This document shows positions 1 to 64,000 of a DNA stretch of 64,000 bases, piece by piece. This DNA comes from an uncultured Prevotella sp. (lineage in GTDB: Bacteria > Bacteroidota > Bacteroidia > Bacteroidales > Bacteroidaceae). Position 1 is the first letter of the stretch; the number at the start of each line of letters is the position of its first letter. A model generated the notes under the pieces. It made no database searches, was not told the DNA's origin, and saw only the letters and a program-made list of their open reading frames with translations. The stretch is from contig CAJOPT010000097.1 of assembly GCA_905236455.1 (NCBI GenBank), positions 1 through 64,000 on the forward strand, written 5' to 3'. The position numbers and the translations under genes were made by a program.

Positions 1-1401
1 ATGAAAACAATTTGTTTATATTTCGAGATACATCAGATTATTCATCTGAAGCGCTACCGTTTCTTTGATATCGGTACCGACCATTATTATTATGATGACT
101 ATGAGAATGAGCGTAGCATCAGTGACATTGCCGAGCGGTCTTATATGCCGGCACTCAACACGCTCCATGAAATGATTAAGGAGAATGGCAAATACTTCAA
201 GGTCGCATTCTCTTTGTCAGGTGTTGGTATTGAGCAGCTGGAGATGCATGCTCCGCAGGTGCTTGAGAAACTGCAGGAGCTCAATGACACAGGGTGTGTG
301 GAATTCCTTGCAGAGCCATATTCTCATGGATTGTCTTCACTGGTGAATGAAGAAAGCTTCGCTGCGGATGTGAAGAAACAGTGCCAGAAGATGAAGGAGT
401 ATTTTGGCAAAGAGCCGACTGTTCTCCGCAACTCATCACTGATATATAGTGATGATATCGGTCTTCAGGCTGCGCAGATGGGCTTCAAAGGTATGCTCAC
501 CGAGGGTGCTAAGCACGTACTGGGATGGAAGTCTCCACATTATGTCTATCACTGTGCCCTCGCTCCTCAGTTGAAACTTCTGTTGCGTGACGTGAAGCTG
601 AGCGATGACATTTCCCTGCGCTTCAACAATAGCGATTGGGAAGGCTATCCGCTATTTGCAGATACGTATGTCAACGAGATTGCAAATCTGCCAGAGGAAA
701 GTCAGATTATCAATATCTTTATGGAGCTCTCAGCACTTGGTATAGCACAGCCGCTGTCAAGTAATATTCTGGACTTCCTCCGTGCCATTCCAGCATGTGC
801 AAAGGCAAAAGGTATCACCTTCTCTACACCAACAGAGATTTGCATGAAGATGAAGAGTGTCGATGCTCTCAATGTTCCTGATACGTTAAGCTGGGTTGAT
901 GAGGAGCGTGATGTGAGCTGCTGGCTTGGCAATCCTATGCAGCGCGAGGCGTTCAATAAGCTTTATTCAATAGCTGACCGTGTGCGTATCGCCGATGATC
1001 CACGTATCAATCAGGATTGGGACTATCTGCAGGCAAGTAATAACTTCCGTTTTATGACGACGAAGCCAAGCAATGTAGGTCTCGACCGTGGAATCTATAC
1101 CAGTCCATTTGATGCCTTCACCAACTATATGAATATTCTTGGTGACTTCATGAGCCGTGTGAATAGTCTTTATCCAGAAGAGATTGACAATGAGGAGCTG
1201 GATTCACTGCTTACAACTATCCGTAACCAGGGTGACGAGATAGAGATGAAGGAGAAGGAGATTCTCCGTTTGCAGACGAAGATTGAGAAGATGGAAGCTG
1301 AGAGTGACAAGCTTCGCGCTAAGCTCGAAGGCGGTGCGAAGGTTGCAAAGAAACCGGCTGCCAAGAAAGCTGCGACAAAGAAGAAGGCGGAGAAAGAATA
1401 A
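1..1401 (+). CDS. Glycoside hydrolase family 57 / alpha-amylase-like protein with Lys/Ala-rich C-terminal tail
   Basis: 466 aa ORF; N-terminus MKTICLYFEIHQIIHLKRYRFFDIG resembles the Bacteroidales GH57 family; C-terminal AKKPAAKKAATKKKAEKE tail. Confidence 0.85.
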   Translation: MKTICLYFEIHQIIHLKRYRFFDIGTDHYYYDDYENERSISDIAERSYMPALNTLHEMIKENGKYFKVAFSLSGVGIEQLEMHAPQVLEKLQELNDTGCVEFLAEPYSHGLSSLVNEESFAADVKKQCQKMKEYFGKEPTVLRNSSLIYSDDIGLQAAQMGFKGMLTEGAKHVLGWKSPHYVYHCALAPQLKLLLRDVKLSDDISLRFNNSDWEGYPLFADTYVNEIANLPEESQIINIFMELSALGIAQPLSSNILDFLRAIPACAKAKGITFSTPTEICMKMKSVDALNVPDTLSWVDEERDVSCWLGNPMQREAFNKLYSIADRVRIADDPRINQDWDYLQASNNFRFMTTKPSNVGLDRGIYTSPFDAFTNYMNILGDFMSRVNSLYPEEIDNEELDSLLTTIRNQGDEIEMKEKEILRLQTKIEKMEAESDKLRAKLEGGAKVAKKPAAKKAATKKKAEKE

Positions 1402-1420
1402 TCTCTGTGTCATAACATTT

Positions 1421-1461
1421 AAAAGGTCATCAGATGTCGTCTTGATTCTGATGACCTTTTT
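1421..1461 (+). terminator. Rho-independent terminator after the GH57 gene
   Basis: AAAAGGTCATCAGA (1421-1434) pairs with TCTGATGACCTTTT (1447-1460), followed by a T-run. Confidence 0.8.
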
Positions 1462-1533
1462 CTATGTCAGACATTTTTTCTCAATTAATATCTTATCTCA
1501 ATTATTTTATGTACCTTTGCACCGTAAAAGATA

Positions 1534-2427
1534 ATGGTTATGATAACTCGTGATAGTCAGGCAGACAAATACGTCCACTATGTAGTGAGAGAACAGTCAC
1601 CTTTGTTGGAGTGGCTGCTTGCCAACCTTAAGCAGAGCAAGTCGAAGACGAAGGCTACTTTACAGGGAAGAGGTATAAAGGTAAATGGGAAGACTGTAAC
1701 GCAGTTCGACTTCATGCTTACCCCTGGGATGAAAGTATCTGTAAGCAAATCGAAGAAGAATGATCAGCTTAAGAGCCGCTATGTGAAGCTTATCTACGAG
1801 GATCAGTATCTGGTGGTAATAGAGAAGAACATAGGTATACTCTCTATGGCTGCCGGGCACAAATCATTGAATGTTAAGGCAGTCTTGGATGACTATTTCC
1901 ATAAAACCCGTAAAAAGTGCCATGCTCATGTCGTACATCGGCTTGACCGTGACACCTCCGGGCTGCTGATTTACGCTAAGGACATGCAGACCGAACAGAT
2001 ACTGGAGCATGAATGGCATGAGTTGGTGTATGACCGCCGGTATATCGCTGTCGTCAGCGGTGAGATGGAGAAAGATGAGGGAACCATTGCCAGTTGGCTT
2101 AAGGACAATAAGGCATTCATAACATATTCGTCTCCAGTGGACAATGGGGGCAAGTATGCTGTGACACATTTCAGTACCCTTGCCCGTACCACAGAGCATT
2201 CATTGGTAGAGTTTCGGTTGGAGACAGGACGTAAGAACCAGATTCGCGTACATTCGTCAGACATAGGTCATCCCGTTTGTGGTGATGTAAAGTATGGCAA
2301 TGGTGATGATCCTCTCCATCGTTTGTGCCTCCATGCCTATCTGCTTTGTTTCACACATCCTGTAACACATGAGCGCATGGAGTTTGAGAGTCCTCTTCCA
2401 GCCTCATTCCGTAAGTTGTTTAAATGA
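1534..2427 (+). CDS. RluA-family RNA pseudouridine synthase
   Basis: 297 aa with the HRLDRDTSGLLIYAK motif; TACCTTTGCACC promoter-like box just upstream. Confidence 0.92.
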   Translation: MVMITRDSQADKYVHYVVREQSPLLEWLLANLKQSKSKTKATLQGRGIKVNGKTVTQFDFMLTPGMKVSVSKSKKNDQLKSRYVKLIYEDQYLVVIEKNIGILSMAAGHKSLNVKAVLDDYFHKTRKKCHAHVVHRLDRDTSGLLIYAKDMQTEQILEHEWHELVYDRRYIAVVSGEMEKDEGTIASWLKDNKAFITYSSPVDNGGKYAVTHFSTLARTTEHSLVEFRLETGRKNQIRVHSSDIGHPVCGDVKYGNGDDPLHRLCLHAYLLCFTHPVTHERMEFESPLPASFRKLFK

Positions 2428-2443
2428 TAAGATAATTCAGGAA

Positions 2444-2602
2444 ATGGAGTTTGAGTATTACATTGGTCTATTGGCAGCCCTTGTCATTGGTATCATCCTG
2501 ATTAAGAAAATCACAGGATGTATCTTTCGTATAGTCACAACAGTCATAATGTTGGCTATCTTAGGGTACATCCTATATAAGTTAGGACTTCTGCCGCTAT
2601 AG
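2444..2602 (+). CDS. Small hydrophobic membrane protein (52 aa)
   Basis: MEFEYYIGLLAALVIGIILIKKITGCIFRIVTTVIMLAILGYILYKLGLLPL; internal ATG of track ORF 2369-2602. Confidence 0.5.
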   Translation: MEFEYYIGLLAALVIGIILIKKITGCIFRIVTTVIMLAILGYILYKLGLLPL

Positions 2603-2629
2603 CAGATTTGTTGTTTGTGACTTCTTGAT

Positions 2630-3277
2630 TTATTTTCCGACGCTATTTTCCTCTTGGTATAGTTGTGTGAAAATAGGCTTAAGCTTTTTCGGTGTGGCAA
2701 TCAACTCACGTATCTTATTTAAGTCATTTGCGTTCGGTGAGTTAGGAATCCATAGCCTTATATAGCCATGGCTGGAGTATTTGTTCTCCATGTGTTCCAT
2801 GAACCGTTCCCAGTGTTCTTCCATGCTTTTCTCAGGATAGTGGCTCAGTCCAAATTGTATGGTGCGGCGGAAAACAGTTTCCGGGTTAAGGTCACGGTCT
2901 GCCTCCGCAACAATCTTTCCGTAAATACTGCGAGGCGCATGGCTGGCTGACGCGCGGTGATCCTCAACAGCCTCCTTCATAATCTTTATCTGTTCAGGCG
3001 TAAACCACTTCTTCAATCTGGCATCAGCTTGAAGAATCTTCCCACTTGTAATATGGTGTATAGCCCTGTGTCCCTCCAGACCAAGGTCATGGTATGCGGC
3101 AATCGCATATACCATGTTCATGTTGGCACCCAATCTCTTTCCGAGGACGATGGAGCGTTTTATTACGCTGTTGGCGTGTGAAAGGTTATGAGCTTTGTCA
3201 AATTCATTGTACCTTGGGAGTATCTGTGTCTCGATAAACTCCATCAGGTCAAGGCTTACGCTTGCGTCTATATGCAT
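2630..3277 (-). CDS. HD-domain phosphohydrolase
   Basis: 215 aa with AHNLSHANSV, AAYHDLGLEGHR and EDHRASA motifs. Confidence 0.8.
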   Translation of the reverse strand: MHIDASVSLDLMEFIETQILPRYNEFDKAHNLSHANSVIKRSIVLGKRLGANMNMVYAIAAYHDLGLEGHRAIHHITSGKILQADARLKKWFTPEQIKIMKEAVEDHRASASHAPRSIYGKIVAEADRDLNPETVFRRTIQFGLSHYPEKSMEEHWERFMEHMENKYSSHGYIRLWIPNSPNANDLNKIRELIATPKKLKPIFTQLYQEENSVGK

Positions 3278-3300
3278 TCTATAAATATGTATATTATTAT

Positions 3301-4743
3301 TTATGCGAGTCGTTCAAGAAGTGACAGAGTTACTTTCCAGATGTCATGAATGGTCTTTATCTCCACACGCTCAAGGGTAGAGTGTGGCTCTACGATACGC
3401 GGACCGATACTTGCGATTTCTATGCCCGGATATTTCATTACAAAGTAGCCAGCCTCAAGGACAAAGTGCATTGCGACCTTACGGGGACGCCATCCGAGAA
3501 CATCTTGGAACGTGTCGGAGGTAAGGTTGATAAAGTCGGAGTCTTGGTTCTCCTGCCATGCAGGAGCCGACATAATCAGTTCTGTCTTTGCACCAGCGGC
3601 TTCAAACACTTTTCTTATGTCTTTTGCCAGATTGTCCATATCTTTATCTATGAAACTACGGGTGTGGGTTGATATGCAGATATTGTCTTCCTCAATGGTG
3701 ATACGTCCGACATTATTTGAGGTCTCTACTGTGTCAGCCATACTGTCACTCATCTTTACCACACCTTGCGGGATTTGTTCCAAGGCACGCATCAATGCGT
3801 CAAAAGCCTTGTTGTCAATGACTTTCTCCGGTTTCTCAACTTTCTCTATGTGACAATGTATATCGGGATCGTTCTCACCGTATTCCTGCATAATCCACTC
3901 GTTGAGACTTTCTTCCTGAGATTTTACGAACTCAGACGCTTCTCCAGAAGGAATGCCAATGACAAAGTCTGCTGACGCGGCGATGCTGGCATTGGCTTCG
4001 CCTACGCGCAGGGAAGCAACATCAAAGTCGTACTCATTGTATATCGCTGCTAAGACAGCCCATGTGAGGATTGTCGCGCTGGCTCGTCCTTTGTTGATGT
4101 CAACACCGGAATGTCCACCTTTGCCTCCAGAGATGGTTATACGATACCAGCGTCGCTTTCCTCCTGGTGCCGATATCCATTTTACAGGTATACGGTGATA
4201 TTGCAGGCATGCTCCTGCCGCGCCAGTGGTGATAGTGTCATAATCTTCTGAGTCGAGGTTGATAACTTTCCTTCCACGTATAAAGTTTTCTGAGAGGTTA
4301 GCAGCTCCCGACATACCATCTTCCTCGTTAGTGGTTGTCATTACTTCCAATGGACCATGTACTATAGTGTCGTCGGCGAGAATAGCCAAAGCCATGGACA
4401 GACCAATACCGTTATCTGCTCCCAATGATGTGCCACGGGCTTTCAACCATCCATTCTCCTCATACGCCTCGATAGGAGTTTTCAAAGGGTCCTTCATTCC
4501 AACACATACCATGTCCATATGGTTAAGCAACACTATAGGTTCAGCCTTCTCATGACCAGGCGTCGCAGGTTTTCGTATTACTACGCAGTTATGTGAGTCA
4601 CGCTCATATTCAAGGTTTAGCTCTCTGGCATAGTCACATAGGAAATCAGCTACCCGTTCCTCATGATGTGACGGGCGTGGTATATTGTTCAATTGCTTGA
4701 ATATTTGGAATACTTTATCTGCTGTTGTCTTCATGGTTTTCAT
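3301..4743 (-). CDS. pepD: Aminoacyl-histidine dipeptidase (M20 family)
   Basis: MKTTADKVFQIFKQLNNIPRPSHHEERV, LLNHMDMVC, TNNEEDGMSGA; start moved from track 4926 to internal ATG. Confidence 0.9.
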   Translation of the reverse strand: MKTMKTTADKVFQIFKQLNNIPRPSHHEERVADFLCDYARELNLEYERDSHNCVVIRKPATPGHEKAEPIVLLNHMDMVCVGMKDPLKTPIEAYEENGWLKARGTSLGADNGIGLSMALAILADDTIVHGPLEVMTTTNEEDGMSGAANLSENFIRGRKVINLDSEDYDTITTGAAGACLQYHRIPVKWISAPGGKRRWYRITISGGKGGHSGVDINKGRASATILTWAVLAAIYNEYDFDVASLRVGEANASIAASADFVIGIPSGEASEFVKSQEESLNEWIMQEYGENDPDIHCHIEKVEKPEKVIDNKAFDALMRALEQIPQGVVKMSDSMADTVETSNNVGRITIEEDNICISTHTRSFIDKDMDNLAKDIRKVFEAAGAKTELIMSAPAWQENQDSDFINLTSDTFQDVLGWRPRKVAMHFVLEAGYFVMKYPGIEIASIGPRIVEPHSTLERVEIKTIHDIWKVTLSLLERLA

Positions 4744-4864
4744 CTTTTTGTTTTCTGCAAAGTTAATCAAATGAAGTGCAATGAGCAAATCTTTTGCGGA
4801 AAAAGTGATGAGGTAAGCAAAAATAACCGTATCTTTGTCGACTGAAATCAATTTAGAAAGAGAT

Positions 4865-5797
4865 ATGGAAATAAAGTGTAATAGTCTGAAGGCATGGATC
4901 TTGGCGGCAAGACCGAAGACGCTCACTGGTGCGGCAGTACCGGTGATGATGGGGTTGTCGCTGGCATGGTCATATTTTCATCAAGCTGACACAGGCGCTA
5001 TAGAATCGTATGGCAGAGACAGCATGAACATTATCCCGGCGGTATTGTGTGTGTTGTTTGCCTTCATAATGCAGATTGACGCCAATTTCATCAATGACTA
5101 TTTCGACTGGCGGAAGGGTTCTGATGACGAGCTTAGGTTGGGACCACGTCGCGCTTGTGCTCAGGGGTGGGTGACGGCTAAAGCGATGGTGTGGGCTATA
5201 GCTGTTACAACCTTGTCGGCTATTGTCGTAGGATTACCGTTAGTTTGTTATGGTGGTCTGAACATGCTTTGGGTTGGCGTGTCGTGTGTGTTGTTCTGTT
5301 TCCTTTATACTCTATTAATGTCATATATAGGGTTAGGTGACATATTGGTACTTGTGTTTTTTGGTATAGTGCCAGTATGTGTCACTTTCTATCTTCAGAC
5401 GGGAACAGTGACAAAAGAAGTCTTCTTGTCATCACTGGCTTGCGGCATGGTTATTGATACCTTGCTTGTCGTCAACAACTATCGCGACCGTGACAATGAC
5501 AAAAGGGTCGGAAAGCGCACACTTGTTGTCTTGATAGGTGCGCGTGCCACAGAGATATTATATTTCTCGTTGGGACTGTTTGCGTTTCACATGGGGCTTA
5601 CCTTCTTTTTCAAAGGTGATTATTTCACGTTCTTTCTTCCCACTATATATCTTAGCATGCATGCTCATACTTACCGCAAGATGAAACGCATCAAACATGG
5701 AAAAGCCCTCAACTTGATATTGGGCGAGAATGCCCGCAACATGTTCATCTACGGATTGCTCTTCTGTGCAGGTGTGATACTTGATGTGCTGATTTGA
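4865..5797 (+). CDS. menA: 1,4-dihydroxy-2-naphthoate polyprenyltransferase (UbiA family)
   Basis: MEIKCNSLKAWILAARPKTLTGAAVPVMMG and NDYFDWRKGSD / NNYRDRDNDKRVGKRT motifs; ATG at 4865 preferred over the upstream TTG. Confidence 0.88.
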   Translation: MEIKCNSLKAWILAARPKTLTGAAVPVMMGLSLAWSYFHQADTGAIESYGRDSMNIIPAVLCVLFAFIMQIDANFINDYFDWRKGSDDELRLGPRRACAQGWVTAKAMVWAIAVTTLSAIVVGLPLVCYGGLNMLWVGVSCVLFCFLYTLLMSYIGLGDILVLVFFGIVPVCVTFYLQTGTVTKEVFLSSLACGMVIDTLLVVNNYRDRDNDKRVGKRTLVVLIGARATEILYFSLGLFAFHMGLTFFFKGDYFTFFLPTIYLSMHAHTYRKMKRIKHGKALNLILGENARNMFIYGLLFCAGVILDVLI

Positions 5798-5816
5798 TTT
5801 AAACAATAGGCAGTCA

Positions 5817-8186
5817 TCAGTTAAAGAAAGTCCAACTTACTCCAAATCGGAATATACGAGTGTTAAGCGGATAGTGTGGGGTGAAGAAATACTGTCCACG
5901 GCTACCGTAGTTCACATGACTCATCATTACAAAGAACCGTGCCTGTTTCAGTTTGAAGTTGGCATAGGCGTTTACTATTGGGTAGTTTCCGACTTTGACA
6001 AGACTGTTCTCTGTTTCCTGTACCGTGAACTGTCCCATTAGCGGGCTATAATCAGGCGCATAGTAGTTTGTGAAGTACCTTACGTCAGCTCCGACGTGAC
6101 ACTGAAGCACCTTTGCAATCTTAAAATTGAAATACAGGTTACTGTAGAGATTTAGTGCGGGAACGCTAATGATGTTCTCATTGCTTGAATGCTGATAGGT
6201 AATCTCATTCTCAAGATTGAGCGGTCCCAGCTTGAAATCCTGCTTTAGCTGCAAGGTAAGTATGCTTATCGCTTCGCTCGCTTGTCTCACAGATATGACA
6301 TTGTTCTCCCTAAGATAGTCACCTTCATTCTCAACAAGGTCATAAGCATGTCCGAGATACGTATAGTTCTTTAACTCATCCATCGCCACGCGCAGTGTGG
6401 TGCGTGTCTTTGGATATGTAAGCAGTCCCTCTATTCTTAAATTTGTTGTTTTCTCCAAATCCTCATGATCCCACCATGCATGTCTGGAATGGTAGTGATA
6501 GTAATAGAAGGAAGGTGTCGTCCTGTATAGGAATCCTTTGGCGGCAACCTGCAGAGTGTCTTTAAGAAACTTGAAATTCACATCCGCGTCGGCATCTATG
6601 TATATATCGCCGGAATCATCTCCAACCATACCAATCTCACCAGTGACATTATAATGTAGGAACGATCCTTCCCGTTTGCTTATCTGACCACCGATGTTCA
6701 AGGCGTGCTCATTAGTCGGTGACAGGTTGCCTACACTGTCAATTAAATTGAAGTGGCGGATGTCGTAGCTTGCAAAAGCCTTGATTCCGGCTTTTGCCCA
6801 TTTGTTAAATCCTTCGAGCAGAGCTATACCTACAGTGTTCTTGAACTGCCAGTGCTTTGTCTTGTCATAAATAGAGTCACCTCCGAGTGTCGCTCCTGCA
6901 GAATAGTCATTGAGGTAATAGTTTGTTGGTACTTGATATGCTTGGTAGATACGGCGGTAATTGTCAAATGTGGCTGTATGTATGAAGCTTGTCACAGGAA
7001 CATATTCGTCTTTATACCATGTGGTGTCGACAGGAGCGTTATTCTCTGCGGCGATAAGGCTGTCAGCCATCTCCTTACTTGTTACCTCTATGCGCTCACT
7101 TTTGTTCTGACTCTTCTCTGCCGAGGCATTGCCGGCAATGGCAGCATCGTCAGGGCGTCCCTTGAATTTCTGGGATTCTTTCAGTTGCGCCTCGTATTCC
7201 TCCTCATCAAAGTCCTCACCGTTTCTCGCGGCTTCTCTCATCGCCTTCTTCTTGGCTTCTTCAGCCTTATGCTCCTGTTCAGCCTTTAGCGCGAACTTTT
7301 TAGCCTCAATCTCGTCTTTGGTCATGGGTACCTTCTTACTGAATCCTATGCTATAACGATGATTGAAGAATATATGCTGATTGTCATTACGGTTCCAATT
7401 CTCTGATAATACAGTAGGAATCTCATTCTCGGCATAGTCTTGTCCTGTGTTCTCAGGGTGTGTGACGTATGAGTCATTTGTTATACCTCCGTTTTCCGCC
7501 ACCTTCTGATGTTTCGTCGACATGTGAAGATGAGCCTGATAGCGGTCACCTATATATGAGCCATACATTGAGTAGTTGAAGTGTGAGGTGCTTTGGTTGG
7601 AATAATATCCGCGTCCGTAGAGGTAGTCGAAATTGAATCCCAAACCTACTCGCTTGCCTATATTGACGGCAAAGAGTGCCTTGAGAATATCCTCACCCGT
7701 CTGCTTGTCTCCCGCAGAGGCATAGGTGACATTCGTTATCGGTGAGAGGGTGTTAGTGAACTTAAACTCCCCGATTGGTTTTAAAAAGAAATCGTATGGT
7801 GTCGCGAATATAAAATGGTTTGCTTCTGTCCGGTCAACAAATATACGGTTGATGCGTGGTGAACCAAGGTTTCCAAGTGTGTTGTATTCGCCACGCAAAC
7901 CAGTTGTGAAAATAGTGTTCATGAACATGTGCTGCAAGGTGTCTGGCTCTTCTTGCGTTCGGTCGCCAAACCGCTCGTCTATTGTCCATACCTTGAATCC
8001 TCTTGGAATCACCTTGCCGTCGCTTTTTATGCTGTCGGACCTGTTTTGATTGCCAGGAGAGGTCATAGTCCCATCGCTGTTTATTTGGTTGTAGCCCTGA
8101 GCTTCTGCTGTAGCTTGTAGTGCTATGAAAAGCAACAGTGTCAGTCCAAATTGAAAAATAGTCCTTCTTATTCTTATGTTAAGCAT
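5817..8186 (-). CDS. Bacteroidales putative beta-barrel outer-membrane porin
   Basis: 789 aa, signal peptide, beta-rich repeats, C-terminal aromatic end (FRFGVSWTFFN); charged helical insert in the middle. Confidence 0.7.
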   Translation of the reverse strand: MLNIRIRRTIFQFGLTLLLFIALQATAEAQGYNQINSDGTMTSPGNQNRSDSIKSDGKVIPRGFKVWTIDERFGDRTQEEPDTLQHMFMNTIFTTGLRGEYNTLGNLGSPRINRIFVDRTEANHFIFATPYDFFLKPIGEFKFTNTLSPITNVTYASAGDKQTGEDILKALFAVNIGKRVGLGFNFDYLYGRGYYSNQSTSHFNYSMYGSYIGDRYQAHLHMSTKHQKVAENGGITNDSYVTHPENTGQDYAENEIPTVLSENWNRNDNQHIFFNHRYSIGFSKKVPMTKDEIEAKKFALKAEQEHKAEEAKKKAMREAARNGEDFDEEEYEAQLKESQKFKGRPDDAAIAGNASAEKSQNKSERIEVTSKEMADSLIAAENNAPVDTTWYKDEYVPVTSFIHTATFDNYRRIYQAYQVPTNYYLNDYSAGATLGGDSIYDKTKHWQFKNTVGIALLEGFNKWAKAGIKAFASYDIRHFNLIDSVGNLSPTNEHALNIGGQISKREGSFLHYNVTGEIGMVGDDSGDIYIDADADVNFKFLKDTLQVAAKGFLYRTTPSFYYYHYHSRHAWWDHEDLEKTTNLRIEGLLTYPKTRTTLRVAMDELKNYTYLGHAYDLVENEGDYLRENNVISVRQASEAISILTLQLKQDFKLGPLNLENEITYQHSSNENIISVPALNLYSNLYFNFKIAKVLQCHVGADVRYFTNYYAPDYSPLMGQFTVQETENSLVKVGNYPIVNAYANFKLKQARFFVMMSHVNYGSRGQYFFTPHYPLNTRIFRFGVSWTFFN

Positions 8187-8196
8187 TACTTTGTTT

Positions 8197-8421
8197 TTAA
8201 TGAAAGAATCTGAGAGAGCATTCTACAATCTTGAAAACCATAGCACAGAGAATAATGATGGTACCTACGGTCTTGTCGGCAAAGAAATATAAAGCCATTC
8301 CCACAACGGCACCAATCATGAATATGATGTTAAGCCATTGTCTCAAATAGATAAACTGGTCATCAGACTTTTGCCTGCGATGTCTTCTTATGTTGTTTTG
8401 TTCTGTTTCTTCTTGTCGCAT
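8197..8421 (-). CDS. Small two-helix membrane protein
   Basis: 74 aa with two hydrophobic segments; adjacent to neighbouring minus-strand genes. Confidence 0.55.
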   Translation of the reverse strand: MRQEETEQNNIRRHRRQKSDDQFIYLRQWLNIIFMIGAVVGMALYFFADKTVGTIIILCAMVFKIVECSLRFFH

Positions 8422-8423
8422 AT

Positions 8424-9284
8424 CTATTGCTTCATTGCGGTTTCAATATTCTTAAATATCTCGTCTTTTCTGTCGATAGTCTTACGTCTGAACTTTCCTG
8501 TGATAGGGTAGAGGCGTGTACGTTTCTTGTTGACAGTATATTTGTCGGTAATCCATTCCTCAGCCTTGTATACATGAGTCTCGCGCTGGTCCTCGTAGTT
8601 ATAGGATATATGGCTGATTGTTACATGCAGGTTCTCGTCTGCACACGTCACATGTAAGGCATAGTTGAGTTTCGCGCGGTCGAGTGAGAGGAATGAGGAT
8701 GAGAATACAAGCCATTCCTGCATAGTGGCGACGATATCGTGCTGCTGTTCATTAATCAAAGCCACACGGCTACGCTCCAACTGGTTGCTTTCTTTTGTCA
8801 TGGCAGTAAGGAACTCCAGCATTGCGTCATAGATTTCTTTTGCGCTCTTCCCCGGAAGATTAAGGTTGTATTCCCAACCAACATGGTCGTCAATCATTGT
8901 GACGGCATCTTCAGACAGGTACTTTGCGTCTTTATTTAATTCCTCGGCATCTTTCTCTTTCTTTGATGCGGTTGTATTGATTTCCTGTGTCGGGACAACC
9001 CAACCAGTGACAGTCTTCTTCTCTTGTTGGACAGTAGTTGCTTCAGCCTGTTTCTCCTCAAGCTTCTTAGCCTCGGCAGCTGCAGCTTCTGCTGCCTGTT
9101 GAGCCGCTAATGCCGCCTCCTGTGCTGCCTTTGCCGCTTCTTGTGCGGCTTTAGCTTTCTCTGCAGCTTCGGCTTGCAATGCCGCAACTCTTGCGTTATG
9201 GTCTGTTTCATCCGTCTGTGCCATGGATAAGACTGGGAGGCACAGCATTAATAATATGGCGGATAATTTAATATAGTATTCCAT
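8424..9284 (-). CDS. DUF4468 (TBP-like fold)-type secreted protein with Ala-rich coiled-coil region
   Basis: 286 aa, signal peptide, AAEKAKAAQEAAKAAQEAALAAQQAAEAAAAEAKK, then a DUF4468-like domain. Confidence 0.6.
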   Translation of the reverse strand: MEYYIKLSAILLMLCLPVLSMAQTDETDHNARVAALQAEAAEKAKAAQEAAKAAQEAALAAQQAAEAAAAEAKKLEEKQAEATTVQQEKKTVTGWVVPTQEINTTASKKEKDAEELNKDAKYLSEDAVTMIDDHVGWEYNLNLPGKSAKEIYDAMLEFLTAMTKESNQLERSRVALINEQQHDIVATMQEWLVFSSSFLSLDRAKLNYALHVTCADENLHVTISHISYNYEDQRETHVYKAEEWITDKYTVNKKRTRLYPITGKFRRKTIDRKDEIFKNIETAMKQ

Positions 9285-9370
9285 TATAATGTTGTAATTG
9301 TAAATCCTTTTGTATATTCAACTGGCAAAATTACGAAATTATGACCGATTATCTGAGGATTAAGGATTAT

Positions 9371-11416
9371 TTAACCTTCTTTCAGCTCCAATTCCTTTTG
9401 CAGACGCAACATCTCGTCCCTGTATTGTGCAGCTTGAAGGAAGTCAAGAGACTTGGCAGCCTGCCTCATTAGCTCGGCTGTGTCGGCAATGCTCTTCTCG
9501 AGTTGCTCACGAGTCATCCGTCTTACTATAGGATCGGCGGCAAATGCGCCTGTGATTTCTGTCGTTGGACGTGGCACTGTTATGGAGCGGCTAAGCTCAC
9601 GTTCATCGGCTCTGCCATTTCTTCCAGCGGAAAGAGCCCCGTTTACAGACTTCACTATCTGTTGTGGTGTGATGCCGTGCTCTTCGTTGTATCTCAATTG
9701 TTTAGTACGACGGCGGCAGGTCTCGTCAATAGTCTTCTGCATACTTTCAGTAATACTGTCAGCATACATTATAACGGTGCCGTTGACGTTACGGGCGGCA
9801 CGGCCGGCAGTCTGTGTCAGACTTCTATGGCTTCGCAGAAAACCTTCTTTGTCAGCATCAAGGATAGCTACAAGGGATACTTCTGGAAGGTCTAATCCCT
9901 CGCGAAGGAGGTTTACGCCAACGAGAACATCGAACTCGCCGGCCCTCAGGTCACTCATAATCTTCACTCTGTCGAGTGTCGCCACGTCACTGTGAATGTA
10001 ATTGGCTTTCACATCATGGTTGAGCAGGTATTCAGTAAGCTCCTCAGCCATCCTCTTGGTAAGGGTGGTGACTAAGATGCGCTCATTACGTTCGCAACGT
10101 TTTATGATTTCCTCCATCAGGTCGTCTATTTGATTAAGTGTCGGTCGGACTTCTATGACAGGGTCAAGCAATCCAGTCGGACGTATAACCTGATCAACTA
10201 CCACCCCCTCGGCTTCCGCAAGCTCAAAATCGGCAGGAGTGGCAGAGACGTATATAACCTGATTGACAAGTGACTGGAACTCCTCGAAGCGCAGCGGACG
10301 GTTGTCGAAAGCGGCGGGAAGGCGGAAGCCGTATTCTACCAGATTGGTCTTACGTGCCCTGTCGCCTCCATACATGGCATTTATCTGCGGTACACTGACG
10401 TGGCTCTCATCTATAATTAACAGATAGTCTTTCGGGAAGAAATCAAAGAGACAATAAGGTCGTTCTCCTGCTTGCCTTCCATCAAAGTATCGTGAATAGT
10501 TCTCTATGCCAGAGCAGTGCCCGAGCTCTTTTATCATTTCCATATCATATTCAACTCGTTCCTTAATGCGTTGAGCCTTAATATGATCGCCTATGTCGTT
10601 AAAGTAATCAATTTGCAATCTCAGGTCATCCTGTATGTCATGGATAGCCCGTTCTGTCTGTTCCTTTGTTGTGACGAAAAGATTGGCAGGGTATATCTCG
10701 TATTCCTCAAAGCTGCCTATCCTGTGAAAGGTTACGGAATCAACTTCCTCAATACTGTCAATCTCGTCGTCCCACCATGTCACCCGCAATATGTTCTCAC
10801 TGTATGCCATGGCAATGTCTACAGTATCACCCTTTACGCGGAAGGAGCCGCGTTGCAAGTCAATGTCATTACGTACATAAAGGGCGTCTACAAGTTTTCT
10901 TAGGAAAACGTTGCGGTCGGTAGACTGTCCTCTTTTCAGCTTTATAACATTGGAGCTCATACTCGCAGGTCCTCCCATACCATAGATACATGATACGGAG
11001 GACACTACTACGACGTCGCGCCTGCCAGAGAGTAGCGAGGATACGGCACTGAGCCGCAAACGGTCTATCTCATCATTTATGGCAAGATCTTTCTCTATAT
11101 ATGTATCGGTAGCCGGCATATATGCCTCTGGCTGGTAGTAGTCATAGTAAGACACGTAGTATTCTACGGCATTATCTGGAAAGAAACCTTTCATTTCCTC
11201 GTAGAGCTGTGCGGCAAGTGTCTTGTTATGGCTGAGAATAAGAGTCGGACGGTTTACGTTGGCAATAACGTTGGCTACGGTAAAGGTCTTGCCGGACCCG
11301 GTAACTCCCAGCAATACCTGTGAGTGGTCTCCACGTTGTAACCCCTCTGTCAGTTGCCTGATTGCTTCTGGCTGGTCGCCAGTTGGCTTGTATGTAGAAT
11401 TTAGTTTGAAACGCAT
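9371..11416 (-). CDS. uvrB: Excinuclease ABC subunit B
   Basis: MRFKLNSTYKPTGDQPEAIRQL, LLGVTGSGKTFT, YYDYYQPEAY; C-terminal UVR motif; start moved from track 11452. Confidence 0.97.
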   Translation of the reverse strand: MRFKLNSTYKPTGDQPEAIRQLTEGLQRGDHSQVLLGVTGSGKTFTVANVIANVNRPTLILSHNKTLAAQLYEEMKGFFPDNAVEYYVSYYDYYQPEAYMPATDTYIEKDLAINDEIDRLRLSAVSSLLSGRRDVVVVSSVSCIYGMGGPASMSSNVIKLKRGQSTDRNVFLRKLVDALYVRNDIDLQRGSFRVKGDTVDIAMAYSENILRVTWWDDEIDSIEEVDSVTFHRIGSFEEYEIYPANLFVTTKEQTERAIHDIQDDLRLQIDYFNDIGDHIKAQRIKERVEYDMEMIKELGHCSGIENYSRYFDGRQAGERPYCLFDFFPKDYLLIIDESHVSVPQINAMYGGDRARKTNLVEYGFRLPAAFDNRPLRFEEFQSLVNQVIYVSATPADFELAEAEGVVVDQVIRPTGLLDPVIEVRPTLNQIDDLMEEIIKRCERNERILVTTLTKRMAEELTEYLLNHDVKANYIHSDVATLDRVKIMSDLRAGEFDVLVGVNLLREGLDLPEVSLVAILDADKEGFLRSHRSLTQTAGRAARNVNGTVIMYADSITESMQKTIDETCRRRTKQLRYNEEHGITPQQIVKSVNGALSAGRNGRADERELSRSITVPRPTTEITGAFAADPIVRRMTREQLEKSIADTAELMRQAAKSLDFLQAAQYRDEMLRLQKELELKEG

Positions 11417-11419
11417 AGT

Positions 11420-11648
11420 TTGCAAAGTTACGAAAAGTCGAGAGCAAAACAAAGAAAATCCATTTCTTTTTTGCCGAGACGTAGTAACTTCGCCATCTTG
11501 ATGGCAAAGTTACTAAAAATCGAGTGCAGAACAAAAGAAACTCGTTTCTTTTTTATGCCAAGATGCAGTAAGTTCGGTATTTCCTGCCAAAGTTACTAAA
11601 AATCGAGTGCAGAACAAAAGAAACTCATTCCTTTTTATGTCAAGATGT
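11420..11648. repeat. Tandem ~83-bp repeat, ~2.8 copies, each with a minus-strand promoter and a palindrome or its remnant
   Basis: Units start near 11420, 11502 and 11585; core GGCAAAGTTACTAAAAATCGAGTGCAGAACAAAAGAAACTCGTTTCTTTT. Confidence 0.9.
11423..11453 (-). promoter_or_regulatory. Putative Bacteroidales promoter for uvrB (proximal repeat copy)
   Basis: Minus strand TTTG-N19-TAACTTTG, -7 box six nt from the uvrB ATG; same spacing repeated at 11505-11535 and 11588-11618. Confidence 0.7.
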
Positions 11649-11719
11649 TTGTTGCTTCGAGAATAATTTATTAAATTTGCATACAGAATGCCTGATTATT
11701 ACATATCGACTTAGAGAAT

Positions 11720-12232
11720 ATGCCTACAAACAAAAATGCACTCATAAGATATAAGTATTTGGACATACTTCTATCAGACCGTCACCATTATTATGATATC
11801 AATGACCTGACGGAACGTGTGAACGATATGCTCTATAACGACGGTTTTAAGACCATTGGCCGTCGTTGTATCGAAAAGGATCTGGTGTATCTGACAGAAG
11901 CACCTTTCCGCGCTCCAATCAAGCACTTCAAATGGAATGGTAAGAATTGTGTGGCTTACAAGACCCCATCCTTCTCTATCTTCAATCAGGAGATGAGCCA
12001 CGAAGAGCGTACCCTTCTGCGTGAGGTATTAAACACAATAGGCCAACTTGATGGGCTTGATAACTTTGAGTGGCTAAAAAAATTCAAAATGGGACTTGGG
12101 TATAGCCAGCAAAGACAGATTGAAGAGCAAGTTCCACCTGCCGAGATGTTGCTCAGCTCGCCATTCATTGCAAATAGTCGATGGGCTTTAGATTTCGGTG
12201 CAGGAATAGCGTATAAACGGAAACACATATAG
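11720..12232 (+). pseudogene. N-terminal fragment of a WYL-domain-type transcriptional regulator; WYL domain missing
   Basis: NKNALIRYKYLDILLSDRHHYYDINDLTERVNDML...SIFNQEMSHEERTLLREVLNTIGQLDGLDNFEWLKKFKMGLG resembles the N-terminus of Bacteroidales WYL regulators; ORF ends at 170 aa with an unrelated tail. Confidence 0.6.
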
Positions 12233-12316
12233 ACTGTAACGATTTAATTGTCATGGGATCTCATTCTGTCTATGACAAATAGACAATAGAACAAAGAACA
12301 AAAACGTTATATAATT

Positions 12317-12436
12317 ATGGTAAACGAAATAGAGAAAATAAGAGTTGAGATTCCAGACACAGAGTTGGTATCGCTTGCAGAACGTCTTGCCTCGGCCATG
12401 TTGACGCAATGGGCAAGTATAGCAACAACTAATTAA
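12317..12436 (+). CDS. Possible small ORF (39 aa)
   Basis: MVNEIEKIRVEIPDTELVSLAERLASAMLTQWASIATTN; below the ORF-track cutoff; no clear RBS. Confidence 0.25.
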   Translation: MVNEIEKIRVEIPDTELVSLAERLASAMLTQWASIATTN

Positions 12437-12441
12437 AAGGG

Positions 12442-13248
12442 ATGAAATGTATGAAGAAGATAGTATCTGTAATAGCATTATTACTTTTAATGATGGTAAG
12501 TTGTCATCGTCATCCAGAGAGTATTGTAAAGGAAATAAATACGGTGGCAACGGACTCGATTGAGACTACTGATCATATCAATTGGGACGATAGTTTTACA
12601 GTGGTATATCGGCAGCCTGTGAATGGTTATCAGGTGAAAGTAATAGTTAAGCCGGAGGAGTCCGATGTCTTAATCATGAAGGCAAATATTTCTTTTGAGA
12701 AAAGTGGAAAGGCTTTTACGTTGCACACTTCTTGTTTTGGGGATACATTATTCTGTAAAGGTCGATTTGACTATGACTTTTAGAATCCAAAACTATTTAA
12801 GAAGTTTAGACAAAAAAACATTGATGCCGACTATCATGAGTATAGAGAAAAAGATAGGTTAATGCCTATGTACACTCCTTTCTTCTTTAGAGATTTGGAT
12901 TTCGACGGTATTGAAGAACTCGTGATTGTTCACCATTCAATGGCAGTTAGATTTCACGATGGATATGATGTATATCGCATCGTGGAAGGGGAACCATTCC
13001 TTTTAGACTATCCACCATATTCTATTGGTATAGAAGATGATGGATTTGGTATGACGGACTACCCAGAATTCGATTATAAGAAAAAGACGATAGACTGCCC
13101 ATATCCAGAAGGACCAGGTGGCATGGGATACATGGGCCGAACGATTTATGGTATCAGTAAAAAACAAAAAGACACTATTGTGGTAAATGGTAAAAGACAC
13201 TTCTTTAATCACCTGGAAGTTTTGAGGGAAATTGAATACAAGCGATAG
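12442..13248 (+). pseudogene. Lipoprotein gene interrupted by one in-frame TAG at 12781-12783
   Basis: Track ORFs 12442-12783 and 12862-13248 share one frame; the 78 nt after the TAG are open; lipobox-like LLLMMVSCH. Confidence 0.75.
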
Positions 13249-13359
13249 AAAAAGAAACTCTGCGTTATATTGCGGTACTCATATATCCACGTCTTGAGAT
13301 AAAGAGCGAGCTCGCAAGAATAAAATTGGCAGTCTGTTGGTGAAGTCAGAAGAAATGAT

Positions 13360-13367
13360 TACCTTTG
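13360..13367 (+). promoter_or_regulatory. Putative -7 box upstream of panB
   Basis: TACCTTTGCAC with TTGG 19 nt upstream. Confidence 0.5.
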
Positions 13368-13486
13368 CACGCGAAAAAGCATAGCTTTACTCTTAGTAGA
13401 GCATTGCTTTGCTTGTGCTATATCAATGCTTTACATGTACTATAGCATAGCTTTATTAATGTCAAAACATATATAAAAGGTACAAA

Positions 13487-14308
13487 ATGGCAGGATATTT
13501 AACGACAGACCAAAAGAAGATTACTTCAAAGAAGTTTCTCGACATGAAGAAGGCTGGTGAGAAGATATCAATGCTCACCGCATATGATTTCACGACGGCA
13601 GGTATCATCGACGCGGCAGGTGTAGACAGTATATTGATAGGTGACTCAGCGTCGAATGTGATGGCGGGAAACAGTACAACTCTTCCTGTTACTATAGAAC
13701 AGATGATTTACCATGCACATTCTGTAGCCAGAGCCGTGAAACGTGCCATGGTGATATGCGACATGCCTTTTGGCAGCTATCAGACTTCTCGTGAGGATGG
13801 AATCCGCAATGCCTGCCGTATTATGAAAGAGAGTGGGGTGGATGGTCTGAAGCTTGAGGGAGGTGTCGAGATCCTTGATACGATAAAAGGACTTATCGAT
13901 GCGGGAATACCAGTCTGTGGACATCTTGGTCTTACCCCTCAGAGTGTACATAAGTTTGGAGGGTTCGGACTCCGTGCAAAGGAAGAGGCTGAGGCGATGA
14001 AACTCATCTCTGACGCGAAGGCTCTTGATGAGGCAGGGTGCTTCGCCATTGTACTTGAGAAAGTACCTGCCGCATTAGCGGCAGAGGTGACCAAACTGGT
14101 ATCTTGTCCTACTATAGGCATTGGTGCGGGTAACGGTACCGACGGTCAGGTTCTTGTATATGCTGATGCCTTAGGAATGACGCAAGGGTTCAAGCCAAAG
14201 TTCCTCCGTCATTTTGCTAATGTGGCAGAGGTGATGACTGATGGTGTCGGTGATTATGTACGGGCAGTGAAAGACGGTAGCTACCCAAATGAAAACGAAA
14301 GCTATTAA
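13487..14308 (+). CDS. panB: 3-methyl-2-oxobutanoate hydroxymethyltransferase
   Basis: ITSKKFLDMKKAGEKISMLTAYDFTTA, DSASNVMAG, GHLGLTPQS. Confidence 0.95.
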   Translation: MAGYLTTDQKKITSKKFLDMKKAGEKISMLTAYDFTTAGIIDAAGVDSILIGDSASNVMAGNSTTLPVTIEQMIYHAHSVARAVKRAMVICDMPFGSYQTSREDGIRNACRIMKESGVDGLKLEGGVEILDTIKGLIDAGIPVCGHLGLTPQSVHKFGGFGLRAKEEAEAMKLISDAKALDEAGCFAIVLEKVPAALAAEVTKLVSCPTIGIGAGNGTDGQVLVYADALGMTQGFKPKFLRHFANVAEVMTDGVGDYVRAVKDGSYPNENESY

Positions 14309-14311
14309 ACC

Positions 14312-15457
14312 TTGGATACACAGAATACTCCTACGCATATTCGTCTTTGGCATCGAGACTTCTGGTTTCTTTCTATAGCCAGTATGTTATTGACAATGTC
14401 AGTGTACATTCAGTTGTTGACAATCTTGAATGTGTCCTTGCCAAGTGTGTCTTTTCTTGCCTATGGTATTGGCTTGTATGCTTTCGGACCATTCGTCAAT
14501 AAGCTTGTGCAGCTACATCAGCGTAAACATGTATGTATGGCGGCATGCGTTTCGCTGGTCCTCCTGATACTTGTCTATTGGCAGATTTTAGTTTTTTTGC
14601 CTAAGTGGACAGTCGTCGTAATGGCATTCCTGCTTGGAGCGTTCTTCGGGCAGGCGCAGATGATATTGATGAGTACGCTTGTTATTGATATCAGCGAGTC
14701 GTTTATGCGCACTGAGGCAAACTATGCGGCAAACTGGTTCAGTAGGCTCGCATTGGCTCTTGGTCCTATATTGTTTTATACTAATTTGTTTAATTTGTCG
14801 CATTACCAGCATTACTTCTGGTACTCAATAGGATGCGGCATAGCGGCTTTAGTACTATTGTCAGTTGTCAGAATACCTTTTAAGGCTCCTGACGAGGGGG
14901 TTACAACTGTCAGTCTCGACCGTTTCTTCCTGCCCAGTGGTAAATGGTTGTTTGCCAACTTGGTTCTTGTGACAGCCATCATTGGACTATTGTTTACATT
15001 GCCATTATCCGTCTTGTTTTTTGTTATGCTGCTGCTTGGCTTTATTGTTGCGGTAATAGCGGAGAAATTCGTGTTTGCTGACGCAGACCTGAAAAGTGAG
15101 GCAATAACAGGACTGATACTTATTGGTATGGCATTGCTGATGATGACAGGTAGTACTCTGCCAGTAGTGGAATATGTGGCGCCGGCTTTCATAGGTTTAG
15201 GCACCGGCATCATAGGGAGCCGTTTCTTGCTTTTCTTTATTAAGCTTAGCAGACATTGCCAGAGAGGAACGTCGCAAAGCACATTCTTCCTCGCATGGGA
15301 ATCGGGTATAGCTGTAGGCATGTTCTTTGGTTGTCGCTTAATGGGCGCAGACACCGGCACACCGATGTTGTATTGTTGTCTGGCATTGACTGTCATTAGC
15401 CTTCTCTTTTACAATTTCTTCGTTCATTCATGGTATGTCAACAATAAAAACAGATAA
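14312..15457 (+). CDS. MFS transporter (TTG start)
   Basis: 381 aa, about 12 hydrophobic segments; starts 3 nt after panB. Confidence 0.75.
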   Translation: MDTQNTPTHIRLWHRDFWFLSIASMLLTMSVYIQLLTILNVSLPSVSFLAYGIGLYAFGPFVNKLVQLHQRKHVCMAACVSLVLLILVYWQILVFLPKWTVVVMAFLLGAFFGQAQMILMSTLVIDISESFMRTEANYAANWFSRLALALGPILFYTNLFNLSHYQHYFWYSIGCGIAALVLLSVVRIPFKAPDEGVTTVSLDRFFLPSGKWLFANLVLVTAIIGLLFTLPLSVLFFVMLLLGFIVAVIAEKFVFADADLKSEAITGLILIGMALLMMTGSTLPVVEYVAPAFIGLGTGIIGSRFLLFFIKLSRHCQRGTSQSTFFLAWESGIAVGMFFGCRLMGADTGTPMLYCCLALTVISLLFYNFFVHSWYVNNKNR

Positions 15458-15458
15458 G

Positions 15459-16049
15459 ATGAGAAAATTACTTACCATACTGCTGATATTGGCAGGTACC
15501 TTGTCGTTAAATGCCCAAAACTATAAGAAATGGGTTTGTGAGGGTGAGTGGCGCAATGGCTTTTCCGAGGCAAAGCCTGACAAACATGTCAATCTGGAAG
15601 AGTTTTATAACCAGTATCATAAGAACAAAGCTCAGTGGGATGCCTTGTTTAAGTGGCTGGCAGAGACTGACCTGCTTGCAATACCTAAAGGTAAGCACCC
15701 TATTGAGGGTACCACAATGGTGGCGAGTGTTGAGGATAGTGAGAATCAGCCTTTGGAGAAACGTAATACTGAGAGCCATCGTAAGAAAATAGACTTCCAG
15801 TATGTGGTGAAAGGTACTGAGGGCTTTGCTTTGCTCGACCATACCTCAAGCACCGTTAAGGTCGAATATGACGAGAAGAAAGATGTGATGCGCTACAATT
15901 ACGATGCCAAAAAGACAGACTTCTTCAACAGTAAGCCTGGCAGGTTCATTATATTTTTCCCTGGTGACTGGCATATAGCTAAGGTCAAGACAAAGAAAAA
16001 AGACCAGAGCATAAGAGTTATTGTCGTCAAAGTGGATTATGTTGAGTAA
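15459..16049 (+). CDS. YhcH/YjgK/YiaL (DUF386)-family protein with signal peptide
   Basis: IDFQYVVKGTEGF..., GRFIIFFPGDWHIAKV; MRKLLTILLILAGTLSLNAQ signal peptide. Confidence 0.8.
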   Translation: MRKLLTILLILAGTLSLNAQNYKKWVCEGEWRNGFSEAKPDKHVNLEEFYNQYHKNKAQWDALFKWLAETDLLAIPKGKHPIEGTTMVASVEDSENQPLEKRNTESHRKKIDFQYVVKGTEGFALLDHTSSTVKVEYDEKKDVMRYNYDAKKTDFFNSKPGRFIIFFPGDWHIAKVKTKKKDQSIRVIVVKVDYVE

Positions 16050-16071
16050 AAAACAGAAGATTATATAAAGC

Positions 16072-16932
16072 ATGTTTAAGAAAAAAAGAAGATGGCGCAG
16101 CATTCCAGGTCAGCCGTTGACTGAGATGGATAAGCAGATCATGTATTGGGAGAACAAGGGAAAGCTTGTTCCCACGCGTGATTTGATTAAGACACCGGAG
16201 CAGATTGAAGGTATTCGGAAGGCTGGTGTCGTGAATACAGGAGTCCTGGATGAGGTTGCCAAGCAAATACATGAGGGAATGTCTACCCTTGAGATAGACG
16301 AGATATGTATGAAATATTGTGAGGCTCATGGCGCCACTCCGGCATGCCTTGGATATGAGGGGTTCCCAAAAAGTGTGTGTACAAGCATCAACGAGGTAGT
16401 GTGCCACGGTATACCTAAGGAAGAGGATATCTTGGAAGAGGGTGATATCATCAATGTTGACTTCACGACGATTCTTGACGGGTACTATGCCGACGCGTCG
16501 CGTATGTTCATTATTGGAAAAACGACCCCGGAGAAAGAACAGCTTGTTCGTGTGGCAAAGGAATGTCTCGAAATAGGAGCTGAGGCGGCAAAGCCATATT
16601 GTTTCGTGGGAGACATTGGACATGCAATAGAAAAGCACGCAAAGAAATACCATTATGGTATAGTACGTGACTTGTGCGGTCATGGTGTGGGACTTCATTT
16701 CCATGAGGAACCGGATGTGACTCACTTCGGGCACAAGGGACAGGGAATGTTACTCGTGCCTGGTATGGTCTTTACCATAGAGCCTATGGTGAACATGGGA
16801 ACGTGGAAAGTGTTTATCGACGAGAATGACCCATACGGATGGGAGGTCATATCTGATGATGAGAAGCCAAGCGCACAATGGGAGCATACTTTCGTTATGA
16901 CTGAGCATGGCGTAGAGATTCTTACTTATTAG
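16072..16932 (+). CDS. map: Type I methionyl aminopeptidase
   Basis: INEVVCHGIP, DGYYADASRMF, GHGVGLHFHEEP, FTIEPMV. Confidence 0.95.
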   Translation: MFKKKRRWRSIPGQPLTEMDKQIMYWENKGKLVPTRDLIKTPEQIEGIRKAGVVNTGVLDEVAKQIHEGMSTLEIDEICMKYCEAHGATPACLGYEGFPKSVCTSINEVVCHGIPKEEDILEEGDIINVDFTTILDGYYADASRMFIIGKTTPEKEQLVRVAKECLEIGAEAAKPYCFVGDIGHAIEKHAKKYHYGIVRDLCGHGVGLHFHEEPDVTHFGHKGQGMLLVPGMVFTIEPMVNMGTWKVFIDENDPYGWEVISDDEKPSAQWEHTFVMTEHGVEILTY

Positions 16933-16939
16933 GAAGACA

Positions 16940-17968
16940 ATGGAGGATATATATATATTAGGTATAGAGAGTAGTTGCGACGATACCTCAGCGGCAGTCT
17001 TGAGAAATGGAGTGCTGCTGTCGAACGTCACTGCGTCGCAGGCTGTTCATGAGGCCTATGGTGGAGTGGTGCCCGAACTGGCGTCAAGGGCTCATCAGCA
17101 AAATGTGGTTCCAGTGGTTGACCAGGCGATAAAACGCGCAGGTGTGACCAAGGAGCAGTTGTCTGCCGTCGCTTTTACAAGAGGTCCCGGTCTTATGGGA
17201 TCGCTGCTGGTTGGTGTGAGCTTTGCAAAAGGCTTCGCACGTTCTCTTGGTATTCCGCTTATAGATGTCAATCACCTGCAAGGACATATCATGGCACATT
17301 TCATCAAGGATGTCGAGAATACGCAGACTCCTCCGCCATTTCCGTTCCTTTGTCTGCTTGTCAGTGGCGGAAACTCGCAAATCGTGAAAGTCAGCGCATA
17401 TAACGACATGCAAATCATCGGACAGACTATCGATGATGCGGCAGGAGAGGCCATCGACAAATGTTCGAAGGTAATGGGATTGGGATACCCTGGCGGACCG
17501 ATAATCGACAAACTGGCAAGACAGGGGAATCCCCATGCTTATCAGTTCGCGGAGCCACATATACCAAACCTCGACTATAGTTTCTCGGGGCTAAAGACGT
17601 CTTTCCTCTATAGCTTGCAGAAATGGGTGAAGGACGATCCTGACTTCGTGGAGCATCATAAAGAAGACCTTGCGGCGAGTCTGGAGTTTACCATTGTAGA
17701 CATACTGATGAAGAAACTTCTGAAAGCGGTAAAGATTACAGGCATTAAGCATGTGGCTGTTGCTGGAGGAGTCTCTGCAAACACAGGGCTGCGTAACGCA
17801 TTCCATGACTATGCCCGCAGATATGGCTGGACTGTGTATATTCCTAAATTCAGTTATACTACGGACAATGCCGCAATGATAGCCATAACGGGTTACTTCA
17901 AATATATGGATGGAGACTTCTGTGGAATGGAGTTGCCGGCATATTCTAAAGTGACACTAAACACTTAA
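16940..17968 (+). CDS. tsaD: tRNA N6-adenosine threonylcarbamoyltransferase
   Basis: ILGIESSCDDTSAAV, PELASRAHQ, VSGGNSQIV, GGVSANTGLR. Confidence 0.96.
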   Translation: MEDIYILGIESSCDDTSAAVLRNGVLLSNVTASQAVHEAYGGVVPELASRAHQQNVVPVVDQAIKRAGVTKEQLSAVAFTRGPGLMGSLLVGVSFAKGFARSLGIPLIDVNHLQGHIMAHFIKDVENTQTPPPFPFLCLLVSGGNSQIVKVSAYNDMQIIGQTIDDAAGEAIDKCSKVMGLGYPGGPIIDKLARQGNPHAYQFAEPHIPNLDYSFSGLKTSFLYSLQKWVKDDPDFVEHHKEDLAASLEFTIVDILMKKLLKAVKITGIKHVAVAGGVSANTGLRNAFHDYARRYGWTVYIPKFSYTTDNAAMIAITGYFKYMDGDFCGMELPAYSKVTLNT

Positions 17969-18001
17969 ATGATTTTATGAACCCTTAAAATATATAACGA
18001 C

Positions 18002-18496
18002 GTGGATTTTGAAAATAAAGTAATGAGCCAGGAAATAGCTAACGAACTGTATGACTCTGGTCTGACGGTGGGAACGGCAGAGAGTTGTACAGGAGGACGT
18101 ATAGCCGGTGGTATTATCGCCGTACCTGGTGCCTCCAACTATTTTAAAGGCAGTGTGATATGTTATTCCGATGAGATAAAACGCAACCTGCTGCACGTGA
18201 GCGCAAGTACAATAGAAGAGCATACTGTTTTCTCGGAAGAAGTGGCAAAGGAGATGGTGGTCGGAGCAATCGATGCCCTGAATGTGACTTATGCAATCGC
18301 TGTCACTGGAGTGGCTGGACCTGGAGGTGCTCTGCCAGGTATTCCGGTCGGCACCATTTGGATAGCATGTGGCACAAAGGAGGACATAGTAACGCTGAAA
18401 CTTACAGAGGATTTCGGGCGTGATGTGAACCTGGATATCGCTACAAATAAGGCGTTAAAGCTCTTTCTTGATTATTTAAAACAAAAAAATCCTTAA
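18002..18496 (+). CDS. CinA C-terminal-domain protein (nicotinamide-nucleotide amidohydrolase)
   Basis: LTVGTAESCTGGRIAG, AVTGVAGPGG; GTG start at 18002 or ATG at 18023. Confidence 0.9.
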   Translation: MDFENKVMSQEIANELYDSGLTVGTAESCTGGRIAGGIIAVPGASNYFKGSVICYSDEIKRNLLHVSASTIEEHTVFSEEVAKEMVVGAIDALNVTYAIAVTGVAGPGGALPGIPVGTIWIACGTKEDIVTLKLTEDFGRDVNLDIATNKALKLFLDYLKQKNP

Positions 18497-18603
18497 AACA
18501 CAAGATTATTTGAGGAAAAGTTTTGCTATTTAAGGAAATCTTAGTAATTTTGCACCCTGTTTGGAATAGGTATCAATTAACGAATACAAAAAAGTAGATA
18601 GAA

Positions 18604-18867
18604 ATGTCTAAGATTTGTCAAATTACAGGAAAGAAGGCACAGGTAGGAAACAATGTGTCTCACTCAAAACACCGTACAAAGAGGCGCTTTGATGTCAACC
18701 TGTTTAAGAAGAAGTTCTACTATGTAGAAGAAGACTGCTGGATTAGCCTTAAGATTAGTGCAGCTGGTTTACGTCTGATAAATAAAATTGGTCTTGACGC
18801 AGCGCTCAAGCAGGCTGTTGCTAAGGGACATGTGGATTGGAAGGACATTAAAGTAATAGGAGATTAA
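18604..18867 (+). CDS. rpmB: 50S ribosomal protein L28
   Basis: [33 protein letters not shown]. Confidence 0.97.
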
Positions 18868-18872
18868 TCATT

Positions 18873-19064
18873 ATGGCATCTAAAAAGGCAAAAGGCAATA
18901 GAGTTCAGGTCATCTTGGAGTGTACTGAGATGAAGAATAGTGGACTGCCAGGAACGAGCCGTTATGTAACGACTAAGAATCGTAAGAACACTCCTGAGCG
19001 TCTTGAGTTGAAGAAATATAATCCAATCCTTAAGCGAATGACCGTTCATAAGGAGATTAAGTAA
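18873..19064 (+). CDS. rpmG: 50S ribosomal protein L33
   Basis: [51 protein letters not shown]. Confidence 0.95.
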
Positions 19065-19086
19065 TAACGTAAAAAGCATTTGAGAA

Positions 19087-19245
19087 ATGGCAAAGAAAGC
19101 GGTTGCTACCCTCCATGAAGGATCTACGGACGGTCGCGCATATACAAAAGTTATTAAAATGGTGAAGAGCCCAAAGACCGGTGCTTATGTTTTTGATGAG
19201 CGCATGGTTCCAAATGAGGCTGTTAAGGATTTCTTTAAGAACTAA
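19087..19245 (+). CDS. DUF4295-family small basic protein (Bacteroidota ribosome-associated)
   Basis: MAKKAVATLHEGSTDGRAYTKVIKMVKSPKTGAYVFDERMVPNEAVKDFFKN, 52 aa, directly after rpmG; below the track cutoff. Confidence 0.85.
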   Translation: MAKKAVATLHEGSTDGRAYTKVIKMVKSPKTGAYVFDERMVPNEAVKDFFKN

Positions 19246-19263
19246 GCTATAAAGCATCATAAT

Positions 19264-19304
19264 AAAGAAAGAGGCTGTACTCAAATAGTATAGCCTCTTT
19301 CTTT
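19264..19304 (+). terminator. Terminator of the rpmB operon
   Basis: AAAGAAAGAGGCT / AGCCTCTTTCTTT inverted repeat. Confidence 0.85.
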
Positions 19305-19364
19305 TGTGGTTTCAACCAACAACCCTTATAGTGTAATCATAACTGTTATACTTACAAAAGTATA

Positions 19365-20621
19365 TTATCTTGTTGATATCTCCTGATAGCCGACGAGCAG
19401 GTCTGTCCTGCCGCCTGGCGCACGGTAGTAAGCAAGTGCCTGGTATTTGTTCTCGGTCTGATAAAAGCTACCTTCGGTAGGACAAATGTGTACCTTGCCT
19501 TCAGCATCGAGGGTCACGTATTGGTAAGAATAGTATCCGAGCTTCAGCCGCACCACGGTCTCGTATGTCTTTGTGTCGTCGTTATATGTCAACCGATATT
19601 GTGGAAGAAAACGGTCGCAGGTCCAGTTGCCGTTTACATATACGTCGTCTTTAAGTCTCTCAGGACACTGAAGCTGAAAATGCACAGACATGTAGTCGCT
19701 CGTGAAGTCTGAGTCGACATTGTCGGAGTTTCGTATGAGGAAGGCGCCGTTGGCATCCTCGTCATATATGTAGTTGGGGCGTGGCTGTGAGAGGTATGGA
19801 TATGCATGATATTCCTCACCGTCCCATCTTATCTTGTCAATACCCATGGATGCTACGTCTGTACTGAGAATCTCAAACTTGCGGTATTCGTTCCCGGCGT
19901 CAAAGATAAGGTTTTTGTTATGATCCCAGCGTAACCTGTCCGGCATGATGTACTGGGGGCTTGGATTCCAGCAGGCATTGTCCCATCGTCCGTTTTGCAG
20001 GACAACCGTCTTTATCTGCTCCTGATGGTTGGTGACACTGATGGTGCTGTAGGCAAGCTCCATCGACACTTGCTGATGTGAGTTGTTGATGTCTATGTCT
20101 GTGTTTGTCGTCACAGACAAGCCCAGTCCCATCAGTGGTTCTACCACCATAAAGCATGCGGTAAGCACAGGTGTGTCATCATTGTCCTCATCACATACCG
20201 TCAGCTTGTAGTTGCCGCTCATCTTGATGCGACACTTCTCGTTTGGTATTTGCAGGCTATAGTGTGTGTAGAGCACGTTTGTGAGCAGTGACTCTTGCAC
20301 ATCGTCAATGGTGTTCCCACTGGAGAAACCGTCACAATAGTCGCTTGCGAACAGTTCCTCCGATGGTCGCCAGTCGGCTTCGCAATGTTCCAGCTTGTAA
20401 GTGTAACGGTGATACTCATGGGTCATGTCATCAAAGCTGATGTCAACATACCCGTTGGACAAATCCATTACGGGCATGCTTGACAGCCACTTGCCGTTGG
20501 CTATAACCTGCAGTGATTGTATACCTTCGCTTAAGATCTCATGTCTTTGGGCGAAGCTATGGGCACACCAACCATTAAGTGTGGTAATCATCAGGATGAG
20601 AATAGCCTTTCTGAAAACCAT
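19365..20621 (-). CDS. DUF5103 protein, type IX secretion plug-like
   Basis: LSEGIQSLQVIANGKWLSSMPVMDLSNGYVDISFDDM...YTYKLEHCEADW; family resemblance. Confidence 0.8.
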   Translation of the reverse strand: MVFRKAILILMITTLNGWCAHSFAQRHEILSEGIQSLQVIANGKWLSSMPVMDLSNGYVDISFDDMTHEYHRYTYKLEHCEADWRPSEELFASDYCDGFSSGNTIDDVQESLLTNVLYTHYSLQIPNEKCRIKMSGNYKLTVCDEDNDDTPVLTACFMVVEPLMGLGLSVTTNTDIDINNSHQQVSMELAYSTISVTNHQEQIKTVVLQNGRWDNACWNPSPQYIMPDRLRWDHNKNLIFDAGNEYRKFEILSTDVASMGIDKIRWDGEEYHAYPYLSQPRPNYIYDEDANGAFLIRNSDNVDSDFTSDYMSVHFQLQCPERLKDDVYVNGNWTCDRFLPQYRLTYNDDTKTYETVVRLKLGYYSYQYVTLDAEGKVHICPTEGSFYQTENKYQALAYYRAPGGRTDLLVGYQEISTR

Positions 20622-20639
20622 TCCTTGTGAGTTCTTTTA

Positions 20640-21968
20640 TTAGAAAACCTTGTCGTCAAGAATCTCGAAGCCGCAATATGGAACGAGACATTTAGGGACG
20701 CGGATACCGTCAGGTGTCTGGTTGTTTTCTATGATAGCCGCAACGATGCGGGGCAAGGCAAGGGCAGAGCCGTTAAGGGTGTGGCAAAGCTCTATCTTCT
20801 TGTCCTCGGCATGACGGTAGCGGCACTTCAGACGGTTTGCCTGATATGTGTCGAAATTACTTACCGACGAAACCTCAAGCCAGCGTTTCTGAGCTTCGGA
20901 ATATACCTCGAAGTCATAGCAGATGGCTGAAGTGAAACTCTGGTCACCGCCGCACAAGAGCAGTATGCGATAGGGGAGCTCAAGTTTCTTTAGCAGCCCT
21001 TCTACGTGCTCAAGCATCTCCTTGTGACTCTCTTTGGAGTGCTCAGGGGTGTCGATACGTACAATCTCTATCTTAGAGAACTCATGCAGGCGGTTCAAAC
21101 CGCGTACATCCTTGCCGTAGCTTCCAGCCTCTCTGCGGAAGCACTCAGTGTAAGCGCAGTTCTTTATAGGAAGGTCTTTCTCATCGAGGATGACGTCACG
21201 ATAGATATTCGTAACAGGAACCTCGGCTGTCGGGATAAGATAGAAGTCATCTTCCTCGCAGTGATACATCTGACCTTCTTTGTCTGGCAGCTGACCGGTG
21301 CCGTAACCGGAGGCGGCGTTCACTACCGTAGGCGGCATCAGCTCAGTATATCCGCTCTTGCGTGCCTCGTCAAGGAAGAAGTTTATCAAGGCGCGCTGCA
21401 GGCGGGCACCTTTACCGACATATACAGGGAATCCCGCACCGGTAATCTTTACTCCTAAGTCGAAGTCTATAAGGTTGTATTTCTTGGCAAGCTCCCAGTG
21501 AGGCAGCTTCGCCTCACCGTTCTCTGGTGCGACACTCCAGTTTCCTACGGTGTCTCCTTCCTTACATTCACAGAGGTTGCTCTTCACAACGTGGTTGTCA
21601 TTGGCTGTCTTTCCCTCAGGAACCTCATCGTATGGTATGTTAGGAATCTGGCAGAGAAGGGTGGTGAGCTCACGCTCGGCACTTTCCATCTCTTCCTTTA
21701 GAGCTTTCTCCGACTGTTTCATTTCGCTCACGCGGGCTTTCACTTGTTCGGCCTCTTCGCGCTTTCCGTCTTTCATCAGACCGCCAATCTGTTTTGAGAG
21801 CTGGTTGCTCTCTGCTTTCGTCGCATCCATCTTTTGCTGGGCTTCACGACGACGTTTGTCTACTGCCAATACGTTTTCTATGGCTTCTCTCGCACCGTCG
21901 AAGTGTTTCTTCTCCAATCCGCGGATCACTCGCTCGGTGTCGTCTTTTATAAGATTCAATGTAAGCAT
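20640..21968 (-). CDS. serS: Seryl-tRNA synthetase
   Basis: MLTLNLIKDDTERVIRGLEKKHFDGA, TAEVPVTN, CFRREAGSYGKDVRGLNRLHEFSKIE. Confidence 0.97.
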   Translation of the reverse strand: MLTLNLIKDDTERVIRGLEKKHFDGAREAIENVLAVDKRRREAQQKMDATKAESNQLSKQIGGLMKDGKREEAEQVKARVSEMKQSEKALKEEMESAERELTTLLCQIPNIPYDEVPEGKTANDNHVVKSNLCECKEGDTVGNWSVAPENGEAKLPHWELAKKYNLIDFDLGVKITGAGFPVYVGKGARLQRALINFFLDEARKSGYTELMPPTVVNAASGYGTGQLPDKEGQMYHCEEDDFYLIPTAEVPVTNIYRDVILDEKDLPIKNCAYTECFRREAGSYGKDVRGLNRLHEFSKIEIVRIDTPEHSKESHKEMLEHVEGLLKKLELPYRILLLCGGDQSFTSAICYDFEVYSEAQKRWLEVSSVSNFDTYQANRLKCRYRHAEDKKIELCHTLNGSALALPRIVAAIIENNQTPDGIRVPKCLVPYCGFEILDDKVF

Positions 21969-22070
21969 ATATGAATATCTTTATAATGTATATTTATATT
22001 AGCATTTCTAAATTGTTTGCAAAAGTACAAAAAAAAGATGATTCGTACAAAGAATTCCCGATTTCAATTC

Positions 22071-22727
22071 TCAATTCTCTTCATATTCTGTCTGGTCCTC
22101 AATACCGGCTTTCTCCAAAGCCTCCTTGCGCTCCACGCATGTGCCGCATTTGCCACAATGACGCTCACCGCCCTTGTAGCACGACCATGTCTCGGAATAG
22201 TCTATGCCCAGTGACTTTCCGCGGCGGGCAATGTCTTCCTTGGTTATGTTGGTGTATGGGGTGTGAAGCCTTACCTTGACATACGTTCCGGCTTCTGCGG
22301 CGGAGTCAAAGGCGTTAACAAACTCCGGGGTACAATCTGGATATATGGTGTGGTCGCCGCCATGGTTCGCCATCATTACATACTTCAATCCGTTCGACTC
22401 TGCTATGCCAACGGCAATGGACAGCATGATGCCGTTGCGGAAAGGTACCACAGTTGACTTCATGTTCTCGTCTTCGTAATGACCTTCCGGGATAGCCTCG
22501 CTGCCTTCTAAGAGTGAGCTTTTGAAATACTTCGACATGAACTCCAATGGTATCACAATGTGTGGAATGCCAAGACGCTCACAATGTAACTTTGCAAAAG
22601 GTATCTCCTTTGCGTTGTGATTACTGCCATAGTCGAATGACACAGCCAAGGCTATACGTGCCTGCTCGTCATATAATAACGTGATGGAATCCATTCCACC
22701 GCTTACAATAATAATACTATCTTTCAT
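22071..22727 (-). CDS. queC: 7-cyano-7-deazaguanine synthase
   Basis: VSGGMDSITLLYD, CYKGGERHCGKCGTCVERKEAL. Confidence 0.95.
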   Translation of the reverse strand: MKDSIIIVSGGMDSITLLYDEQARIALAVSFDYGSNHNAKEIPFAKLHCERLGIPHIVIPLEFMSKYFKSSLLEGSEAIPEGHYEDENMKSTVVPFRNGIMLSIAVGIAESNGLKYVMMANHGGDHTIYPDCTPEFVNAFDSAAEAGTYVKVRLHTPYTNITKEDIARRGKSLGIDYSETWSCYKGGERHCGKCGTCVERKEALEKAGIEDQTEYEEN

Positions 22728-22746
22728 CTCTCTGAGTGATTGTGTG

Positions 22747-23301
22747 TTAGTATATGCTGTTAAAGTTTAATATTATTAGTTTCATTGCCTCGGCTGCCCC
22801 TAAGATATACTCAGCCGACGACATGTACATCGACTCTCCCGTTCGGGCAGGTACCGACTTTATGAGTTTGCCGTTGTCGTAATAGAAACGCCACTCAATG
22901 GTGTTACCATCGGTGTCTAAACCACGCTGATAGCAGAACAACAGGGCTCCTGTGTCGGGGTCAAACAGCATCTCACGGTATACCTTGCTACTCCTTTCTG
23001 AAGTCTCCCGGGTCAGTAGTGGCCTTGCTGTGTTAAAGTCTGCTCTCTCATAATCGTCACTTATGTCCAAGAACACCTCAGTGTTTGTCAGTACCACACC
23101 TCCGCCAGCATAGTTTGCCCGTGACTTGAACTCGAGAGTGTGACAACCATGTTCCATCCATTCGTCAGTGTTCTTCCACTTTGCAATCTCCTGAGCGTAG
23201 TTGTATTGCTCACGAATCTTTTTTACCTTAGCCTCAACTGATTGTGCTGATACTATCTGCGGAAGCAACAGTGTCATGATGATTAATAATAGCTTTCTCA
23301 T
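22747..23301 (-). CDS. Secreted protein of unknown function
   Basis: 184 aa, signal peptide ending VSAQ. Confidence 0.6.
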   Translation of the reverse strand: MRKLLLIIMTLLLPQIVSAQSVEAKVKKIREQYNYAQEIAKWKNTDEWMEHGCHTLEFKSRANYAGGGVVLTNTEVFLDISDDYERADFNTARPLLTRETSERSSKVYREMLFDPDTGALLFCYQRGLDTDGNTIEWRFYYDNGKLIKSVPARTGESMYMSSAEYILGAAEAMKLIILNFNSIY

Positions 23302-23464
23302 AATTTTATCTTGTCAGAAATTACACACTTACTCTCAATGCCGTAAATTAAAAGCGGCAGAATATCATTAATGACATCGCAAAGGTAAGAAAAAAAATCA
23401 AATTATTTTCCATAATCCCAAAAAGTTATTATCTTTGCATAGCTTAACCTGTTTCTTACTTTAA

Positions 23465-23702
23465 ATGGACGTGTCATGTGAAATCTCATTGAAATATCAA
23501 AGCTACAGGTAATTATGACTTTTTGGCTACCTGTGTAGAAGCTACTGCTCATACATTAGGTGTTGGCTATAAGGAGGTGTACGATCGAATGGAAAAGGTT
23601 AATATGATAGACGAATACATCTACCCCTGTTATGAGACTCTCCATACAGAGAGTCGTGAGAATATCGCCAAAGGTATGATAGAGTGTTTTCGTTTTTGGT
23701 AA
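23465..23702 (+). pseudogene. Frameshifted DUF3791-like gene remnant
   Basis: Frame 23511-23702 gives NYDFLATCVEATAHTLGVGYKEVYDRMEKVNMIDEYIYPCYETLHTESRENIAKGMIECFRFW*; ATG at 23465 is one frame off; TATCTTTG promoter box at 23430-23437. Confidence 0.55.
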
Positions 23703-23925
23703 ATTTGATAAAGCCATTATTGGTTGTAAAGCCATCCTTATCGGACTCATAACAGCCCTTGTCTGTGAAGGTTATGTAATGAGCATCGTCGTTCTTGTTC
23801 GTCTTTGCTCCGTTCTTGACAATCATCACACGCTTGTATAGATAAGTTTTCTGTGCAAACATGGCTTTTGTTCCTGCTATAGATAGCAAGAAGGAACAAA
23901 TCATGAGAAAATTTAACTGTTTCAT
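23599..23925 (-). pseudogene. Truncated secreted protein gene; C-terminus reads antisense through the DUF3791-like remnant
   Basis: Signal peptide, then sequence to about residue 74; residues ~75-108 overlap the plus-strand remnant. Confidence 0.45.
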
Positions 23926-24279
23926 ACGCCTTTATTCTTAGTTAATACTAAATCCTTTTTTCAACAAGTTTGCACTAACTCATGGATATGAAAAGAGTGC
24001 GCTCCTGCCATATCCCACTCAGGTTCACCACAAACCTCAAATCTGTATGGAGAAGACGCACTCTTGGTACGTACTCCAAACCAGATTTGATTCATTGCTC
24101 GTCGTTCCATTCCGAGGTGGTGATTCGAGTGGGAATTTGAGCAAATAAAAAGTGGTGTTTCAAAAGAAACACGGTACAAATATTCTTCGTAATCACAAAG
24201 AAAAAGAGAAGGATTTTGAATGACTGACTTTACAAATTCAACAAATTCAACCCGCTCGGTTGGATTTGCAATCCAACCA

Positions 24280-24400
24280 CTATGAATAGAAGGATTTTCA
24301 ATCCGTAATAAAGCTTTTTCAGCATTACAAACGCCTATACTCAATGTGGTCGGATTGCAAATCCTACTGAGCGACGGGAAGGTTTCCGCGGCTGCAGCAC
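24280..24400. repeat. REP-like palindrome-containing repeat, copy 1 (degenerate)
   Basis: AGCATTACAAACGCCTATACTCAATGTGGTCGGATTGCAAATCCTACTGAGCG; related to 25045-25130. Confidence 0.55.
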
Positions 24401-24484
24401 CCCCCAAATGTGATAGCGTGACAGCAGAAATGTAAAAAACAAATATTGTTTTTAGCAGAAACCATGATAGCATACTTTTGCTTT

Positions 24485-24557
24485 GCTAAAAACTAATTTT
24501 TAAAAAACGTATTTTTGCGTCACGCGTCACACTTTGGGGTAAAGTTTAAAGGAGGTC
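24485..24557. repeat. Left arm of 73-bp imperfect inverted repeat
   Basis: GCTAAAAACTAATTTTTAAAAAACGTATTTTTGCGTCACGCGTCACACTTTGGGGTAAAGTTTAAAGGAGGTC; 62/73 identical to the reverse complement of 25300-25372. Confidence 0.9.
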
Positions 24558-24654
24558 CCGCATCAAGTGCGGGATGTGGGAATGGGTTGTGCGGGATGAG
24601 GTTTTAGAGGTTAAAGACGGCGGAGCGATTATGTAAAAGCAAAGCTTCTGGCGG

Positions 24655-24695
24655 AAAGTTGTTACAAGAATTTTAAAAGTTGTAACAACTTTTTT
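24655..24695 (+). terminator. Terminator-like hairpin inside the noncoding element
   Basis: AAAGTTGTTACAA ... TTGTAACAACTTT followed by T-run; perfect 13-bp stem. Confidence 0.6.
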
Positions 24696-25044
24696 CTCAA
24701 AGCATAGCTATTGTAATTGAAGATGTATGCTTTAGCAAGTCTATATGATAGCTCTGCGATGTCAATATCAATGCTAATGGAGATCTCGCATCGAGTGTGG
24801 GATGAGGGAAAAGGGGGTACGGGATGAGGTGTTTTTATGGGTGTCGTGTCGCATTTGCGTCACAGGTTTGCCAACAGGCAGGCTAGAATGTTCCCAAAAA
24901 TGCGATGTGACGCACGTGAGACGCACCCGAAATGCCTATTTTTAAGCGAAATATGCCATTTTGAGATTAAATACCCCTTGATTATCAAGTATTTACGGGT
25001 AATACTTTAGCTGTGACGCAAGTGTGACAGGTTTCCTGTATTTA

Positions 25045-25130
25045 GCATTTCAAATGCTAATACTCAATACGGTTGGATTGCAAATCCAACCGCGCGAGGA
25101 GCGGGTTGTAACGGCAGCCTTACGGCTGGA
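25045..25130. repeat. REP-like palindrome-containing repeat, copy 2
   Basis: AGCATTTCAAATGCTAATACTCAATACGGTTGGATTGCAAATCCAACCGCGCG. Confidence 0.55.
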
Positions 25131-25299
25131 AATTAAACAAAATGAAAACAAAATTTCATAGGAGTCTTTTATATATCAGGAGTCTTCTCTCTCTTAAAAA
25201 CATATCATTCAGGTTAATTTTGAATCCTTTTTGTGAAATTTCTTGCTGAAGCAAGCGTACTGAAGAAACGGTTTCTTTGCGAGCGAAGCGAGTAAACTT

Positions 25300-25372
25300 G
25301 ATCTCCTTTAAACTTTGCACTAAAGTGTGACGCGTGACGCAAATTTACATTTTTCTAAAACTGGTTTTTAGC
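25300..25372. repeat. Right arm of 73-bp imperfect inverted repeat
   Basis: GATCTCCTTTAAACTTTGCACTAAAGTGTGACGCGTGACGCAAATTTACATTTTTCTAAAACTGGTTTTTAGC. Confidence 0.9.
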
Positions 25373-25428
25373 AGATTGCATTCTATGTTAAATTCCTAAT
25401 ATTTTTCTTTGGTACGCTCTTTGCCAAA

Positions 25429-28400
25429 TCAGCGAGACGTGGAAGTGCTTTGTAAGGATTTTATTGAAGTCTTGCGTTTCTTTCCAAAGAGGTCTTTTAG
25501 GTTTGTGAAGTCTTTCTTCATGATGATACCGATGCCTTGTGTGGTAAGTGAGTTGCGTGTGAAATACCGGTCGTTGGTTTGGTTGTATACCTTTACCGCA
25601 ATGTTGCCGTTGGGTAGTAGCAGATATTGCACGTCGAAGTCACCTATGAAGTTCGACTGTTGCGTGTTTACGTTGTCACGGTAGCCGAACTCCCCGTTGA
25701 TGAGCAAGCGGTTGTTTAGCAATCGTCCAGATAACATACCCTCGTATGCGGCATTGTTCCATCCCTCGTCACCTGTGGAGATGTTGGCTCCGAACGTCCA
25801 GTCGTTGTTTTTTACTACGCTTGATAGCACATTGCTTATCTGCTGGCTTAGTGTTCCGCTTAGTATGCTTTGCATGGCGAGTGAGGTTTGGTTCCTTTGT
25901 GCCGCATCCTCTTGAGCCGCATTGTTCGAGCCTTGCGGATAGAACCGTCCTACGGCGAGCAGGTATAGCACTTGTTGGTTGAGATCCTCCTCAGAGTTGA
26001 TAACCGATCGTACCATCTGTGCGGCATCGCTGCTGAGAGTAGGCAGCTCCATGTCGAACGTCACGTTAGGTTTTCCTGCCGTTCCGCCAATGTTCATAAG
26101 GCAGTTGATGCGAATATTGTTTGATGTGAACGACCTGCCCATTTGCAAGTCAGACAGGCTTACTCCGTTGACGGTATACTGACCTTTCAGGTTCAGTGCA
26201 GCGTTGAAAGGGTCTCCTCCGAATACTATTGATCCTCCAGGCTGGAAAATGAAGTCTTTCTTTATGATGTTCTGAATCGTAAGTTTGTAAATGCCATGGT
26301 CAATCTGGTAGTTGCCATACATGTTGAATCCACCCTTGTTGAAGTAGTTGGCACGTATCACTCCCGATCCGTTGAGTGAGATCTTGTCACCGGTGTTCTC
26401 GTCCATAAGCAGCCGTAGCGTGAAGTCAGGCGTGGTATTCACGATGAAGTTCATCCTTATGTCGGTAGGAATCTCCGTTGGAATGTCATTGTCTTGCGTG
26501 TCATCTGTTTCTTGAGACGCAAGCATGGTTCCTGAGTCTGGGTTGACTCTTCCGTTGACTAATCGGGGCGAGTTCCAGTGAATGAAGTTGCCGTCGCTGA
26601 TGCCTTCAGGCTTTGCCGCATTGTATTCAATGAAGCTACCTTTCTCTAAGTTTGCGTTCACGTCGAAGGTGATCTCACCCCGTCTTCCTTTCATATAGCA
26701 GCTTCCGGTTCCGTAGACCGATCCGTAGAATATCTGGTCGCCATAGTCGTGGAAGTCGTATGCGAGTAAGTTATAAGCGTCAACGTTAAGGTCGAATGTC
26801 ATCTTCGTAAGATGCTTGTGGTGTAGTGCTCCGCTGAGTACTCCAATGTTATTGTTCTTGTCGTAAACGGTATCGTTCTTGAATATAATCTCATCTGGAA
26901 CGGCAACGACGGTGTCGTTTCTCAATGTGTAGGTTGTGTTCAGGGTTGTGATGTCCAGCTTGCCATTGGCAACAACCTTACCTACGAGATTGATTTCTTT
27001 AAGGTCTCCTACAACCCGGCAGTCGCCGTATGCATTTGCTTGTATGTTATCCATGAATGAGCCGCAGAAGTTCTTCATAAACTCAAGCCTTGTGCCCTTT
27101 GCCTGAATGCCCAGGTCGATATAGTTTTTCTTTGGTGACACATACCCGTCAATGAGGGTTTGTATCTCTGGTGTGTCATCGGCAATGGCATGGATGTTTA
27201 TTTGTCCCTCTTCCTTCTCGAACGAGGCATTTGCGTGTAGGGTTCCCATCCTTCCTTTCTCAAACGTGAAGTCTCTTACGTCAATTCTCGCCTGTGCCTG
27301 TATGTTGTTGAAGAGATTTCTCACGACAGCCTTTCCGGAGGCGTACCCACCGAACTCAACACTATGGAAGTCGACAAGGTTCAAGACATATTCTACATCA
27401 ATGTCGTGCAAGTCAACGCTTAGTGAGTCGTTTGGAGACTTAGATGCGACACCACTTACAATGATGTGTTGTTTTGAGTTGTTAACCTGAAAATGGTCTA
27501 TGAGGAGCCGGTCCTTAGAATAGATTATGTCGGATGGTTGCACGTCGAGCTTTACATCACCGAAGTTGATAACCGACGGGTGTATTATGGTATGAGCGGC
27601 AGCCTGTCCGTTGTCGTTGAAGAAGAACTCCGTTTCCGCATCCACCTTTCCTCTTATTTGGTCTTCTCCGTCGGAGATGAAGTTAAGGAGTGTTGCCAGT
27701 TTGTCGTTTATTGCCTTTGCGTTGAGCTTCAGTGCGAGAGGCTTTCCGTTGTCGCTGACCTTGTTAAGGCTTGTGTTCAGACATAGAGTGTCGCCTACGG
27801 TGTTCAACCGCAGCAATCCCTCGGTAAGGTGGTAGCTGTCGTAAGTCACATCAGGGAAGCCGAGCGTCATGTCTACTTGTCTCGCATGATCGTTGAGTGT
27901 GCCTTCCAGCCATACAGGTCTCTGCATGTCGACTGGAAGTTTCAGCAATGTCCTCAGCCATTGTGAGTCTTTTATGTTTAATGATATATTAAAGTCGTTG
28001 TTTGTGGCATACTGGTGCCTTGGCAGCCCCGGAAGGGCGTGCAGTTTGCTACCAACGAGATTGGCGAAGCTTTGTGGGATGCTCATGTAGTCATAGCTTC
28101 CTTCGATGTAGGCGTCAAGGTAGTCACATGCAACGTTTGTAAACCTCTTCTTTCCGCGTGAGCCAGATTCCAGGCTTGCCGCATTCAGGTGCCAAGTTCC
28201 GTCACTGCCACTTACGTTGAGGTTTTGAATGTCGAGAGTACCATTTACGTCGCTGATATTTGTTCCCGAGAAATTGGCTTTAGCCTCAAAGCTGAAGGTG
28301 CGGTCACCCAAAGCATCTGTAACCTTCAGTTCTCTTGGGTTGAAATGGTCTACTTTGGCAATGATGTTTGTCGACAACACCGGTGCGAGTCTAACCATTC

Positions 28401-29907
28401 CCTTCAGGTCAACCTGTCCGTGTGGGTCATTGATGGAGAAATTGCCGTTGAAGGTCTTGTCGGAGTATTTTCCGTCAACGTCAATATTCTTGTATGAATA
28501 GCCGTTATAATCAAACCATGAGACCTTTCCTCTAACGTCAATATCGTCAAATGGAATGGTTGCTTTAGATGCTGTGGCGGTGGTGCCTTTCAGCTTAATG
28601 TCGGCGATGACTTTTCCAAGCGCCTTGTTGTCGAGGATATGCCCGAGCTCCACTCCGGAAGTCTTTATGTCACCTTTGAAAGACCTGTCGTTAAGAGAGA
28701 TGTCAAATGTTGCCTCACCAGCATCTGTACGTATCGTACCCCTTCCAGAAACGACCCTTCCTTGCCCATAGGCGTTACCTTTGAAGAAAATGTTGCCCAG
28801 CCGTATAACCTCATCGGGGATGTTAACGCGTTTACCGTTGAGGTTCTTTGCCAGGAATTGTATTCCCTCTGAGCTCAACTTCATGTCGCTGAAGTTGAGG
28901 CTCCATTTCGGAACGGTGTTGATATCGCGTAGATGTCCGCTTCCCTTCAACCCAATCTTGCCGTTAGTGTCGTGGATACGTATTGAGTTAACATTGATGG
29001 AGTTGCTCGTTCCGCTAAGCTCTGTCTGCATGGCAATTGTTCCCGTCGCGTTCTTTAGCTCTTGCTTCAGGAAAGACAAGTCGGAGGGTGTGATCTCTGA
29101 GCGGTCAACTTGTATCTGATACCTTAATGAGTTCCTGTCAAGCGTGCCGTCCTTATTAAAACGGTAGGCAGCAGTTATGTTATTGATGCGTATTCTGGAG
29201 TCGGGGAGGTCTAACCATATATCGTTGACCTGGGTACCCTTTCTGCCTGCGTTGACCTCGAAGCTCAATGCCTTAAGCTCCATGCCTGACTGTTCCTTGG
29301 CAGAGATTTTTTTTACGTTCAAAGCCAAAGAGTCGTCGGTCAGGGTGTGAAGCATCAGATGGGTACTGATATTGTCAAAGCTTAGGTGCCGCGGATTAAA
29401 CGTGGCACTGCGCGGCGCGTCCAGTTGGTCGTAGGATATTGTTCCGTTGCGAATCACCAGTGATTGTATCTGAAGGTCGAGTGGTGTGTGGCTGGTAGTG
29501 TCTTTTGACGCTAAGGAGTCCAATGCAAACTGGAAATTGGGTTTGGTGTCAGCCGTCGGTTTGTATAATATCGCTTTCAATCCGAACAATTGTGCTGAGC
29601 TAATCCTTATTTTCCCATCAGAGATAAGCGGTATCAAGTCTACTTTTGCTGACAGACGGGAGGCTTGCAACATTTTCTTTCCAGACTGGTCAAAGATTAA
29701 TACGTCGTCGATTATCAAACGGTTGAACAATCCGAGGTACACCTTTCCAATCTCCACCTTCGTGCTGAGCTTCTCCTCAATGACGTGTGCCGCCCTTGAC
29801 CCAATAACAGCCTGTATTGCCGGTATGTGTAGCAATACTATAAGACCCAAATACAGACCTATAATGGTCCATATCGTCACGCTGATAACAGATCTGATTC
29901 TCTTCAA
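25429..29907 (-). CDS. tamB: Translocation/assembly module TamB (DUF490) protein
   Basis: 1492 aa, N-terminal TM helix, AsmA-like repeats, C-terminal region with VLYLLAVGRFYPQG and YLLLPNGNIAVKVYNQTNDRY. Confidence 0.88.
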   Translation of the reverse strand: MKRIRSVISVTIWTIIGLYLGLIVLLHIPAIQAVIGSRAAHVIEEKLSTKVEIGKVYLGLFNRLIIDDVLIFDQSGKKMLQASRLSAKVDLIPLISDGKIRISSAQLFGLKAILYKPTADTKPNFQFALDSLASKDTTSHTPLDLQIQSLVIRNGTISYDQLDAPRSATFNPRHLSFDNISTHLMLHTLTDDSLALNVKKISAKEQSGMELKALSFEVNAGRKGTQVNDIWLDLPDSRIRINNITAAYRFNKDGTLDRNSLRYQIQVDRSEITPSDLSFLKQELKNATGTIAMQTELSGTSNSINVNSIRIHDTNGKIGLKGSGHLRDINTVPKWSLNFSDMKLSSEGIQFLAKNLNGKRVNIPDEVIRLGNIFFKGNAYGQGRVVSGRGTIRTDAGEATFDISLNDRSFKGDIKTSGVELGHILDNKALGKVIADIKLKGTTATASKATIPFDDIDVRGKVSWFDYNGYSYKNIDVDGKYSDKTFNGNFSINDPHGQVDLKGMVRLAPVLSTNIIAKVDHFNPRELKVTDALGDRTFSFEAKANFSGTNISDVNGTLDIQNLNVSGSDGTWHLNAASLESGSRGKKRFTNVACDYLDAYIEGSYDYMSIPQSFANLVGSKLHALPGLPRHQYATNNDFNISLNIKDSQWLRTLLKLPVDMQRPVWLEGTLNDHARQVDMTLGFPDVTYDSYHLTEGLLRLNTVGDTLCLNTSLNKVSDNGKPLALKLNAKAINDKLATLLNFISDGEDQIRGKVDAETEFFFNDNGQAAAHTIIHPSVINFGDVKLDVQPSDIIYSKDRLLIDHFQVNNSKQHIIVSGVASKSPNDSLSVDLHDIDVEYVLNLVDFHSVEFGGYASGKAVVRNLFNNIQAQARIDVRDFTFEKGRMGTLHANASFEKEEGQINIHAIADDTPEIQTLIDGYVSPKKNYIDLGIQAKGTRLEFMKNFCGSFMDNIQANAYGDCRVVGDLKEINLVGKVVANGKLDITTLNTTYTLRNDTVVAVPDEIIFKNDTVYDKNNNIGVLSGALHHKHLTKMTFDLNVDAYNLLAYDFHDYGDQIFYGSVYGTGSCYMKGRRGEITFDVNANLEKGSFIEYNAAKPEGISDGNFIHWNSPRLVNGRVNPDSGTMLASQETDDTQDNDIPTEIPTDIRMNFIVNTTPDFTLRLLMDENTGDKISLNGSGVIRANYFNKGGFNMYGNYQIDHGIYKLTIQNIIKKDFIFQPGGSIVFGGDPFNAALNLKGQYTVNGVSLSDLQMGRSFTSNNIRINCLMNIGGTAGKPNVTFDMELPTLSSDAAQMVRSVINSEEDLNQQVLYLLAVGRFYPQGSNNAAQEDAAQRNQTSLAMQSILSGTLSQQISNVLSSVVKNNDWTFGANISTGDEGWNNAAYEGMLSGRLLNNRLLINGEFGYRDNVNTQQSNFIGDFDVQYLLLPNGNIAVKVYNQTNDRYFTRNSLTTQGIGIIMKKDFTNLKDLFGKKRKTSIKSLQSTSTSR

Positions 29908-30110
29908 AGCGTTGCCGGTGGGAAACCGTATTAATCAATAATAAGATTACAAAAGTACACAAAAAGACTGTAAAGAGCGAAATAATCAGGTGATTATTTT
30001 CGTTTAAGCATAATTTTTATTAATTTTGCAGCATTGTTTTGTGTAGTAAAAGACAACGTAACATCGCTATTCATTCTTTTGAGAAATATATTTTAGTAAA
30101 TCAATATTTT

Positions 30111-31493
30111 ATGGCAAATGTGATTAGGTTACGCAAAGGCCTGGATATAAATCTTCGTGGCAAGGCTAAGGAAGAGAAAATCCAACTGAAATCGAATGGT
30201 ATGTATGCACTGGTGCCAGATGATTTCGTGGGAGTTACTCCAAAGGTGATTGTCAAAGAAGGTGAACATGTCAAGGCTGGGGAAGCTCTGTTTGTCAACA
30301 AGAACTTTCCCGATGTGAGGTTTGCCTCGCCAGTGAGCGGTGTCGTGAGCGCCGTGGTGCGTGGTGAACGCCGTAAGGTGCTCTGTGTCAAGGTTAAGGC
30401 AGACAAAGACCAAGTGTATGTGGACTATGGCAAGCGTGATGCCGATAGCCTGACAGGTGAGCAAGTTATTAATGCACTTTTGGAAGCGGGTATCTTTGGA
30501 TACATCAATCAGTTGCCTTATGCCGTATCGACCAATCCATCGGTTATGCCTAAGGCAATTTTTGTATCTGCCCTGAGAGATAAACCCCTTGCCGCCGACT
30601 TCCAGTTTGAGGTGAAAGGTCAGGAGCAGGATTTCGTGACAGGTATAAAGGCTTTGTCGAAGATTGCCAAGACCTATCTGGGACTGGGAATCCAGCCAGA
30701 CTTCCAGACGGAGATCCGCAAGCTTGACATTGACAAGTATGCAGAGCTTACGATATTTGATGGTCCTTGTCCTGCAGGTAACGTCGGTGTGCAAGTGAAC
30801 CATCTGGGTCCAGTGAACAAGGGTGAGGTGGTATGGACTATTGGTGACCCTACGGTAGTGCTTTTTATCGGACGACTGCTGAATACCGGTAAGGTGGACT
30901 TGCGTCGTACCGTTGCGCTTTGTGGCAGTGAGATTAATTATCCGGCTTATGTTGATATGCTCGTTGGTGAGGAATTGTCAACATTGCTTGCTAACAGCTA
31001 TGATGCCTCCCATGATGTACGTATCATCAATGGTAATGTGCTTACCGGGTGTCAGACCACCAAGGACGGATTCTTAGGCGCGCATACCTCAGAGATTACC
31101 GTGATACCAGAAGGTAGCGATGCCAATGAGCTTCTTGGTTGGATTCTTCCCCGTCTGAAACAATTCTCGGTGAACCGCAGCTATTTCTCATGGCTTCAGA
31201 ATCCGTGGTTCTCGAGTAAGAAGAAAGAGTATGTTCTTGATGCTCGTGTAAAAGGCGGTGAGCGCAAGATGATTATGAGCGGAGAGTATGATAAGGTTCT
31301 GCCGATGGACATCTATGGTGAGTACCTCATTAAGGCAATTATCGCAGGTGACATTGACAAGCAGGAGCAATTAGGTATTTACGAAGTTGCTCCCGAGGAC
31401 TTTGCCCTGGCAGAGTTCGTTGACTCTTCGAAACTTGAACTTCAGAAAATCGTTAGAGAGGGTCTTGACATCCTCAGAAAGGAGAATGCATAA
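30111..31493 (+). CDS. nqrA: Na+-translocating NADH:quinone reductase subunit A
   Basis: MANVIRLRKGLDINLRGKAKEE; start moved from track 30039. Confidence 0.95.
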   Translation: MANVIRLRKGLDINLRGKAKEEKIQLKSNGMYALVPDDFVGVTPKVIVKEGEHVKAGEALFVNKNFPDVRFASPVSGVVSAVVRGERRKVLCVKVKADKDQVYVDYGKRDADSLTGEQVINALLEAGIFGYINQLPYAVSTNPSVMPKAIFVSALRDKPLAADFQFEVKGQEQDFVTGIKALSKIAKTYLGLGIQPDFQTEIRKLDIDKYAELTIFDGPCPAGNVGVQVNHLGPVNKGEVVWTIGDPTVVLFIGRLLNTGKVDLRRTVALCGSEINYPAYVDMLVGEELSTLLANSYDASHDVRIINGNVLTGCQTTKDGFLGAHTSEITVIPEGSDANELLGWILPRLKQFSVNRSYFSWLQNPWFSSKKKEYVLDARVKGGERKMIMSGEYDKVLPMDIYGEYLIKAIIAGDIDKQEQLGIYEVAPEDFALAEFVDSSKLELQKIVREGLDILRKENA

Positions 31494-32656
31494 TGAAAGC
31501 ACTCAGAAACTATCTTGATAAGATTAAACCGAACTTTGAGGAAGGTGGTAAGCTCCATGCGTTCAGAAGTATATTTGACGGTATGGACACATTCCTTTTC
31601 GTGCCTAACTCAACAGCAAAGAGTGGTGTGAGCATTCATGATGCTATTGACTCTAAACGTATAATGAGTTTTGTCGTGATAGCCTTAATCCCTGCTTTAT
31701 TGTTTGGTATGTATAACATTGGTTATCAGAACTATATGGCAGCAGGTACGTTGGCATCAGCCTCATTCTTTGAAATATTCTTCTATGGTTTTCTCGCAGT
31801 CCTTCCAAAGATATTGGTAAGCTATATCGTAGGTCTTGGAATTGAGTTCGCATGGGCGCAATGGAAAGGTGAGGAGATTCAGGAAGGATTCCTTGTAAGT
31901 GGTATGCTCATACCAATGATTGTACCAGTAGGCTGTCCTCTATGGATTCTCGCTATTGCGACGGCTTTTGCCGTAATCTTCGCAAAGGAGATCTTTGGAG
32001 GAACGGGTATGAACATCTTCAATGTGGCTCTTGTGACACGAGCATTCCTGTTCTTCTCTTATCCGCAAAAGATGAGCGGTGATGGCGTGTGGGTGGCTAC
32101 CGATCAGATCTTTGGACTTGGTAATACCTTGCCAGATGGCTTTACAGCCGCGACACCTCTTGGTCAGATAGGTGCCGGACAGGAAGTACAAGCCTCGCTT
32201 TGTGACATGATAACTGGATTTATTCCAGGTTCCATCGGTGAGACAAGTGTCATAGCCATAGCTATTGGTGCTGTTATATTATTGTGGACAGGTATCGCCT
32301 CATGGAAGACCATGCTTAGCGTCTTCGTTGGAGGTGGGGTAGTGGCAGCCTTGTTTGAGGCAGGTGGCATGACTCCGATACACTGGTATGAGCATCTTGT
32401 CTTGGGCGGTTTCGCTTTCGGTGCGGTCTTCATGGCTACCGATCCCGTCACCTCTGCCCGCACGGAGTGCGGAAAATGGTTCTACGGTTTCCTTATTGGT
32501 GCCATGGCAGTCATTATCCGCGTTATGAATCCAGGTTATCCTGAGGGTATGATGCTTGCCATTCTTTTGATGAATATGTTTGCTCCTCTGATTGACTACT
32601 GTGTTGTTCAACGTAATATCTCAAAACGTGCTAAGCGCGCACAGCTTAATAAATAA
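31493..32656 (+). CDS. nqrB: Na+-NQR subunit B
   Basis: Polytopic; ATDPVTSARTECGKWFYGF. Confidence 0.95.
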   Translation: MKALRNYLDKIKPNFEEGGKLHAFRSIFDGMDTFLFVPNSTAKSGVSIHDAIDSKRIMSFVVIALIPALLFGMYNIGYQNYMAAGTLASASFFEIFFYGFLAVLPKILVSYIVGLGIEFAWAQWKGEEIQEGFLVSGMLIPMIVPVGCPLWILAIATAFAVIFAKEIFGGTGMNIFNVALVTRAFLFFSYPQKMSGDGVWVATDQIFGLGNTLPDGFTAATPLGQIGAGQEVQASLCDMITGFIPGSIGETSVIAIAIGAVILLWTGIASWKTMLSVFVGGGVVAALFEAGGMTPIHWYEHLVLGGFAFGAVFMATDPVTSARTECGKWFYGFLIGAMAVIIRVMNPGYPEGMMLAILLMNMFAPLIDYCVVQRNISKRAKRAQLNK

Positions 32657-32668
32657 TAAGGTGGAGGA

Positions 32669-33286
32669 ATGATTATGAAAACAAATAGTAATACATATAC
32701 GATTATCTATTCGGCAATACTTGTCGTAATAGTGGCATTCTTACTCGCTTTCGTCTCACAGGCATTGAAGTCTAAGCAAGATGCGAATGTCGCACTTGAC
32801 CAGAAGAAGCAGATACTTTACTCACTCAACATACGTGGCTTGGATGGCGCTGAGGCTGAGGCAAAGTATAATGAGGTCGTTAAGTCGGAGGAGAGCCGTA
32901 ACGGGAAATCTTATTTCGTATGTGAGGTGGACGGTCAGAAAAAGTATGTTTTTCCTCTGAAAGGCATGGGACTGTGGGGTGGTATCTCAGCTTTTGTCTC
33001 TGTCAATGACGATGAGAATACGATTTTTGGCGTTTACTTCAACCATGAGGGTGAGACTGCAGGTCTTGGAGCGGAGATTAAGGACTCCCAGGCTTGGCAG
33101 GAGAAATTCCAAGGCAAGAAGATTTTTGGTGAAAACGGTGACATTGCCATCAAGGTAGTGAAGAAAGTTGAGAATCCAGCTTCTGAGGTTGACTGTGTGA
33201 CCGGTGCGACCCTGACGAGTGATGGAGTGTCGAACATGCTTCGCAAAGGTCTTTCTGAATATATTAATGATAATAAAAAGAAATAA
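32669..33286 (+). CDS. nqrC: Na+-NQR subunit C
   Basis: FMN-binding motif VDCVTGATLTSDGV. Confidence 0.94.
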   Translation: MIMKTNSNTYTIIYSAILVVIVAFLLAFVSQALKSKQDANVALDQKKQILYSLNIRGLDGAEAEAKYNEVVKSEESRNGKSYFVCEVDGQKKYVFPLKGMGLWGGISAFVSVNDDENTIFGVYFNHEGETAGLGAEIKDSQAWQEKFQGKKIFGENGDIAIKVVKKVENPASEVDCVTGATLTSDGVSNMLRKGLSEYINDNKKK

Positions 33287-33289
33287 TCT

Positions 33290-33913
33290 ATGGCACTATT
33301 CAGTAAACAAAATAGAGAGGTCTTTACAAATCCTTTGAATGTAGACCATCCTATACTTGGTCAGGTTCTTGGTATATGTTCTGCTCTTGCAGTAACGTCA
33401 CAACTGAAGCCCGCTATTGTAATGGGACTTGCCGTAACGATTATCACGGCATTCTCGAATGTAATTATCTCACTCATCCGTAACACTATACCGAATCGCA
33501 TTCGTATTATAGTGCAATTGGTTGTCGTGGCTGCCCTCGTAACCATTGTGTCACAGGTGTTGAAAGCTTTCGCATACGACGTTAGCGTACAGCTTTCCGT
33601 ATATGTTGGTCTTATCATCACCAATTGTATCCTTATGGGACGCTTGGAGGCTTTTGCAATGATGAACAAGCCTTGGCCTTCGTTTCTTGATGGAGTAGGC
33701 AATGGTCTTGGCTATGCGATGATTCTCGTTATCGTTGGTGCCTTCCGTGAGTTTTTCGGACGTGGCTCACTTTTAGGTTTCCAGATTATCCCTCAGGGAG
33801 TATATGACGCAGGTTATATAAATAACGGTATGATGACAATGCCAGCTATGGCACTTATTCTCGTCGGTTGTGTTATATGGGTTCACAGAGCCTATTTTTA
33901 TAAGGAGAAATAA
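33290..33913 (+). CDS. nqrD: Na+-NQR subunit D
   Basis: Hydrophobic subunit in nqr order; [23 protein letters not shown]. Confidence 0.95.
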
Positions 33914-33915
33914 TT

Positions 33916-34542
33916 ATGGAGCATATAGTTAGTTTATTCTTCAGGTCCATTTTTGTGGACAACATGATATTTGCCTTCTTTCTTGGCATGTGTTCTTTCC
34001 TTGCGGTGTCGAAGAACGTTAAGACATCTTTGGGACTGGGATGTGCGGTAACCTTCGTGTTGCTTGTCACCGTTCCTGTTGACTATCTTCTTCAAACGAA
34101 AGTCTTAGGTCCGGACTGCCTTATCGAAGGAGTGGACTTGAGTTATCTCAGTTTTATACTATTCATTGCGGTGATTGCGGGCATTGTCCAGTTGGTTGAG
34201 ATGGTTGTTGAGAAATATAGTCCTTCTCTTTATGCGGCATTGGGTATCTTCCTTCCGCTTATAGCAGTGAATTGTGCTATTATGGGTGCCTCACTTTTCA
34301 TGCAGCAACGAATATTGCTTGATCCTTCTAATTCGCAAGCTATTACTTCCATTGTTGACGCCATTGCTTATGCCGTAGGTTCAGGTATTGGTTGGACGCT
34401 CGCAATAGTTGCGATGGGTGCTATACGCGAGAAGATGCAATACAGCGATGTCCCGAAGCCGTTGCAGGGATTAGGAATTACATTTATAACTGTAGGACTC
34501 ATGGCTATGGCTATGATGTGTTTTAGTGGTCTTAAAATATAA
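33916..34542 (+). CDS. nqrE: Na+-NQR subunit E
   Basis: [33 protein letters not shown]. Confidence 0.95.
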
Positions 34543-34560
34543 TAGGAGGATTAATTAAAT

Positions 34561-35826
34561 ATGGGACAATTTATAGGCATTAGCATTGGAGTTTTCCTTG
34601 TAACAATACTCCTGTTGGTTATATTGTTGCTTGTGGCTAAGAAATACTTAAGTCCAAGCGGAAATGTAAATATAGAGATCAATGGCGACCGGACAATCAA
34701 CGTGCCACAGGGGTCTTCTCTTATGACTACTCTTAACGAGAATGGGATATTCCTGCCAAGCGCTTGCGGCGGCAAAGCCTCCTGTGGTCAATGTAAGGTG
34801 CAGGTGCTTGAAGGTGGCGGTGAGATTCTCGATAGTGAGAAACCTCATTTCACCCGTAAGGAAATAAAGAATAATTGGCGATTAGGATGCCAGTGTAAGG
34901 TTAAGAGTGACATGAAGATTCATGTGGACGAAAGTATTCTTGGTGTAAAAGAGTACGAGTGTACTGTTATTAGTAATAAGAACGTCGCTACATTCATAAA
35001 GGAATTCAAGGTACAACTGCCTCCAGGTGAGCATATGGATTTCTTGCCAGGTTCTTACGCCCAGATAAAGATTCCGGCATTCTCAATAGATTACGACAAG
35101 GATATTGACAAGTCGCTTATTGGTGATGAGTATCTTCCTTCTTGGGAAAAGTTCGGGCTGTTCCCTCTGAAGTGCGTCAATCCGGAACCAACCATTCGCG
35201 CATACTCTATGGCAAACTATCCGGCAGAAGGCGATGTCTTCATGCTTACGGTACGTATCGCGACACCTCCATTCAAGCCAGACCGTAGTGGGTTTATGGA
35301 TGTTAATCCAGGTATTGCGTCATCGTATATCTTTACCCTTAAGCCAGGCGACAAGGTTGTGATGAGTGGACCATTCGGTGATTTCCATCCTCATTTTGAC
35401 TCAAAGAAAGAGATGATATGGGTAGGTGGCGGAGCAGGTATGGCTCCTTTGCGTGCTCAGATTATGCACATGACGAAAACATTGCATACAACAGACCGCG
35501 AGATGCACTACTTCTATGGAGCGCGAGCTCTAAATGAAGTGTTCTATCTTGATGATTTCCTCGGTTTGGAAAAAGAATATCCTAATTTCCATTTCCATCT
35601 CGCTCTTGACCGTCCAGATCCTGCAGCTGACTCCGCAGGTGTCGCTTACACACCAGGATTCGTTCATCAGGTGATGTATAACACATATCTGAAAGATCAC
35701 GAGGCTCCAGAGGATATAGAGTACTATATGTGTGGTCCCGGACCTATGTCGAATGCAGTCGTTCAGATGCTCGACGGCTTAGGTGTAGATCCCGAGAGTA
35801 TCATGTATGATAACTTTGGAGGTTAA
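34561..35826 (+). CDS. nqrF: Na+-NQR subunit F
   Basis: 2Fe-2S motif CGGKASCGQCKVQV; FAD/NADH domain RAYSMANYP; GGAGMAPLRAQI. Confidence 0.96.
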   Translation: MGQFIGISIGVFLVTILLLVILLLVAKKYLSPSGNVNIEINGDRTINVPQGSSLMTTLNENGIFLPSACGGKASCGQCKVQVLEGGGEILDSEKPHFTRKEIKNNWRLGCQCKVKSDMKIHVDESILGVKEYECTVISNKNVATFIKEFKVQLPPGEHMDFLPGSYAQIKIPAFSIDYDKDIDKSLIGDEYLPSWEKFGLFPLKCVNPEPTIRAYSMANYPAEGDVFMLTVRIATPPFKPDRSGFMDVNPGIASSYIFTLKPGDKVVMSGPFGDFHPHFDSKKEMIWVGGGAGMAPLRAQIMHMTKTLHTTDREMHYFYGARALNEVFYLDDFLGLEKEYPNFHFHLALDRPDPAADSAGVAYTPGFVHQVMYNTYLKDHEAPEDIEYYMCGPGPMSNAVVQMLDGLGVDPESIMYDNFGG

Positions 35827-35831
35827 AGGAC

Positions 35832-35873
35832 TTTACGACAGGAGGGTGGCTTTTGCCACCCTCCTGTCGTAAA
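35832..35873. terminator. Strong hairpin between nqrF and the convergent CcsA/ResB gene
   Basis: Perfect 19-bp stem TTTACGACAGGAGGGTGGC / GCCACCCTCCTGTCGTAAA, TTTT loop. Confidence 0.8.
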
Positions 35874-35929
35874 CACCACAGTTCAAGCAAGCTTGGCTTT
35901 GGTTTTTTGTTTGGGTTACCGAAAACGTT

Positions 35930-38041
35930 TTATGCGTATGAGTGCATTCCTCCTAAGAAATAGTTGACGCCAAAGTAGGTCATCAGTACGGCAAGGAATG
36001 CCAATACGAGATAAAGGTGGAACCAACGAACTTTCTGTAATAGCGGAATACTCTTGTTGTGTAGTGGGACCGCATATAACATAAATGTGATTAGTGCCCA
36101 GACTTCCTTTGGGTCCCAGCTCCAATAACGTCCCCAGCTGATATTTGCCCAGGTCGCTCCTAAGAAAATACCTGTGCCAAGGAAGAAAATAGCCGGGTAC
36201 AACATCAGACGTGACAAAACCGTCAGCTGCTCTATTGTCTCTGATTCTTTGGAGAATAAAGCATATAATCCGTTAAGCGTTATCAAAGCCAGAAGTGCGT
36301 ATGCCATCATAATCAAGCTCACATGTGAGCTGAGCAAAGGCGAGTTTAATACAGGCATCAGAGGTGTTATCTTCGGGCTCATTTGTCCAAGATGCGCAAC
36401 AAGAAGAATAAATCCACTCAGCAAGAAACCAAATGATACCATGAATGGAAACCTCCGTGACAGAAAGATAGTTATTGCCATAATTGCAAGAGCCAGAAAT
36501 TGCATTGTCTCAAAACCATTTGCCAATGGGATACGTCCGGCAATGTACCAACGCATTATGTATGAAACAAGTAATATGATGAATGCCAGTATCATGAGAC
36601 TTATACTGACAAAGATACCTTTCTTATACCATTCTGATTTTATAATAAATAAAAAGAAAAGTAAAAAGCCTAAGGTGAGATTATACATGAATAAGACCTT
36701 ATTGAAAGGTATAGTGTTATATAAAATCTCAACATTTATTTGACTGTCGCTTAATAATTGTACTCCCTTTGGAACTGGCGTTGTCAGTTCTCCGTTGACA
36801 GCTAATATTATAAGACCTACTTTCTCGTCAAGTTCACGCGCACCTTTAGACACATCGCCTTTTTGCAGCATCTGAAGCAGGCGATAATTACCTTTCGCGT
36901 CAAACAACTCATCCATACTTGCATATTTCCCATCTATACCCAGCGACCTTCTAAGATTATCGTCTTTGATCTTGATCATCTTCTCAGTTTTCCAGGCATC
37001 AGGGCGTTTCATCCAACCGATGATAACTTGCTCTGCTGAAAGTCCTTTATAGTTACTCTTACCGTAGATCTTTTGGATAAAGTCGTGAGCTACAGTGCTA
37101 AATGGCGCGACCCTGTCATTGTACATTACTTGTTGGCGGGCAATGGCATTTGCTTTCTCACTATTGATCGTAGGGATTGTACGATTTGCAAAACCTTCAT
37201 TGCAACATGTAATCAACAATAGGAGAACTATGGTTTTCCTTAGTGAGGGATGGTTAATCAGTCTACGGAATTCCCCCTTTCGTGACAATAGTATCAATAT
37301 CATACTAATTGCGAACAGAAGGTATCCGATGTATGTTGTTAAAATACCAATAGGGTCATGGTTTATACTCAATATTGTACCGTTCTTGTCAGGGTCAAAC
37401 GATGATTGATAAAAGCGGTAACCATTCGTGTTGAGTATCTTATTCATTGATATGGTTGCATTGAAGTCTGTCGTTATAGACGACAGACTTTTAGACAATG
37501 TTTTATCAGACTCCCGCCTTGGACGGGAGTCTTTATCCGTTGAGATGTAGTGGCATTGAACCTCGCTTATAAAATCTGTAGGGGCATTGGTGCCAGGATT
37601 ATACTCTACCCTGAATTCTCTGAGAGTCAGTTGTAGTGGCATATCGGTAGGCTCCTTTGTCTTTTTCTCTATATATGTGTTGGTTGGCACTCCTTTGCGC
37701 AGATGTATCTCTCCTTCCTTACCAGTAAAATGAGTTATACCTGCACCAACCATAATCAATAAGAGAGAGGCATGCAAGAGATGAACAGATATTCTGGAAT
37801 GAGACTTACCCTTTGGCAGGGAACTCTTCGTTTCTCCTGCTTTATTCCGAAACATCACCTTTATATAATATATCGTAGCCAATAGTACTAAAGCCGCCCA
37901 TAAGAGAGAGAACCATAGCGTCCCGTAAATCTCTTTGTGAGCGTATGCCGTACCATTGGCTTGTTCGATGAATGTCGCAACCCCTAAGAGTACTATTATT
38001 CCTCCATAGAGTATGGCAATAAGTATCTTGATCAGTTGCAT
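35930..38041 (-). CDS. Cytochrome c biogenesis ResB/CcsA fusion protein
   Basis: 703 aa; ResB-like N-terminus; C-terminal WANISWGRYWSWDPKEVWALITFMLYA. Confidence 0.88.
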   Translation of the reverse strand: MQLIKILIAILYGGIIVLLGVATFIEQANGTAYAHKEIYGTLWFSLLWAALVLLATIYYIKVMFRNKAGETKSSLPKGKSHSRISVHLLHASLLLIMVGAGITHFTGKEGEIHLRKGVPTNTYIEKKTKEPTDMPLQLTLREFRVEYNPGTNAPTDFISEVQCHYISTDKDSRPRRESDKTLSKSLSSITTDFNATISMNKILNTNGYRFYQSSFDPDKNGTILSINHDPIGILTTYIGYLLFAISMILILLSRKGEFRRLINHPSLRKTIVLLLLITCCNEGFANRTIPTINSEKANAIARQQVMYNDRVAPFSTVAHDFIQKIYGKSNYKGLSAEQVIIGWMKRPDAWKTEKMIKIKDDNLRRSLGIDGKYASMDELFDAKGNYRLLQMLQKGDVSKGARELDEKVGLIILAVNGELTTPVPKGVQLLSDSQINVEILYNTIPFNKVLFMYNLTLGFLLFFLFIIKSEWYKKGIFVSISLMILAFIILLVSYIMRWYIAGRIPLANGFETMQFLALAIMAITIFLSRRFPFMVSFGFLLSGFILLVAHLGQMSPKITPLMPVLNSPLLSSHVSLIMMAYALLALITLNGLYALFSKESETIEQLTVLSRLMLYPAIFFLGTGIFLGATWANISWGRYWSWDPKEVWALITFMLYAVPLHNKSIPLLQKVRWFHLYLVLAFLAVLMTYFGVNYFLGGMHSYA

Positions 38042-38069
38042 GACTTTTCTCTAAACAGAGGTTATAATT

Positions 38070-39218
38070 CTAATATGGTGCAAATGATGTGTTAATTGCT
38101 TTCAATGCGATGCACTCCATCTCAATGAGCCATCCCGGACGGCAAACCGGTGCATGGACGATAACATATGGGAATCCATTGAACCTTTCCTCATACATCT
38201 TGCTAACAACGTGATAATCAGCGGTGTCGCGAAGATAAACAATCATCATGCCTACATCGTCATAACTGCATTCTGCTTCTTTTAGAAGTGTCTCTACGTT
38301 TTCCCACATCCTGTGGGTCTGATTTACGATATTTCCAGGGTGTACGATCTCTCCCTTATTGTTTATGCTTGCTGTGCCAGAGATGAAAACATGTCTGCGG
38401 TCACCATAATCGACATATGTCCCACGCTCAAAACTTACACCATAGTCGCTTGTCCGGTTAAGATGCGATGATGCATAAAGGAAGTGTATTTGTTCTTGTT
38501 GAATACCTGCTATAGCATAGTTATCCATTTGTGAAAGAACATTAGGGTCTGCCTGCCTTCCTCCAATTCCAGTACTTGCTATAAAGTGGGTGTGTTGGGT
38601 CAATCCCTGTGTAAAGAAAGTCTGGTTTCGAGCTCTTACAACTCCACCATAGTTGAGATCTACGTCGTTGACAAAGAACCATGTGCGTATACAGTTCTCC
38701 GAGAGTTTGCACTCTTCCTCGGTGAGCTGCATAATATATTCATTGAAAAGCAGGCGTGTCTGATATTCAGAGTTTGCTGCGAGATTGTGAGCACTGCCAT
38801 TCCACAAATGGCGGTATTTCCCGTGCCTTGACTCATATAGTCCGCTTGCCTTTAGTTGTGTAATAACATTTGTTTGGAGATAAGCCCACATCGCAATCTT
38901 CGTGCCGTTAAGAGGGGCTTGTTGTATTACGGATAAAGCACATTCAGCTCCTTCTGTTGACGTGGCATAAATAGCGTCAGCCTGGTTTGCCGCATCACTT
39001 AGGAAATAACGTTTGAAAATAGCAGTTGCTCCTTTTAGCTCTTTGCTTCGCAACTGGTTGTATGCCGATAGTATCGCCTCTAACTGCTCAGCGTAAGGTA
39101 AGGTAGGATCACTTACGTGAATCATAATATGAAATTCCTTAACCTCATTTCCATTGTTGAAGAGAGATATATCAGCATAAGCCTTATTTAAGATAATTCG
39201 TTGTTTGATGTTGCCCAT
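38070..39218 (-). CDS. RidA/YjgF-superfamily protein, ~380 aa
   Basis: RHVFISGTASINNKGEIVHPGNIVNQTHRMWENVETLLKEAECSYDDVGMMIVYLRDTADYHVVSKMYEERF; C-terminal RidA-like domain. Confidence 0.75.
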   Translation of the reverse strand: MGNIKQRIILNKAYADISLFNNGNEVKEFHIMIHVSDPTLPYAEQLEAILSAYNQLRSKELKGATAIFKRYFLSDAANQADAIYATSTEGAECALSVIQQAPLNGTKIAMWAYLQTNVITQLKASGLYESRHGKYRHLWNGSAHNLAANSEYQTRLLFNEYIMQLTEEECKLSENCIRTWFFVNDVDLNYGGVVRARNQTFFTQGLTQHTHFIASTGIGGRQADPNVLSQMDNYAIAGIQQEQIHFLYASSHLNRTSDYGVSFERGTYVDYGDRRHVFISGTASINNKGEIVHPGNIVNQTHRMWENVETLLKEAECSYDDVGMMIVYLRDTADYHVVSKMYEERFNGFPYVIVHAPVCRPGWLIEMECIALKAINTSFAPY

Positions 39219-39233
39219 TATATTTATGTGAAT

Positions 39234-39953
39234 TTATTGTTTTGCTCCATTATCAATCCAATCATCAATGAGGGTTAATAATGCGGAGGTTCTTTCTTTG
39301 TTAAGCATGTCGGAATGGTTCTGACGCCAGGATGATGACAACTCTGTGTTTAACAACAGGTGTAAAACACTATTCTCTTTATCGCCAGGAGTGACGATGT
39401 TGAGGCCTTCAACTTTCTTTGACGGCACATTAACCATTGCCCCATAACTATTTCCTGCGGTAAGATTAAGACCAGAGGCAGCTCTGCCATTGTCGCCATG
39501 GCATGCAGTACAGCTGTTGTTGAAAACTTGCTGTTGAATAATATTCAGCATGCTCACGTCGACATCACCGATCTCAAATCTTATGGTATCTCTGGTATCT
39601 TCAAGTGGCATCTCCTTAACGGTTGCGACACGTTGCCTCAAGCGGTTGAGAATACACAGCTCTATGTGAGTAGCTTCTTCGTCAATACCAGACAAGTCAA
39701 TATTTATCTTCCCACCTTCCTCAGTGGTATGGATAACTCTGGAAATGATGGCATATTTATCAGTATCATCAAAACCAGCTAATGCTACATTATAACCCTC
39801 TCCCCAACTGTCTATTCCAGTTAAGGTTCCGGTCATCTTTACGACTTTTCCTTCTTTGAAAGTCACTTCTTTTTCATAGATTCTTCCATCATCGCACGAT
39901 GATAAAACAATCAGTGATAGTAGCGATATGGTAATGATAAATTTATTCATCAT
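39234..39953 (-). CDS. Mono-heme c-type cytochrome lipoprotein
   Basis: MMNKFIITISLLSLIVLSSC lipobox; NSCTACHGDNGRAASGLNL heme motif; start moved from track 39989. Confidence 0.8.
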   Translation of the reverse strand: MMNKFIITISLLSLIVLSSCDDGRIYEKEVTFKEGKVVKMTGTLTGIDSWGEGYNVALAGFDDTDKYAIISRVIHTTEEGGKINIDLSGIDEEATHIELCILNRLRQRVATVKEMPLEDTRDTIRFEIGDVDVSMLNIIQQQVFNNSCTACHGDNGRAASGLNLTAGNSYGAMVNVPSKKVEGLNIVTPGDKENSVLHLLLNTELSSSWRQNHSDMLNKERTSALLTLIDDWIDNGAKQ

Positions 39954-39978
39954 GTCAATACTAGAATATAACGTAAAA

Positions 39979-41313
39979 TTAGAACGCATATTGCATCATA
40001 ATCATTGCAGTATGAGTACAGAGTCCCAGTTCGTCAAGATCGCGGTCGATCTGTGTGTCATGTCCCCATCTGCCAGTATATTGGTATGCACCGGAAATCT
40101 TGATGTTGGTGTTTGGAACAAAATAGTTTACTACTACGGCTGGCGAATTTATTGAACCGTCTTTGGTGCTGCCATTACGATCCATCCAGTCATATCGGAG
40201 ACCTAACTGCCATTGCGGTGCTACGAAGTAACCGATTTGTCCGTATGCTCCCCAGAAATTATAGCTGTCGCTTATCTTTTGGCGATCAGTAAACCCTATG
40301 TGCATATAATACCCTTCGGCAGTAAAAGACCATTTTCCTTTTAACCATGAGAACTCAACCCCTGCACGGAAGTCATTGGTGCTCTCGCTCTCAGCTTCAT
40401 TGTTGTAGTTGGCACTTACGCCAATGAGCATCTTGTCAAGGTCCTGCATCTTTGCATTTCCTTGTGTCATCGGCATAGGACCATTTGGCATAAAGGTAAA
40501 ACGTCCTGCATAGAGTAATGAAGGAAGATGATTGTCGTCGCTTAGTCCTTTTGTTGCACTGTTTACAGCTGCCCCGGTGCCATTAAAGATACCTACCTCG
40601 TATCCGAACTTCTTATTTATAACACCATGCATCTCCACGCCAAGGTCGAAGCCTGTTCCGACACTTGGTGTTACAGCATTAAGTGAGTAGGGTAGTATTA
40701 CTGATGACGTTAATGATGTAGGCAGGAATGGGAAAAGCGTCTCACCGAGAGTTGTCAAGTACGCACTTGTAAATGGCGTCTTGAACTTTCCGGCACGGAA
40801 ACGTAACTCAGGACTTACAGCATAGTCAATCCATGCTTGTTGGAGTATCGCCCCACCTGATGCGGCTGCATTTATACAGATGTTATAGTCTATCTTTCCA
40901 AAAGCTTTACCAGTGAAACCTATTATCGCGTATGGAACGGCAAAACCAGAGTTGGCAATATTGTCTTGGTTATATGCTTTGTCCAAGCCAACGTCATCAT
41001 AATAACGGTAGCTAAGGTTGCTTTGGAGCATGAGGTATGGCTTGAAAACGAAATTGCCGTCCTGTGACTGTAGTGTGAAACCGCGGTCATCGGCAATTGG
41101 TAATACGCCATTTTCCATGTCGTATTTCTTTTCATCTTGGTTGATAGCTTTCTCATCTTCTGGCAGAAGTGTCTCTTTCATGTCATTAGAGAATTGTAAA
41201 TCTGTGGGTTCAAGTATTTGCTTTGTAACCTCTTCTCTGTTGTCCGCCCATGAGAATGAAACGGAGCAAACTGCCAATAACACGGCGGCAGTACGTAAAT
41301 TTATTATCTTCAT
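39979..41313 (-). CDS. Phosphate-selective-porin-like outer-membrane protein
   Basis: 444 aa, signal peptide, beta-rich, FRAGKFKTPFTSAYLTTLGETLFP, terminal aromatic residue. Confidence 0.72.
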   Translation of the reverse strand: MKIINLRTAAVLLAVCSVSFSWADNREEVTKQILEPTDLQFSNDMKETLLPEDEKAINQDEKKYDMENGVLPIADDRGFTLQSQDGNFVFKPYLMLQSNLSYRYYDDVGLDKAYNQDNIANSGFAVPYAIIGFTGKAFGKIDYNICINAAASGGAILQQAWIDYAVSPELRFRAGKFKTPFTSAYLTTLGETLFPFLPTSLTSSVILPYSLNAVTPSVGTGFDLGVEMHGVINKKFGYEVGIFNGTGAAVNSATKGLSDDNHLPSLLYAGRFTFMPNGPMPMTQGNAKMQDLDKMLIGVSANYNNEAESESTNDFRAGVEFSWLKGKWSFTAEGYYMHIGFTDRQKISDSYNFWGAYGQIGYFVAPQWQLGLRYDWMDRNGSTKDGSINSPAVVVNYFVPNTNIKISGAYQYTGRWGHDTQIDRDLDELGLCTHTAMIMMQYAF

Positions 41314-41356
41314 ATTTTTATGTTTTTATTATCTTTAATAATACCCCTGGGTTCTT

Positions 41357-42823
41357 TTATAAGCTTTCCAGGAACTTGACAAGCTGATTGCGCTGTTGTT
41401 TATTGAAACTTGCAAATTTCTGTCGGGAGGCGTAAGCTTCTCCTCCGTGCCACATTATAGCTTCAATGAAATTACGGGCACGTCCGTCATGAAGGAAATA
41501 AGTGTGTCCGTTTACCTTTTCCTGTAGTCCTATACCCCATAGTGGAGTAGTACGCCATTCATTTCCCATGCACAGACCACTTACATAGTTGTCGTTGAGT
41601 CCAACACCCATAATCTCAGAACCCATATCGTGGATCAGGAAGTCTGAATAGGGATGAACCGTCTGGCTACCAAGCCATGGCAAGGCTGTTCCTGCTAACA
41701 AGACAGAGCCTCTTGGACGAGTGTGAAGGGTTGTGACATGGCAAAGGTGACATCCGGCTTTATAAAAGAGCTGTTCGCCTGCTTGCACATCAGGGTTGTT
41801 AACGTTGCGGCGAGCTGGTACAGCCAGACATTGCATATAAAGGTCAACGTTTTCCATATCCTCGGTTGTGCAGTCAAGCTGTTCGTATGACAGTCCCATC
41901 ATACTACCTTGGTTGACCTGTGCTTGTCCTTCGCAGATCTCCTCTGGATAGCGGCTGTTAGTGAGACCCATGTCACTTGAAAAGCCAAGCTCGACAGTAA
42001 GGTCGGCGTGCTGTGCTTTATTTCCTGAGAGTCCCAGCTGGCGTTTTCCTCGTTCTACGATATAGTTGCATCTGCCGCTGATGCCCCATTCCGGATAATT
42101 GCTCTTACGGGCGAGTGCTTCAATTTCGTAAGGGTCGAGTGACATCATCTGACCCATTCCGACATGGCGTAAAGGAATACGCACGGTTAAAAACATGTCT
42201 TCTGGACGAATGCTGTCGGCATACCATTCGGTTATAGTCCATTTTGGTACGCATAATGTGTATTTCTCCCCGTCAGGGAAGGTATATGTGGTTGAGTCTA
42301 TTTCTACTTTAAGTTTGCCTTCTGGCTTTACACCGTATATTGCTTGGTCATGAACGACACGACCATAGTCTTGATAGAATTTTCCATTTTTCTTTGAGAC
42401 ATAAATCAGCATGGATGTAAAACCATAAGAGCCGGAGGCATCTTTGCTTCCGTTCTTTATTGCGGTCCAGTAGGAAGGTTCTGTCCTTCCGGCATTTCGG
42501 TGGCAGCTGCCACAGGAATATCCTGCATAGACCGGACCTAATCCGCCACCTACACCGTTCTCATTACTCGTCTTGACATTGTCATAGAGACGGTCACCGG
42601 TATTGAAACGGGTGTCATATACGCCTGAAACCCAACTGGCTGGCTGGTCGTAGGAATAAGGCGAACTCATAAAGACTGTCGCCGTGCCAGCTGAGAGAGC
42701 ATATCCGTTGGGAATATCTATGTCATCAACGTCCAGCTGGTCGCTGTCGTCGCATGCCATTAGTGAACATACCCCCAGAAGTATGCATGAAATCTTGGAA
42801 AAACGATTCATAAATGTTTTCAT
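41357..42823 (-). CDS. Di-heme oxidoreductase (DHOR)-like lipoprotein
   Basis: Lipobox LMAC; two heme motifs CGSCH and CHLCH; GLGPVYAGYSCGSCHRNAGR. Confidence 0.85.
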   Translation of the reverse strand: MKTFMNRFSKISCILLGVCSLMACDDSDQLDVDDIDIPNGYALSAGTATVFMSSPYSYDQPASWVSGVYDTRFNTGDRLYDNVKTSNENGVGGGLGPVYAGYSCGSCHRNAGRTEPSYWTAIKNGSKDASGSYGFTSMLIYVSKKNGKFYQDYGRVVHDQAIYGVKPEGKLKVEIDSTTYTFPDGEKYTLCVPKWTITEWYADSIRPEDMFLTVRIPLRHVGMGQMMSLDPYEIEALARKSNYPEWGISGRCNYIVERGKRQLGLSGNKAQHADLTVELGFSSDMGLTNSRYPEEICEGQAQVNQGSMMGLSYEQLDCTTEDMENVDLYMQCLAVPARRNVNNPDVQAGEQLFYKAGCHLCHVTTLHTRPRGSVLLAGTALPWLGSQTVHPYSDFLIHDMGSEIMGVGLNDNYVSGLCMGNEWRTTPLWGIGLQEKVNGHTYFLHDGRARNFIEAIMWHGGEAYASRQKFASFNKQQRNQLVKFLESL

Positions 42824-42863
42824 ATATGGTATATTTTGAACTTCTGTTCTTTAGCGTACAATA

Positions 42864-42925
42864 GCGAAGACAGGTCTCCCTGTCCCCGCTTTTGCGTATG
42901 TGTGTGCCTGTCAGGTTTTGACAGG
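42864..42925 (-). promoter_or_regulatory. Two tandem hairpins between imelysin and DHOR genes
   Basis: GACAGG-TCTC-CCTGTC (42869-42884) and CCTGTCA-GGTTT-TGACAGG (42907-42925). Confidence 0.55.
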
Positions 42926-42936
42926 TCTCTTATCCA

Positions 42937-44097
42937 TTACTTTACAGTACGGGCTTTTCCATTCTTGAAAATCAGGTATTCCAGTGTATGGAAGCCGCGA
43001 AGACTTTGTGCGTCTTCAATCTTCTTGTTGTCCTCATCGTACTCACCAGACCAGTTCAGGTCAGAGAAATCCTGTGACTTCAGGATGTTCACGATACCGC
43101 TTTGGTCGAGTGGCCAGCTGTCCATGTTTGGATCGAGACCTTTGTCTGCAACAGGACCGAAGAGGAATGCCTCACTCAGCTCCCATGGCTCGCGGGCAGC
43201 CAGCCAAGCATTGGCACAAGCCTCAAATGTAGCATTGCTCGGATTAGCTTTGAACGCTTTTACAGCATTGTCGAGAGCTGTGTTTTTGTTAGCCAAGTCT
43301 TTGTAGGTTGGCAGGATGACAGCGTTGACATACTGAGTGACAACAGGGTAGAGAGTCTCATCGTCATTCAGGTTTTCTGTGAAATATGTCTTTAGCTTGT
43401 TGCTGATGAAATCCTCCAGGTCTGCGCATGCCTCCATAGCTTCCTTTGAAGCCTGTGAGTTGATGTTGTTACGGAAAGGCTGTGGAATAGCCTGGATTGC
43501 ATTTGCTGCTGCCTGAATCAGACTCTTGGCTTCTGAGTCCAGATCCGCGTTCTTCTTGGCAAGCACTGCAGAGAGAGAGTTGGTATTGATGGAACCATCG
43601 CGACTGCCATAGTAAGCGTTACGGATAGAATAGATGTTGTTTGTATAGTCATCACGTGAATGCCAGCTGTACCATGACTCTACTGCATAGAGTGCCTCAG
43701 TCGTCTTACCTGCCACATACAGGTTGTATGGATCGCCGATCTTGGATGCTCCAACCTCAGAAGCGATATCTGCACAGCCGTCAAAGATTGTTTCAACACA
43801 AGAGATAGCTGACGGATAGTCATTGCCTTTCTCAAGGAATATCTTGGCATAACTCTTTGAATATACACCGTTGTTGTCATCATTCCAGTATTTGTACAGG
43901 TTCTCAGCGTCTGTCTTCAACAAACCAGATACTACTTGCATGTAGTTTGCCCACTGCTCTCCATATTGGGAATTGTAATCCAGGTCGTTGGCATTGTTGA
44001 TGTCAATGACAATGTTGTTGTCGTCATTGTCATCACCGCATGATGTGAATGTGAGTCCCAAGAGAAGGGCTCCAATAAAAAATAGATACTTTTTCAT
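42937..44097 (-). CDS. Imelysin-like (M75) lipoprotein, circularly permuted order
   Basis: Lipobox FTSC; ANAWLAAREPWELSEAFLFGPV and terminal GFHTLE (GxHxxE). Confidence 0.82.
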   Translation of the reverse strand: MKKYLFFIGALLLGLTFTSCGDDNDDNNIVIDINNANDLDYNSQYGEQWANYMQVVSGLLKTDAENLYKYWNDDNNGVYSKSYAKIFLEKGNDYPSAISCVETIFDGCADIASEVGASKIGDPYNLYVAGKTTEALYAVESWYSWHSRDDYTNNIYSIRNAYYGSRDGSINTNSLSAVLAKKNADLDSEAKSLIQAAANAIQAIPQPFRNNINSQASKEAMEACADLEDFISNKLKTYFTENLNDDETLYPVVTQYVNAVILPTYKDLANKNTALDNAVKAFKANPSNATFEACANAWLAAREPWELSEAFLFGPVADKGLDPNMDSWPLDQSGIVNILKSQDFSDLNWSGEYDEDNKKIEDAQSLRGFHTLEYLIFKNGKARTVK

Positions 44098-44160
44098 TTT
44101 ACTAATTAATTAATGTGAATTGAATTGGTTATTTTATTATTTCTTGCAAAGCAATTATTC

Positions 44161-45486
44161 CTATTTTTTGTTAAACCATAATGTGTAGGCGAGACCCAGG
44201 CGGAACTCGTTCTCGCTGGTATAGTCGCTGGTTCCAAATATCTTGGAGGTTCCTATCTGGCGGGTTGTGTAGTCAGCCTTGACAACTAATCCAGGTAAAG
44301 GCTTCCAGTTAAGTCCGAAACTCCAGAGGCTTACCTGACAACGCTTGTCGGCAATCATACCGCTTTCCACTTCCTCTTGAGGATTATAATAATTATAATG
44401 TACGAAAGGATATATCGTTGGGAATTTGTTGACATTAGGGAAGAATGCCTTCAGATTGACACCTGCCTCAAAGCTATAGTCCATAACTCGTTTTGCAATA
44501 GGTCCGATACGGCTGTATGGTGACTTGCTTGAATAAGTACGGTTCTTTCCCCCTAAACCGACCGTCTCAGTCATGCTTCCGCTAAAGAAGTTGGCGCGTG
44601 CCGTGACATATCGGTTGATATATTGTGCGTCGAATGAATACATCAGTATGTTGATGTCACCAAGATCATCGTATGTCACCAGCTTATCTGCATTCTTTCC
44701 TGCATTGGGATTATAGAACAGGGATGCTCCGACACGAAGTCCTTGGATACCAGTCCAATTTAAGCGGACAGTATAGGCAGGCGAGCTGAAGTTATCAGTT
44801 TCTAAAAAACCTTGTTTGCCACCTTTTACCCAGTTATATAAGTTGACGCCATTTGGGTTGAGTCCTGCCGTAATCATAGCCTCATAGTCAAAAGACGCAT
44901 ATCCACTGCCGAGTGCTCCGAAAACCTCAATACCAGTCTCGTGCCACGTGCAAGGAATAAGTACTGTTGCTCCTTCTGGTCGTGCGGCTGTGAAGAAATT
45001 TATTGGCTCGTGGTGAGTGTTCGTTAGACCTACAGGAATAATCAAGTGTCCGGCGCGGACGTTGAACTCTGGGATGATGAGGTGAGTGATATGAAACTGC
45101 TCAAGAGCGACCTCTCCACCTTTCTCAACTTCCTGTTCGTATTCTCCGTTCTCAGAACTTTGTCCGACTTCTATCTCATATGCCTGTCCTGTGCCTCCAG
45201 CCTCAAACTCAATCTCGGCACCTAATATCCACTTGTCAGAGATTTTGTAGTCACCAGAAAGTACGAAACGTGGTATGGATATCTCGTTGTGGCTGCGTTT
45301 CGCATTACCGTTACCACCATAATAACGGTTTAAACCATAGTCTTTAAAGGTGGCGAGCATCTCTCCATAGCCGCCGACCCTGAATCGGTTGAAAGTGCTG
45401 TCTTGAACTGCTGGTGGCTCAGACGCATTTGCTATGTTGGCTGATGCGAATCCCAGGATGATGCTTAATATAAGTTTTCTTTTCAT
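44161..45486 (-). CDS. Outer-membrane porin-like beta-barrel protein
   Basis: 441 aa, signal peptide, VRAGHLIIPVGLTNTHHEPINFFTAARPE, ends with NEFRLGLAYTLWFNKK. Confidence 0.7.
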   Translation of the reverse strand: MKRKLILSIILGFASANIANASEPPAVQDSTFNRFRVGGYGEMLATFKDYGLNRYYGGNGNAKRSHNEISIPRFVLSGDYKISDKWILGAEIEFEAGGTGQAYEIEVGQSSENGEYEQEVEKGGEVALEQFHITHLIIPEFNVRAGHLIIPVGLTNTHHEPINFFTAARPEGATVLIPCTWHETGIEVFGALGSGYASFDYEAMITAGLNPNGVNLYNWVKGGKQGFLETDNFSSPAYTVRLNWTGIQGLRVGASLFYNPNAGKNADKLVTYDDLGDINILMYSFDAQYINRYVTARANFFSGSMTETVGLGGKNRTYSSKSPYSRIGPIAKRVMDYSFEAGVNLKAFFPNVNKFPTIYPFVHYNYYNPQEEVESGMIADKRCQVSLWSFGLNWKPLPGLVVKADYTTRQIGTSKIFGTSDYTSENEFRLGLAYTLWFNKK

Positions 45487-45597
45487 TCTTTTATATGTAT
45501 TTTTTTTCTGGCTGCAAAGGTATTGTGAATCTTAAATATATGCAATACCTAAAAATTATGGATTTTTTATAAAATAAAGCCAAATAAATTAATTTAT

Positions 45598-45630
45598 TTT
45601 GTGTGGTTTAAATATAATTAGGTATCTTTG
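45598..45630 (+). promoter_or_regulatory. Putative promoter for the hemerythrin-LuxR regulator
   Basis: TTTG-N21-TATCTTTG on the plus strand; the -7 box is in the left arm of the inverted repeat. Confidence 0.6.
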
Positions 45631-45767
45631 CAAAAGAAAAGTGCAGATTCTTGATTGATGTCTCACCAACGACAGCTTGTCAATATATGTGAATTGAATT
45701 GGTTTCCCTTAAACTGTCTGCTGTGCGAGAATTTCAATCATCCCTGCACTTTTCGTTTGCAAAGATA
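45623..45767. repeat. 24-bp inverted repeat (one mismatch) flanking 97 bp
   Basis: TATCTTTGCAAAAGAAAAGTGCAG (45623-45646) and reverse complement of TATCTTTGCAAACGAAAAGTGCAG (45744-45767). Confidence 0.92.
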
Positions 45768-45896
45768 GACTGAAATATTCAATGTCGCAATACTCATAAA
45801 TTGGTAATAAGGGAAAAATACCTACTTATTATTATTGCACAGTTGGTGATTTTTTATTTATTTTGCATGCGTAACTGATGTTTAATAGGTGATAAG

Positions 45897-46853
45897 ATGA
45901 AAAATCAGAAAATGTATGAGGCGGATGACAAGATGATTTCTATTATCCGTGATAATTACGATATTCTTCAAGGGTTGGGGTGCTTCGGCATTAACTTGGG
46001 GTTTGGCGACAAGACCGTACGTGAGGTATGTGAGGATCAAAACGTTGATACATATACATTCTTGGCTGTTGTCAATTTCACCATTAATGGGTATAAAGAC
46101 CTTGATGATGCTGATAAGTTGTCTATTCCCACTTTGCTTCATTATTTGGAGGCAAGTCATGAGTATTTCCTGAATTTCAAATTGCCTCATATACGCAAAG
46201 AGCTGGAGGAGGCATTGGACGAGAAAGACAATTTGGCGCGTCTTATCATGAAGCTTTATGACGAATATGCGCACTCTATACAAAATCATATGAAATATGA
46301 GGAAAAGACAGTCTTTCCGTATGTTATTGCTTTGCAAGAAGGAAAGGCTGACGGTACGTATGATATAGATACATTTTCCAAGCATCATGGGCAGACCGAC
46401 GTGAAACTTCGGGAGCTGAAGAACATTATTTTGAAGTACCTTCCATCTGATCTCCTGCATAACAACAAATTGACAGCCGCTTTGTATAATATATATAATT
46501 GTGAGACATGGCTCGGTCAGCACGCAGAGGTTGAAGATCATATTTTCATCCCGGCTATCAGGAGGATGGAGCGGAAAATGAAACAAAGTGATGTCTCGGC
46601 AAAGATCTCTAATATGATCTACCAGAATCCTAATTCAAATGAAACACTTAGTGACCGCGAGAAAGATGTTGTAATATCTGTTGTTCAAGGAATGACGAAC
46701 AAGGAAATTGCTGACCATCTTTGTATTTCAATCAATACTGTTATCACACATCGTCGCAATATCGCACGTAAGTTGCAGATACATAGCCCCGCAGGGCTTA
46801 CTATTTATGCAATAGTTAACAATTTGGTTGACATTACATCTGTTAAATTATAA
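45897..46853 (+). CDS. Hemerythrin-domain transcriptional regulator with LuxR-type HTH
   Basis: ScdA/RIC-like N-terminus; hemerythrin-like H/E pattern (HEYF, HMKYEE, HHGQTDVKL, HAEVEDHIF); LSDREKDVVISVVQGMTNKEIADHLCISINTVITHRRNIARKL. Confidence 0.85.
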   Translation: MKNQKMYEADDKMISIIRDNYDILQGLGCFGINLGFGDKTVREVCEDQNVDTYTFLAVVNFTINGYKDLDDADKLSIPTLLHYLEASHEYFLNFKLPHIRKELEEALDEKDNLARLIMKLYDEYAHSIQNHMKYEEKTVFPYVIALQEGKADGTYDIDTFSKHHGQTDVKLRELKNIILKYLPSDLLHNNKLTAALYNIYNCETWLGQHAEVEDHIFIPAIRRMERKMKQSDVSAKISNMIYQNPNSNETLSDREKDVVISVVQGMTNKEIADHLCISINTVITHRRNIARKLQIHSPAGLTIYAIVNNLVDITSVKL

Positions 46854-47042
46854 AAAACTTTTCTTTTTCGGGCAACTTTTTATACATTTTTTGAATGGTT
46901 GTTAAAAAAATGTATTATCTTTGCAACTGGATTCGCTCTTCTTTTTGGAAAACTTCGTAGCGGCTTCTTTGGAAAAAGTTGCCCAAAACGGAAAACTTTT
47001 GAATGAACGGACTTGCTTAAGTTGACGAAATAAATAAAAGAT

Positions 47043-49169
47043 ATGGAAATTAAAAACTTTACTATTACCAAGCGCGACGGTTCGAAGGACCGTTTTTCTT
47101 TAGACAAGATTATGAACGCCATCTTAAAGGCGTTTGAAAGTGTTGAATACCCTATTGATTTGGGGTCTATCTCTAAGATACTCAGTCACTTGGATATTCA
47201 TGATGACATAAAGGTTGAGGATATCCAGAACCAAGTGGAAGAGGCTCTCATGCGCGAGGGATATTATAAGGTGGCTAAGTCTTTTATGCTTTATCGTCAG
47301 CAGCATTCTGAGGACAGGGAGACTCTTGCGAAGTTGCAATTTTTGTCAGACTATTGTGACGCGGCAAACGCGGCAACAGGTTCAAAGTATGATGCGAATG
47401 CAAATGTCGAGCATAAAAACATTGCAACATTGATAGGCGAGTTGCCTAAATCAAATTTTATCCGTCTTAACCGCAGACTTCTGACAGACCGTATAAAGAA
47501 GATGTATGGTAAAGAACTTGCGGATGAGTATATTGATAAGCTGACACATCATTTTATATATAAGAACGATGAGACCAGCCTCGCAAATTATTGTGCGTCT
47601 ATAACAATGTATCCGTGGCTGATTGGCGGAACAACCTCTATTGGTGGAAACTCTACAGCACCAACAAACCTAAAGAGTTTCTGTGGAGGTTTTGTTAATA
47701 TGGTCTTTATGGTGTCAAGTATGTTGTCGGGTGCTTGTGCGACACCAGAGTTCTTGATGTATATGAATTATTTTATCGGTTTGGAATATGGTAAAGACTA
47801 TTATAAGGATCCTGACCGTATAGTTGATTTGTCTTTGAAAAAGCGTTCTATAGATAAGGTTATTACCGATTGTTTTGAGCAGATTGTCTATACACTTAAC
47901 CAACCAACAGGAGCTCGTAACTATCAGGCCGTATTCTGGAATGTTGCCTATTACGACAAATATTACTTCCAAAGTCTCTTTGGAGAGTTCTTCTTCCCAG
48001 ATGGAAGTAAGCCGGATTGGGAAGGATTGTCGTGGCTTCAGAAGCGTTTTATGGTGTGGTTCAATAAAGAGCGTACCAAGACGATGTTGACATTCCCTGT
48101 TGAGACAATGGCTTTATTGACAAAAGACGGTGAATGTATGGATAAGGAATGGGGAGACTTTACCGCAAAGATGTATGCGGAAGGCCATTCTTTCTTTACC
48201 TATATGAGTGATAACGCAGATTCGTTAAGCTCTTGCTGCCGTCTGCGTAATGAGATACAAGATAATGGGTTCAGCTACACTCTCGGTGCCGGTGGTGTGT
48301 CAACAGGCTCAAAGAGTGTACTTACCATAAATCTGAACCGTTGTATTCAGTATGCGGTTAATCATAAGATAGACTACAAGGAATATCTCGCAAAGGTCAT
48401 TGATCTTTGCCATAAAGTGCAACTTGCCTATAATGAGAATTTGAAGGAGTTTCAGGAGCATGGCATGCTTCCATTGTTTGATGCAGGGTATATAAATATT
48501 TCGCGTCAGTATCTTACAATTGGCATTAACGGCTTGGTTGAGGCTGCTGAATTCATGGGGCTGAGCATTACTCCTAATGATGAATACCTGCATTTTGTTC
48601 AAGGCGTATTGGGTATTATTGAGGAATACAACAGGAAATATCGCACAAAGGATGTCCTGTTCAATTGCGAGATGATTCCTGCAGAGAATGTCGGTGTAAA
48701 ACATGCTAAGTGGGATAGGGAAGACGGATACTTTGTGCCACGTGACTGTTACAATAGCTATTTCTATGTCGTTGAGGACGACTCTTTGACTATCATTGAT
48801 AAGTTCAAGCTACATGGCGCACCTTATATTGAGCACTTGACAGGCGGTTCCGCCCTACACATGAACTTAGAGGAGCATCTTTCCCAACAGCAATATGCAC
48901 AGTTGTTAAAAGTTGCAGCAAAGGAAGGCTGTAATTACTTTACATTCAATATTCCTAATACTATCTGCAATGACTGTGGGACGATAGACAAGCGATATTT
49001 GCATGAGTGTCCTCATTGCCATTCGAAGAATGTGGATTACTTGACACGCATTATCGGTTATCTTAAGCGAGTTAGTAATTTCTCACAGCCACGTCAGGAA
49101 GAGGCAAGTCGTAGATATTATGCGACACAACAGAAGTTTGTGGTGGCTGCAGAAAAGCAGGAAGCTTGA
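47043..49169 (+). CDS. nrdD: Anaerobic ribonucleoside-triphosphate reductase
   Basis: ATP-cone N-terminus; C-terminal zinc motif CNDCGTIDKRYLHECPHCHS and RIIGYLKRVSNFSQPRQEEASRRYY. Confidence 0.95.
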   Translation: MEIKNFTITKRDGSKDRFSLDKIMNAILKAFESVEYPIDLGSISKILSHLDIHDDIKVEDIQNQVEEALMREGYYKVAKSFMLYRQQHSEDRETLAKLQFLSDYCDAANAATGSKYDANANVEHKNIATLIGELPKSNFIRLNRRLLTDRIKKMYGKELADEYIDKLTHHFIYKNDETSLANYCASITMYPWLIGGTTSIGGNSTAPTNLKSFCGGFVNMVFMVSSMLSGACATPEFLMYMNYFIGLEYGKDYYKDPDRIVDLSLKKRSIDKVITDCFEQIVYTLNQPTGARNYQAVFWNVAYYDKYYFQSLFGEFFFPDGSKPDWEGLSWLQKRFMVWFNKERTKTMLTFPVETMALLTKDGECMDKEWGDFTAKMYAEGHSFFTYMSDNADSLSSCCRLRNEIQDNGFSYTLGAGGVSTGSKSVLTINLNRCIQYAVNHKIDYKEYLAKVIDLCHKVQLAYNENLKEFQEHGMLPLFDAGYINISRQYLTIGINGLVEAAEFMGLSITPNDEYLHFVQGVLGIIEEYNRKYRTKDVLFNCEMIPAENVGVKHAKWDREDGYFVPRDCYNSYFYVVEDDSLTIIDKFKLHGAPYIEHLTGGSALHMNLEEHLSQQQYAQLLKVAAKEGCNYFTFNIPNTICNDCGTIDKRYLHECPHCHSKNVDYLTRIIGYLKRVSNFSQPRQEEASRRYYATQQKFVVAAEKQEA

Positions 49170-49172
49170 CGG

Positions 49173-49640
49173 ATGCTGAAATACGTAAATACTGGAATAG
49201 TCTTTCAGGAAATACCGGACGAGGTGACACTGGCAATTAATATTTCTAATTGCCCGTGTCATTGTCCTGGTTGTCACAGCCATTATTTGTGGGAGGATAT
49301 TGGACTCCCTCTTAATACAGATGCAATTGATCATTTTGTGAGTGATTTCGGAAACGACATCACTTGTTTTTGTTTTATGGGGGGCGACAGTGATCCTTCT
49401 GGCGTAAACCTTCTGGCACAATATATCCATGAGGAGTATCCTGAATTTAAAGTAGGGTGGTATAGCGGTCGCTTACGTATACCATCTATAATAAATAAGG
49501 TTGATTTTGATTATATAAAAGTAGGACCTTATATCAGACATCTGGGACCTTTGAAGAGTCCTACAACCAACCAACGGCTTTACAAACGTATGGAGAACGG
49601 TGATTTTCGGGATATAACATATCGTTTCTGGAGAAATTAG
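49173..49640 (+). CDS. nrdG: Anaerobic ribonucleotide reductase activating protein
   Basis: NISNCPCHCPGCHSHYLWED radical-SAM cysteine motif. Confidence 0.93.
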   Translation: MLKYVNTGIVFQEIPDEVTLAINISNCPCHCPGCHSHYLWEDIGLPLNTDAIDHFVSDFGNDITCFCFMGGDSDPSGVNLLAQYIHEEYPEFKVGWYSGRLRIPSIINKVDFDYIKVGPYIRHLGPLKSPTTNQRLYKRMENGDFRDITYRFWRN

Positions 49641-49645
49641 TTACC

Positions 49646-50350
49646 TCATCTTCGCATGCTATATTCGCATCCGCAATACTGTTGATTATAGAAATTATAT
49701 TCCTTAAGCAGTTGGTTGCGTCGGTCGGAGAGTCCACCCTTACGCCAGTTTTGTGCCCAGAAGATGGTACCTGGCACATCAGCCTGCGCAGTCAATCCCG
49801 CATGCGTAATCTGGTCAATACTCTTCCATCGTGATGATGCCAATGTCGTCGTGAAATAGGTTAGTCCCAGTTCACGTGCTTTTTTTGCTGTGGCTGTCAA
49901 ACGTAGGCGGAAGCACAGCTCGCAACGTCTTCCCCTTTCCGGCTCCTGTTCCATGCCACAAGACTGGTGCCCTTGGCGACAGTCTGTTGGACCTTGTTTT
50001 ATCAGTCCCCCGCCGCTGACGAGGGACTGGTGCCCTTGGCGACAGTCTGTTGGACCTTGTTTATATGTCTCTTGCCACAGGCGGGAGATCTGTCGCAGCC
50101 AATCCTGATGATTGTAATCACCGTCAATCCATTGGATTCCCAAACTGTCAGCATGTCTCTTACTTTCCTCTTTTCTGATGGTATATTCCTCTATCGGATA
50201 TATATTCGGATTGAAATAGAATATAGTAGGACGGATATCGTTTGCTAACATCCATTCTACTATGGCAGATGAACATGGAGCGCAACAGGCATGGAGAAGA
50301 ACCTCGCTGATTCCTTCCGGAGGTTGTATGGGACACCTTTTCTTTTTCAT
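49646..50350 (-). CDS. queH: Epoxyqueuosine reductase QueH with internal duplicated insertion
   Basis: LLHACCAPCSSAIVEWML and EPERGRRCELCFRLRL; NQQYCGCEYS. Confidence 0.88.
   Translation of the reverse strand: MKKKRCPIQPPEGISEVLLHACCAPCSSAIVEWMLANDIRPTIFYFNPNIYPIEEYTIRKEESKRHADSLGIQWIDGDYNHQDWLRQISRLWQETYKQGPTDCRQGHQSLVSGGGLIKQGPTDCRQGHQSCGMEQEPERGRRCELCFRLRLTATAKKARELGLTYFTTTLASSRWKSIDQITHAGLTAQADVPGTIFWAQNWRKGGLSDRRNQLLKEYNFYNQQYCGCEYSMRR
49962..50062. repeat. 38-bp exact direct repeat, two copies 63 bp apart, within queH
   Basis: GACTGGTGCCCTTGGCGACAGTCTGTTGGACCTTGTTT at 49962-49999 and 50025-50062. Confidence 0.95.
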
Positions 50351-50364
50351 ACTTTTGCCTTGTT

Positions 50365-52746
50365 TCAGGATTCTGTAATGAGGTGTACATCCTGTTGTGG
50401 GAAAGGTATTTCAATACCGTGCTCATTCAGCGTGCGATATACCGTATCCATAATATCGCTTACAACATATATCTGTTTGACGGCATCAACCCAGCACAAT
50501 ACCTTGAAATTGATACTGCTGTCACCAAATTCTGTAAATATTACTCTTACTTGTTTCTCCGGATCCAACAGTGGGTGGTGCAGCTGATTAAGGGCTTTCT
50601 CAACGTAGCCAATAACCTCCTTGGTATTACATCCATAGGCAACACCGAATGGTATTGTAGAAAGTACGAATCCATGATTCTTGGTCAGGTTCTTGTAATT
50701 CTTGGTGAAGAGCTGAGAATTGGTGAAGGCAATAACAGAGCCGTCAATGGCTTCCAACATTGTAGATGTATAGCTTATGGAGCTAACCTTACCTTTAATA
50801 CCCTCGAGTTCAATCCAGTCACCTACTTTTACTCGTCCTGCCATTAGTGATATTCCATAATATATGTTTTCCAAAATATCCTTCATCGCAAAACCGATAC
50901 CGGTAGAGAGACCTCCTGAAATAACGACAAGCCATGTGTTGCTGACATGGAGGATTCCCATGCTGATGAGGAACCAGAGTCCCCATACCAATACCTGAAG
51001 CACATTGACGAACATCACAGACCGCGACTCGGCTGTTGACTCATCTTTTTTGCGGAGGTACTGTTTTACTAATGCCTTACTGGTGTGGTTGATGTAGTTG
51101 AATATCAGATATAGCACGGCAACTTGAGATAATCCAAAGATGCTGATCTTAATATATGGAGTGTCGATGAAATGGGTCTTAAACATATCCCAGGTGAGAC
51201 TGCTCAGGTTGAAAACATCTGCAGCCCAATATACAGACAGTAGGAAAGAGTATACTACGAGGGCAGGCAGAAGTACGTAATATATGAGTCGGAAGAACCA
51301 AACCTCAGTGATCTGCTTCTCATGCATTTTATTCCGCTTGCGGTATTCGTTCAACCAATCTTTTATGCAAGCAAGTGTTAGTAAACATGTCATCTGCATA
51401 ATCCACCAGATCAGCAGTTGAACGGATAGGAGTGTGTATCCGAGCCATGATGAGACTGTTGATACAATAAAAACCAATAATGATGTGTACGTAAGATACA
51501 CGTCGTACTTTGGTACATTCTTATTTTGCCGTTTAATGACACTCCATTGCCATAGTGTGCATATCAGAAGTATTGGTGGCAGTAGCACATCGACAATATC
51601 GGTAGGGATGAGCACAATTCTGAATGCTATGACCAGAAATCCCACAACTATCAGTGGAGAGTATATGCGGAAAGCACTTTTAATCTGATTGGCGTCGACA
51701 CGCAGAAGCAATGAGATAAGGATGACAGCCAGCAACCATGAGTATTCTATAAGCAGACCACTTGCCATGATAAGGAAGTTCTGCTGGAAAGTCAAGCGGA
51801 TGATTCCTAAGATGATTGCCAGCGTCACGACGCTTGTCGCAAGTGTGATACAAGTCCGTTTTGCCATATACTTCTCATACCATGTGGATATGTTGGAGTT
51901 TTTGAGCTTCTCGGCTTTCCTCAGTAGTCTGGTCATAATGAAACGGAAGGCAATGAAGTTCAGCAGGATGGAAATGATTCCATAGACGGTAAGGATGCCG
52001 AATAATCCCAGGATCCATTTCGAATCCCATTGCGATTTCACCATGTCAGTGGGGGTGTATTTCTCAGCAATAGCAGACCGTGCCTCCAGAAGTTTCCAGT
52101 TCATCTGACTTAATATCTTCAGGTAGTTTGTTCCACCGTTACGGAAAATATTGGTCTGTATCTCCTGATAACGTTTATTGGCATAGTCATTGAGACTTTT
52201 TAGGCGTCGTTCTGTCATTTCATACCACACCATGTTTTCCTGGAGCGACTCATTGGAGTCTTTAAGCATTCGCCTGATATTGACAGCTAAGGTGAGACAC
52301 ACGTTCCTGTCAATCTTTGCCTGTTCTGTCAGACGCATGGTTGGCATCTTGCTCAGCACGTCAATCAGTGAGTCATATCTGGCAATGTCAGAGCTGCTCC
52401 TGTTAACAAACTGCTTGAACGGAGCTATCTCACGCTGGAATTCATTATATTGTTCCGTTGCCTCATGACAAGCATAGGTCAAGTCAAAGACATAGTCGGT
52501 TTTCTGGGAATAGAGCATCAGTGAGTTCTGGGAAGAACGCCCCATGATATCACGAAGAGTGTTCAGGACATGTTCGCTGCGCATCTTGGAACCCAATAAC
52601 CGGTCCTGCTGCTCACGATGGTAGGTTGTCAGCTCATGTCGAAGTACAGCTAATGACGAGTTGATGTCTTTTTCCTTGAGTACTGCGTGTGCTGGCATAA
52701 TCATCATGATAAGTAATGCCAGAATGAGGAGTTTCTTATTATTCAT
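50365..52746 (-). CDS. Mechanosensitive ion channel (MscS family), large periplasmic N-terminus
   Basis: GGLSTGIGFAMKDILENIYYGISLMAGRVKVGDWIELEGIKGKV; start moved from track 52884. Confidence 0.88.
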   Translation of the reverse strand: MNNKKLLILALLIMMIMPAHAVLKEKDINSSLAVLRHELTTYHREQQDRLLGSKMRSEHVLNTLRDIMGRSSQNSLMLYSQKTDYVFDLTYACHEATEQYNEFQREIAPFKQFVNRSSSDIARYDSLIDVLSKMPTMRLTEQAKIDRNVCLTLAVNIRRMLKDSNESLQENMVWYEMTERRLKSLNDYANKRYQEIQTNIFRNGGTNYLKILSQMNWKLLEARSAIAEKYTPTDMVKSQWDSKWILGLFGILTVYGIISILLNFIAFRFIMTRLLRKAEKLKNSNISTWYEKYMAKRTCITLATSVVTLAIILGIIRLTFQQNFLIMASGLLIEYSWLLAVILISLLLRVDANQIKSAFRIYSPLIVVGFLVIAFRIVLIPTDIVDVLLPPILLICTLWQWSVIKRQNKNVPKYDVYLTYTSLLVFIVSTVSSWLGYTLLSVQLLIWWIMQMTCLLTLACIKDWLNEYRKRNKMHEKQITEVWFFRLIYYVLLPALVVYSFLLSVYWAADVFNLSSLTWDMFKTHFIDTPYIKISIFGLSQVAVLYLIFNYINHTSKALVKQYLRKKDESTAESRSVMFVNVLQVLVWGLWFLISMGILHVSNTWLVVISGGLSTGIGFAMKDILENIYYGISLMAGRVKVGDWIELEGIKGKVSSISYTSTMLEAIDGSVIAFTNSQLFTKNYKNLTKNHGFVLSTIPFGVAYGCNTKEVIGYVEKALNQLHHPLLDPEKQVRVIFTEFGDSSINFKVLCWVDAVKQIYVVSDIMDTVYRTLNEHGIEIPFPQQDVHLITES

Positions 52747-52778
52747 GTAATTTGTATTTCTTCGTATGTTTACGTTTG

Positions 52779-52809
52779 CAAAGATAATGCAAACCGAAGA
52801 CAATACAAA
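52779..52809 (-). promoter_or_regulatory. Promoter of the mscS-family gene
   Basis: Minus strand TTTG-N19-TATCTTTG. Confidence 0.65.
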
Positions 52810-52886
52810 ATAAATCTTATTTATTTTTATTGTTGAGGTGCTGCTTATTTTATAAAAAGATAATGCAAACCGAAGACAATACAAAA
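52781..52886. repeat. 30-bp exact direct repeat, two copies 76 bp apart
   Basis: AAGATAATGCAAACCGAAGACAATACAAAA at 52781-52810 and 52857-52886. Confidence 0.93.
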
Positions 52887-52925
52887 AAAATATGTAACTT
52901 TGTGACGCTTTTTAAGAAATAGACT

Positions 52926-53801
52926 ATGATGTATATAATTGCGGACAGTGGCAGTACTAAGACAGATTGGTGCGCTGTTGATAAAAATGATGGTTTAGTT
53001 AAGGTAAATGTACAAACATCTGGGATTAATCCTATTCATCAGAAGGACGAGGATATCCGTGTCGTGTTAGAGAAAGAGCTCTTGCCCGCATTAGGTGAAC
53101 AAGATATAGTCTTTAATGTGGATGAGGTGTTTTTCTATGGTGCCGGGTGCATCCCTGAAACACATTTGAGGATGAAAAGTCTTATAGGTAGTATATTTCC
53201 AGAAGATGTCAAGGTTGAGGTTGCCACGGACTTGTTGGGTGCTGCGCGTGCATTATGTGGTTGCACGGAGGGAATCGCATGTATCTTGGGAACAGGAGCA
53301 AATAGCTGCTTATATGATGGAAATGGAATAGTTGACAATGTGCCGCCATTAGGCTATATCCTTGGAGATGAGGGTAGTGGAGCGGTATTGGGAAAGCTTT
53401 TCTTGAATGCTTTACTGAAACGTGACTTGCCAAAAGAACTCGGAGACTTGTATTTTAAGGAAAGCGGTCTTACATATTCTGATATTATAGAGAATGTGTA
53501 TAGGAAACCTTTAGCTAACCGTTTTATGGCAGGAATTGCAAAGTTTATAGCGTGCCATAAAGACGATTTCCCCATGTTGTGTAATCTGGTTATGGACAAT
53601 TTCCATTCTTTCTTTAGGAAAAATGTTGTGAAGTATAAAACGTTAGAATCGGATTGTCCAGTGTCAGCGGTAGGTAGTATCGCCTGGTTTTTTAGGGAAG
53701 AGTTGCGAGAAGTTGCGACACTTGAAGGCTTTACTTTGGGTACAGTCTGTCGGGCTCCAATGGACGGCTTGATACGATTCCATCTGGGCGAAAATGTCTA
53801 A
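52926..53801 (+). CDS. BadF/BadG/BcrA/BcrD ATPase family (N-acetylglucosamine kinase-like)
   Basis: MYIIADSGSTKTDWCAVD, CILGTGANSCLYDG, YILGDEGSGAVLGK. Confidence 0.85.
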   Translation: MMYIIADSGSTKTDWCAVDKNDGLVKVNVQTSGINPIHQKDEDIRVVLEKELLPALGEQDIVFNVDEVFFYGAGCIPETHLRMKSLIGSIFPEDVKVEVATDLLGAARALCGCTEGIACILGTGANSCLYDGNGIVDNVPPLGYILGDEGSGAVLGKLFLNALLKRDLPKELGDLYFKESGLTYSDIIENVYRKPLANRFMAGIAKFIACHKDDFPMLCNLVMDNFHSFFRKNVVKYKTLESDCPVSAVGSIAWFFREELREVATLEGFTLGTVCRAPMDGLIRFHLGENV

Positions 53802-53920
53802 AACGAATGCTTTTTATGCGTTTTTAGTAGATTTTGATAAGAGAATGCTTGTTTTTGACAAACAGATAAACGATTATTTTTGTATTTTTGTGTCGTCTTA
53901 AAATAAGTATTGATTGAATT

Positions 53921-55591
53921 ATGAATAAAAGGATGGTGCATTTGCTGTTGTTCTTACTGCCGTTTACTTTTATGGCAGCAAAAGAGACCGCAATAGATGA
54001 CCTTATTCTCAATTTTGACAAGAGTCGTGACGTGTCAACTGCAAATGCTCTTTTTGCGATATTTCAGAAAGAAGGTGTCACTGAAAGTCAATTGTTGTTT
54101 GACAGGAATGTAAGCCAAGACTCCTTGCAGAAGACGACTTGGTATTGGACGGCAGAATATCTCTATAGCATGCAGGACTACTCTCGTTCTACAGATTATG
54201 CTTTGAAAGCATTACCTCTTTTACATTCTGGTAATGACCGTCAGGCTGAGAGTGACTGTCTGTCCTTGATTGCGATAAGTTATTTTGGGAATAGTGAATA
54301 CCAGAATGCCGCAAAGTTTGCAAAGATGTGTTATTCACTTGACAAACAGTCCGGGGATGCCAGTCGAATCAGTTCTTCATTGAATACTATTACTGCGATA
54401 TATTTAGCCGCAAAGCAGCCAAAGGAGGCTGAGAAGTATATTCTGAAGGCTATAAGCGTAAACTCTCAAGTGAATGATCCCAAGCGAATGGCTACATTAA
54501 AAGGCATCGCTTCGGAAGTATATCATCAGCTTGGTGATGATGTGAAGGCTCTCGAGTATGCGCAAGAGGCTTTGAGTATTGACGAGAAGCTGGGGAATGA
54601 AGAAAAAATCGCAATACATCTTTCTCAGATGGCATCTGCATATATTGGTATCGGACAGATGGCTAAAGCCAAGGAGGTGTTATTAAAGGCAATTAAAGTA
54701 TTTCGTAAATATAATAATGACAAGTCCTTGGGTATCAGCTATAACCAAATAGGTGAGATATTACTTGGAGAAGGGCAGAAAACGGAGGCTCGAACATACT
54801 TTGAGCAGGCTGCTACTCTTTTTAAGAATCTGGGTGACATGTATAATGAAAGTCGTTCGCGACTTGGGTTATATAATTCATTGAAAGACACTGACGCTTC
54901 GCTGGCAATGCAAAACCTTGAGCGCTACAATGCTCTGAAAGATTCCATATATACTCATGAGACAGGAAAGATGTTGAGTGAATATAGTGTTAAATATGGA
55001 AATGAACAACTTCTTGCCGAGAACCAACAGGTCCATCATGACATGCGTACTATAATGATAATCGGTTTGCTTATTATACTCTTCCTTATCGCACTTGGTA
55101 TTTTCGCATGGATAATGATAAAGAAGCGAGGTAGGGAATACCGGAGTCTCAATGACAGTATGGACCAGCTGAAGACCGAATATGGACAATTGACCAATCA
55201 TTATCAGAATGCAATAAAGACTAACAAACAAGAATATGATGACGAACTGTCACAGAGTGACAAGGAATTCTTGGAGAAAACGGTGTTCGTAATAAATGAG
55301 CAGATAGATAAAGGACAGGTGGATGTGGACACAATAGCTCAGAGAATGTGCCTTAGTTCTTCTCAGTTCAGGCGAAGACTGACGGTACTAACAGGTGAGC
55401 GTCCTCAAAGTTATATCCAAGGTTTGCGAATGCAGAAAGCACGTCATTTGCTTGATAATCATCCAAACTTGTCCATAGCGGATGTCGCTATTCGGTGCGG
55501 ATATGACGAGAACTCAAATTTCACTCGTAGCTTCAAGCGGGTGTTTGGTATGACACCTTCAGAATACCAGTCAATGAGAAAACAATCTTAA
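53921..55591 (+). CDS. TPR-containing membrane-anchored AraC-family regulator
   Basis: Signal sequence, TPR-like repeats, one TM segment, C-terminal AraC HTH (MCLSSSQFRRRLTVLTGERPQSYIQGLRMQKARHLLD...FTRSFKRVFGMTPSEYQ). Confidence 0.88.
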   Translation: MNKRMVHLLLFLLPFTFMAAKETAIDDLILNFDKSRDVSTANALFAIFQKEGVTESQLLFDRNVSQDSLQKTTWYWTAEYLYSMQDYSRSTDYALKALPLLHSGNDRQAESDCLSLIAISYFGNSEYQNAAKFAKMCYSLDKQSGDASRISSSLNTITAIYLAAKQPKEAEKYILKAISVNSQVNDPKRMATLKGIASEVYHQLGDDVKALEYAQEALSIDEKLGNEEKIAIHLSQMASAYIGIGQMAKAKEVLLKAIKVFRKYNNDKSLGISYNQIGEILLGEGQKTEARTYFEQAATLFKNLGDMYNESRSRLGLYNSLKDTDASLAMQNLERYNALKDSIYTHETGKMLSEYSVKYGNEQLLAENQQVHHDMRTIMIIGLLIILFLIALGIFAWIMIKKRGREYRSLNDSMDQLKTEYGQLTNHYQNAIKTNKQEYDDELSQSDKEFLEKTVFVINEQIDKGQVDVDTIAQRMCLSSSQFRRRLTVLTGERPQSYIQGLRMQKARHLLDNHPNLSIADVAIRCGYDENSNFTRSFKRVFGMTPSEYQSMRKQS

Positions 55592-55602
55592 ACTACTAAA
55601 AT

Positions 55603-55845
55603 ATGGCAGAGAATCCTTTGATATATCCGGAGTTGGAAAATTGGCGCAAAAATAACGCATTGAGATATTCGGGTGAGCAGTTGGACAAACTGTTGCATTT
55701 TCAAGATATGTTGGAAGAGCAGGTGCAGAAATATATCCAGAAAAACGGGTTTGAGAATATTCTGGCACAACGGGATAGCAACCGGAATAGGCAAGGTACA
55801 GAGAACCTGAGTGGTATAGATATGGAAGACTATCTTGAGAAATAG
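55603..55845 (+). CDS. Small hypothetical protein
   Basis: 80 aa, directly follows the AraC-TPR gene. Confidence 0.5.
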   Translation: MAENPLIYPELENWRKNNALRYSGEQLDKLLHFQDMLEEQVQKYIQKNGFENILAQRDSNRNRQGTENLSGIDMEDYLEK

Positions 55846-55935
55846 GCATGTTATTAACACTAATATATAAAATAATGTGGTTTCTTGGACTGGCAAAATC
55901 TTCAATAGGAACCTAATATTAATTCAGCCAGTCTT

Positions 55936-55965
55936 TGGTGGGACATTTGGTCCCACCTTTCTTTT
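55936..55965 (+). terminator. Rho-independent terminator
   Basis: GGTGGGAC-ATTTG-GTCCCACC followed by TTTCTTTTGTT. Confidence 0.8.
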
Positions 55966-56096
55966 GTTCTTATTTATTTCATAAATTTCTCACATTTGGC
56001 AAAGAAAAAAGCTTTCTTTGCTCTCATTTAATCGAAATTTTCGTACCTTTGCATCGTTTTTGAAAAAGTATACAAAATTAGTAATTTTTTATATAT

Positions 56097-56447
56097 ATGT
56101 TGTTTACTTTATTTGTTACCGTTTTGATAACGGCCGTTTTCTTAGTTGTGGCAGCTTATGTCATGGCTAAGTTACTTGGACCGAGGTCATACAATGCAAT
56201 AAAGGGACAGCCATTTGAGTGTGGTATTCCGACACATGGAAGCTCATGGCTTCCAATGAATATCGGATACTATCTCTTTGCGATTCTATTTCTCATGTTC
56301 GATGTGGAGACGGTATTCCTCTATCCATGGGCAGTAGTCGTGAAGTCATATGGTCCTATGGCATTGGCTACTATCGGTTTCTTTTTGTTGGTTTTGGTTT
56401 TGGGCTTGGCTTATGCCTGGCGGAAAGGAGCACTTGAATGGAAGTAA
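56097..56447 (+). CDS. nuoA: NADH-quinone oxidoreductase subunit A
   Basis: PFECGIP motif; FLMFDVETVFLYPW. Confidence 0.94.
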   Translation: MLFTLFVTVLITAVFLVVAAYVMAKLLGPRSYNAIKGQPFECGIPTHGSSWLPMNIGYYLFAILFLMFDVETVFLYPWAVVVKSYGPMALATIGFFLLVLVLGLAYAWRKGALEWK

Positions 56448-57169
56448 GAAAACCTAAGATCAAGAGTATTCCTTACGAGGAATTCAAGGATAATGCTCGT
56501 CTTGAGGAACTCATGAGAGAGCTTCATGAGGGTGGAGTGAATGTTGTTACAGGTAATCTGGACCAGCTGATAAACTGGGGACGTTCTAATTCTTTATGGT
56601 CTTTGACATTTGGTACGTCGTGTTGCGGAATAGAATTCATGGCAGTGGGGTGTGCCCGCTACGACTTTTCCCGTTTTGGCTTTGAGGTGACTCGTAACTC
56701 TCCGCGTCAGGCGGATTTGATTATGACTGCCGGTACCATCACCCATAAAATGGCTCCAGCCTTCAAACGCTTGTATGACGAGATGGCAGAGCCAAAATAT
56801 GTTGTTGCCGTGGGTGGATGTACCATCAGCGGAGGACCGTTCAAGTCCAGTTACCATGTGGTGAAGGGCATTGACGAGATCGTTCCTGTGGATGTGTATA
56901 TCCCTGGCTGTCCTCCACGTCCGGAGGCTATCCTCTATGGTATGATGCAGTTGCAGCGTAAGGTTAAGATAGAGAAATTTTTCGGTGGTGCCAATCATAA
57001 GCAAAACAAGGAAGAGCGTGAGTTGGGACTTTCCAATGAGGCTATCGCCTCAGGCTGGGAAAGGAAGCCGATAGTTGTTACAGATGTTCCGCAGGAGTTC
57101 ATAGAGGAAGTAAAGAATGCTCAGGAATCTCCAAATAAACCAGCAAAAACAGAGGAGGCTGCAAAATGA
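56438..57169 (+). CDS. nuoB: NADH-quinone oxidoreductase subunit B
   Basis: FGTSCCGIEFMA; VYIPGCPPRPEAILYG. Confidence 0.96.
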   Translation: MEVRKPKIKSIPYEEFKDNARLEELMRELHEGGVNVVTGNLDQLINWGRSNSLWSLTFGTSCCGIEFMAVGCARYDFSRFGFEVTRNSPRQADLIMTAGTITHKMAPAFKRLYDEMAEPKYVVAVGGCTISGGPFKSSYHVVKGIDEIVPVDVYIPGCPPRPEAILYGMMQLQRKVKIEKFFGGANHKQNKEERELGLSNEAIASGWERKPIVVTDVPQEFIEEVKNAQESPNKPAKTEEAAK

Positions 57170-58743
57170 AATTAGAAAATCAGATATTTGGTTTTGACAG
57201 CTTCGCTAATGATATGCGAGAGCTGAAAGAGAAGAACGGATTCGATTATCTTGTTACGATTATCGGTGAGGACTTTGGTGAGGAAGGATTAGGGTGTATA
57301 TACATCTTGGAGAATACAAAGACTCATGAGCGTACTTCTGTCAAGATGATTGCCCGTCAGGTATGTGGAGTCTCAAAGGATATTACAGAGCATGTTATTC
57401 CGACGGTATGTAATATCTGGCGTGTCGCAGACCTGCTTGAACGTGAGGTATTCGACTTCTATGGTATCAAGTTTCTCGGTCATCCTGATATGCGCCGTCT
57501 TTTCTTGCGTAACGATTTCAAAGGCTATCCATTCCGAAAAGACTGGAAGTTTGATGACAGCTATACACTTGACGATGACGTTGAGGTTGAATATGGTTGC
57601 GAATATTCTTTGAAAGACGGAAAACTGGTATGCAAGCAAAACCGCCTTTTCACAGATGATGATTATGTAATCAATATCGGACCGCAGCATCCGTCAACAC
57701 ATGGTGTGTTACGTTTGCAGACTGTTCTTGATGGCGAGACCGTGAAGCGCATCTATCCTCATCTTGGTTACATCCATCGTGGAATAGAAAAGATGTGTGA
57801 GAGCTATACATATCCACAGACGTTGGCATTGACAGACCGCCTCAATTACCTTTCTGCTATGATGCATCGCCATGCATTGGTTGGAGTCATCGAGGAAGCC
57901 ATGGGAATAGAGCTGACAGAACGGATAAAGTATATCAGGACAATCATGGATGAGTTGCAGCGACTCGACTCCCATTTGCTCTATTGTGGATGTTGCGCAC
58001 AAGACTTGGGCGCATTGACAGCATTCCTCTATTGCATGCGTGACCGTGAGCATGTGCTCAATGTCATGGAAGAGACCACAGGTGGGCGACTCATACAGAA
58101 TTACTATCGTATTGGAGGATTGCAAGATGATATTGATCCGGACTTTGTTGAAAATACGAAGAAACTGTGTAAGTATCTCCGACCGATGATTCAGGAGTAT
58201 ATGGATGTGTTTGGAGATAACATCATTACCCACAATCGTTTTGAGAAAGTCGGAGTAATGGGACTTGATGACTGTATCAGTTATGCTGTGACTGGTCCTG
58301 CCGGACGTGCTGCAGGATGGACTAACGATGTCCGTAAGTCTCATCCGTATGATATGTATGATAAGGTGGAATGGAAGCAAATCACAGCTACTGGTTGTGA
58401 CTCCATGGATCGCTATCTTATTCATATTCAGGAGATGTACCAGAGCCTTGATATTATCGAGCAGCTTATTGACAATATTCCTGAAGGTGATTTCTACATA
58501 AAGCAGAAACCAGTTATAAAGGTACCGGAAGGACAATGGTACTTCTCTGTTGAGGGTGCCAGTGGTGAGTTTGGTGTTTATATCGATTCGAAAGGCGATA
58601 AGAGTCCGTACCGTCTAAAGATGCGTCCGATGGGCTTGTCTCTTGTTGGTGCACTCGACCCAATGTTGCGTGGTCAGAAAATAGCTGACCTTGTAACGAC
58701 AGGTGCCGCTATTGATTTTGTAATACCAGACATTGACAGATAG
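57166..58743 (+). CDS. nuoCD: NADH-quinone oxidoreductase subunit C/D fusion
   Basis: NuoC-like N-terminus, then NIGPQHPSTHGVLRLQTVLDGE (NuoD). Confidence 0.95.
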   Translation: MKLENQIFGFDSFANDMRELKEKNGFDYLVTIIGEDFGEEGLGCIYILENTKTHERTSVKMIARQVCGVSKDITEHVIPTVCNIWRVADLLEREVFDFYGIKFLGHPDMRRLFLRNDFKGYPFRKDWKFDDSYTLDDDVEVEYGCEYSLKDGKLVCKQNRLFTDDDYVINIGPQHPSTHGVLRLQTVLDGETVKRIYPHLGYIHRGIEKMCESYTYPQTLALTDRLNYLSAMMHRHALVGVIEEAMGIELTERIKYIRTIMDELQRLDSHLLYCGCCAQDLGALTAFLYCMRDREHVLNVMEETTGGRLIQNYYRIGGLQDDIDPDFVENTKKLCKYLRPMIQEYMDVFGDNIITHNRFEKVGVMGLDDCISYAVTGPAGRAAGWTNDVRKSHPYDMYDKVEWKQITATGCDSMDRYLIHIQEMYQSLDIIEQLIDNIPEGDFYIKQKPVIKVPEGQWYFSVEGASGEFGVYIDSKGDKSPYRLKMRPMGLSLVGALDPMLRGQKIADLVTTGAAIDFVIPDIDR

Positions 58744-58767
58744 TTAAAAGGTAAAGAAAGTAAGATT

Positions 58768-59856
58768 ATGTTTGACTTTTCTATAGTAACACAATGGATT
58801 GACGACCTTCTCCGAAACACTTGGGGGTTAGGAGATTTCTGGTCGATACTGATTGAGTGCGTGCTGATTGGACTGCTCATTATTGTGGGTTATGCCATGC
58901 TTGCAATCGTACTGATATTCATGGAGCGTAAAGTCTGTGCCTACTTCCAGTGCCGTATTGGTCCTATGCGAGTGGGGCCATGGGGAGTACTACAGGTGTT
59001 TGCCGATGTTCTGAAGATGCTCATAAAGGAGATCTTCGCTGTCGACAAAGCTGATAAACTGCTTTATTTCTTAGCTCCAATACTGGTTATTGTTGCTTCT
59101 GTCGGCACCTTCTCATTCCTTCCATGGAACAAAGGGGCGGAGATTCTCGACTTCAATGTTGGCATATTCCTTATTACGGCTGTGTCAAGTATTGGGGTGC
59201 TTGGTATTTTCCTTGCAGGATGGGCAAGTAACAATAAGTATTCTGTCATATCCGCTATGCGCGCTGCCGTACAGATGATTTCATATGAGATGTCATTGTG
59301 TCTCTGTCTGATATCAGCCGTGATTCTTACAGGTACTATGCAAATGAGCGGTATCGTGGAAGCGCAGACAGGACCATGGCGTTGGCTTATATTCCAAGGG
59401 CATATCCCCGCACTCATAGCCTTTATAGTATTCCTTATTGCAGGCAATGCAGAGGCAAACCGCGGACCTTTTGATATGGCTGAGGCTGAGAGTGAGCTGA
59501 CGGCAGGTCACCATACCGAGTATTCTGGTATGGGATTCGGATTCTTCTATTTGGCAGAGTATCTAAATCTCTTTGTTATCTCTGGACTGGCAGCAGCCGT
59601 CTTTCTTGGCGGTTGGGCACCTATAAACATAGGTGTTGAGGCTTTTGACAATGTAATGAACTATGTTCCAGGCATTGTATGGTTCCTTGGCAAGACTTTC
59701 TTCCTTGTTTGGATTCTCATGTGGGTACGCTGGACTTTCCCACGTCTGCGTATCGACCAGATCCTGAAATTGGAGTGGAAGTATCTGATGCCACTTACAT
59801 TGCTCAACCTTGTCCTGATGACCGTTGTAGTGGCATTCGGCTGGTATTTGAAATAG
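58768..59856 (+). CDS. nuoH: NADH-quinone oxidoreductase subunit H
   Basis: RIGPMRVGPWGVLQVFADVLKM, FDMAEAESELTAGHHTEYSGM. Confidence 0.95.
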   Translation: MFDFSIVTQWIDDLLRNTWGLGDFWSILIECVLIGLLIIVGYAMLAIVLIFMERKVCAYFQCRIGPMRVGPWGVLQVFADVLKMLIKEIFAVDKADKLLYFLAPILVIVASVGTFSFLPWNKGAEILDFNVGIFLITAVSSIGVLGIFLAGWASNNKYSVISAMRAAVQMISYEMSLCLCLISAVILTGTMQMSGIVEAQTGPWRWLIFQGHIPALIAFIVFLIAGNAEANRGPFDMAEAESELTAGHHTEYSGMGFGFFYLAEYLNLFVISGLAAAVFLGGWAPINIGVEAFDNVMNYVPGIVWFLGKTFFLVWILMWVRWTFPRLRIDQILKLEWKYLMPLTLLNLVLMTVVVAFGWYLK

Positions 59857-59911
59857 AAGTTCATTAATTCATAGCTTTGAGTTTAGGACTTTTTTAGACA
59901 AATAAGAAGAA

Positions 59912-60448
59912 ATGGAAATGGAAAATAATCAATCATATTTCGGTAGTGTTGCCAAGGGATTGAAAACATTGGCAACTGGATTGAAGGTTACGTTTAAGGA
60001 ATACCTTACTCCCAAATCTACTGAGCAATATCCGGAGAACCGCAAGACAACTTTGCATGTGGCAAAGCGTCATCGTGGCAGGCTGGTCTTCAAACGTGAT
60101 GAGAATGGTAACCATAAGTGCGTGGCATGTACCATGTGTGAGAAGGCTTGTCCGAATGGAACTATCAAGATTCTTTCAGAGATGGTGACCAATGAGGAGG
60201 GCAAGAAGAAACGCCAGCTGGTTGACTATCAGTATGATCTTGGGGATTGTATGTTCTGTCAGTTGTGTACCAATGCTTGCAATTTTGACGCAATTGAGTT
60301 CACTAATGATTTTGAGAACAGTGTGTTTGACCGTGGTAGCTTGGTTCTGCATCTTGACAAGGAAAAGTATGAGGGCGGTAGCCTTCCAAACCTGATTGAT
60401 GGAGGGGCTCCAATAACTATCGGTAAGTTTAATACGAAAAAGAAATAA
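59912..60448 (+). CDS. nuoI: NADH-quinone oxidoreductase subunit I
   Basis: Two 4Fe-4S motifs CVACTMCEKACPNG and CMFCQLCTNACNFDA. Confidence 0.94.
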   Translation: MEMENNQSYFGSVAKGLKTLATGLKVTFKEYLTPKSTEQYPENRKTTLHVAKRHRGRLVFKRDENGNHKCVACTMCEKACPNGTIKILSEMVTNEEGKKKRQLVDYQYDLGDCMFCQLCTNACNFDAIEFTNDFENSVFDRGSLVLHLDKEKYEGGSLPNLIDGGAPITIGKFNTKKK

Positions 60449-60453
60449 GGAAT

Positions 60454-60975
60454 ATGGCAAATCAAGTAATGTTCGGAATACTTGCCGTGGTCATCTTGGC
60501 TGCCGCCGTATTCTGTGTAATGACGAAGCGCATCATGCGGGCAGCAACGGCATTGCTGTTTGTGCTCTTCGGTGTGGCAGGACTTTATTTCCTGCTTGAT
60601 TATACCTTCCTTGGTGCCGCACAGATTAGTATTTACGCGGGAGGTATTACAATGATTTATATTTTTGCTATCCAGCTGGTGTCGAAACGTTCACTGCAAG
60701 GTCTCTCTGAGAGCTTTTCCGGTAAGCGTGTCGTAACAGGTGGCTTAGTTGCTCTCTTGGGCTTCGCAACCGTCGCTGGCGTGTTGCTGAAGAATAATAT
60801 TATGACAGCTGCAGTAAAGCAAGCAGACGTTGAGGTTCCGATGTCAACAGTAGGCTCTACACTTATGGGGGCAGGAAAGTACAATTATGTTCTTCCATTC
60901 GAGTTCATCTCATTGTTTCTGCTTGCGTGCATTATAGGCGGACTTGTAATACTCAACAAAAAGAAAGGAGAATAA
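60454..60975 (+). CDS. nuoJ: NADH-quinone oxidoreductase subunit J
   Basis: Hydrophobic, in nuo order; FLGAAQISIYAGGITMIYIFAI. Confidence 0.93.
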   Translation: MANQVMFGILAVVILAAAVFCVMTKRIMRAATALLFVLFGVAGLYFLLDYTFLGAAQISIYAGGITMIYIFAIQLVSKRSLQGLSESFSGKRVVTGGLVALLGFATVAGVLLKNNIMTAAVKQADVEVPMSTVGSTLMGAGKYNYVLPFEFISLFLLACIIGGLVILNKKKGE

Positions 60976-60978
60976 GTT

Positions 60979-61287
60979 ATGGTACCAATAGAATGTTATT
61001 TATTGCTGAGCGCTCTCTTGTTCTTCATTGGTGTGTTTGGTTTTGTCACACGACGGAACCTCATCGCAATGCTTATTTCTGTTGAGCTGGTGCTGAATGC
61101 TGTCGACTTGAATTTCGCAGCCGTGAACCGTATGCTCTTTCCAGAGCAGATGGAAGGCTTCTTCTTCACGCTTTTCTCCATTGGAGTAAGTGCGGCAGAG
61201 TCAGCGGTGGCTATTGCGATAATAATAAACGTTTACCGCCACTTCCATAGTGATCAGGTGAACAGTATAGAAAACATGAAATTATAA
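60979..61287 (+). CDS. nuoK: NADH-quinone oxidoreductase subunit K
   Basis: FGFVTRRNLIAMLISVELVLNAVDLNF; AAESAVAIAIIINVYRH. Confidence 0.94.
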   Translation: MVPIECYLLLSALLFFIGVFGFVTRRNLIAMLISVELVLNAVDLNFAAVNRMLFPEQMEGFFFTLFSIGVSAAESAVAIAIIINVYRHFHSDQVNSIENMKL

Positions 61288-63317
61288 TGATTATGGATTA
61301 CAGTTATGTCTTTTTGATATTGCTTCTGCCTGCTCTCTCTTTCGTTATATTGGGTTTGGCTGGTATGAAGATGCCGCATAAGGTCGCAGGTCTTATCGGT
61401 ACTACGTCATTGGGAATAGTCACAATACTGTCCTATCTTACGGCATTCTCTTATTTCGGTGCTGACCGTATTGCTGATGGGACCTATCAGACGATTGTTC
61501 CGTATAACTTTACATGGCTACCATTGGGCAACCTGCATTTCGACATAGGAATCCTTCTGGATCCTATCTCTGTGATGATGCTTATAGTCATCTCTACGGT
61601 AAGCTTGATGGTACATATCTATTCTTTCGGTTACATGCATGGGGAGAAAGGTTTCCAGCGTTACTATGCTTTCTTGTCACTTTTTACCATGTCAATGTTA
61701 GGGTTGGTTGTGGCAACTAACATTTTCCAGATGTATCTGTTCTGGGAGCTCGTAGGTGTGTCATCCTATTTGCTTATTGGCTTCTACTACCCATTGGGAG
61801 CAGCTGTGTCAGCGTCAAAGAAGGCATTCATTGTGACACGCTTTGCTGATATGTTCTTCCTTATCGGTATACTTATCTTCGGCTATTACACAGAGTCGTT
61901 CAGCTTCTCTTTTGCCGGTGATATACTGATGGGAGAGGGTACGACACCTTTCATCAATGCCAATGCGGCTAAGGCGGTGACTGCCGGTGCGATGATTCTT
62001 CCGACGGCCTTAGTGTTGATGTTCATAGGTGGTGCAGGTAAGAGCGCAATGTTCCCATTGCATATATGGTTGCCTGACGCCATGGAAGGTCCTACTCCTG
62101 TCTCGGCATTGATACATGCAGCTACGATGGTTGTAGCTGGAGTATATCAGGTTGCGCGATTGTTCCCATTGTGGATAGAGTATGCTCCACAGGCAATGAG
62201 TATTATTGTCTGGGTTGGTGTCTTCACTGCGTTCTATGCAGCTGCGGTAGCTTGCGCACAGAGCGATATCAAGCGTGTACTTGCTTTCTCGACAATCTCT
62301 CAGATTGCGTTTATGATGGTTGCCCTTGGCGTTTGTCTGCCAAGTCATGAGGAAGGTGTCATACTCGACAACCATGCTCAGTTAGGTTATATGGCAAGTA
62401 TGTTCCATCTGTTCACGCATGCGATGTTCAAGGCTTGTCTGTTCCTTGGAGCAGGTTGTATCATCCATGCCGTACACTCTAACGAGATGGCTTTAATGGG
62501 TGGACTGCGAAAGTATATGCCTGTTACTCACATTACGTTCTTGATTTCATGTCTTGCTATTGCCGGTATACCATTCTTCTCTGGCTTCAGCTCAAAGGAT
62601 GAGATTATCACGGCATGTTTCGCATACAGTCCTGTAGTGGGATGGATTATGACGGGAATCGCTGCCATGACAGCTTTCTATATGTTCCGCCTATACTATG
62701 GTATCTTCTGGGGAACAGAGAATGCGGGAAAACATTGTCATGAAGAGGAAGGTTCGGCACATGAGCACCATACTCCACATGAGGCTCCATTATCAATGAC
62801 AATACCTCTTGTTATATTATGTGTCATAACAGTAGGTGTGGGTGTATACACCACTATCGCCGGCTTTGCAGGCTGGGGTGGAAGCTTCGGAAGCTTTGTC
62901 TCTGCGAGCGGACAGGATTACACTATTCATTTCGATACGCAGATAGCATTGACGTCGACAATAATAGCTATTCTTAGTATTTGTGTCGCCACATATATAT
63001 ATAAAGGTGAGAGCCAGCCAATTGCCGACAGACTATATAAGACGTTCCCGAAGCTGCACCGTGCGGCTTACAAGCGTTTCTATCAGGATGAGATATGGCA
63101 GTTCGTAACTCATAAGATCATCTTCCGCTGTATAAGTATGCCTATCGCATGGTTCGACAGACATGTCGTTGACGGTACGTTTAACTTTATGGCTTGGGGT
63201 GCCAATGAGGCTGGTGAGTCTATCCGTCCGTGGCAGAGTGGCGACGTACGCCAGTATGCCGTATGGTTCATTACGGGCTCTGTGGCGATTACCCTTATTT
63301 TGCTTGCTTTTGTATAA
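61287..63317 (+). CDS. nuoL: NADH-quinone oxidoreductase subunit L
   Basis: WELVGVSSYLLIGFYY, MFPLHIWLPDAMEGPTPVSALIHAATMVVAGVYQVAR. Confidence 0.95.
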   Translation: MIMDYSYVFLILLLPALSFVILGLAGMKMPHKVAGLIGTTSLGIVTILSYLTAFSYFGADRIADGTYQTIVPYNFTWLPLGNLHFDIGILLDPISVMMLIVISTVSLMVHIYSFGYMHGEKGFQRYYAFLSLFTMSMLGLVVATNIFQMYLFWELVGVSSYLLIGFYYPLGAAVSASKKAFIVTRFADMFFLIGILIFGYYTESFSFSFAGDILMGEGTTPFINANAAKAVTAGAMILPTALVLMFIGGAGKSAMFPLHIWLPDAMEGPTPVSALIHAATMVVAGVYQVARLFPLWIEYAPQAMSIIVWVGVFTAFYAAAVACAQSDIKRVLAFSTISQIAFMMVALGVCLPSHEEGVILDNHAQLGYMASMFHLFTHAMFKACLFLGAGCIIHAVHSNEMALMGGLRKYMPVTHITFLISCLAIAGIPFFSGFSSKDEIITACFAYSPVVGWIMTGIAAMTAFYMFRLYYGIFWGTENAGKHCHEEEGSAHEHHTPHEAPLSMTIPLVILCVITVGVGVYTTIAGFAGWGGSFGSFVSASGQDYTIHFDTQIALTSTIIAILSICVATYIYKGESQPIADRLYKTFPKLHRAAYKRFYQDEIWQFVTHKIIFRCISMPIAWFDRHVVDGTFNFMAWGANEAGESIRPWQSGDVRQYAVWFITGSVAITLILLAFV

Positions 63318-63341
63318 TAATGTAATAACGAAATAACGAAA

Positions 63342-64000
63342 ATGACAATACTAACATTATTCGTAATCATCCCCGCATTGATGCTTCTTGGGTTATGGCT
63401 CGCTCGTAATCTCAATCAGGTGCGTGGTGTGATGGTGACAGGCTCCAGTCTCTTACTGCTCCTGTCTATATGGCTGACGATAGATTTCATTCAGCAAAGA
63501 GCTGGTGGCAACACCGACCTTATGCTGCACACCTACAGTGTGGCATGGTTCAAGCCGCTCAACATCTGTTATGCCATCGGCGTTGACGGTATCTCAGTTG
63601 TGATGTTACTGCTATCAAGTATTATTGTCTTTACAGGAACGTTTGCCTCTTGGCAGCTGAAGCCTATGACAAAGGAGTATTTCCTTTGGTTCACACTTCT
63701 GTCAACAGGTGTATATGGTTTCTTCATCTCCGTTGACATGTTCACAATGTTCATGTTCTATGAGGTGGCACTGATACCGATGTATCTGCTTATCGGAGTT
63801 TGGGGAAGCGGTAACAAGGAGTATTCTGCCATGAAGCTTACTCTGATGCTCATGGGAGGATCCGCATTGCTCATCCTTGGTATCCTTGGCATATATTTCT
63901 TCAGTGGGGCTACCACAATGAATGTAAATGAGATAGCTTCTATGCACAATATTCCTGTTCAGGTACAGAAGGTGTTCTTCCCCTTTGTGTTCATAGGTTT
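63342..64000 (+). CDS. nuoM: NADH-quinone oxidoreductase subunit M, truncated by window end
   Basis: Manual translation MTILTLFVIIPALMLLGLWLARN...IGVDGISVVMLLLSSIIVFTG...FYEVALIPMYLLIGVWG; open to window end. Confidence 0.9.
   Translation, partial: MTILTLFVIIPALMLLGLWLARNLNQVRGVMVTGSSLLLLLSIWLTIDFIQQRAGGNTDLMLHTYSVAWFKPLNICYAIGVDGISVVMLLLSSIIVFTGTFASWQLKPMTKEYFLWFTLLSTGVYGFFISVDMFTMFMFYEVALIPMYLLIGVWGSGNKEYSAMKLTLMLMGGSALLILGILGIYFFSGATTMNVNEIASMHNIPVQVQKVFFPFVFIG

Follow-up and report, generated by a model that had tools for sequence, protein, structure and literature searches.

The feature under study sits in a 410-bp gap between two divergent genes of the window (the whole 64,000-nt stretch of DNA that was analysed): the minus-strand gene encodes an outer membrane protein of 441 aa, and the plus-strand gene a regulator of the hemerythrin-LuxR type. 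The genes of the locus, together with the promoter assigned to the first of them, are:

35930 to 38041, minus strand: ResB/CcsA protein of cytochrome c assembly, encoded by the final gene of the locus
39979 to 41313, minus strand: Porin_O_P porin (PF07396)
41357 to 42823, minus strand: DHOR di-haem (thiol) oxidoreductase (PF06537)
42937 to 44097, minus strand: imelysin, peptidase M75 (PF09375)
44161 to 45486, minus strand: OmpF/OmpC-like porin (placed from its modelled fold), 441 aa, first gene of the operon
45515 to 45545, minus strand: separate porin promoter, GGTATTG-N20-TACCTTTG, between the gene and the hairpin described below
45897 to 46853, plus strand: divergent regulator, a RIC-like hemerythrin fused to a LuxR-type HTH (CdhR-type fusion)

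The 441-aa protein has no match in Pfam or NCBIfam; an AlphaFold model of moderate quality (pLDDT 57) leads, through Foldseek, to OmpF/OmpC porins (E 3e-12), and it is on this predicted fold that we place it among them. Most relatives carry the porin, imelysin, DHOR and ResB/CcsA genes in that order, the window having further genes inserted, and gene content suggests orthology with BT2473-BT2482 of B. thetaiotaomicron, for which PMC10434189 gives a 69-324-fold induction by low iron. The same paper describes the hemerythrin/CdhR pair as iron-regulated, and as fused in P. intermedia (PMC10434189). Our search of 399 genomes of the genus detected the fused regulator in 390, some of these matches covering the HTH part only. 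Elsewhere in the window (49646 to 50350, minus strand) a protein with an in-frame internal duplication, carrying KQGPTDCRQGHQS twice, resembles a repeat inserted into a conserved gene.

Within the gap, the first-pass annotation had picked out a 24-bp inverted repeat (45623 to 45646 and 45744 to 45767), each arm of which begins with TATCTTTG, and had read it as two promoters facing each other, whose overlapping antisense leaders could fold into a long hairpin. The repeat and both boxes are present in the sequence: the arms, each of 24 nt, are complementary at 23 of 24 positions and lie 97 nt apart, and, at up to three mismatches, the arm pattern matches these two places only, whether in the window (where shuffles expect 0) or across the 2.57 Mb assembly, so that the repeat occurs once in the genome. 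Searched against 85,000 species and viral contigs, the same pattern gave matches in unrelated organisms only, which we took as chance. TAnnTTTGCA is enriched in the window (18 seen, 3.8 expected), an excess that the Bacteroidota promoter is expected to give.

The repeat is the basal, outer part of a longer hairpin that covers the whole interval, and most of it is accounted for by a predicted minus-strand RNA running from about 45754 to 45636. The features of this RNA and its surroundings are:

45790 to 45807, minus strand: candidate operator, the dyad TTACC-N8-AGTAT, which overlaps the -33 box and is kept in nearly all homologues
45788 to 45790, minus strand: -33 TTG, separated by exactly 20 nt from the -7 box that follows it; an arrangement shared by 28 of 29 homologues
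45760 to 45767, minus strand: -7 box TATCTTTG of the predicted hairpin RNA promoter; same architecture in 28 of 29 homologues
45636 to 45754, minus strand: conserved hairpin RNA, predicted from fold, covariation and homologues
45687 to 45704, minus strand: apical stretch AACCAATTCAATTCACAT of the hairpin
45632 to 45640, minus strand: U-rich, terminator-like tail (TTTTCTTTT) after the hairpin
45623 to 45646, plus strand: plus arm, with TATCTTTG at 45623 to 45630 and TTTG at 45598 to 45601; possible weak convergent promoter

Folded as minus-strand RNA, the interval reaches -49.6 kcal/mol (z -6.95), compared with -35.9 kcal/mol (z -3.4) for the plus strand, and the fold is organised around a core, GTGCAG...CTGCAC (45749 to 45641), as three helices with asymmetric internal loops between them. 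Aligning the regions upstream of the regulator in relatives recovered a diverged element, GTGCAG-(about 95)-CTGCAC, from three further genomes, and in a four-sequence alignment built without structure, compensatory changes fall at 6 of 19 pairs. With 23 sequences, both sides have changed at 14 of the 19 pairs, a count tilted towards structure because this alignment was fitted to the covariance model; such cells number 46, against 12.8 for shuffled alignments, none of 500 of which scored as high, and the signal is lost in slid controls. The internal loops and the base stem are conserved among homologues, and the compensatory changes support one fold. The long hairpin that had been foreseen in the RNA is thus borne out by minus-strand fold and covariation, and we consider it very probable, from these comparisons, that a hairpin RNA about 120 nt long, conserved among relatives, is encoded by the minus strand.

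Coding readings of the interval fared poorly: a plus-strand 37-aa small protein was tried and rejected, and a minus-strand leader peptide starting at ATGATTG loses its start codon in several homologues and has its frame broken by indels in close relatives. A kink-turn at the outer internal loop, considered by eye, was incompatible with the bases there. No family of Rfam 15 passes its gathering threshold on the element, and the element of the window has chance-level matches only. In two relatives, sub-threshold matches to the Bacteroides sRNA BTnc060 (L112:1184-1334 and L113:1025-1205, both minus strand; 84 and 80 bits, E ~1e-11) adjoin the element without overlapping it, 170-300 nt downstream of the hairpin and on its strand; the porin is absent there in both genomes.

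A first covariance model, made from four sequences, found matches in 23 of 349 genomes; one (G229/L125), with neither promoter nor porin, was dropped. The refined model detects the element in 28 of 399 genomes of the genus, always as one copy per genome, and in none of 196 other Bacteroidales genomes, in a survey that took one genome per species, many of them incomplete, and searched them with a coarse first filter; one weaker match next to the regulator (L079) brings the set considered below to 29. The element appears to be confined to one large genus of more than 400 species, whose size, promoter type and gene content suggest Prevotella. Its orientation relative to neighbouring genes is identical in every homologue where it can be read. 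This bears directly on whether the repeat might be a phase switch that inverts, or else a MITE, a small mobile element of palindromic form; its size would suit either. Inversion is unlikely because of that constant orientation, an invertible promoter being one found both ways round, and because no invertase lies among the neighbouring genes examined; a MITE family would recur several times in a genome, its copies having terminal repeats in common, whereas here we find a single copy, with no further copies of element or arms, and on this we rejected the repeat-element reading. Taken together we regard a switch or MITE as extremely improbable, in keeping with the doubt about a simple phase switch already voiced in the first-pass annotation.

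The minus-arm promoter, also proposed there, gains a good deal from the homologues: TTG-N20-TAnnTTTG is found just upstream of 28 of the 29 elements, on the strand opposite to the regulator (shuffles expect <1), and ends 9-38 nt before the hairpin, with the 5' end of the RNA predicted at about 45754. The dyad overlapping its -33 box is a probable operator, with the binding protein inferred, and is reminiscent of LuxR/NarL-type sites. At the other end, the first 10 nt past the hairpin hold a mean of 6 T, against 2.6 further on. Counts of G-U and A-C in the helices (24 vs 18) leave the strand undecided, so that the strand call rests on promoter, tail and gene order; several homologues fold better on the strand opposite to the one proposed.

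The plus-strand half of the facing pair is a different matter. If two convergent promoters produced overlapping antisense leaders, with the plus transcript serving as an alternative leader of the hemerythrin-LuxR regulator, one would point to the TTTG that precedes the plus-side box by 21 nt in the window, and to a plus-side -7 box within 40 nt of the hairpin in 8 of the 29 homologues. These eight, however, fall in two clades, only two of them (the window and L114) have a -33 TTG at 20-21 nt, and the box is missing from every homologue with a directly led porin; the regulator, moreover, has a nearby TTG-N20-TTATTTTG promoter of its own here, and relatives have comparable sites upstream of it. 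In both arms the outer 12 nt (45623 to 45635 and 45755 to 45767) are perfectly inverted, yet lie outside the predicted minus-strand RNA. This symmetry beyond the stem favours the convergent pair, and could reflect a weak convergent promoter, possible in the lineage of the window, or a quasi-palindrome perfected by template switching. On balance the plus-strand promoter is, as its distribution indicates, weak and clade-limited, and facing promoters do not stand as the main point of the locus; we judge that reading quite unlikely, and take the conserved feature, from the pattern of sequence change, to be an RNA structure of one strand and not an opposing promoter pair.

How the hairpin RNA relates to the porin differs between genomes. 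In 19 of the 29 the element is followed on its own strand by a porin homologue as the neighbouring gene, including genomes with the regulator elsewhere, which is the arrangement of a 5' leader for one gene family across species, though not in all genomes. In 14 of them the hairpin is the only leader mapped for the porin gene, which lies 40-190 nt further on with no intervening promoter detected; five genomes, the window included, have a second promoter in between; and in 10 no porin follows. About 10 of the 29, with own promoter, a tail whose T-run is 3-7 long and no following gene, thus have, by sequence, the form of a stand-alone sRNA. T-runs are longer in the second-promoter and no-porin groups (mean 4.8 vs 3.1, p 0.0008, uncorrected for descent), and leader and stand-alone forms are scattered over the regulator tree, and on both counts repeated switching between the two is suggested. 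Because the porin of the window has its own promoter, a direct leader role is unsupported there. The hairpin in this genome is likely a stand-alone RNA with a terminator-like tail.

One might instead envisage a cis-acting riboswitch or attenuator, in which the asymmetric internal loops would bind a metal or an iron-related metabolite and the hairpin, with its U-tract, would gate read-through into the porin operon. The 14 directly led porins, the conserved loops and base stem, and the terminator-like tails would all suit such a device; against this, the RNA stands alone without a porin in about 10 genomes, and the U-tract is weakest exactly where control of read-through would be needed. We regard this as rather unlikely.

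The apical stretch offers another clue, through a copy in the operon itself:

44113 to 44130, minus strand: 18 nt of the imelysin leader, 15-32 nt before the ATG, identical to the apical stretch

A flavodoxin leader has 15 nt identical to the apical region (TCAATTCACATATAT), and the 2.57 Mb hold five copies of CAATTCACAT: one in the hairpin, one 25 nt ahead of imelysin, one 27 nt ahead of flavodoxin, and two that are antisense to coding sequence. The promoter architecture of this flavodoxin locus (L141; G000:C100, about 3512-3640) equals that of the porin, and the few other full GTATTG-N20-TAnnTTTG sites in the genome include the porin's own and the flavodoxin's; flavodoxin genes of two relatives have a promoter of the same type. 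In one relative (L049/L150, G016) the hairpin and porin diverge from a flavodoxin gene, which takes the place of the regulator; this neighbour would further link the element to iron starvation.

A trans-acting small RNA, pairing with target mRNAs through the apical stretch, would agree with the element's own promoter, terminator-like end and conserved apical sequence. The copies near start codons are, however, identical in sense and not complementary, and of the eight sites for the complement, ATTGAATTGG, one is the hairpin itself and one is the antisense of the imelysin leader, while among the remaining six a single site is close to the start of a gene; the apical complement gave no convincing targets as an antisense seed. 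Such pairing seems to us improbable, and sense identity speaks for a 'decoy', or for a binding site in common, more than for an antisense seed. The sharing is lineage-limited and for that reason less certain: CCAATTCAA or a close variant is present in 16 of the 29 apical regions and missing from 13, no more than 3-4 of 16 operons show a long match to the imelysin leader, and three other genomes have 9-11 nt common to hairpin and imelysin leader, most lacking such a match. As for membership among decoy or sponge RNAs, defined by a site common to regulated mRNAs, there are the 18-nt and 15-nt identities here, shorter or absent in many others.

Synthesising these observations, we take the inverted repeat to be the base of a conserved hairpin RNA; the locus looks like a case of new RNA-level iron control, not of opposing promoters. 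The RNA would be made from its own Bacteroidota-type promoter, overlapping a probable iron-starvation operator, and would head, or here just precede, the operon for porin, imelysin, DHOR and cytochrome c assembly. We suggest that a short recognition sequence, CCAATTCAATTCACAT in this genome, is displayed on its stem and repeated 15-35 nt before the imelysin and flavodoxin start codons, and that, this sequence being common to the three RNAs, each of them would be bound by a single trans-acting factor, whether an antisense small RNA or an RNA-binding protein. As a direct leader the hairpin would place the porin under the same control; as a stand-alone RNA it may serve as a decoy, drawing the factor off the other mRNAs under iron shortage. 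For the reading as a whole, that is, an iron-starvation leader or small RNA displaying a site common to mRNAs of its regulon, we would put the probability at about 0.5. The shared-site mechanism taken by itself falls somewhat short of even odds, and it is a clearly more tentative proposal that the hairpin alternates between porin leader and stand-alone decoy, with a site shared by the imelysin and flavodoxin leaders, and so ties together a Prevotella iron-starvation regulon through one factor.

Decoy or sponge RNAs, of the CsrB or target-mimic type, display a binding site common to the mRNAs that they regulate; the putative decoy here differs from CsrB-type RNAs in carrying one site on a single hairpin. 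It resembles RyhB-type iron-starvation small RNAs in its inferred iron-starvation regulon promoter, but has a sense sequence in common with mRNAs where those have a complementary seed, and no sequence relation is claimed. No RNA that regulates iron is known to us from this phylum.

Among described systems, SnoA/BTnc284 of Bacteroides thetaiotaomicron (PMC13370916) is likewise a Bacteroidota stress-regulon RNA locus that adjoins a regulator gene in some clades only; that RNA, however, goes with hcp-hcpR and is proposed to work through complementarity to the hcp promoter, with no hemerythrin-LuxR regulator or porin operon. BT2473-BT2482, with CdhR-hemerythrin, has in common with our locus the porin, thiol oxidoreductase, M75 peptidase and CcsA, and the same type of regulator; no leader or small RNA is described for it in the available portion of PMC10434189, and the refined model has no homologue in the out-of-genus genomes sampled. 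HMP2_1032 (PMC8040213) is similarly palindromic, about 106 nt long and from Bacteroidetes, but lies near tonB. The hairpin RNA is uncatalogued relative to Rfam 15, and the supplementary candidates of PMC8040213 might list it.

Mechanisms of iron-dependent regulation in Bacteroidetes are, in PMC10434189, described as scarcely known. A single-copy RNA with covarying helices, linked to the hemerythrin-CdhR regulator, to a porin-imelysin operon and to flavodoxin would provide a concrete and testable entry to this control; the sequence common to the leaders points to a putative RNA-binding factor that could be 'fished out' directly, and the set of related species offers the same RNA as leader or free-standing.
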